From NCBI GenBank assembly GCA_027493295.1, contig JAPVWS010000463.1, positions 1-34,322 on the forward strand: DNA of 34,322 bases, in the 5' to 3' direction. Shown here one piece after another: positions 1-34,322 of this stretch; within the stretch, counting starts at the first letter, position 1, and the number at the start of each line of letters is the position of its first letter. The DNA comes from Candidatus Versatilivorator vitaminiformans (GTDB lineage Bacteria > Acidobacteriota > Terriglobia > Versatilivoradales > Versatilivoraceae). The notes beneath the pieces were generated by a model that was not told where the DNA came from, made no database searches, and saw nothing but the letters and a program-made list of their open reading frames with translations. Both the position numbers and the translations under genes were made by a program.

Positions 1-1
1 T

Positions 2-721
2 CGCGCCTATGCCAGCTCCCTGTTCGGCGCCACGCCTGCGGAAACGGGCGAGAGGGCCCGCCGCTTCCGGGACCAGGGCTTCGACGCGGTCAAGTTCGGA
101 TGGGCGCCCATGGGCGAGGATGCGGCCACGGACGTGGCCCTGGTGCGGGAGGCGCGGGCGGGGCTGGGGGACGACGCCGACCTGCTGATCGACGCCGGCC
201 TGGCCTGGGATGCCAAGACAGCCATCCAGCGAGCCAGGGCCTTCAGCGAGTTCGATATTTTCTGGCTGGAGGAGCCGCTGCTGCCGGACGACTACCGAGG
301 GTACGCACGGCTGGCCTCGGCCACCGACATTCCCATCGCGGCCGGCGAGGAAGAGAGCGAACGCCGCTCATTTATCGAGCTGATGGATCGAGGCAGGATC
401 GACGTGGTCCAGGTGGATCTGACCCGGTGCGGCGGATTTACCGAGGCAGTCAAAATCGCCAGCCTGGCGGCCGACCGCGGCCTGCGCTGCGTCAACCACG
501 GGTTCACCACCTACATCAACGTGGCCGCCGCTCTCCACTTCCTGAACTCCATCCCCAATTCCTTCATCACAGAGTTTGTGGTGGAGGAGGGTACGCGGTT
601 GCGGGATGAGATCACTCTGCAGCGAATCACGGCCCGGGATGGGACCCTGGCCATTCCTGAAGAGCCCGGGCTGGGAATCGACCTCGACCCGGAGGGCGTT
701 GAGAAGTACCGGGTCGCCTGA
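2..721 (+). CDS. Mandelate racemase / muconate lactonizing enzyme family protein (enolase superfamily), 5'-truncated by the window
   Basis: The reading frame is open from the left edge, so only the C-terminal 239 residues are seen; the N-terminal capping domain and true start lie outside. What is visible is the catalytic barrel of the enolase superfamily: a lysine in the VKFGW strand, LIDAG with a metal-ligand Asp, WLEEP with a Glu, AAGEEE with a Glu, VQVDLTRCGG, and a late CVNHG His. In this superfamily these residues bind Mg2+ and form the acid/base pair that abstracts the proton alpha to a carboxylate. The His near the end points to the mandelate racemase subgroup, which includes sugar-acid dehydratases and racemases. 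The substrate cannot be named from the sequence. It converges with the corrinoid protein gene, with 9 bp between the stop codons. Confident on family, not on reaction. Confidence 0.9.
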   Translation, partial: RAYASSLFGATPAETGERARRFRDQGFDAVKFGWAPMGEDAATDVALVREARAGLGDDADLLIDAGLAWDAKTAIQRARAFSEFDIFWLEEPLLPDDYRGYARLASATDIPIAAGEEESERRSFIELMDRGRIDVVQVDLTRCGGFTEAVKIASLAADRGLRCVNHGFTTYINVAAALHFLNSIPNSFITEFVVEEGTRLRDEITLQRITARDGTLAIPEEPGLGIDLDPEGVEKYRVA

Positions 722-730
722 TCTTCCGTC

Positions 731-1486
731 TCAAGTTGCAGCGGAAGCGGAAAGCTTTACCTGCTCCAGAAGTTCCTTGGCCTTTTCAACACAGGCCAGG
801 GCATCCTTCCCATAGCCGTCGCACTTCATCTTGTGCGCCAGTTCCCGGTTCAGCGCGGCTCCACCGGCCATGGTCCTGACCTTTTGGCGCAAGCCCGCCT
901 GTTCGAAGGCGCGGTTGGTGATTTCGATATTTCTCATGGTGGTGGTGAGCAGCGCCGACATACCGACCAGTTCGGCCTTGTGCTCGACCACGGCCTCCAC
1001 GAACTCCTGAGGCTTGGTGTCCACTCCCAGGTCGTGAACGGAAAATCCGGCGCCCGCCAGCATCATCCCGCACAGGTTTTTGCCGATGTCGTGAAGATCT
1101 CCCTGGACGGTGCCCATGATCACCGTGCCGATGGGTTCGATGCCCGAGGCCGACAGGATGGGATCCAGGTGCTTCATTCCGGCCTTCATGGCCCTGGCGG
1201 CTACCAGGACCTCCGGCACGAAGATGACATTGTCGCGGAACTTGACTCCCACCACCGACATGCCGGCGATCAATCCGTCGTCCAGAATCACGTTCGGATC
1301 GAACTCCCTGTCCAAAGCCTCCTTGGTCAAGCGGTCGGTCTGGTGATGCTCGCCGACGATGACGTAGAAAGCGATGTCCTGCATCAAGGGGTCGGCATTT
1401 TCCAGGACTCCCCGAATTCGACTGCTCTCTTCAGGGATGGTGACCCACTGCAGTTCTTCCTCCAAGCCATCATTGACAATCGGCAT
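731..1486 (-). CDS. Corrinoid (B12-binding) methyltransferase protein, MtbC/MtaC-like
   Basis: A 251-residue cobalamin carrier protein. Residues ~25-115 form the helical cap (B12-binding-2 type) and ~116-245 the Rossmann-like B12 domain. The base-off/His-on signature GDLHDIGKN is at residues 129-137, with His132 as expected lower cobalt ligand, followed by MSALLTTTM (176-184) and a GGAALN loop (208-213). Such proteins carry a methyl group on cobalt between a substrate-specific methyltransferase and an acceptor-side methyltransferase. The UroD-like gene upstream on the same strand (105 bp away) is the obvious partner, so the two probably form an operon. The ATG at 1486 is preceded by a purine-rich AAGGAAGGGA, a plausible ribosome site. 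The C-terminal tail after ~residue 240 is short and Ala/Ser-rich. The methyl donor is unknown; no MtbB/MttB-type donor methyltransferase is visible. Confidence 0.92.
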   Translation of the reverse strand: MPIVNDGLEEELQWVTIPEESSRIRGVLENADPLMQDIAFYVIVGEHHQTDRLTKEALDREFDPNVILDDGLIAGMSVVGVKFRDNVIFVPEVLVAARAMKAGMKHLDPILSASGIEPIGTVIMGTVQGDLHDIGKNLCGMMLAGAGFSVHDLGVDTKPQEFVEAVVEHKAELVGMSALLTTTMRNIEITNRAFEQAGLRQKVRTMAGGAALNRELAHKMKCDGYGKDALACVEKAKELLEQVKLSASAAT

Positions 1487-1591
1487 TGAGAGTCCCTTCC
1501 TTGTTCAAATGGATTGGTGCGGCGACGCCGGACCGGAACCTGCAGTTGCAGCCGGAGTCGGACTGGCGTGCCGCCGGCTGATGGCTCGTGA

Positions 1592-2701
1592 TCAATCGAG
1601 CGCAATAGGATATTTGCCGTATCTGAAAGTGGCCTCGAGCATGGCGGCGTAGTTGTCTATGGGAACGTATTCGGGGATGGAGTTGCCGGATGAAACGCAG
1701 TAGCCGCCCCCGGGAGCCAGATCCCTGATTCGAGTGCGAACCTCGTCCTCAACTTCCTCAGGAGTCCCCAGGGTCAAGGTGTATTGCAGGTCGATGTTGC
1801 CCAGCAAGGCGAGCCGGTCCCCATATTGCGCCTTGATTTCATTGATGTCGTGGGCCTGTGCTTCCACCGGGTGCCAGCCGTGGATCCCGAGGTCGATCAG
1901 TTCATCGATAACCATGGAGATGTCCCCGTCGGTGTGGTAGACGAAGGGCTTGTCCGCCGCCCTGGCCATGTCGCACATGGTCTTGTAGCAGGGGAAGGCG
2001 TACTTGCGATAGTGGTCGGGGTGCACCAGGGGGCCGTTCTTCCCGGAGAGATCGTCGGCATGGAAGCTCAGGCCGACGGCGGGGTGTTCCATGGCGACCT
2101 CCATCACCCGCTGCTGGAGGGGGATGATCTTGCCGTACATCATGTCGATGAGTTCCGGGTCGTCGATGTAGGACAGCATGAAGGTCTCCATCCCCATCAT
2201 GAACCAGACGCCGGTAAACACCTTGCCGATGACCACGCCGATTTTCATCCCGGACGGCAGCAACGCTCCCACTTCGTCCAGCACTGAAAAGTCCAGGTCG
2301 TCGGGGTCGGGCCAGGGATAGGCGGCAAACTCGTCCTTGTTGGAAATGACGCCCTTGTGCATTTCCGCCCAATGCCGTTCGGTATAGGCTTCCAGTTCGG
2401 CCTTGTAGGTGCTGACGCTGTGGCTGCTCACCTGGACGCCGCCGGCGCCTTTCTCGGTTTGGCTGTCCCGGCCTTCAACCGGCTTCAGGTGGACATTGAT
2501 CACGCTCAGCGAGACTGGATAGGCGTCAAATCCGGCGGCCCGGAAGAATTCGATCTCGTCGGCGTGTCCCTGGACCGGCTTGCCCATGAACAGTTCCTTG
2601 ACCTCCGGCTCGATACCCATTTCGAAAAGGGGAACGTAGTCGGGCTCCTGGTGGTTCAGGGCCGCCTTGAGACGGGAACACGAAGGACGGCGAATGGCCA
2701 C
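1592..2701 (-). CDS. Uroporphyrinogen decarboxylase-like (URO-D superfamily) methyltransferase
   Basis: A 369-residue URO-D fold protein. The N-terminal RLKAALNHQEPDYVPL (10-25) is the family hallmark. HADD is at 214-217, HTDGD at 256-260, LLGNIDLQ at 299-306 and GYCVSSGNSIP at 333-343. In the related MtaA/MtbA/CmuA corrinoid methyltransferases a zinc site is made from a His-X-Cys and a later Cys. Here the His256 and Cys335 positions fit, but the X-Cys position is Asp258, as in many uncharacterised members. True haem-pathway HemE is unlikely: the protein sits beside a corrinoid protein and lacks the HemE N-terminal Arg-rich substrate motif. Likely role: moving a methyl group to or from the neighbouring corrinoid protein in the cytoplasm. 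The start is GTG at 2701 with no clear ribosome site. The upstream 678 bp is repeat-rich. Confidence 0.88.
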   Translation of the reverse strand: MAIRRPSCSRLKAALNHQEPDYVPLFEMGIEPEVKELFMGKPVQGHADEIEFFRAAGFDAYPVSLSVINVHLKPVEGRDSQTEKGAGGVQVSSHSVSTYKAELEAYTERHWAEMHKGVISNKDEFAAYPWPDPDDLDFSVLDEVGALLPSGMKIGVVIGKVFTGVWFMMGMETFMLSYIDDPELIDMMYGKIIPLQQRVMEVAMEHPAVGLSFHADDLSGKNGPLVHPDHYRKYAFPCYKTMCDMARAADKPFVYHTDGDISMVIDELIDLGIHGWHPVEAQAHDINEIKAQYGDRLALLGNIDLQYTLTLGTPEEVEDEVRTRIRDLAPGGGYCVSSGNSIPEYVPIDNYAAMLEATFRYGKYPIALD

Positions 2702-2796
2702 TAAGAGGTTGGAGTAGGCTCAAGAGGGATGGGCCAAAGGTCGGCGCCTGGTGGGTGGAAACCGGCTCAACGTCAAGCATGATTTGAAAATTGATT

Positions 2797-3003
2797 AACA
2801 TGGATGGACAGGATAAACAGGATTAATAGGCGAGAGTTTCCACCGTCTTGCGCTCCACCATCGCCCATGCTTCAACTAGGATTCCAACACTCGCTCCCAA
2901 GCTCAGGGAACAACTCGAAGACTCAACCGATCATTGAGCGAGTCCGCTTCCCGTGCCGAGTCGTCTCGTCCTGATTATCCTGTTCATCCTGTGTATCCAT
3001 GTT
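2797..3003. repeat. ~207-bp element with ~40-bp inverted ends built on a GGATNNACA 9-bp period
   Basis: The left arm (2797-2836) starts AACATGGATGGACAGGAT and the right arm (2964-3003), read on the minus strand, starts AACATGGATACACAGGAT; the two agree over most of 40 positions. Within each arm the unit GGATNNACA recurs every 9 bp (three units). The ~127-bp core between the arms has no gene. Related single-arm copies occur at 31826-31846 and 34216-34246, always between genes. Similar ACAGGAT-rich repeats are common in intergenic DNA of many bacterial genomes; their origin is unsettled. It could be a non-autonomous mobile element or a recombination-amplified repeat. Confidence 0.7.
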
Positions 3004-3019
3004 CAATAAATAGATATAG

Positions 3020-3214
3020 GAGCTTTTTGCAAATTTCGCAGCGGCGCAGGTCATCTTGCCGGCAAACGTGAGGTCCTGCGTTTTTCAATATCGGGTGCGA
3101 CCTGGCGAAAAATGTTGTCTAACCACAAAAAGCACAAAAGTCACAAATTGTGATTTTGTGCCTTTTGTGGCCATTCCCAGTAATCGTCCCGCTGCCGAAT
3201 TTTGCAAAAGGCTC
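3020..3214 (-). mobile_element. MITE-like element, copy 1 (195 bp, terminal inverted repeats)
   Basis: The ends are inverted repeats of ~25 bp: GAGCTTTTTGCAAATTTCGC on the left against GAGCCTTTTGCAAAATTCGG on the right (read inward). Inside, 3123-3170 is a near-perfect palindrome of CCACAAAA/GCACAAAA blocks with ~23-bp arms. The whole element aligns end to end with 9385-9578 in the opposite orientation, at roughly 85% by eye. It encodes no protein, so transposition in trans would be needed. Flanking bases (TATAG and ATGGA) do not form a clear target duplication, so this copy may be older or its flank rearranged. It lies 16 bp from the right arm of the GGATNNACA element. Confidence 0.82.
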
Positions 3215-3361
3215 ATGGAAAACCGGACTAAGGGGGCAGGGTCCTCGTTCCTGATAGGCCCTGAAGCTACGATGTTTCACCCTCGAATGATCTGCCCGGC
3301 AGGGCGGGGCGTCACTTACTTGAAACAAACCTGTATCACTCTCGAACGATTCGTGCGGCAA

Positions 3362-3377
3362 CGCCGGTCTCCCGGCG
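3362..3377 (-). terminator. Hairpin just downstream of apgM
   Basis: Read on the minus strand this is a perfect 6-bp stem CGCCGG / CCGGCG closed by a GAGA (GNRA-type) tetraloop, starting 2 bp after the apgM stop codon. No run of T follows, so it is not a textbook intrinsic terminator; it may instead stabilise the 3' end of the transcript or act together with Rho. Confidence 0.4.
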
Positions 3378-3379
3378 GA

Positions 3380-4612
3380 TCAGGGGCCGAACTTGCCGTA
3401 GAGCCCCGCGTTGGCCATCATCAATCGAATCAAGTATTGACTCTGGAATACCCCTAGCGAGCCCCGGTTGGCGCAGGTTTCGGTGAAACGACTCAGTTTG
3501 TCGCTCCCGCAAACCGGGCTGTTCAGCAGAACCGGCTGGGGATGCCAACTGTGCGATTTCAGCGCCACCGGTGTGGAATGGTCCCCGGTGATGGCCAGCA
3601 CCAGGGGGCGTTTTTGCAAGAGAATGGGGAGAGCATGGTCCACGGCCTCGATGACGGCCACCTTCCCGTCGAAATCGCCGTCCTCCCCGGCCATGTCCGT
3701 CCCCTTGACGTGGATGAAGAAATAGTCGAAGTGTTGGAACTCGTCGAGGTACTGTTGAAACTGCTGCGGGATCTCTCTTGCTCTTTCCAGATTCCGCATC
3801 CCGATCAGTTGGGCGAGTCCCCTGTACATGGGGTAAACGGCAATGGCCGCGGCTCCCAGTTGAAACCGCTCCTCAAACCCGGGGATACGGGGAAGGCTGC
3901 CGATGCCTCGCAAGAGGAACGCGTTGGCGGGAAGGTCTTCGGAAAGCAGTGGCATGGCCCGGCGGTAGAAGCCGGCGATCACCTCGGCCGCCCTCTTGGC
4001 ACTCTCTTCCCGGCTTTCGGCTATGATCGGCCTTATGGGAAGACCTGTTCGGTGAGGATCGGAGTCGGGGAGAGGGCCGGCGATGCCGCCTCCGCGGAAA
4101 ACCACCACGAATCGATGGGATCTTCCACGCCGGACAATGATCCGGGTCTCGCCGATCCTGCCAATGGCGCCCAGTTTTTCGCAGAGGACCCGGTTCAACC
4201 GGCTGTCAATGCGGCCGGCTCTGCGGTCGGTTACGATACCTTCGGCATTGACCGTACAGAAGTTGGCACGAGCGGCCACATCGCCCAACTTCAAATCCAT
4301 TCCAAGCCCCAGTGCCTCGATCACGCCTCGATCGGCTCGGAACACGGCAGGATCGTAGCCGAAAAGACCCAAGTGGCCGGGTCCGCTTCCCGGCGTAATC
4401 CCCGGCAGGACAGGAGTCATTCGGCCCATGGCCGAGGTCTGAGCCAATTCATCCAGGTTCGGAGTGACCGCTGCCTCCAGCGGTGTGCGGTAGCCGGTCG
4501 CGGCGGTCGCGATGTCGCCGACACCGTCCAGGACCAGCAGGACGAGCTTGCCCTCGGGCCGGTGAGGCAGCCTCAGCGATCGATACAGAGTCTCTTCTTC
4601 CACCGTTTTCAC
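3380..4612 (-). CDS. apgM: 2,3-bisphosphoglycerate-independent phosphoglycerate mutase, archaeal type (ApgM)
   Basis: A 410-residue member of the alkaline phosphatase superfamily. It interconverts 3- and 2-phosphoglycerate in glycolysis and gluconeogenesis. LVLLVLDGVGD (23-33) gives the first metal-ligand Asp29; PGSGPGHLGLFGYDP (74-88) carries the presumed nucleophile Ser76. The distal metal sites are HVKGTDMAGEDGD, ITGDHSTP and HSWHPQP in the last third. The length matches archaeal-type ApgM (about 400-410) and is shorter than the ~510-residue bacterial GpmI. These motifs separate it from homoserine kinase-like and phosphopentomutase relatives. It is transcribed divergently from pyc across a 431-bp gap. 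The start is ATG at 4612; later ATGs would remove little but the N-terminal tail. Confidence 0.93.
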   Translation of the reverse strand: MKTVEEETLYRSLRLPHRPEGKLVLLVLDGVGDIATAATGYRTPLEAAVTPNLDELAQTSAMGRMTPVLPGITPGSGPGHLGLFGYDPAVFRADRGVIEALGLGMDLKLGDVAARANFCTVNAEGIVTDRRAGRIDSRLNRVLCEKLGAIGRIGETRIIVRRGRSHRFVVVFRGGGIAGPLPDSDPHRTGLPIRPIIAESREESAKRAAEVIAGFYRRAMPLLSEDLPANAFLLRGIGSLPRIPGFEERFQLGAAAIAVYPMYRGLAQLIGMRNLERAREIPQQFQQYLDEFQHFDYFFIHVKGTDMAGEDGDFDGKVAVIEAVDHALPILLQKRPLVLAITGDHSTPVALKSHSWHPQPVLLNSPVCGSDKLSRFTETCANRGSLGVFQSQYLIRLMMANAGLYGKFGP

Positions 4613-4738
4613 CGTGTTCGTTATTCGTCCGGACCGGCAAGCAGCATTCTACATTACAACGGCTTTCCGTCTCCCGGGGCTTGTGTATAGAATAGGAATC
4701 TTTTGTTGATGTCCCGGTGCGGCGCAGATGGGTTCAGC

Positions 4739-4770
4739 GGGACAGGTGGATAGCCGGTCCCCCCTGTCCC
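4739..4770. repeat. GGGACAGG/CCTGTCCC palindrome
   Basis: A perfect 8-bp stem (4739-4746 with 4763-4770) around a 16-nt loop. The right half resembles the TCCCCCTGTC half of the palindrome at 31711-31740, so both may belong to one dispersed palindromic repeat family. It lies upstream of both apgM and pyc, so termination is not its obvious role. Confidence 0.45.
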
Positions 4771-4810
4771 CGACGACGGGGCGAATCATACGGAGTGAAA
4801 CAGGAGTTCA

Positions 4811-4973
4811 GGTAAGTAGAGAGTGAAGAGCGGTGAGAGGTCAGCGCAGAATTTCGGGAACCGGCAAGCGCCTGATGACCTTAATGCACTAATTGACGGA
4901 CTGCGCCGAGGTCAACAAGAGACTTAACGCTTGATTCCAATCCCTCTCCACTCTCCACTCTTCACTCTTCACC
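4811..4973. repeat. ~163-bp segment with imperfect ~30-bp inverted ends rich in GAGTGAAGAG
   Basis: The left arm 4811-4840 contains GAGAGTGAAGAGCGGTGAGAG. The right arm 4942-4973, read on the minus strand, contains GGTGAAGAGTGAAGAGTGG. The arms match imperfectly. The right arm is itself a short array of TTCACTC / CCACTCT units. It ends 70 bp before the pyc start and could fold into a large hairpin in the pyc leader. Only one copy is in the window, so mobility is speculative. Confidence 0.5.
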
Positions 4974-5043
4974 TTGGTTGCGCCGCCGTACCATACGACG
5001 AGGCGGCTCATAAGGGGCGAAACATGGGTGTTCCAAACTAGCG

Positions 5044-8000
5044 ATGAAGAAACTCCTGGCTGCCAACCGCAGCGAGATCGCCATTCGTATCATGAGGGCG
5101 GCCACCGAATTGGGGTTGCGGACGGTGGCGATCTACTCCGAGGCGGACCGCGTCGGCCTGCACCGTTTCAAGGCCGACGAGGCCTATGCCCTTTCAAGAG
5201 ACAAGGGTCCGGTGGAGGCCTATCTGGATATCGAGGGCATTCTGGCGATTGCCCGGGACAAGAAGGTGGACGCCATCCATCCGGGCTACGGGTTCTTGGC
5301 GGAGAACCCTCAGTTCGCCCAGGCCTGCCAGCAGGAAGACATCACCTTCGTGGGGCCGACACCCCGTGTGCTGGAGTTGCTGGGAGACAAGCTGGCTGCC
5401 CGCCGCCTGGCCAAGAAGGCGGGAATCCCGGTGATTCCCGGGACCGACGAGCCCGTGGAGGAAGGGCGGGAGGCCATGCGAACGGCGGCAGAGTTGGGAT
5501 TCCCCTTGATTGCCAAGGCCGCCTTCGGCGGAGGAGGCAGGGGAATGAGGATCATCCGTTCCGCCGAAGATCTGGAAAAGCAATTGGCCGAGGCCCGAAG
5601 CGAGGCGGAGGCTGCCTTCGGCAATGGCGCCCTTTTTCTGGAACGCTTCATCGAACGTCCCAAGCATGTGGAGGTTCAGATCCTGGCCGACCGGCATGGA
5701 GATGTCGTGCATCTCTACGAGCGGGATTGTTCGGTGCAGCGAAGGCATCAGAAGGTAGTGGAGGTGGCGCCGGCTGCAGGAATACCGAACAAGTTGCGTA
5801 AGGAGTTGTGGGAAGCCGCGGTTGCCCTGGCGCGTGAAGTCGGCTACGTGAATGCCGGAACGGTCGAGTTTCTCCTGGATGTGGACAGCCGCGAATGGTT
5901 CTTCATCGAGGTCAACCCCCGAATTCAGGTCGAGCACACCGTGACCGAGAGAGTCACCGGGATCGACCTGGTGCGCTCACAGATCCTGATTGCTCAAGGC
6001 TGCCGGCTGCACGAACCTCCGATCTCCTTGCCCCCCCAAGAGGACATGCCGCTCTACGGCAGCGCCCTGCAGTGCCGCATCACGGCGGAAGACCCGGAAA
6101 ACAACTTCGCGCCGGACTTCGGAAAGGTCACGACCTACCGTTCTCCGGCCGGATTCGGCTTGCGATTGGATGGAGGTGCGGTCTCCGGGGGTGCGGTCCT
6201 GATTCCCTACTACGATTCCCTGCTGACCAAGGCCACGGCTTGGGGAAGGACGCCCAAAGAGGCCTGTCAGCGGATGGATCGAGCCCTGCGAGAGTTTCGA
6301 GTCCGTGGCGTCAAGACCAATGTGCCCTTTCTTGAAAATATCGTCAACCATCCGGTGTTTCAGGATGGCTTGGCCACCACGCGTTTCCTGGACGAGTATC
6401 CCGAGTTGTTTCACTTTGTCCAGAGACGGGATCGGGCCACTCGACTGCTGAACTACCTGGCGGGAGTCATCGTGAACGGGAATCCGGAGGTTGCCGGAAA
6501 GCCCTGGCCCGAGTCATTCGCCACTTCCAGAACCAGTCGAGACATTCAGCCGGCGCCCCTGCCCGAGATTCCCTTTCCCAAGGGAATCGCTCCGCCTCCG
6601 GGAACCCGGCAGCAGTTGCTCCGGTTGGGTCCGGAACGGTTTGCTCAGTGGATGCGGAAGCAAGAGCGCCTTCTGATCACCGACACCACCTTCCGCGACG
6701 CCCATCAGTCCTTGCTGGCCACCCGGGTGCGTTCCATCGACATTCTGAGGATTGCCGAGGCCCTGGCTCACCGGTTGCCCCACCTCTTCAGCCTGGAGAT
6801 GTGGGGCGGCGCCACCTTCGATACCGCCCTGCGCTTCCTCAACGAGGATCCCTGGCAGAGGCTGCGGCAGCTTCGAGATCTCGTCCCCAATATCTGCTTC
6901 CAGATGCTGTTTCGGGCTTCCAACGCGGTGGGATACACCAGTTACCCGGATAACGTGGTGGCCGAATTCATCAAGGAATCGGCCCGGCAGGGCATAGACA
7001 TCTTCCGTATTTTCGACTCCCTGAACTCGGTGGAAAACATGGAAGTCTCCATGGCTGCGGTTCGGGAGACCCACGCCGTTTGCGAGGCCGCCATCTGCTA
7101 CACCGGCGATATCCTCGATTCCCGGCGGCCCAAGTATTCCCTTGGCTACTACCGCAAGATGGCGCGACGGCTGGAGGAGATGGGCGCCCACGTCCTGGCC
7201 ATCAAGGACATGGCGGGTCTCTGCAAACCCTACGCCGCCGCTGAACTGGTGAAGACCTTGCGCCAGGAGGTGGAAATTCCGATTCACTTCCATACCCACG
7301 ACACCAGCGGTGTGAGCGCGGCTTCCATCCTGAAGGCTGCCGAGTCGGGAGTGGATGTGGTCGACGGCGCCGTTTCGTCCATGAGCGGTCAGACCAGCCA
7401 GCCCAATCTCAACTCCATTGTGGAAGCCTTGCGCGGCCAGCCGCGGGACACGGGGCTCGACCCCGGGGTCTTGGGAGGCTACTCGGATTACTGGGAGCTT
7501 GTCCGCGACTTCTATCGACCCTTCGACAGCGGTCCGAGGTCGGGAGACGCCAAGGTGTACCTGCATGAGATACCGGGCGGGCAATACACCAATCTGCGCC
7601 AGCAGGCGGCAGCCGTCGGTCTGGGTTACCGCTGGAGCGAGGTGGAGTCGACCTACGCCGAGGTGAATCGACTCTTTGGCGACATCGTCAAGGTCACTCC
7701 TTCCAGTAAGGTGGTGGGAGACCTTACGCTGTTCCTGTTGGCCAAGGGGATGGCTCCGGAGGATCTGCTCCATCTGGACGTCAAGCACGATCTCGCACTT
7801 CCCAATTCAGTGATCGATCTCTTTGCCGGTTCGCTGGGAACTCCCCCGGGAGGATGGCCGCCTCGCTTGCAAACCATCATCTTGCGGGGAGCTGAACCCA
7901 GCCGCACGCGTCCCGGAGCCGATCTGCCGCCCGCCGACTTCGGCAGGACTCGGAAATTCCTGAAGCGAAAGCTCGGCCGGGATGTGCGCCATGACGAGGT

Positions 8001-8517
8001 GTTGAGCTACCTGTTGTATCCGGATGTGTTTTTGAACTACGTAGCCACGCATCGGAAGTTTGGCGACGTCGGTGTCCTCCCGACTCCCCAGTTCTTCTAC
8101 GGCATGCAGTCGGGAGACGAAATCGCGGTGGACATCGAGCCCGGCAAGACCCTGGTGATCAAGTTCCTGACCATCAGCGAACCCAACCCCGACGGCCGAC
8201 GAACCGTCTTCTTCGAGCTCAACGGACAGCCTCGGGAGGCGGTGGTGCGCGATGAAAGCCTGAAAGAGGCTGCCCCGGCACATCCGAAGATCAGCCCCGG
8301 GGAGCCCGGGCAGGTGGGGCCCCCGTCGCCCGGGGTCATTACCCACGTATTCGTCCAGTTGGAGCAGAGAGTGGACAGGGGCGAAAAGCTTTTCACCCTG
8401 GAAGCCATGAAGATGCAGAGTACGATCTACGCCCCAGTGGCCGGACGTGTCAGCCGGATACTGGTGGGGGCAGGGCAGCACGTTGAGGCCAAGGCCCTGT
8501 TGTTGACCATCGAATAA
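5044..8517 (+). CDS. pyc: Pyruvate carboxylase (single-chain)
   Basis: 1157 residues, the usual length for single-chain PYC, which carboxylates pyruvate to oxaloacetate using ATP and biotin. Domain order: biotin carboxylase ~1-455, with ATP-grasp loop GGGGRGM at 162-168, DCSVQRRHQK at 228-237 and EVNPRIQVEHTVTE near 291-304; carboxyltransferase ~535-810, with TDTTFRDAHQS at 546-556 (metal-ligand Asp) and the HTHDTSG block; PYC/OADA tetramerisation region with HEIPGGQYTNLRQQ; biotin carrier domain ~1085-1157 with EAMKMQ, the biotinylated lysine being Lys1123. All catalytic motifs are present, so it should be active. The start ATG at 5044 has only a weak upstream ribosome site. It provides anaplerotic oxaloacetate and, with apgM, supports gluconeogenesis. 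The permease gene begins 33 bp downstream. Confidence 0.97.
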   Translation: MKKLLAANRSEIAIRIMRAATELGLRTVAIYSEADRVGLHRFKADEAYALSRDKGPVEAYLDIEGILAIARDKKVDAIHPGYGFLAENPQFAQACQQEDITFVGPTPRVLELLGDKLAARRLAKKAGIPVIPGTDEPVEEGREAMRTAAELGFPLIAKAAFGGGGRGMRIIRSAEDLEKQLAEARSEAEAAFGNGALFLERFIERPKHVEVQILADRHGDVVHLYERDCSVQRRHQKVVEVAPAAGIPNKLRKELWEAAVALAREVGYVNAGTVEFLLDVDSREWFFIEVNPRIQVEHTVTERVTGIDLVRSQILIAQGCRLHEPPISLPPQEDMPLYGSALQCRITAEDPENNFAPDFGKVTTYRSPAGFGLRLDGGAVSGGAVLIPYYDSLLTKATAWGRTPKEACQRMDRALREFRVRGVKTNVPFLENIVNHPVFQDGLATTRFLDEYPELFHFVQRRDRATRLLNYLAGVIVNGNPEVAGKPWPESFATSRTSRDIQPAPLPEIPFPKGIAPPPGTRQQLLRLGPERFAQWMRKQERLLITDTTFRDAHQSLLATRVRSIDILRIAEALAHRLPHLFSLEMWGGATFDTALRFLNEDPWQRLRQLRDLVPNICFQMLFRASNAVGYTSYPDNVVAEFIKESARQGIDIFRIFDSLNSVENMEVSMAAVRETHAVCEAAICYTGDILDSRRPKYSLGYYRKMARRLEEMGAHVLAIKDMAGLCKPYAAAELVKTLRQEVEIPIHFHTHDTSGVSAASILKAAESGVDVVDGAVSSMSGQTSQPNLNSIVEALRGQPRDTGLDPGVLGGYSDYWELVRDFYRPFDSGPRSGDAKVYLHEIPGGQYTNLRQQAAAVGLGYRWSEVESTYAEVNRLFGDIVKVTPSSKVVGDLTLFLLAKGMAPEDLLHLDVKHDLALPNSVIDLFAGSLGTPPGGWPPRLQTIILRGAEPSRTRPGADLPPADFGRTRKFLKRKLGRDVRHDEVLSYLLYPDVFLNYVATHRKFGDVGVLPTPQFFYGMQSGDEIAVDIEPGKTLVIKFLTISEPNPDGRRTVFFELNGQPREAVVRDESLKEAAPAHPKISPGEPGQVGPPSPGVITHVFVQLEQRVDRGEKLFTLEAMKMQSTIYAPVAGRVSRILVGAGQHVEAKALLLTIE

Positions 8518-8550
8518 TCACCGCCGCTGCCCGCCGACGGGGTTCGTCCC

Positions 8551-9378
8551 GTGACCGGTCTTATCGTCAATTTCGTCAGCAAGGTCGTTCGCCATCGGGG
8601 TCTCATCCGGTCGATGGTCCAACGCGATCTCAAGAGCCGCTACGTGGGTTCGGTCATGGGGCTCTTCTGGTCGGTGATCCATCCGCTGGCGCTGCTGGTG
8701 TGCTACACCTTCGTGTTTTCGGTGATCTGGAAATTACAAATTCAACACCCCCGGTTTCCCGAGACCGGAACGGCCAGCTTTGCCATCTACCTGTTCTGCG
8801 GCATCCTTCCCTGGATGATGTTCCAGGAAACCCTGACCCGCTCCAGCAACGTGCTGGTGGACAACGCCAATCTGATCACCAAGACCTTGTTCCCCTCGGA
8901 GATCCTGCCGGTGGCCGTACTGATCGCCAACCTGGTGAACCACCTGATCGGCTTGGCCATCTTCCTGGTGATCATCCTCTTCTACCTGCAGGACCTGAGC
9001 TTTCTTGTGCTGTTGATTCCCCTCTACCTGCTTCCCCTGATGCTGTTTGCCCTGGGGTTGAGCTGGGTGGTCTCGTGTCTTCAGGTGTTTCTGAGGGACA
9101 CCGCCCAGGTGGTCACGGTAGTCCTGACCTTCTGGTTCTTTTTTACTCCCATTTTCTATACCGAAGAACACCTGGGCAGCGTCAGCGACAAGCTGATCCT
9201 GGCAATGCGCTTCAATCCGTTGGCCGAAGTCGTGATTGCTTATCGCAAGATGTTGCTGTTTGCCGAGATGCCGTCCTGGCAGGGGATGATTCCCCTCTAC
9301 GGGATGGCTCTGGTTACTTTCGTGTGTGGGGGTCTCCTGTTCCGTTACGTCAAGCGATCCTTCGCGGATGTGCTTTAA
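8551..9378 (+). CDS. ABC-2 type polysaccharide/LPS export permease (Wzm/KpsM/TagG-like), without adjacent ATPase
   Basis: A 275-residue integral membrane protein. The N-terminal block IRSMVQRDLKSRYVGSVMG followed by GLFWSVIHPLALL is the hallmark of Wzm/RfbA/TagG permeases, which export O-antigen, capsule or teichoic acid chains. About six hydrophobic segments follow, and the late FNPLAEVVIAYRKMLLF block is also typical. These permeases need a Wzt/TagH-type ATPase, usually the next gene. Here a MITE copy begins 6 bp after the stop codon and no ATPase gene lies anywhere in the window. The GTG start at 8551 lies 33 bp after pyc, so it may be co-transcribed. Alternative: it partners with an ATPase elsewhere. 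Family assignment is secure, substrate unknown. Confidence 0.92.
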   Translation: MTGLIVNFVSKVVRHRGLIRSMVQRDLKSRYVGSVMGLFWSVIHPLALLVCYTFVFSVIWKLQIQHPRFPETGTASFAIYLFCGILPWMMFQETLTRSSNVLVDNANLITKTLFPSEILPVAVLIANLVNHLIGLAIFLVIILFYLQDLSFLVLLIPLYLLPLMLFALGLSWVVSCLQVFLRDTAQVVTVVLTFWFFFTPIFYTEEHLGSVSDKLILAMRFNPLAEVVIAYRKMLLFAEMPSWQGMIPLYGMALVTFVCGGLLFRYVKRSFADVL

Positions 9379-9384
9379 TGGGTG

Positions 9385-9578
9385 GAGCTTTTTGCAACAT
9401 TCGGCAGCGGAACGATTGCCGGGAATGGCCACAAAAGGCACAAAAACACAAATGGTGACTTTTGTGCTTTTTGTGGTTGGATAGCATTTTTCACCAGGTC
9501 GCACCCGATATTGAGAAAGGCAGAACCTCTGGTATGCTCGCCAGGTGACCTGCCCCGCTGCGAATTTGCAAAGAGCTC
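9385..9578 (+). mobile_element. MITE-like element, copy 2 (194 bp) with 5-bp target duplication
   Basis: Inverted ends GAGCTTTTTGCAACATTCGG and, read inward from the right, GAGCTCTTTGCAAATTCGCA. It is flanked by GGGTG on both sides (9380-9384 and 9579-9583; extendable to GGGTGG if the first G of the end is counted as target). The central palindrome of CCACAAAA/GCACAAAA blocks is at 9429-9476. It is the reverse-complement counterpart of 3020-3214. It encodes no protein. It sits 6 bp after the permease stop codon and ends 14 bp before the ATG of the next gene, so it forms that gene's immediate 5' region. Confidence 0.87.
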
Positions 9579-9592
9579 GGGTGGTTTTATCC

Positions 9593-10465
9593 ATGAGATC
9601 TCTGTGGTGCACTCCCGTGCTGGCCGCGGGCTTGGCCCTGCTCGGAGGATCCCCTCTCCGGGCGACCCCGGATTTTCTGCCGGAGGCCAGTGCCTATCAT
9701 GCCTACCTGGATTCCACCATTCTCTTGGCGTTTGAACTGACCCCTGGCCGGGAAGCCTTCATCGAAGTCATCAACCTGGGGGAGAATCGCCGCTGCCTCA
9801 CGGTGGAGCGGATATTCATGCGAACGGCGGAAGGGCAGCCCTTGCGGTTCGACTCCTTTCTCTACGACGGCCGCAAGTCAAAGCTGGAGGGCAATCCCCG
9901 GGCTTGCGTCCGCCAGCGTACGCGGCGCAGATTCGAGCTCGGGTACAGCTTCGACTTTCCGGAGAAAGTGCGCAAGGTCGTATTTTTGTTGGGAAGGTTG
10001 GCCTATCGGCTGCAGCCGGTCGGCGGTGAGGACTACAGGAAGTTTCTGGAGAATTTCAACAAGGTCAACATCGGGGTCAGCAGTGATCGCCTCAAGAGAT
10101 TCCAGTTGGGTGTGCTCTTCGGCAAGAGCTTTTATGGTTCCAGGGTACGTTGCCGGCGGGTGGCGGCCCCATTTGTCAGCAACGGGACGCGCGGACCCGT
10201 GACCCTGTTGAGCACCTTTCCCAGGCGTACTCAAAAGGCCAGGAAGAAAAAGAAGACCGCCAGCCTGAGCATCGCCTTGAAGCTGGATCCCAACGGCGAG
10301 GTGGTTGAAGCCATTCCAGAGTCCAACCTGGAGTTCGGGCTCACCGAACGGGCGCTCTATGAGGTGAAACACTGGTGGGACTTTGCTCCGGCCTACCAGG
10401 ACGGCAAGCCGGTGGCCAGCGATCATCGGGCCAAGGTGGTCTATCGATTGGAGCAGGATGACTGA
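9593..10465 (+). CDS. Secreted protein of unknown function with C-terminal TonB-like domain
   Basis: 290 residues. Residues 1-24 form a signal peptide (hydrophobic VLAAGLALLGG, cleavage likely after PLRA). The middle ~25-205 is unrecognised, with several Cys and many Arg. A very basic linker (RKKKKTAS) precedes a C-terminal domain of ~70 residues: LKLDPNGEVVEAIPES, then GLTERALYEVKHWWDFAPA and DGKPV. That pattern matches the TonB/TolA C-terminal family, where the W-F-PA-GKPV strand is diagnostic. Unlike TonB itself there is no N-terminal membrane anchor that would remain after cleavage, so it is probably periplasmic. I chose ATG 9593, because the upstream GTG at 9545 lies inside the MITE and would place residues before the signal peptide. 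Function unknown; a role in envelope binding is inference. Confidence 0.78.
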   Translation: MRSLWCTPVLAAGLALLGGSPLRATPDFLPEASAYHAYLDSTILLAFELTPGREAFIEVINLGENRRCLTVERIFMRTAEGQPLRFDSFLYDGRKSKLEGNPRACVRQRTRRRFELGYSFDFPEKVRKVVFLLGRLAYRLQPVGGEDYRKFLENFNKVNIGVSSDRLKRFQLGVLFGKSFYGSRVRCRRVAAPFVSNGTRGPVTLLSTFPRRTQKARKKKKTASLSIALKLDPNGEVVEAIPESNLEFGLTERALYEVKHWWDFAPAYQDGKPVASDHRAKVVYRLEQDD

Positions 10466-10507
10466 AAATTGCAGGCAAAGGCTGGCACCATCGCCGCCGC
10501 CATCCCA

Positions 10508-11350
10508 TCATAATTCCACAGACTCGCAAACCTCGAAGTATTTCCTGCCCGGCTGAATGCGAACGGCCTGCTCCACCGGGTCGTGTTCCAGTGCGATGAT
10601 CCAGTTTCCCTCACATGCCTGCTGCAGATAATGCCGCTTCTCCTCGATGGTCGTCAGGGGATAGAGGTCGTACCCCATCAGGTAGGGCAGCGGAAGGTGA
10701 GAGGCGGTGGGCATCATGTCGCCGCAATAGAAAAGCGTGGTGTCGCCGTCTTGAATCTTGACCATCTGCAATCCCGGAGAATGTCCATTGGAGATCAGGA
10801 GGTGGAGCCCGGGGAACAGCTCACGGGGGCCGTCCAGGATTGTGAGTTGGGGGTGGCCGTGGAACGGCTCGATATCCATCGGCATATAGCTGCCCCGATC
10901 CTTCTCGGACGGCTTCAGGGCTCGCTCCCATTGACGCCGCTGAATGTAATGCCTGGCCGAGGGGAAGGTCAGCTCCAACCGGTTGTTTCGGAAGCAGGTT
11001 GCGCCCCCGGCATGGTCAAAATGGAAGTGGGTCAGGATGACATCGGTGATTTCTTCCGGCGCGATGCCGTTGGCAGCCAGAGAGCCCGGCAGGGTGTATC
11101 GGCTATGGTCGAGGCGGTAAATCTCCTTGAGTTTGTCGGAAAACTTGTGGCCGCAGCCCACATCGACCAGAATCTTGCGCTCTTCGTCCAGAATCAGCAG
11201 CGCCCTCATGGCCAGTGGGATCCGATTGCGCTCATCGCTGGGGTTGGTTCTGCTCCAGAGAGTCTTGGGGACGACCCCGAACATGGCGCCGCCGTCGAGG
11301 CCGAAACGGCCGGTTTCCAGGGAAACGATGCGGTAGGGTCCTATCTTCAT
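10508..11350 (-). CDS. MBL-fold metallo-hydrolase
   Basis: 280 residues with the metallo-beta-lactamase signature THFHFDHAGG (107-116: His108, His110, Asp112, His113). Downstream ligands are the SNGHSPG His, FYCGDMMPTASH with its Asp, and a final LEHDP His. The layout resembles quorum-quenching lactonase/AttM-like and general MBL hydrolases, so it should bind two zinc ions and hydrolyse an ester, lactone or thioester. The substrate is not determinable here. Its ATG overlaps the stop of the upstream O-methyltransferase by 4 bp (11347-11350, ATGA), so the pair is likely translationally coupled. A longer frame reaching 11491 is rejected because it overlaps the methyltransferase. Confidence 0.93.
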   Translation of the reverse strand: MKIGPYRIVSLETGRFGLDGGAMFGVVPKTLWSRTNPSDERNRIPLAMRALLILDEERKILVDVGCGHKFSDKLKEIYRLDHSRYTLPGSLAANGIAPEEITDVILTHFHFDHAGGATCFRNNRLELTFPSARHYIQRRQWERALKPSEKDRGSYMPMDIEPFHGHPQLTILDGPRELFPGLHLLISNGHSPGLQMVKIQDGDTTLFYCGDMMPTASHLPLPYLMGYDLYPLTTIEEKRHYLQQACEGNWIIALEHDPVEQAVRIQPGRKYFEVCESVEL

Positions 11351-11973
11351 CGCTTGATGCTCAGTGCCACCCCGTCCCTGAGGGGAATGATGGTGGTCAG
11401 GACGTCTTCGGAATGAAAGGCCAGTCGATTGAAGGCTCGTATTCCCGCCGTGCTGGGAGTGTCGTCGTCTTCGACCACCCGTCCGCCCCACAGGGTGTTG
11501 TCGGTAATCAGAAGGCCTCCCCTATTCAATCGGGGGACCGCCTGCCGGAATACTTCGGGATACTCGTGCTTGTCCACGTCGTTCAGGATGATGTCGAAGG
11601 ATCCCGGTTCTTTGGCCAGCAGGGAAAGGGCGTCGCCGGTTCGGTAGTCTACCAGACCTTCAATTCGGGCCTGTTGGAAAAACCGGGCGGCCAGGGCGGC
11701 GTTCTCCCCGGAGCCGTCGGTACAGATGATCCGACCCCCCTGTTGCAAGCCCCTTGCAAACCAGATCGCCGAGTAACCAAAGCCGGATCCCAGCTCGAAG
11801 ACGCGTTGGGCACCTGTCAGCAGCGCCAGCTGGCAGAGCAGGCGGCCTACCAGGGGCCCGATGATGGGGAATCTCCTCTCGGCGGCGATACGTTCCATTT
11901 CCTGGAGGGTGGAGTCCCTCGGAGGAGTCAGGGAATGGAGGTAGCGAACGATGGATGGATCCAGAATATTCAT
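11347..11973 (-). CDS. Class I SAM-dependent O-methyltransferase (COMT/CCoAOMT-like)
   Basis: 208 residues. SAM-binding motif I is VFELGSGFGYSA (58-69). The DIILNDVDKHEY block provides the metal-ligand Asp typical of Mg2+-dependent catechol and caffeoyl-CoA O-methyltransferases, and GGLLITDNTLWGG is the matching post-motif. The start ATG at 11973 follows a good AGGAG site with 8-bp spacing. It would methylate a hydroxyl of a catechol-like or other small acceptor; which one is unknown. It is coupled to the MBL hydrolase by a 4-bp overlap, suggesting that both act on one compound. The next gene upstream is divergent, leaving 159 bp for promoters of both. Confidence 0.93.
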   Translation of the reverse strand: MNILDPSIVRYLHSLTPPRDSTLQEMERIAAERRFPIIGPLVGRLLCQLALLTGAQRVFELGSGFGYSAIWFARGLQQGGRIICTDGSGENAALAARFFQQARIEGLVDYRTGDALSLLAKEPGSFDIILNDVDKHEYPEVFRQAVPRLNRGGLLITDNTLWGGRVVEDDDTPSTAGIRAFNRLAFHSEDVLTTIIPLRDGVALSIKR

Positions 11974-12132
11974 GGGTTGTTCTCCTGCCGGGTCGGATCA
12001 GGGGCGCGCTTGCTACGCCCGGATCTTATGGTAATCTGGACAGACCGGCAACGGCCAACGCGGGCAATCGCTCCAGGAACGGTCCGTGCAAGGACATCAG
12101 TTGCAGTTGATTTGGAAAAATAGGATTGCAGA

Positions 12133-12762
12133 ATGATCATCGGGTTGTTCGGGGAAGATTCGACACTGACCCTGGCCCTCCAAAATGACTTGGAAGAGAA
12201 GGGGTTCGGTGCGTGCCGGTCCACACGGCCCCTGCCGCGGCAGCAGTCGCAGCACCTGGTTTTTCGAGAACGGCAATTGCCTTCCGATTGGAAGTCCCTG
12301 CGGGAAGCGGGAATGGTGCTGGTTTGGGTCGGTGAACCCGTGGAGCCGGCAGTGTCCTTCGACCTGGTGCTGCCCCTCGGCCAATCCGAAGGGGAAGCCT
12401 TGGAGAAGCTCAGCCACCTGGTGCGGCCGAAGCTGGCCGGCCCGCCGCGGCCCTCCTGGGACGAGTATTTCATGAGGATTGCCCAGGTGGCTTCCATGCG
12501 GAGCAACTGCATCAAGCGGAAGGTTGGCGCGGTGGTGGTGAAAGACCGCAGGATCGTGTCCACCGGCTATAACGGAACCCCGCGCGGAACAAGGAACTGC
12601 AACGAGGGGGGATGTCCGCGCTGCAGCGGCCTGGCAGCCAGCGGAACGCGGCTGGACGAGTGTCTGTGTTCCCACGCCGAGGAAAACGCCATCACCCAGG
12701 CGGCCTACCACGGCACCAGCGTCAAGGACGGATGCCTCTATTCCACCGAGGAAGCACGATAA
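12133..12762 (+). CDS. dCMP/cytidine deaminase family protein, 3'-truncated (second zinc motif missing)
   Basis: 209 residues. The C-terminal half begins at RPSWDEYFMRIAQVAS (106-121), with RKVGAVVVKD and STGYNGTPRG: the dCMP deaminase (ComEB) pattern. His181 and Glu183 in SHAEENAI are the first zinc ligand and proton shuttle. The family then requires a PCxxC pair ~25 residues later, but the frame ends at CLYSTEEAR just before it; no other frame in the next 60 bp restores it. The N-terminal ~100 residues start MIIGLFGEDST, like a worn P-loop kinase domain lacking its Lys, recalling two-domain dCMP deaminases such as yeast Dcd1. Without PCxxC it should not hold catalytic zinc, so it is probably a degrading gene. 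An AGGA site precedes the ATG. Confidence 0.72.
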   Translation: MIIGLFGEDSTLTLALQNDLEEKGFGACRSTRPLPRQQSQHLVFRERQLPSDWKSLREAGMVLVWVGEPVEPAVSFDLVLPLGQSEGEALEKLSHLVRPKLAGPPRPSWDEYFMRIAQVASMRSNCIKRKVGAVVVKDRRIVSTGYNGTPRGTRNCNEGGCPRCSGLAASGTRLDECLCSHAEENAITQAAYHGTSVKDGCLYSTEEAR

Positions 12763-12780
12763 CCAGGTCGGCAGGGAACT

Positions 12781-13419
12781 TCAGTATTTTTGCATGATGA
12801 CGGCCAGCAGGTTGTGTTTCATGAGCAGGAATCTGCGGGTTTCGTAGCCGTCGAACAGTTGAGTCACGTCCCGGTTCTGGTAGATTTTGCGGATGGACAT
12901 GGCGCGATCGGTGGGAGTGCGTTCCAGGTTGGCTTCGGTAACGATGCGGTATTGGTGGACCCAGTCGGAGCCGGCAGGTGGTCTGGTCTGAAAGAGGGCG
13001 AAGATCAGGCTCTTCGACTTCATCATCGCCGATACCCTGGCGATAAACAGGGAGGCGAACTCGGGATCCAGATAGCTCAGCAGATCCCAGCAAATCAGTC
13101 CGTCGAAGAAGTCGATAGAGTATTTGAAGTTCTCTCTGAAGAACTTGCTCGCAACCAGGGTCCGTTGATCCTTGAATGAGGTAGAGTACTCGGGTCTTGA
13201 GTAAGCCTCCAACAGGTCTTCCACGTATAGCTTGACTTCGCGCTCGAAGAAAAACTCGACGTTGGCTCCGGTTGGAACGCCAATATCCAGCAACACGGCC
13301 CTTTTCTTACGGCCGATTGCCCGGAGAAACTCCTTCAGGACATCGGCCTGCAATCTGACCGCAATCGGACTGTCGTGCCCTCTGGCCACACCGGATGGAA
13401 TCGGTTCAAGCTTGTTCAT
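12781..13419 (-). CDS. Probable class I SAM-dependent methyltransferase-like protein
   Basis: 212 residues. A Rossmann-like core is suggested by AVLLDIGVPTGANVEFF (41-57, motif I with Asp-x-Gly), a second strand VKLYVEDL whose acidic end could hold the ribose, and FDGLICWDLLSYLDP (motif IV-like). The C-terminal part is unusual, with a basic, charged block and no recognisable acceptor-binding feature, so the substrate is unknown. It converges with the truncated deaminase gene, with 18 bp between stops. It lies 109 bp downstream of glcF on the same strand; a small CCGCC/GGCGG hairpin at 13439-13452 separates them. Family call is moderate; catalytic activity is inference. Confidence 0.7.
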   Translation of the reverse strand: MNKLEPIPSGVARGHDSPIAVRLQADVLKEFLRAIGRKKRAVLLDIGVPTGANVEFFFEREVKLYVEDLLEAYSRPEYSTSFKDQRTLVASKFFRENFKYSIDFFDGLICWDLLSYLDPEFASLFIARVSAMMKSKSLIFALFQTRPPAGSDWVHQYRIVTEANLERTPTDRAMSIRKIYQNRDVTQLFDGYETRRFLLMKHNLLAVIMQKY

Positions 13420-13528
13420 CGCGGAGCCCGGATTCCGTCCGCCAACAGGCGGTTACCGTACGATTTTCCCATGAGAACAGCACCTCTCCGACACTCCGAC
13501 ACACCTTACCACAGGAGATGTTGGCGGT

Positions 13529-14875
13529 TCAGCCCGTATCGCGACCGTTTCCCGCAGACGTTGATCGGTAGGCCTGATCGAGGATCTCCATGGGGTGCAT
13601 GACCTGTATGTGATGCAGGCGGGCCATACGCAGGCCGTAACCAATTTGAAGAAGGCATCCGGGGTTGCCGGTGGCCACCACGGCTGGCCCGCACTGCTTG
13701 ATGTCCTCGACCTTGCGCTCCAGGATCCGCATCGACAGTTCGGGGTGTGTGATGTTGTAGATTCCCGCGCTCCCGCAACATTGGTCCGGATTCCGCAACT
13801 CCAGCAGCTTCAGCCCCGGAATCTGCTGCAGCAGGCGGCGCGGGGCCTGCCCGATTCTTTGGGCATGCAGCAGGTGGCAGGGGTCGTCGTAGGCGATCTT
13901 CAACTCCAGCCGGCCGGGCGGAGACAGAGCCGGCAGCCCGTCCAGAAACTCCGAAATATCCACGACCGTTTGGCTGAATGACCGGGCTCGGGATGAGAAC
14001 TCGGGATCGTGGGCCAGAAGGGTCCCATACTCCTTGAGCTTGGCCCCGCAGCCGGCTGCATTGACGATGACCGCCGAAACCCCGGCATGCTCGAAGGCCT
14101 GAATGTTCCTTTTCGCCATCTCTTGAGCGGTGGCGGTGATGCCGGCGTGGGCGTGGAGCGCGGCGCAGCAGACCTGGGAGGACGGGACGACGATCTCGCA
14201 ACCGTTTCGTTGCAGGACTCGAATGGTAGCGCGGTGGATGCCGGCAAAGATTTCGTTCATGACGCATCCGGTGAGCAATCCCACTCGGAACCGCGTGGAC
14301 CCGGTGCTTCTGAAGATCGCGCCAAGTTCGACCGGGACGGTGCGCTTTCTGAGGTCGGGAAGCAATCGTTCCAGGCCGGCCAACCGCGCCGGAATCAGCT
14401 TCAGGGCAGCCAGCCTCCGAACCAATGCCTGCAATCCCAGGCGCTGGTAAAGACGCAGCAGATGAAAATGGAACCGCAGGATGCGGGGCGAGGGGAAAAC
14501 CCAGCCGAAGACGTAGCGTCGGAGGGTTTCCACCAGGAGGGGACGTTTCAGTTGTTGCTCGACGATCTCACGGGCCTGCTCCACCAATTCGCCGTAGGGT
14601 ACGCCTGAAGGGCAAGCCGACTCGCAGGCACGGCAGTCCAGGCAGGCGGAGATGTGCTGGGCAAAGCTTCCGGCGACCGGCAACCTTCCGCTTTGCTGGG
14701 CTTGCATGAGATAGATGCGGCCTCTGGGCGAGTCCGCCTCCTTGCCCAACTCGATGTAGGTCGGACAGGCTTGCAGGCAAAGGCCGCAGTGGACGCATTG
14801 AGGAGTCAAGTCCGCCGGGACGGCACTGTCTGCCTGATTCGGTTGAGCCGGTGATTCCACTGGTTCCTCCAACAT
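13529..14875 (-). CDS. glcF: Glycolate oxidase iron-sulfur subunit GlcF
   Basis: 448 residues. Two 4Fe-4S sites lie near the N-terminus: CVHCGLCLQACPTY (Cys27, 30, 33, 37) and CLDCRACESACPSG. Two CCG domains follow, with VCCAALHAHAG and PDQCCGSAGIYN, as in GlcF and other CCG-type quinone-linked subunits. It takes electrons from the GlcD/GlcE flavoproteins to the membrane quinone pool while glycolate is oxidised to glyoxylate. I chose ATG 14875 over the GTG at 14929, because a strong GAGGGGG site (14879-14885) sits 3 bp upstream, giving a short but usable spacing. It is third in the glcD-glcE-glcF order, 72 bp after glcE. Confidence 0.94.
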   Translation of the reverse strand: MLEEPVESPAQPNQADSAVPADLTPQCVHCGLCLQACPTYIELGKEADSPRGRIYLMQAQQSGRLPVAGSFAQHISACLDCRACESACPSGVPYGELVEQAREIVEQQLKRPLLVETLRRYVFGWVFPSPRILRFHFHLLRLYQRLGLQALVRRLAALKLIPARLAGLERLLPDLRKRTVPVELGAIFRSTGSTRFRVGLLTGCVMNEIFAGIHRATIRVLQRNGCEIVVPSSQVCCAALHAHAGITATAQEMAKRNIQAFEHAGVSAVIVNAAGCGAKLKEYGTLLAHDPEFSSRARSFSQTVVDISEFLDGLPALSPPGRLELKIAYDDPCHLLHAQRIGQAPRRLLQQIPGLKLLELRNPDQCCGSAGIYNITHPELSMRILERKVEDIKQCGPAVVATGNPGCLLQIGYGLRMARLHHIQVMHPMEILDQAYRSTSAGNGRDTG

Positions 14876-14878
14876 TAA

Positions 14879-14885
14879 CCCCCTC
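14879..14885 (-). promoter_or_regulatory. Ribosome binding site for glcF
   Basis: GAGGGGG read on the minus strand, 3 bp before the ATG at 14875. It decides that start over an in-frame GTG 54 bp further upstream that has no such site. Confidence 0.6.
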
Positions 14886-14947
14886 AAAACCAGGGCTGAG
14901 AGCGGACACGGAACCGTTTGCCGCCGCACCTGGACCGCCAGGTCGGT

Positions 14948-16294
14948 TCAAACCACGAATCTCCCCGGGTTCAGGATCTCCCGGGGGTCCAGCCGGTTCT
15001 TGATCTGCCTCATCAATTTCAGGTCCTTGTATCGGTAACCCCAGGCATCGACCCGGTTTTTCAGGTCGGCGGGACCCCTTTCAATCACCACGCTGCCTCG
15101 TGCCGAATGCAACAATCCCCGCCATCTATCGATCAGCCCTGCCAGCCGCACCGCCTGAGAGGTTGAAGGATCGAGGTGACAGTAAATTCGGATTACCCCG
15201 CTTCCGGCATGGGCTCTCAAGAAGAACGGGACCTCGGTCTCGGACAAGCGCCTTTCAATCTCTTCGATCCACTGGACCAGTTGACTGGGAAGGATGTTGA
15301 CCTTGAGCTTGACGCTTTCCAGCGGCGGTTCCGCCAGGCAGAAGTGGTCCTCCCGCAAGCAGTCCCAGAGCCGGGCTTGCTCCCGCGGGTCACTGACCAG
15401 CATGTCCCCGTCCGGGCAGGAACCCCAGATCTCTTTCAATTCCTTCACCTGCCAGTCGACCGCTGATTCCAGATCGCCGAACTTGACCGCCAGGGCGTAG
15501 CCTGCGATCTTTCCGTTCCAATCCAGCTTGCGGTCAAGCCGACGCGAGGCGCCGCCGTCGAGGAATTCAACGGCAATGGGAATCAACGGGGAACGCAGCA
15601 GCTTGCTCAAGGCACTTCGCACCGGGGGGAGATTCTTGAAGAGGCCTACTACCGTCTTCTCCATGGGCGGAAGCGGCTTGAGCTTGAAGTAGAAATCGGA
15701 AAAGACGCCCAGGGTGCCGAACGAGCCTGTATAGAGCTTGCACATGTCATATCCGGTGACGTTTTTGACCACTCTCGAGCCGAAGCGTGTTTGGGAACCG
15801 TCCGCCTGGATGACACCGATTCCGAGCAGGTAATCGCGCAGGGTTCCATGGCCGAATCGACACGGTCCGCTGGCGTTGGTGGCCACCATTCCCCCCAGGG
15901 TCGTCCGCCGGTAGGCGGGCGGATCGACCGGCAGGCACAAGCGATCGGCCGCCAGCAGTTCTTGCAGCTGTTCCAGGCGGCACCCGCTCTCCACCCTCAC
16001 CACCAGGTCCTGGGGCTCGTATTCCCGGATTCGGTCCAGGCGGGTCGTTGCCAGAGCCAGATCGAAGCGCTCGGGAGGGTTCCCGAGGTCCTGGCGGCTC
16101 CCGGAACCAACAGGCACTACGGCCCAGTGCTCGCGCTGAGCCATTCGCAGCAGTTCGCTGATCTCCTCGGGTGTTCGCGGAGCGGCGGCCCGGTCGGGCC
16201 GCTTCCCCTGCACGGTGAATGCCTCCAGGCAGGAAGCAGGCAGAGCGACAGAGGCCCGGTAATGGGGCTCCGTCGCCGGGGAATCCTTCGTCAC
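14948..16294 (-). CDS. glcE: Glycolate oxidase FAD-binding subunit GlcE
   Basis: 448 residues from the chosen GTG. An FAD-binding PCMH-type domain fills the first half: TPEEISELLRMAQ, VVPVGSGSRQ, then TTLGGMVATNASGPCRFGHG and VKNVTGYDMCKLYTGSFGTLG. The shorter C-terminal part matches GlcE rather than GlcD. It forms the soluble flavin module of glycolate oxidase with GlcD and GlcF. The GTG at 16294 is preceded by GAGGT with 6-bp spacing; an in-frame ATG at 16330 (12 residues longer) has a poorer site and remains possible. The open frame reaching 16888 is only a shadow over glcD. The gap to glcD is 77 bp. Confidence 0.9.
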   Translation of the reverse strand: MTKDSPATEPHYRASVALPASCLEAFTVQGKRPDRAAAPRTPEEISELLRMAQREHWAVVPVGSGSRQDLGNPPERFDLALATTRLDRIREYEPQDLVVRVESGCRLEQLQELLAADRLCLPVDPPAYRRTTLGGMVATNASGPCRFGHGTLRDYLLGIGVIQADGSQTRFGSRVVKNVTGYDMCKLYTGSFGTLGVFSDFYFKLKPLPPMEKTVVGLFKNLPPVRSALSKLLRSPLIPIAVEFLDGGASRRLDRKLDWNGKIAGYALAVKFGDLESAVDWQVKELKEIWGSCPDGDMLVSDPREQARLWDCLREDHFCLAEPPLESVKLKVNILPSQLVQWIEEIERRLSETEVPFFLRAHAGSGVIRIYCHLDPSTSQAVRLAGLIDRWRGLLHSARGSVVIERGPADLKNRVDAWGYRYKDLKLMRQIKNRLDPREILNPGRFVV

Positions 16295-16300
16295 TGAACG

Positions 16301-16305
16301 ACCTC
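16301..16305 (-). promoter_or_regulatory. Ribosome binding site for glcE
   Basis: GAGGT on the minus strand, 6 bp upstream of the GTG at 16294; it favours this start over the ATG at 16330. Confidence 0.5.
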
Positions 16306-16371
16306 GAGATTCTGAACCCGATCCAACCATGTATGACAAACCTGTGAGGCCAGCCGTCCGGGGCAGCCCGG

Positions 16372-17871
<1,500 letters not shown>

Positions 17872-17921
17872 GATGTCGCATTATAGCCCAGCTTGGAGGC
17901 TGACACCCCGCCGGTATCGGT

Positions 17922-18845
17922 CTACAGTTCAAGCCGATTCAGGACGGCCAGGAGGAGAGACAGAGCGATTACCGCCAGGCTGACCCAGTAGAGCGCCCGC
18001 CACAACAGGTCCTGGAAAGATGTTTCCTGCCGCCGATTGGGGTTGGGCAGCGAGAAGGCCAGGGCGGCCCCTGCCAATGCTCCCCCAAAGTGGGCGGCGT
18101 TGTTGGCTCCGATGACGATGCCGAAGACGAAGGCATAGATGATCCAATGGACCAGTTGTTGTTGCAATATTCTACCCCAGGATCCCCAGCGTCGAGAGAG
18201 CACCACCGCCATGGCGATCATGCCGAAGACGGCTCCCGAGGCGCCGGCGGTCACCAGCCAGGGCGGGTAGTACCAGTTGCTGAGGACAAAGCCGATGACC
18301 CCGGTGGCCAGATAGAATACCAGGAAGCGTTCCTTGCCCAACAACTCTTCCAGCAGCGGGCCGATGAACATCAGGGCATAGGAGTTGAACAGCAGGTGAA
18401 TGATGCCGATGTGGATGAAAATGGCCGAAACCAGGCGCCACCATTGGCCCTGGGCTACCAGCCCGGCCACATCGGCTCCCCATGCCACCAGGGCCTGCTG
18501 GTTTCCCCCGGTCAGAAGCCGGCCGAAATCGGTGACCGTGCCCTGTTGCTCGGTGGCGAACATGGCCAGGAAGACGAGGAAATTGGCGGTCAGGAGCCCG
18601 TAGGAGACCGGTGTGTACTGGGGCAGGATGTTGGCCAGCAGCTTGCCCAGCCCGCTGGGTCGCCGGCGGAGCCTGGCCCCGCAGAGGGAGCACACGGACT
18701 CCTGCACGCCGACCAGAGCTCGGCAGGAGGGACACATTCTGGTGGTGACCTGGGTGCCGCGCCAGAGGTTTTTCCAGTAATCGAGCTGCTTTTCCAGTTG
18801 CTGGGCGACGATGCGCAGCTTCCAGCGCAGGCGTGGAGGCAGCAT
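17922..18845 (-). CDS. Rhomboid-family intramembrane serine protease with N-terminal zinc ribbon
   Basis: 307 residues. An N-terminal cytoplasmic zinc ribbon is made by CPSC (Cys38, 41) and CSLC (Cys52, 55). About six to seven transmembrane segments follow from ~residue 80. The catalytic pair is Ser203 in GASGAVFG and His252 in NNAAHFGG; the WWRLVSAIFIHIGIIHLLFN segment carries the conserved loop 1/TM2 residues. Rhomboids cleave membrane-protein segments inside the bilayer; the target here is unknown. It sits just upstream of glcD in the same direction and may share its transcript, though no functional link is known. A seventh TM segment near the C-terminus is suggested by WVSLAVIALSLLLAVLN. 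Start ATG at 18845. Confidence 0.94.
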   Translation of the reverse strand: MLPPRLRWKLRIVAQQLEKQLDYWKNLWRGTQVTTRMCPSCRALVGVQESVCSLCGARLRRRPSGLGKLLANILPQYTPVSYGLLTANFLVFLAMFATEQQGTVTDFGRLLTGGNQQALVAWGADVAGLVAQGQWWRLVSAIFIHIGIIHLLFNSYALMFIGPLLEELLGKERFLVFYLATGVIGFVLSNWYYPPWLVTAGASGAVFGMIAMAVVLSRRWGSWGRILQQQLVHWIIYAFVFGIVIGANNAAHFGGALAGAALAFSLPNPNRRQETSFQDLLWRALYWVSLAVIALSLLLAVLNRLEL

Positions 18846-19037
18846 GGGCAGGGTCCGTCGGGTGTTTGCCGATGTCCACGGGCCATCTTAAGGGAGCCGG
18901 CCGCTGGAGACAAGTCAGGCCCCTGCTTGCCGGCTGATTATGTCCCGCCCCCGCACTGCCGCGCGGATCATGCAGAGAGAAACAGGGACCTGTTACGAAC
19001 CTCGGAGACTGGGGCCCCCTCCGGCTCGCGGGACGCC

Positions 19038-19157
19038 GCGTTTGCCCCCCTCCGGTTCGCCTGCGGGCTGGCGCCCTTGTCTCACCGACTCCCCCCTTGA
19101 GGGGGAGTCGCAGAAGCCGAGCCGCAGGCGAAGGCTGATGCGGTGGGGGGCATACGC
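19038..19157. repeat. 120-nt palindromic (REP-like) repeat
   Basis: Three nested pairs: GCGTTTGCCCCCC (19038-19050) with GGGGGGCATACGC (19145-19157), one mismatch; TTCGCCTGCGG (19056-19066) with CCGCAGGCGAA (19122-19132), perfect; and the core GACTCCCCC (19087-19095) with GGGGGAGTC (19101-19109), perfect with a 5-nt loop. This is the form of a bacterial interspersed palindrome. No second copy is in the window, so dispersal is inferred only. Confidence 0.7.
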
Positions 19158-19399
19158 GACGCCGCAAACTTGCGGCTTCCTGAGTTGCGGCGTTTGTTTC
19201 AGGAAAGTCCGTTCCTGACGGCCCCGAAGGGGGCAGAATCCCCGGTAGGTGAGGGACGATCACAGGACTCACCCGACGGGCCCAAAGCAAATCCGGGCCG
19301 CACTACAGGTGAAAAGCTGTTATCATCCTGAGGCGTTTTGGCCCGTCAGCTTTGAGATCGGAGGGTCGTCCGGCAGTCCAACCGGGGCGGCCCTGTCGC

Positions 19400-19405
19400 A
19401 GGAGG
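19400..19405 (+). promoter_or_regulatory. Ribosome binding site for ribH
   Basis: AGGAGG, a full consensus site, 6 bp before the GTG at 19412. It settles the ribH start; an upstream in-frame TTG at 19352 would overrun this site. Confidence 0.8.
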
Positions 19406-19411
19406 CGCAAC

Positions 19412-19900
19412 GTGGTAAACACGATCCAGGGAAACCTGAATGCCGCGGGGCTCAGCTTTGCCATCGTGCTGAGCCGCTTCAACGATTTTGTGACCCACCG
19501 GCTGCTGGAAGGCGCTCTGGATGCGCTGACTCGAACCGGTGCGGCTGAGGGCGATATCGACGTGATCAAGGTGCCCGGATCTTTCGAGATCCCTCTGGCT
19601 GCCAAGAAGGCTGCAGCCAGCGGAAGGTACCACGGGGTGATCTGCCTGGGGACACTGATTCAGGGAGAAACCCCTCACTTCACCTATATCTGCAACGAGG
19701 TGACCAAGGGAATTGGGTCGGTCTCCCTGGACTCGGAGGTGCCGGTGGCCTTCGGCGTGGTTACGGCGGATAGCGTGGAACAAGCCATCGACCGTGCGGG
19801 GCTCAAGTCCGGCAACAAGGGATACGAGGCGGCCATGTCGGCCGTCGAAATGGCCAATCTTCTGAAGGAACTTGCCCGGATTTCTCACCAGGGGGCGTGA
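19412..19900 (+). CDS. ribH: 6,7-dimethyl-8-ribityllumazine synthase (RibH)
   Basis: 162 residues, normal for RibH, which joins 5-amino-6-ribitylaminouracil with dihydroxybutanone phosphate in the penultimate step of riboflavin synthesis. Landmarks: [19 protein letters not shown] near the N-terminus (substrate-binding Phe/Asn loop), [28 protein letters not shown] with the catalytic His in [19 protein letters not shown] and [14 protein letters not shown] at the C-terminus. It starts at GTG behind a perfect AGGAGG. First gene of the large plus-strand cluster; nusB follows after 102 bp, the common ribH-nusB order. No other riboflavin genes are in the window. Confidence 0.96.
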
Positions 19901-20002
19901 TCAAGGCGCAGGAATTTTGCCCTCAGCGCGTGCTCGCGACCGAAGAGCGCAACGGGCTAGGATAGCACGATTTTCCGGAGCGGCTCTTGAGGACATCGAT
20001 CC

Positions 20003-20431
20003 ATGGGCGGACGAAGGCAGGGGCGAGAGCATGCGCTGCAGATGCTGTTTCAATGGGATCTGTCCAAGGCGTCTTTCAAAGATGTCCGCAGGACCTTCTG
20101 GACCCTGAACCGGGATTCCGAGGCTGATTCCCGAGCCTTCGCCGACCATCTCGCCGGCGGCACCGTCCGCCATATCGCTCAGATCGACGTTCTGCTGGCC
20201 CGCCACGCCGACCATTGGCGTCTTCCCCGCATGGCCACTGTCGACAGGAATGTCCTCCGGCTGGCCACCTTCGAGTTGTTGTACGAGACCCAAACCCCCA
20301 GGGTGGTTGCCATCAATGAAGCCCTGGAGATTGCCCGCCGGTTCAGCACCTCGGAGGCTATCCAGTTCGTTAACGGCATCCTGGACAGTATCCACAAGGA
20401 AGTTGCAACCGAGGGGGGCAGGGAGCCTTGA
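20003..20431 (+). CDS. nusB: Transcription antitermination factor NusB
   Basis: 142 residues, all-helical NusB family. [18 protein letters not shown] is the N-terminal signature and [15 protein letters not shown] plus [26 protein letters not shown] the C-terminal one. It binds boxA RNA with NusE (S10) and promotes antitermination, chiefly on rRNA operons. The start ATG at 20003 has GAGGA about 9 bp upstream. Its stop overlaps the TTG start of lysS by 4 bp (TTGA), implying translational coupling. Confidence 0.95.
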
Positions 20432-21972
20432 GCCCATCCAAGACCGAGCAGACTCTTGTCGCTCAACGATACGCCAAGCTGGAAAAGATCAGGGCTCTGG
20501 GCTGCCCCGTCTACCCGAACGCCTATTCCTCCACCCATTCTCTGCGGCAGGTCCTCGAGCAGCACCGGAATTCGTCCAAGGAAGAGTTGGAATCCCAGTC
20601 CGTCACCGTGCGCGTCTGCGGCCGGGTGGTGGCCATTCGCGGCAAGGGGAAGGTCGGTTTCCTGAACCTGTCCGACGGTGAGCACCGCTTGCAGGCATAC
20701 GTTCGCCGAGACGCCGTAGGCGAACGTCTTTTTGAACTCTACAGGCTCCTGGATGTCGGAGACTTCCTGGGCGTCGAGGGATATCTGTTTCGAACCCGGA
20801 CCGGCGAGCTCACCGTTCATGCCACCGGCATGGAATTTCTGGCCAAGTCTTTGCTGCCGCTGCCGGAGAAGTGGCATGGGCTCACCGACATCGAAATCCG
20901 CTATCGGCAGCGCTACCTGGACCTCATCGCCAACCCGGGCGCGCGGGAGGTCTTTGTCACCCGCAGCCGGATCATCAGGGGCATTCGAGACTATCTGGAT
21001 GAGAGGGGCTACGTCGAAGTGGAAACTCCCATGATGCAACCGGTAGCCGGTGGAGCCACTGCGCGTCCCTTCCGCACCTTTCACAATGCGCACGGTATGC
21101 CGCTGTATCTCAGAGTTGCACCGGAACTCTACCTGAAGCGACTGATCGTGGGGCAACTGGAAAGGGTCTACGAGATCAACCGGAATTTTCGCAACGAGGG
21201 AATTTCAACCCAGCACAACCCTGAATTCACCATGCTGGAGTTCTATCAGTCTTACAGCGACTATCGCGAACTGATGGACCTGACCGAGGACCTGTTGAAA
21301 CGACTGGCCCATGAGATTCTGGGAAGTCCGGAATTCGAGTTCAACGGAGTTCGGATTTGCCTGCAAACCTGGTCCCGCTACTCCATGAAGGAATCCATCC
21401 GGAAGTTCTGGCCGGGCGATGCCTTGCCGGTTCCTCGGTCCGAGGAACTGGAATCACTGGCAGATCTGACCCGGTTGTGCCGGAGTTGGAACGACTATGC
21501 GTCTTCCAGCGGTCTCGAGCCGGTGAACTGCAAACCGGGGGACTCCAGAGGTCTGATCTGGGCGAGCCTGTTCGATGCGGTGGTGGAAAGGCACCTGATT
21601 CAGCCGACCATCATCTACGACTATCCGCTTGAGCTTTCCCCTCTCAGCAAGACCAAGCCCGAGGACCCCTCGCTGGTGGAACGGTTCGAGCTCTACATCG
21701 GAGGGATGGAAATCGCCAACGCCTACAGCGAGCTCAATGATCCCGAGGAGCAGAAGCGACGCTTCGAGGCTCAGGCGGTCGAACGTGACAAGGGGGACGA
21801 GGAAGCCCACCAGATGGATGAGGACTACGTCAGAGCTCTTCGTTACGGGATGCCTCCCACCGCCGGGGAGGGGATCGGCATCGATCGGCTCACCATGCTC
21901 TTTACCGATTCGGATTCCATCCGGGATGTCATTCTCTTTCCCCTGTTGCGTCCGGAAAAGAAGCGCCCATGA
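20428..21972 (+). CDS. lysS: Lysyl-tRNA synthetase, class II
   Basis: 514 residues. N-terminal OB-fold anticodon-binding domain (~55-165, with [21 protein letters not shown]). The class II catalytic core begins with [13 protein letters not shown] and motif 1 ([22 protein letters not shown]). Motif 2 is [14 protein letters not shown] near 248 and motif 3 [12 protein letters not shown] from ~480. It charges tRNA-Lys. The [15 protein letters not shown] segment before motif 3 is typical of bacterial LysS. The start is an unusual TTG at 20428, overlapping the nusB stop; reading from there gives the expected N-terminus, and no later start keeps the OB domain whole. Its own stop overlaps the lolC ATG by 4 bp. 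Confidence 0.96.
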
Positions 21973-23207
21973 AGACGTTTGAGTGGTTTGTGGCCTGGCG
22001 TTATCTTCGGGCCCGCCGCAAGCAGACGGTCATCTCCGTGGTGACCCTGATTTCCATCCTGGGTGTGACGGCAGGGGTGGCCGCCATGGTCGTGGCCCTG
22101 TCCATCAGTTCCGGATTCCGGGAGAATCTGCAGGACAAGCTGCTCAGGGGCACCGCCCATCTCAACGTCAAACCGGTCCTCGGCAGTGAGGGCATCGGGA
22201 ATCCTGAGGAACTGACCTCCAGGATTCGAGAGGTTCCGGGCATCCGCAGCGCTTCGGCCGCCTTGTACGGGCCGGTGCTCATGAGCACGGGTTCGCGTCA
22301 GGACGGTGTCATGCTCAAGGGCATTGCGGTCGACGATCCTCTGGTGCGGGGCCAATTCTTCCAGGTTCTCCAAGGGGATCTGGAGGGGCTGGCCGGTAGC
22401 GAAGAGGGTCCCATGGAAGACCACTTGGCGGTCGGGGTCGACCTGGCCGAACGCTTGGGCCTTCTGATCGGGGATACGGTCAGCGTGTTCAGCGATGAGA
22501 CCTCCCTGACCCCGCTGGGCGAGTTTCCCCTCAGGCGGCGGTTCAAGGTGGTTGCCATCTATCAGTCGGGACTGTACGACTTCGATGCCCAATGGGCGTT
22601 TACCGCGCTTGCCTCGGCCCAGAGAGCCCTGGGGACCGGCCGGCGGGTCTCGGTAATCGAGTGCCGAGTGGAGGACATCTACCAGGTCGACCGCATCGCT
22701 CTGCAGATCAAGCAGGTCCTGGGCGCAGGGTTTGAGACCATCGACTGGAAGGAGCTGAACCGCCCCGTCTTTGAGGCGCTACGGCTGGAGAGGCTGGTGA
22801 TGGTCGTGACCATCGGACTGATAGTCTTTGTGGCGGCCTTGAATATCGTCACGACCCTTACCATGATGGTCATGGAAAAGACCAGGGACATCGCCGTGCT
22901 GATGTCCCTGGGAGCAACCCGAAAAGCCATCCGAGAAATCTTTGTCCTTCAAGGGGTGACCATAGGGATCGTCGGTTCTTTCTGGGGGCTGATCCTGGGC
23001 TACACCCTCTGCTGGATTTGTGATCGTTACCGGTTGATCCGGTTGCAAGCCGATATCTATTCCATGACTCACGTTCCCTTCAACCTGTCTGTGGCTGACG
23101 GAGTCGTGGTGGCGGCTTCCGCCATCATGGTCAGCTTTGTGGCTACCCTCTATCCCTCGGGGAGGGCGGCGGAATTGAACCCGGTAGAGGCGTTGCGCTA
23201 TGAGTAG
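21969..23207 (+). CDS. lolC: Lipoprotein-releasing ABC transporter permease, LolC/LolE family
   Basis: 412 residues. The N-terminus [20 protein letters not shown] leads into TM1 ([21 protein letters not shown]), a large periplasmic domain (~45-270), and three C-terminal TM segments of the FtsX type, with [30 protein letters not shown] in parts. This is the LolCE layout: the complex extracts mature lipoproteins from the inner membrane and hands them to LolA. Only one permease gene is present, so it may work as a homodimer (LolF-like situation) or pair with a LolE elsewhere. The ATG overlaps the lysS stop (ATGA) and the 3' end overlaps lolD by 8 bp. Confidence 0.93.
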
Positions 23208-24003
23208 CGGTTCACCCCGGCCGACTTCCGGGAAAACGGCCGAATCGGTCCATGGCTCCGACGCCCACCCTGGAGCAGGCTCCCGGTCGGCCCACACCGT
23301 CGTTGAGTCCCGGGGCTCGCCACCTGCCGTTGAAGTCCGGGATCTGGACAAGTTCTATTTCATGCCGGGCCAGCGCCTGGAAGTGCTGAAGGGGCTGAAC
23401 CTGACGGTCGGTCCGGGTGAATTGGTTGCGGTGGTCGGCCAGTCGGGTTCCGGCAAGAGCACGCTGCTCCATATTCTGGGTGCCTTGGACCGTCCCACAA
23501 GCGGGTCGGTCCGATTCGGGGGCGATGACCTTCAGGGCCTGGACGCCGAAGGCCTGGCGCAATTTCGGAGGTCCTCGGTGGGGTTTGTCTTTCAGTTTCA
23601 CAATCTGCTTCCCGAATTCTCGGCGCTGGAGAACGTCAGCATGCCGCAAAGGATTGCCGGCGCCTACCGGGACGAACGGACAGGGAGGGAAATGCTTGCC
23701 CTGGTGGGTCTGGAAGCCCGGATGCATCATCGTCCGGGGGAGTTGTCGGGAGGCGAGCAGCAGCGGGTTGCCATCGCCCGAGCCCTGGTGAATCAGCCTC
23801 GATTGGTGCTGGCCGACGAGCCGACCGGAAACCTCGATAGCCGAACAGGGACAAGGGTTTTCGAGCTTTTTCGCGAGATCCAACGCGACAAAAAACATAC
23901 TTCCATCGTTGTCACGCACAATGCTAGAATAGCCACCAAGTGCGACCGAATTCTGAAGCTGGAGAACGGCAGCCTGGAAGCCGTCAGCGGTACTCATGTT
24001 TGA
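23200..24003 (+). CDS. lolD: Lipoprotein-releasing ABC transporter ATP-binding protein LolD
   Basis: 267 residues. Walker A GQSGSGKST at 80-88, Q-loop FQFHNLLPEFSALENV, signature LSGGEQQRVAIARAL, Walker B LVLADEPTGNLD, and the H-loop in VVTHN. It powers lipoprotein extraction with the LolC-type partner encoded just upstream. Odd: about 40 extra residues (Ser/Gly/Pro/His-rich) precede the usual LolD start at AVEVRDLDKFY. No in-frame ATG, GTG or TTG near that point offers a shorter start, so the tail may be real. The ATG overlaps the lolC end by 8 bp and the stop overlaps the clpC start by 8 bp. Confidence 0.94.
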   Translation: MSSGSPRPTSGKTAESVHGSDAHPGAGSRSAHTVVESRGSPPAVEVRDLDKFYFMPGQRLEVLKGLNLTVGPGELVAVVGQSGSGKSTLLHILGALDRPTSGSVRFGGDDLQGLDAEGLAQFRRSSVGFVFQFHNLLPEFSALENVSMPQRIAGAYRDERTGREMLALVGLEARMHHRPGELSGGEQQRVAIARALVNQPRLVLADEPTGNLDSRTGTRVFELFREIQRDKKHTSIVVTHNARIATKCDRILKLENGSLEAVSGTHV

Positions 24004-26434
24004 GAGATACACCGAAAAAGCCAGAAGGGTTATCTTTTTCGCTCGGTACGAAGCCAGCCAATTCGGAAGCCCCTCCATCGAGACCGAACACCTCCTCCTG
24101 GGTCTGATGCGGGAAGACAAGAGCCTGACCAATCGCTTTCTGCGCTCTCACTCTTCCATCGATTCCATCAAGAAAGACATTGAGGGGCGAACCATTATTC
24201 GGGAGAAGGTGCCGACATCGATAGACCTTCCCCTGAGTACGGAATGCAAGCGAATACTCACCTTTGCGGCCGACGAGGCTGAACGTCTGCGCCACCGCCA
24301 TATCGGAACCGAACACCTGCTTTTGGGGATTCTTCGCGAAGACAAGTGCCTGGCAGCGGAGATTCTGCATGAACGAGGGCTGAAGTTGAATTCGATCCGA
24401 GAGGAACTGAGTCGCACACATTCGGAGAAACCCGTGGTCAGCCGGTCCAAGGAAACGCCGCTACTGTCGGAATTCAGTCGAGACTTGACCCAGTTGGCCG
24501 TTGAGAGCACTTTGGATCCTCTGGTGGGGCGGGAGAACGAGATTGAACGGGTGATCCAGATCCTCTGTCGGCGCACCAAGAACAATCCGGTTCTGATCGG
24601 CGAGCCCGGCGTCGGCAAGACGGCCATCGTCGAGGGCCTGGCGCAACGAATCGTCGAGAACGAGGTCCCCAGCTATCTGGCCGACAAGCGAATTCTGGCT
24701 CTCGATCTTTCCCTGATCGTGGCCGGCACCAAGTACCGGGGTCAGTTCGAGGAACGACTGAAGACGATCATGAAGGAGCTGATTGAGAATCGGAATGCGA
24801 TCGTGTTCGTGGATGAGCTGCATACCCTGGTGGGCGCCGGGTCGGCAGAGGGGTCGCTGGACGCCGCCAACATCCTGAAACCGGCATTGAGCCGCGGCGA
24901 GATCCAGTGCATCGGCGCCAGCACGCCGTCAGAGTTCCGCAAGTCCATCGAAAAGGACAGATCGCTGGAACGACGGTTTCAGGCCGTCAAGGTTCCGCCT
25001 CCCACCGAAGAGGAGGCGGTGCGTATTCTCAACGGGGTCAAGGAGCGCTACGAAAAGTTTCACATGTTGAGCTATGACTCGGCGGCTATCGAAACCGCCG
25101 TCTATCAGGCCAATCGCTACATTCCGGATCGTTTCCTGCCGGACAAGGCCATCGATTTGATCGATGAGGCCGGAGCCAGGGTCAAGCTGCGCCAGGATAG
25201 CCTTCCCAAGGAGATGACGGAGATACAGAAGAAGATCAAGGTGATCGTGGCTCGCATGGAATCGGCCATCTCCAACCATGAGTTCGAGAAGGCGGAGATT
25301 TATCGCAACGAGGAGCGCATTGCCCTGGAACACCTGCGGTCGATTCAGGAAAAATTCAATCTGGACGACTCCGGCGGCGGCACGGTGACCAGGGAAGACA
25401 TCGAGAGCGTTGTCGCCAAGTGGACTGGCATTCCCGTGACGGCCATCAAGGAAGAGGAGATGGCCAAGCTGATGCGCATCGAGGAAGAGCTTCACAAGCG
25501 CGTCATCAGCCAGGACAAGGCCATTGGAGCCCTGGCCAGGGCCATACGCAGGTCTCGGGCCGGACTCAAGAGTCCCAACCGTCCGGTGGGTTCCTTTCTG
25601 TTCCTCGGTCCTACCGGCGTGGGCAAGACCGAGGTGGCCCGCTCCCTGGCGCACTTCCTGTTCGGCACCGAGAAGGCTCTGATCCGGTTTGACATGTCGG
25701 AGTACATGGAGAAGCACTCGGTCTCCAAGTTCATCGGTTCACCGCCGGGGTACGTGGGGTATGAAGAGGGAGGGCAACTGACGGAGCGGGTCAAGAGGGC
25801 CCCCTATTCCATCATCCTGCTCGACGAGATCGAAAAATCCCACCAGGATCTGTTCAACATCCTGCTCCAGGTTTTCGAGGACGGACAGCTTACCGACGGG
25901 CTCGGCAATACGGTCGACTTCAAGAACACCATCATCATCATGACCTCCAACCTGGGGGCGCGGTTCCTGGAGAAGAAACATCAGCTCGGGTTTCACGGCA
26001 CCAACCGGGAGGTAAACGAGGCCAGGATGGAGGAGATGGTTCTATCCGAGGTCAAGAAGGCTTTCAACCCGGAATTCATCAACCGCCTGGATGAGGTCAT
26101 CGTCTTCAATTCGCTGACTGACGACGACCTGGAGAAGATCGTCGAGTTGTTGGTGAATCAGATCAATGCCAGCATGGTGGCCAAGAACGTCAAGATCTCC
26201 CTAACCCCCGACGCCACGCGTTGGATCCTTGAAAAAACCTGCCATGACCGATCTTACGGGGCCAGGCCTCTCCGTCGGGCCCTGCAACGGTACGTAGAGG
26301 ACCCGTTGTCCGAAGCCCTCATTCAGGGTGATGTCGAGCCGGGCTCTGAAATCGAGATCTACGAGGTGGATAAGGGCCTTTACTATCGGGATCTGAAAAA
26401 AACAATCATTGAGACCTCTCTGCTATACAAATAA
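23996..26434 (+). CDS. clpC: ClpC-type AAA+ ATPase, Clp protease ATP-binding subunit
   Basis: 812 residues. Double Clp-N repeat domain ~1-140 ([13 protein letters not shown] and [13 protein letters not shown]). First AAA+ module with Walker [10 protein letters not shown] at 202-210. A UVR-like coiled middle with [11 protein letters not shown], the mark of ClpC rather than ClpA or ClpB. Second AAA+ module with GPTGVGKTE at 538-546. An LGF tripeptide at 664-666 matches the loop used to dock on ClpP, so it should unfold proteins for ClpP degradation. No McsA/McsB or ClpP gene is nearby. It is translationally tied to lolD by an 8-bp overlap and precedes bamA by 86 bp, so it sits inside an envelope-assembly cluster. 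Confidence 0.94.
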
Positions 26435-26510
26435 TTCCCCCCAATCTGCATCCTACATTCGTTCCTAAGGGCTTCCGGCAATGATGTATTTTCTCGTTCA
26501 GCCGCGTGGT

Positions 26511-26515
26511 GGAGG
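26511..26515 (+). promoter_or_regulatory. Ribosome binding site for bamA
   Basis: GGAGG with a 5-bp spacing to the ATG at 26521. It favours that start over the in-frame GTG at 26506, which would also add residues ahead of the signal peptide. Confidence 0.65.
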
Positions 26516-26520
26516 CAGCA

Positions 26521-29217
26521 ATGGGTAAGAAATTCCTCTTGGCGTGCGGGGCGCTCCTGTGGGCGCTGAGTGGATGGCAGGGGCAGGCTTGGGCTCAGAA
26601 GAGAGACATCATTGAAAACATAGAAGTACGAGGAACCAGAAGGGTTCCCCAGGAAACGGTCAAGTTCCACGTTCTCTCCAAGCCCAATGACTTTCTGGAT
26701 CCGGCGTTGCTGCGGCGCGACTTTCGAACCGTTTGGGAGACCGGGTACTTTGACGACGTTCGGATCGAGTTGGAGGACGGCGATCGGGGCAAGATCGTGA
26801 TCATTTGGGTGCAGGAACGGCCCATGATCCGGAGTATCGAATATGAAGGTCTGAAATCGGCCACGCAGACCGAAGTGCTGGAGAAATACCAGGAAGAGAA
26901 GGTGGGTATCGGGATTGAAACTCCCTTCGATCCCACCAAGATTCAGCGTGCCATCGTGGTCTTGACGGATCTTTTGGCCGAAAAGGGCCGCCAGTACGCC
27001 GAGATCAGCTACAAGGCGGAGGATGTCCCGCCCAACTCCAAGCTTCTCACCTTTGTGATCGAGGAAGGTCCCAAGGTCAAGGTCGAGAAGATCAACTTTC
27101 ACGGCAACACCGTCTACTCGGACAAGGAACTGCGCAAGTCGATGAAGTTCTTGAAGGAGACCGGGTTCATGTCTTTCTGGACCGGCAAATCCAAGTATGA
27201 GAGGCGGAGGTTGGAGGGTTCGCTGGAACTGGGAGTCCGCGCCAAGTACCACGAGAAGGGCCACATCAAGCTCCTGATCAACGAGCCCAGGGTCGAGGTG
27301 CGCGACGTGCGCCGGTGGTCATGGTTTCCGATTCCCTTCAGGCGCAAGACGAGGAAGCGCGTCTACATCGATGTCGACCTGGAGGAGAACGATCAATACA
27401 TGGTGGGCGACCTGCAGTTCACCGGCAATACCCTGTTCGAGGACAGAATCCTTTTGAGGGTGCTCGGCATGAAGGAAGGCGAGGTCTTCAACGGAGAGCT
27501 GATCCGGGAGGGGTTCGAAAACCTCAAGAAGATTTATGGCTCCAGGGGCTACATCAATTGGACTCCGATCCCGAGGCAGGAAGTGGACGAGGTCGAAAAG
27601 GTGGTCAACGTCGTCTTCGACTTCGAAGAAGGCAAGCAGTTCTTCCTGAGGCGCATGGATTTCGTGGGCAACACCACCACCAGGGACAAGGTGATCCGGC
27701 GGGAAGTCCTGGTGCGAGAAGGCGAGATATTCAACACGCAGCTTTGGGACGTGAGCGTCCTGAGGTTGAACCAGCTGGGGTACTTCGACGAGCTCAAGTC
27801 CGAAGAGGACGCCGAAATCAAGCCCGACCCCACCGCCGGCGACGAAAAGACGGGTCAGGTCGACGTCGTCCTCAAGGTGAAGGAAAAGGGCAAGAATTCG
27901 ATCTCCTTTTCCGGGGGCACCAGCGGCTTTGGCGGCAGTTTCATTGGCGCCGGCTACTCCACCAACAACTTCATGGGTCACGGCGAGTCCATCAGCATCC
28001 AGGCCCAGGGCGGGACTCGGGCTTCCCAGTATGTCTTGAGCTTCACCGAGCCCTACTTCCGCGATCGGCCTTTGACGACCGGATTTACGGTGTTCCATCG
28101 ACGTTACAGCTTTCACGAAGCCGACACCCTGGGCTTCTTCAGCGGGTTGGTGCCGCTGGGGTCGGAGCTGTTCTCCCAGAACAGCACCGGGTTCACCACT
28201 TTCGCCAGTTACCCGGTCCGTCCCTTCACCCACTTCGGCCTCAGCTATGGATTGGACAAGTCCTCGACCGGGTTCACCTCCGATGAAAACGAGTCCTTCT
28301 TCAGCGCGCTCTGGCCTGCCGATCGCTTTTCCGGCCGGACGGCTTTCGAGGGCCTGGTGCGCAGCACCATCACCCCGTCGCTCACCTACAACACCGTCAA
28401 CAACCCCTTTCAACCCACCAGGGGCAAGAGTTTCTCGCTGTACCTGCAGCTCACGGGTGGACCACTGCTGCGGGGGGGAGCCAACATTTTCCGGCCCACG
28501 GTGGAAGCCAAGTGGTTCAAGCCGGTCAACAAGGGTAGAAACACCATTGGCATGCGCGGACTGTTTTCCTTTGTCAGCGGTTTCGACGGCTTGCAGCCTC
28601 CCGTCTTCGACCGGCAGTTCATCGGAGGCGAGGACAGCATCCGGGGTTTCGATATTCGCCTCATCACCCCATTGGCTCTGACGACCTTCGAGAGGACGGA
28701 AACAGTGCCGGTGCTCAATCCCGACGGCACCCCCCAGATCGATCCCCTTACAGGACAGAATGTGGTGAGGCAGGAACCCCGTTATTTCAGCAGTTTTCAG
28801 TTCGTGGGTGGAGACACCCAGGTGGTCTACAACGTGGAGTATCGTATACCGATCATGGGTCCGGTCACGCTGGCGCCCTTTTTCGATATCGGTAGAGCCT
28901 GGGTGATGAGGCGGGCGGCCCTGACCGTTGCCGATAATTCCACCGCGGGCCTGGTGGTGCTGGAGGATGGAGCTTTCCGGCCCGTCAGAGCCGGGGAGGA
29001 GGTGCAGGTCATCCCGGGGACCGACAAGTGGCGGGCCAGCACAGGGGTCGAGCTTCAGATCATCATGCCGGTGGTCAACGCACCCTTCCGCTTGATTTTT
29101 GGATACAATCCCTTGCGGTTCAACGAGTTTGTGCCGAATCCGACCGGAGCCGCCCCGATCCCCATTATTTTCGAAAAGCGTAGCGACATTAGATTCTCGG
29201 TGGGCCGGACTTTCTGA
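26521..29217 (+). CDS. bamA: Outer membrane protein assembly factor BamA (Omp85)
   Basis: 898 residues. Signal peptide 1-25 (LLACGALLWALSG, cleavage after AWA). Five POTRA repeats fill ~26-450, recognisable by repeated NIEVRG / INFHGNTVYSDKEL / LQFTGNTLFEDRIL / MDFVGNTTTRDKVI openings. The Omp85 barrel follows from ~465, with the loop-6 motif IRGF at 707-710 and the C-terminal aromatic end GRTF that serves as the beta signal. It inserts beta-barrel proteins into the outer membrane. It is longer than the E. coli protein (810), with an extra segment around LNPDGTPQIDP in the barrel. It precedes skp in many genomes, but here a beta-propeller gene sits between them. Confidence 0.96.
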   Translation: MGKKFLLACGALLWALSGWQGQAWAQKRDIIENIEVRGTRRVPQETVKFHVLSKPNDFLDPALLRRDFRTVWETGYFDDVRIELEDGDRGKIVIIWVQERPMIRSIEYEGLKSATQTEVLEKYQEEKVGIGIETPFDPTKIQRAIVVLTDLLAEKGRQYAEISYKAEDVPPNSKLLTFVIEEGPKVKVEKINFHGNTVYSDKELRKSMKFLKETGFMSFWTGKSKYERRRLEGSLELGVRAKYHEKGHIKLLINEPRVEVRDVRRWSWFPIPFRRKTRKRVYIDVDLEENDQYMVGDLQFTGNTLFEDRILLRVLGMKEGEVFNGELIREGFENLKKIYGSRGYINWTPIPRQEVDEVEKVVNVVFDFEEGKQFFLRRMDFVGNTTTRDKVIRREVLVREGEIFNTQLWDVSVLRLNQLGYFDELKSEEDAEIKPDPTAGDEKTGQVDVVLKVKEKGKNSISFSGGTSGFGGSFIGAGYSTNNFMGHGESISIQAQGGTRASQYVLSFTEPYFRDRPLTTGFTVFHRRYSFHEADTLGFFSGLVPLGSELFSQNSTGFTTFASYPVRPFTHFGLSYGLDKSSTGFTSDENESFFSALWPADRFSGRTAFEGLVRSTITPSLTYNTVNNPFQPTRGKSFSLYLQLTGGPLLRGGANIFRPTVEAKWFKPVNKGRNTIGMRGLFSFVSGFDGLQPPVFDRQFIGGEDSIRGFDIRLITPLALTTFERTETVPVLNPDGTPQIDPLTGQNVVRQEPRYFSSFQFVGGDTQVVYNVEYRIPIMGPVTLAPFFDIGRAWVMRRAALTVADNSTAGLVVLEDGAFRPVRAGEEVQVIPGTDKWRASTGVELQIIMPVVNAPFRLIFGYNPLRFNEFVPNPTGAAPIPIIFEKRSDIRFSVGRTF

Positions 29218-29254
29218 ATCTGCCGACGCGACCGCCATCCAAGGATATTCCTTC

Positions 29255-31009
29255 ATGAAGCGTTTCTTCGGTTTCCTGCTGTTGCTGGTGGTGTGCCTTC
29301 CCCCGGAAGGGCGTGCACAGGAAGTGCTCTTTTCTCCGGGGACCCGTCCAGTCTATTCGTTGGTAAGGCCTTCCACCAACGAGGCTCTGGTGGTGGGTCA
29401 ATTCTCCAGGGAATTGTACGTGGTCAACCTGAACAAGGCGGCCCCTACCTACAAGAGAATCCCACTGGATGTGGATGGGGACGGCAATCCCTTTCTGGAT
29501 GGGGACGGCAATCCCATGAGGGTGGATTCACCGCTGGTGGTGGCGGTGAACGAAGTCACCGGTAAAGCCGTGGTCGCCAATTTCAATAGCAACAACGTCT
29601 CCATCGTCAATCTCAATCATGGTTGCCTGGCCAGCGACGACGGCGACGACGATGCCATTGTCAATGAGTGCCGGGCCACTGAAGCCGTGGTTCCGGTCGG
29701 AGGGCCGACGTCCGGGCCTCGGAGTGTCGCCATTGACACCGAAAACAACATCGCCATCATCGCCCTGTTGAACGGGAACAGCTTGGAGTTGCTGGATCTG
29801 GACACCAATACCCCGGTGTTGCCGGCGCCGGTCCCGGTCGGGTCCAACCCCATCAGCGTCGCTTACGACCAGAAGAACGACCTGGCCCTGGTGGCCAATC
29901 ACGGCGACGCCAATGTGCAGATGGTCCGTTACAACCTCGAACGGAATATCGCCACCGTGGTGGGCAGTATCTTCCTGGGCAGCGGGCCGCTGGAAGTTGC
30001 GATAAGCCCCGAACTCGACTTTGCCGCGGTTGCCCTTGGCCCAGGCCGGGCCGTTGCCGTGCTGGACACCTCCGGCATCCCTTCCACTCTGGCGGGTCTG
30101 GCACCGTTGAACACCGCTCCAGGGTCCGTCGCCATCAACTCGAGGACCGGTCTGATAGCCGCCCTGCTTCCCGAGACAAGGACGTACTCCTTGATCGATC
30201 CGGCCACCCTGCGCAAGCTCACCACCCCGCCGGTTTTCGTGGGCGCCAATCCCACTCACATTTCCGCCAATCCCAACAACAACACGCTTCTGGTGGCCAA
30301 CCGTTCCCGCGATGCCGTCGAAATCGTGTCCATGGGATTCGTCAATCACTTCCCGCTGGTCTCGGACACCTCGCAGTTTAGGACCAATCTGGGAATCCGG
30401 AACCTGGACGAGCAGGAAGCCACGGTTTCCATCAGTTGGGGAAATCAAGAGGGGGAGAGCAGCCGGGAGCGCACGGCCACGGTCGGACCTCGGGGATTCC
30501 TGCAAATCAACAACGTCCTCAGGTGGGTGATGCGGGCCAGCGCAACCACCAACACTTCCGGTTCGCTGCGCGTGACTTCGGACCGGCCATTCAACAGCTT
30601 TATTTCCCTGATCGACAACCAGACCCAGGATCCGTCCCTGCAGGTCGGGGTTGCTCAGGGTTCGCCCAGACTGCTGCTCAGCTCATCCACCAACCAGGGA
30701 CGTTTTAGGACCAGGTTGGTCATCATGAACCTGGGCAGTCTCAGCGCGGCTGCCCGGATTCGGGCCAGGGACAGGGAGACCGGCGAAGAGACCGGACTGA
30801 TGGGCGGCATCCAGATTCCGCCCAACGGTTATCACATAACCGACGATGTTCTCGGCGATCTCGGTCTGGGGAGCAGCTTCGGCCCCCTGGAGATCGATTC
30901 CGCCACGGCCCAGCCCATGATTGCCGTGGCGCTGATCACCAGCACCGAACGCACCGGAGGGTTCCTGGTGGCCGTCCCGGTCGATCTCCCTCTGGTCACG
31001 GCCGAATAG
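29255..31009 (+). CDS. Secreted YVTN-type beta-propeller protein with duplicated C-terminal domain
   Basis: 584 residues. Signal peptide 1-21 (FFGFLLLLVVCLP, cut after GRA). Residues ~30-375 carry at least five repeats of the form P-x-SVA-D----IA-VAN----V-L-D, as in YVTN/NHL propellers. Near 70-88 two DGDGNP copies come from a 24-bp in-frame duplication (29473-29491 and 29497-29515) and resemble a calcium-binding loop. Two related ~105-residue domains close the protein, opening FRTNLGIRNLDEQEATVSI and FRTRLVIMNLGSLSAAARI. No catalytic site is seen; a cell-surface or periplasmic binding role is plausible. The ATG at 29255 is 37 bp after bamA; longer frames overlap bamA. Related multi-domain proteins are frequent in Acidobacteriota (recollection, unchecked). 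Confidence 0.85.
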   Translation: MKRFFGFLLLLVVCLPPEGRAQEVLFSPGTRPVYSLVRPSTNEALVVGQFSRELYVVNLNKAAPTYKRIPLDVDGDGNPFLDGDGNPMRVDSPLVVAVNEVTGKAVVANFNSNNVSIVNLNHGCLASDDGDDDAIVNECRATEAVVPVGGPTSGPRSVAIDTENNIAIIALLNGNSLELLDLDTNTPVLPAPVPVGSNPISVAYDQKNDLALVANHGDANVQMVRYNLERNIATVVGSIFLGSGPLEVAISPELDFAAVALGPGRAVAVLDTSGIPSTLAGLAPLNTAPGSVAINSRTGLIAALLPETRTYSLIDPATLRKLTTPPVFVGANPTHISANPNNNTLLVANRSRDAVEIVSMGFVNHFPLVSDTSQFRTNLGIRNLDEQEATVSISWGNQEGESSRERTATVGPRGFLQINNVLRWVMRASATTNTSGSLRVTSDRPFNSFISLIDNQTQDPSLQVGVAQGSPRLLLSSSTNQGRFRTRLVIMNLGSLSAAARIRARDRETGEETGLMGGIQIPPNGYHITDDVLGDLGLGSSFGPLEIDSATAQPMIAVALITSTERTGGFLVAVPVDLPLVTAE

Positions 31010-31112
31010 AAGAAATAGCGAGTCCCTTCAAAAATTGATAAAGGACTGGTAAGCTAAGGTCGCATCACCTTTGCTGAGCAACGCATAAACATCGATAAGG
31101 AGTCTGTGTGTC

Positions 31113-31682
31113 ATGACCAGGAAGCATAGAGGGATCATCGCATTCTTGCCTTTTCTTCTGTTTGGCTTGATCGGTCCGTTGCAGATTCAGGGCCAGGAGA
31201 TGGTCAAGGTGGGAGTCATCCAGATCGACCGCGCCATCTTCGAGTCGGAGGAGGGGAAGGCCTCGATGGCCGATCTGCAGAAGAAAGTGGATGCCAAGCA
31301 GGAGGAGTTCGCCAAGCAGCAGAAGGAAATCCAGGATCTGCAGGGCCAGATTCAACGTCAGGGAGCCACCTTGAACCAGGAGGCGCAAGCGGCCCTGGCC
31401 AGGAACCTGGAAAGAAAGCAGATTACTTTCCAGAGGGCTACCGAAGATGCTCAGAGGGAGTTCAATCAACTCCGGACCGATATCTTCAACAGGATCGGCA
31501 GAAAAATAGCCGTCGAGGTTCAAAAATATGCGGCGGAGAACAATTTCTACCTGATTCTGAATTCATCCAGCCAGAACAGCCAAGTTCTGTTCAATGACAA
31601 CTCGGTAGACATCACCTCCGACATAATCAAGCGGTTTAACCTGTCTCAGACTTCCCCCGCCACTACCCCAGCCGCCCAGTAG
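31113..31682 (+). CDS. skp: Periplasmic chaperone Skp/OmpH family
   Basis: 189 residues. Signal peptide ~1-27 ([14 protein letters not shown]). The mature start [19 protein letters not shown] is the OmpH hallmark. A long charged coiled-coil hairpin spans ~50-120 (repeated KQ/EEF/QEIQDL). C-terminal strand: [17 protein letters not shown]. Skp trimers hold unfolded outer membrane proteins in the periplasm for BamA. AAGGAG lies 10 bp upstream of the ATG. The Pro/Ala/Thr-rich tail ([10 protein letters not shown]) is disordered. The gene usually lies directly after bamA and before lpxD; here both neighbours differ. Confidence 0.92.
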
Positions 31683-31710
31683 AGATAGATCCGTCCGGAA
31701 AACAGGCACA

Positions 31711-31740
31711 CCGGAGGGGGACACTCCGTCCCCCTGTCGG
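31711..31740. terminator. GC-rich hairpin downstream of skp
   Basis: Perfect stem GGGGGAC (31716-31722) / GTCCCCC (31728-31734) with an ACTCC loop, extended by CCG/CGG outside. It lies 30 bp after the skp stop. There is no T-run, so it may be a palindromic repeat (compare 4739-4770) rather than a terminator; either way it separates skp from fabZ. Confidence 0.45.
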
Positions 31741-31825
31741 AGTGGCGTCGACTCTCCGACCGTATTGGCCTTCGCCTGTCGACTCGCCGCCTCACCCACG
31801 CCTCGCGACTTACAGCGACAATTGG

Positions 31826-31846
31826 CATCGATGCACAGGATTTTCA
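31826..31846 (+). repeat. Single GGATNNACA-type repeat unit in the skp-fabZ gap
   Basis: The 15-mer GATGCACAGGATTTT at 31830-31844 recurs exactly at 34230-34244 and matches the 9-bp-periodic arms at 2797-3003. It lies in the gap where lpxD is normally found. Confidence 0.5.
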
Positions 31847-31918
31847 GAGTCTTGGGAGGCTTGTGCTATATTCTCTTGCGCCTTCAAACTGGCTGACATC
31901 AGACTCGGGGTAAGACCG

Positions 31919-32362
31919 ATGCTCTTGAATTCCAATCAGATACAAAAGATCATTCCGCACCGCTATCCATTCCTGCTGGTGGATGCCATCACCGAGCTGG
32001 AACCCGGCAAGAGAATCGTCGGCCTCAAGAACGTGACCGTGAATGAACACTTCTTCAGCGGCCACTTCCCCGGGACTCCCGTCATGCCGGGTGTGCTCAT
32101 CATCGAGGCCATTGCCCAGGTGGCGGCAGTCCTGGTGCTTCGCGAGATTCCCGATCGGGAAACGAAACTGGTCTACTTCTCCGGAATAGACAAGGCCCGA
32201 TTTCGCCGGCCCGTGGTTCCCGGGGACCGCTTGGAGTTGGTGGTCGAGGTGCTACGGTTGAAACCGCGGCTGGGAAAGCTTCGCGGTGAGGCCTTTGTGA
32301 ATGAGGCCCGGGTGGCTGAAGCCGAGATCCTGTCGACGATTGTGGACCGAGGGAATCAATGA
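31919..32362 (+). CDS. fabZ: 3-hydroxyacyl-[acyl-carrier-protein] dehydratase FabZ
   Basis: 147 residues, normal length. Hot-dog fold with the catalytic His in [10 protein letters not shown] and Glu in [11 protein letters not shown], plus [11 protein letters not shown]. It dehydrates 3-hydroxyacyl-ACP in fatty acid elongation and competes with lipid A synthesis for the same hydroxyacyl-ACP, which explains the fabZ-lpxA linkage. The ATG at 31919 gives the standard N-terminus; a longer open frame to 31742 is not conserved-looking. The upstream 236 bp holds repeats and possibly its own promoter (TATATT near 31867, weak -35). Its stop overlaps the lpxA ATG by 4 bp. Confidence 0.95.
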
Positions 32363-33135
32363 GCATTCACCCCACGGCGGTGGTGAGCTCCGAGGTCTCC
32401 CTGGGCGAAGAGGTATCCATCGGCCCCTACGCGATCCTGGAAGGCGACGTGGTTCTGGGAGACCACTGTCGGGTGGATGCGCACACCGTTATGCAAGGGC
32501 CAACCCGCGTCGGGGACCACTGTCATTTCTTTCCCTTTGGCTCCATTGGGTTTCCACCCCAGGATCTCAAGTATCGGGGGGAGCGAACCGAATTGGTGAT
32601 CGGCGACCACAATACCTTTCGAGAGTATGTCACAGTCAATCGGGGCACGGCCGGGGGAGGGGGACGGACATCGATTGGGAATCACAACTTCATCATGGCC
32701 TACAGCCACATTGCCCATGACTGCTGCTTGGGAGACCATATTCTGCTGGCCAATGCAGCCACGCTTGCGGGGCACGTGACGGTCGCCGACCATGCCACCA
32801 TCGGGGCGTTTTCGGGGGTTCACCAGTTTTGCCGGGTAGGCATTTACGGATTTGTCGGCGGCTACTCCGTCATTACCAAGGATGTCCTTCCCTTTTCCAA
32901 GACAGTGAGCGCCAGGGAGGCCAAGAACTATGGCGTCAACGTCATCGGCCTGGAACGACGCGGATTTTCGGTAGATTCAATCAAGGCGATTCGCGCCGCC
33001 TATCGGGTGCTTCTGCAATCCGGACTCAATACCTCCCAGGCTTTGGATCAACTCAAGCAGGAACTCGCCGGCCACCCGGAAGTACAGGCTCTGATCGATT
33101 TCATTCAGACCAGCGAACGAGGGATCATCAAGTGA
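32359..33135 (+). CDS. lpxA: UDP-N-acetylglucosamine acyltransferase LpxA
   Basis: 258 residues. Left-handed parallel beta-helix of hexapeptide repeats from ~5-190 (IHPTAVV, VSLGEEV, AHTVMQG, etc.), then a helical C-terminus with [16 protein letters not shown]. The catalytic His is in the [14 protein letters not shown] segment. It starts lipid A synthesis by moving a 3-hydroxyacyl chain from ACP onto UDP-GlcNAc. LpxA is told from LpxD by the C-terminal helices and [19 protein letters not shown]. The ATG overlaps the fabZ stop (ATGA). Confidence 0.96.
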
Positions 33136-33280
33136 GCCGGCAGTGCTTGGCGTTCCTTCCCATTCTGCGGAACACTTGCGCCCTTGTCCGCGCTGAGGCC
33201 TGCAAAAGCTGTCGGTGAATCCAATGCCCCGAGACCAGCGAGCCCCGGACAGTCCGTCGGACTCAAGCCCTCTTCCCAAA

Positions 33281-33286
33281 AGGAAG
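33281..33286 (+). promoter_or_regulatory. Ribosome binding site for lpxI
   Basis: AGGAAG, 5 bp before the ATG at 33292; it decides that start over a GTG at 33184 that would add 36 residues not typical of the family. Confidence 0.6.
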
Positions 33287-33291
33287 TCTTG

Positions 33292-34116
33292 ATGCAGAAC
33301 CGGCGCCGCTACGGCCTTATTGCCGGCAATGGCCAATTTCCTTTCCTGGTGCTTGAGGCTGCGCGCAGTCTGGGCGTGGATGTGATAGTGGTGGCCATCA
33401 AGGAAGAAGCCTTTCCGCGAATTGCCGACCTGGGCTACAAGACCCATTGGATAAGCCTGGGCCAGCTTGGGAAGCTGATTGAACTGTTGAAGCGGGAAGG
33501 GGTTGATCAGGCATTGATGGCGGGTCAAGTCAAGCACAAGCAGATCTTCAGCTCGATCGTGCCGGACCGCCGGCTCTTGAAACTATTGATGAGTCTGGGT
33601 ACCAGGAACACCGACTCCTTGATTGGAGGGGTTGCGGACGTCCTGGAGCAGGAAGGGATCCGTTTGATCGATTCGACCGCTTTCCTGAAACCGCTGATTC
33701 CTGAGCCTGGGGTGTTGACCCGGCGATCGCCCAGCGATTCGGAGATCAAAGACATTCACTATGGTCGGCGGATCGCCAGGGAGATGGCTCGAATGGATAT
33801 CGGTCAATCCGTGGTGGTAAGGCAGCAGGCCTGTGTCGCGGTGGAAGCCATGGAAGGTACCGACGCCACCATTCGTCGGGCTGCCGGCCTTACCGCCAAT
33901 CAACCGGTCACGGTGATCAAGGTGAGCAAGCCCCGGCAGGACATGCGCTTTGACGTTCCGGTTGTCGGAGTGCCCACCCTTCGGTTGATGGCCGAGGTGC
34001 ATGCGTCGGCACTGGCTATTGACGCCCAGAGAACGCTGCTCCTGGACCGAACGGAGCTGATTAGGGTCGCCGATCGGCATCGGATTGCCATCGTAGCCTT
34101 CGATCCCCAGAGTTAG
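33292..34116 (+). CDS. lpxI: UDP-2,3-diacylglucosamine pyrophosphatase LpxI (DUF1009)
   Basis: 274 residues, close to the usual ~270. N-terminal domain opens YGLIAGNGQFPFLVLEAAR. The C-terminal catalytic domain has DIGQSVVVRQQACVAVEAMEGTDATIRRAA, followed by VIKVSKPRQDMRFDVPVVGVPT and a closing TLLLDRTELIRVAD. It hydrolyses UDP-diacylglucosamine to lipid X and UMP, the step done by LpxH in E. coli. Its place after fabZ-lpxA matches the lpxD-fabZ-lpxA-lpxI-lpxB order of many bacteria; lpxB is not seen before the window ends. A 156-bp gap separates it from lpxA. Confidence 0.95.
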   Translation: MQNRRRYGLIAGNGQFPFLVLEAARSLGVDVIVVAIKEEAFPRIADLGYKTHWISLGQLGKLIELLKREGVDQALMAGQVKHKQIFSSIVPDRRLLKLLMSLGTRNTDSLIGGVADVLEQEGIRLIDSTAFLKPLIPEPGVLTRRSPSDSEIKDIHYGRRIAREMARMDIGQSVVVRQQACVAVEAMEGTDATIRRAAGLTANQPVTVIKVSKPRQDMRFDVPVVGVPTLRLMAEVHASALAIDAQRTLLLDRTELIRVADRHRIAIVAFDPQS

Positions 34117-34129
34117 TGTTCAGCCTCAG

Positions 34130-34148
34130 AAATAAGGTTTCCTTATTT
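34130..34148 (+). terminator. Possible terminator hairpin after lpxI
   Basis: Perfect 8-bp stem AAATAAGG / CCTTATTT around a TTT loop, 14 bp after the lpxI stop. The stem is AT-rich and followed by GAAACAAAC, not a T-run, so the call is weak. It suggests the long plus-strand cluster ends here. Confidence 0.35.
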
Positions 34149-34215
34149 GAAACAAACGCCTGTGGCGGGTAGCAGGGAACCGGTTCCAAGTCACGCATGG
34201 GGCAATGGCTTATTT

Positions 34216-34246
34216 ACATGGATGCACAGGATGCACAGGATTTTTT
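34216..34246 (+). repeat. GGATNNACA 9-bp-periodic repeat, downstream of lpxI
   Basis: Begins ACATGGATGCACAGGATGCA, then GGATTTTTT: two and a half 9-bp units of the same family as 2797-3003. No inverted partner is seen before the window ends at 34322; it may lie beyond the edge. The rest of 34117-34322 shows no gene. Confidence 0.6.
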
Positions 34247-34322
34247 CTGGAGATGGTTGGCTTGCAGTCCTAAACATCCGCGAATCCGCTCGCGGTCATC
34301 GCCGGAGTCAGCCTCTCGTGCA

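Follow-up and report, generated by a model that had tools for sequence, protein, structure and literature searches.

Miniature elements with insertion-sequence ends and a GxxExxY cassette residue in an acidobacterial genus

Two inverted elements and a neighbouring decayed cassette

The window, a stretch of 34,322 nucleotides from Candidatus Versatilivorator vitaminiformans, contains two short elements in opposite orientations, separated by a 6-kb segment (Table 1). A preliminary description had presented them as likenesses of miniature inverted-repeat transposable elements (MITEs), and its structural details were borne out. Aligned end to end as reverse complements, the two elements agree at 87.2% of 195 positions (E 7e-65), their terminal inverted repeats of about 25 bp are 88% identical, the shared central palindrome measures 48 bp in each copy, and similarity between the copies ends at the GAGC ends. 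One end of copy 1 is identical to the end of an insertion sequence (IS) described below, and the remaining three ends of the window copies are a few bases off GAGCCTTTTGCAAAATTCG; the subterminal sequence of the MITEs is GCAGCGGGGCAGGTCATTTTGCCGGCAAAC. At 194–195 bp the elements are too short for a transposase gene, and the list of open reading frames (ORFs) holds none inside them. The palindrome region folds better than all 200 dinucleotide shuffles (three stretches, z = −4.3, −4.3 and −3.8). A scan of the window against Rfam at gathering thresholds gave no match.

Next to copy 1 lies the remnant of a second cassette; its matches in the relatives G002, G003 and G006 cover the arms of GxxExxY cassettes and stretches inside their genes.

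Table 1. Features of the two elements and their surroundings (window positions; strand of an element or cassette is the orientation of its lost GxxExxY gene; a dot means no strand)
Feature	Position	Strand	Remark
Second hollowed GxxExxY cassette	2744..3014	−	different from that of the MITEs, without IS ends, abuts copy 1; from alignment to relatives
Second cassette, left arm	2790..2835	.	ACAGGAT type
Second cassette, right inverted arm	2964..3011	.	ATCCTGT type
MITE copy 1	3020..3214	−	195 bp
Copy 1, low-end terminal inverted repeat	3020..3044	.	GAGCTTTTTGCAAATTTCG..., 2 differences from the IS end
Copy 1, central palindrome	3123..3170	.	both cassette arms face to face, gene lost
Copy 1, high-end terminal inverted repeat	3189..3214	.	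read inward, exactly GAGCCTTTTGCAAAATTCG, the IS end
Permease ORF left of copy 2	8551–9378		coordinates from the ORF list
GGGTG target-site duplication, left of copy 2	9380..9384	.	begins 2 bases past the permease stop codon
MITE copy 2	9385..9578	+	194 bp, opposite to copy 1
Copy 2, central palindrome	9429..9476	.	cassette arms
GGGTG target-site duplication, right of copy 2	9579..9583	.	the nearest likely start of a gene beyond it is the ATG at 9593

Copy number, target duplications and empty sites

The draft genome to which the window belongs (G000) holds about 66 two-ended copies: 68 rows were measured, and the second rows of L257 and L265 were overlapping artefacts (an earlier family scan had scored 40 of 147 candidates). 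A search with the end pattern returned 78 matches, against none with the reversed control pattern, and one MITE (L226) carries the 19-bp GAGCCTTTTGCAAAATTCG at both ends. The window elements are MITEs, members of a large family in this acidobacterial genus. A 188-bp element of G001 with terminal inverted repeats (L078) was set aside, its interior being unrelated to the family.

Duplications of 4 bp flank 18 of the 68 MITE rows and duplications of 5 bp flank 6, compared with means of 0.76 and 0.24 when flanks were swapped; an exact repeat of 4–6 bp is present in 25 rows. In 42 of the 68, and at copy 1 (..atag|atgg..), the flanks have no exact duplication of 3–9 bp. At copy 2 the GGGTG reported at both borders proved to be a true target duplication: when the flanks were joined with a single GGGTG, 600 of 600 bases aligned gap-free to G003 and G004, indicating that GGGTG was duplicated on insertion. 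The same junction is without copy 2 in G001, G003, G004, G005 and G006, and among the relatives copy 2 was found at its window position only in G002. A second empty site (G003, TCTT duplicated) concerns another MITE, inside a decayed cassette. Copy 1 is unmatched at its place in G001, G004, G005 and G006, and the contigs of G003 break there.

It had also been proposed that the inverted copies might let the 6-kb segment between them flip. We found no support for this. The segment keeps its order and orientation in G001, G003, G005 and G006, but since all four lack copy 2, and copy 1 is unmatched in G001, G005 and G006, such colinearity hardly bears on flipping.

A related insertion sequence in a genus-mate

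A full-length IS with the same ends was found in the genus-mate G001, where ten copies of a 1,487-bp DDE IS and one 1,477-bp relative carry GAGCCTTTTGCAAAATTCG at both ends, identical to the MITE end at 19 of 19 bases. Ten of their transposase genes are intact, and identical 4-mer duplications flank 10 of the 11. The transposase, of 391 aa, has DUF772 and DDE_Tnp_1 domains, as in the IS1182 and IS5 families. Its best NCBIfam model is IS1182 (117.3 bits, cutoff 270), and its best IS5-family model is IS5_4 (70.9 bits, cutoff 140); since both scores fall under the curated cutoffs, it is not assignable to either family by these thresholds. In G000 we detected only fragments of the transposase gene, in a draft of 534 contigs, a kind of assembly that can lose multicopy ISs.

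The transposase of this IS, or of a close relative, would move the MITEs in trans and generate the target duplication of 4–5 bp. The proposal that an outside transposase moves the elements is thus backed by the IS ends, the duplications, the empty site and the copy number, and trans-mobilisation itself is what we infer from them, with intact transposase genes seen only in the genus-mate. Alternatively, the likeness to the IS could be limited to the ends, a different, unseen transposase moving the MITEs. Beyond the 19 bp there is no convincing subterminal similarity between MITE and IS: in 20 comparisons, the best score was matched by 4 of 200 shuffles and the next best by 16 of 200, and a likeness suggested by eye gained no support from the shuffle test. 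The exact parent IS was therefore not found among the IS ends tested. In addition, the MITE copies are 84–92% identical to copy 1, whereas three G001 ISs in the same orientation as L060 differ from it by 7–11 bases, so that MITEs and ISs must have expanded at different times. Against this stand the agreement at all 19 bases of the end, a duplication size of 4 bp in both, and ends of the GAGCC..TTGCAA type (at most 2 mismatches), which bracket the gene in no fewer than 19 of the 38 transposase relatives that were inspected, from several phyla. We regard a different transposase as unlikely.

The GxxExxY cassette and the origin of the palindrome

The interior of the MITEs was clarified by L315, a 582-bp two-ended element of G001 that has no transposase and carries an open ORF between inverted CACAAAA arms. 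This ORF scores 111 bits against TIGR04256 (cutoff 35) and its translation contains the G-x-x-E-x-x-Y motif, placing it in the GxxExxY family (TIGR04256; PF13366, PDDEXK_3), whereas the window copies keep no such gene. L315 alone combines the gene with two ends, since its counterpart in G003 has lost the right one, and the flanks of L315 (tgtt|tttt) show no clean target duplication for the gene-bearing unit. In G006 the same cassette occurs in other flanks, which makes it a module in its own right, separate from the IS ends. The protein had no match in PADLOC, and a sequence search for a solved structural relative found none. In G005, a pair resembling terminal inverted repeats 758 bp apart (L075) was rejected as a cassette: its ORFs include no GxxExxY gene and there is no PF13366 match.

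Between L315 and the window copies lies a series of graded deletions inside the GxxExxY gene, in copies of 336, 250–286, 224 and 195 bp with differing breakpoints. Of 13 examined places in G001 that have a partial, C-terminal PF13366 match, 10 are two-ended elements (336–338 bp) and 2 are one-ended. In two genomes, elements of 224–337 bp retain varying parts of the gene, on one side or on both, flush with the arms. The central palindrome of the MITEs is the residue of the GxxExxY cassette, that is, the arms left after gene loss. We consider it very probable that the MITEs, with the ends of a DDE IS and mobilised in trans, descend from an IS-ended element that carried a GxxExxY cassette and was then hollowed out. 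The ancestor would not have been a simply shrunken IS but an IS-ended element with the gene between inverted CACAAAA arms of about 9-bp periodicity, from which internal deletions would have removed the gene, bringing the two arms face to face as the palindrome; the direction of decay, from gene-bearing to gene-less, is the one that the deletion series suggests.

The MITE might instead be an ordinary deletion derivative of an IS, into which a gene-less palindromic repeat was later inserted, or an existing MITE might have received the GxxExxY gene. Outside the genus, 5 of the 54 genomes searched do contain palindromes of this kind, and the four such sequences that were read lack MITE ends. Within the genus, arm pairs of another type that enclose no gene are dispersed independently. 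The varied remnants flush with the arms, however, fit loss by deletion, and they count against palindrome insertion because a palindrome that arrived without a gene would not bring pieces of coding sequence with it; we give such an origin only a slim chance. The strong fold (z about −4) and the place of copy 2, after a stop codon and ahead of a likely start codon, might suggest regulatory hairpins or terminators kept by selection instead of mobile DNA. This reading is highly improbable, given the precise empty sites and duplications and the absence of copy 2 from five relatives, where a genus-wide conserved position would be predicted.

In the class, inverted arms are common around GxxExxY genes. 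At a score threshold of 21 they flank 20 of 29 genes of the class, among the matches listed, compared with 1 of 171 control windows (20 of 30 loci before L298, at a contig end, was dropped); the other nine score below 21, L300 passing only with wider flanks. The arms show a repeat every 9–10 bp in a set of 15 hand-trimmed arms and L315, 6 of the 21 loci scoring at least 21 having been dropped where alignments overran the arms. In all 42 untrimmed arms the values at lags 9 and 10 were 0.33 and 0.36, against 0.28 after shuffling. The arms are not universal, since only one of six plasmid GxxExxY loci reaches 21 (Bacteroides, 24; Gemmatirosa, 20; four at most 13). G000, G002 and G003 lack a cassette copy that G001 carries at position 1820041. 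What they lack, however, is a piece of about 697 bp that has a GC-rich repeat of about 15 bp at its ends and includes more than the cassette, and for this reason no clean cassette insertion is claimed there.

Bacterial MITEs derived from DDE insertion sequences include the Correia elements and RUP. The elements described here resemble these in being short, in lacking a transposase, and in having inverted ends that match an IS, target duplications and tens of dispersed copies. They differ in their interior, which is the residue of a GxxExxY cassette with inverted arms of its own. REP palindromes (REP/BIME) bear tetranucleotide tags, lie beside a RAYT gene and are moved by RAYT transposases. In mobile insertion cassettes (MICs), IS ends enclose a passenger gene and there is no transposase. 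An example from Aeromonas carries qnrS2 (PMC5444012). L315 likewise has IS-type ends, one passenger gene and no transposase, a likeness that applies to the ancestor and not to the window copies; unlike in a MIC, its passenger is a GxxExxY gene enclosed in a second unit with inverted arms, and this unit is also present where IS ends are absent. A passage of PMC8934634, a paper in which the GxxExxY name occurs, deals with genes beside reverse transcriptases. Our search of open-access literature, as far as the retrieved text extended, found no published function, periodic inverted arms or mobility for the GxxExxY family, and nothing on these MITE or cassette elements.

Tentatively, and with the odds somewhat against it, GxxExxY genes and their arms of 9–10-bp periodicity could form a widespread class of mobile cassettes, in which a PD-(D/E)XK-like protein acts on the arms and lineages vary the arm sequence while keeping its geometry. 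Bare palindromes would then be the decayed or non-autonomous form, and the MITEs described here a cassette captured by IS ends and subsequently hollowed. That the GxxExxY protein or the arms take part in mobility is speculative.

Identified here as the passenger that a MITE family has lost, and with arms at 20 of the 29 testable class loci among the matches listed, the GxxExxY family gains a concrete setting, that of mobile, decaying cassettes. This setting also offers a possible source of the palindromic repeats of this kind that several of the searched genomes contain, and it shows how the interior of a MITE can derive from a captured gene cassette. An orphan gene family, nuclease-like by its PDDEXK_3 name, is tied to mobile DNA by a link that can be tested.

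Dispersed copies, target duplications and empty sites

As the preliminary description had stated, the two window copies align over their full length as reverse complements and share terminal inverted repeats of the GAGC type and a palindrome; the alignment is 87.2% identical over 195 positions, the inverted repeats measure about 25 bp and the palindrome 48 bp. In every stretch tested, the folded palindrome was more stable than 200 of 200 shuffles. In the organism's own draft genome (4.2 Mb, 534 contigs), of which the window is contig C405, the further copies looked for were indeed found. A search with copy 1 yielded 147 candidates, 40 of which scored as copies, all but copy 1 itself being 84–92% identical to it, and an end-pattern search of the same genome gave 78 matches, with none for the reversed control. 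Fetching of these places left 68 measured two-ended rows, two of them overlapping artefacts; 41 of the 68 measured 193–196 bp, within a full range of 184–293 bp. All seven members of the genus gave matches to copy 1, the weakest being those of G005, and outside the genus it was the palindrome that gave the strongest matches (genus g20: G028, G053 and G059).

The family is made up of dispersed, fixed-end copies with 4–5-bp duplications and empty sites. Exact flank matches of 4 bp and 5 bp were present in 18 and 6 of the 68 rows, whereas swapping of flanks between copies gave means of 0.76 and 0.24, and no exact match of 3–9 bp was present in 42 rows. The bases flanking the MITEs were 62% A+T, versus 37% farther away. 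The GGGTG repeat previously reported at both borders of copy 2 was borne out: the flanks joined by a single GGGTG matched G003 (93%) and G004 (89%) without gaps over 600 bases. Neither of these genomes has copy 2; in both, only a short distance separates the permease stop from the next start, and the insertion, including the duplication, added 199 bp there. Copy 2 was also absent from this site in G001, G005 and G006, and was present at the identical site in G002. In a second case, a G003 MITE within a decayed GxxExxY cassette has TCTT on both sides, and G004 and G005 have that site with the element missing. Copy 1 showed no target duplication. Its left neighbour is also a repeat; no match to copy 1 was found at the corresponding place in G001, G004, G005 and G006, where no empty site was readable to the exact base. 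The 3–9.6-kb block was collinear with the window in G001, G003, G005 and G006, so that flipping was not observed in these genomes, which are without the copy pair that would drive it.

An insertion sequence with the same 19-bp end

In the single-contig genome of G001, pairs of the end sequence face inward at a spacing of 1,463 bp. Ten of the ISs in this genome measure 1,487 bp and another measures 1,477 bp, and both ends of each are GAGCCTTTTGCAAAATTC; the three others compared with element L060 in its orientation differed from it at 7–11 bases, and identical 4-bp flanks were present at 10 of the 11. They code for a transposase of 391 aa that carries DUF772 and DDE_Tnp_1 domains. Its best NCBIfam model, IS1182 (117.3 bits; cutoff, 270), and the next, IS5_4 (70.9 bits; cutoff, 140), both scored below cutoff, and the IS was therefore not placed in either family. 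Of the seven genus genomes, G001 alone yielded intact transposase genes, ten in all; G000, G002, G003, G004 and G005 yielded fragments, and G006 neither. Relatives of the transposase occur in many phyla (at least 80 loci kept of 100 confirmed, among the matches listed), and GAGCC..TTGCAA ends flank the gene on both sides in at least 19 of the 38 relatives examined.

IS and MITE share the same 19-bp end and the same duplication size. The full-length IS that the preliminary description suggested looking for was located to this extent, but comparison of the MITE ends with the IS ends tested revealed no convincing likeness past 19 bp, so that the exact parent was not found. The MITE ends would have been cut and joined in trans by the transposase of this IS or by a relative since lost. 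Another G001 element, at 372–559 of locus L078 (G001:C1:310371–310558), has the same IS-type ends and an unrelated interior with an inverted repeat of its own (GGGGACGTTGTTGAATTACTGG...); these ends have therefore carried other DNA as well.

The gene-bearing form and its deletions

Longer MITE copies contain additional DNA between the palindrome halves. A PF13366 search of G001 revealed an open gene adjoining a MITE half, together with further partial, C-terminal matches to the family; of 13 such partial-match places fetched, ten were two-ended elements of 336–338 bp, two were one-ended and one had no matching pair. The open gene lies in L315, a 582-bp element with both ends and CACAAAA arms, and its frame of 125 codons (positions 83–460) passes the GxxExxY protein model TIGR04256 (111 bits; cutoff, 35). 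The corresponding place in G003 (L331) also holds an open gene, the element's right end being lost there; in both genomes the element lies between ORFs that resemble type IV pilus assembly genes (pilN/pilO). G006 has the same cassette with other flanks (88% identity over positions 40–461). Differences among the three open genes fell at third codon positions in 14 of 30, 26 of 46 and 26 of 47 cases, a lean that points mildly to selection on the GxxExxY protein. In G006 (L316, G006:C74, about 500–930), an open GxxExxY gene has a TIR-like sequence beside its stop codon, and directly behind this come two tandem units, nearly identical to each other, with CACAAAA arms and a short centre of another kind.

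Alignment of 14 elements showed that the family comprises this gene-bearing form and graded deletions of it, down to arms only. Thus, the 'central palindrome' represents two cassette arms brought together, and in copies 1 and 2 only these arms are present, face to face.

Locations and contents of the elements and cassettes
Feature	Location	Content
Copy 1	window 3020-3214	
Copy 2	window 9385-9578	
Second cassette	window 2744-3014, adjoining copy 1 on its left	inverted ACAGGAT-type arms, no IS ends
Arms of second cassette	window 2790-2835 and 2964-3011	ACAGGAT-type
Open gene of L315	G001 1918151-1918489	PF13366
336-337-bp forms		end of GxxExxY gene kept
250-286-bp forms		first codons and last few codons kept
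224- and 202-bp forms		almost nothing of the gene kept
194-195-bp forms	window	arms only
ACACGAAT-arm cassette	one place common to G005 and G001; one more each in G001 and G004	

GxxExxY cassettes as probable units of their own

The segment that adjoins copy 1 on its left is a repeat also present at other places in the genus, and aligns to the arms and gene-internal stretches of the GxxExxY cassettes L294 (partly 71%, E 0.009), L297 and L300. We read it as a hollowed GxxExxY cassette with a different arm type and without IS ends.

An inverted repeat scoring at least 21 directly surrounds the gene in 20 of the 30 GxxExxY loci listed, a score reached by 1 of 90 swapped partners and 0 of 90 shuffles; same-size windows elsewhere in the same loci gave 1/171, versus 20/29 for the genes. 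Arm sequences vary by locus (CACAAAG, CACAGAGG, CGCCGAG, ACACGAAT, ACAGGAT and others). In 16 trimmed arms, self-match was raised at lags 9 and 10 (0.40 and 0.43, versus 0.30), levels reached by 0 of 500 shuffles each. The ACACGAAT-arm cassette occurs, arms and gene, at differently flanked places within the genus; gene-less matches to its arms are dispersed through all seven genomes, and 12 gene-less pairs were aligned (from G001, G002, G004, G005 and G006). It is likely that the cassette moves by itself. At the site of the G004 cassette, G005 has kept the arms and lost most of the gene, so decay in place is shown. A clean empty site for the cassette alone was not obtained from a segment of about 697 bp in G001 compared with G000, G002 and G003. 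This segment, compared at L350 and G000:C202, carries a GxxExxY cassette, is missing from the latter three genomes and has a GC-rich direct repeat of about 15 bp at its ends.

Clear arms were seen in one of six plasmid GxxExxY genes. The PD-(D/E)XK label of the protein comes from the Pfam name PDDEXK_3, and no relative of solved structure was found by sequence. No account of these elements was found in the open-access papers searched, a scope that makes the absence weak. Three genomes from other genera of the family (G009, G010 and G011) have 13–20 PF13366 matches each, many of them fragments, which suggests that cassettes are decaying there too. In the MITE family, the GxxExxY gene would have been captured first and lost afterwards.
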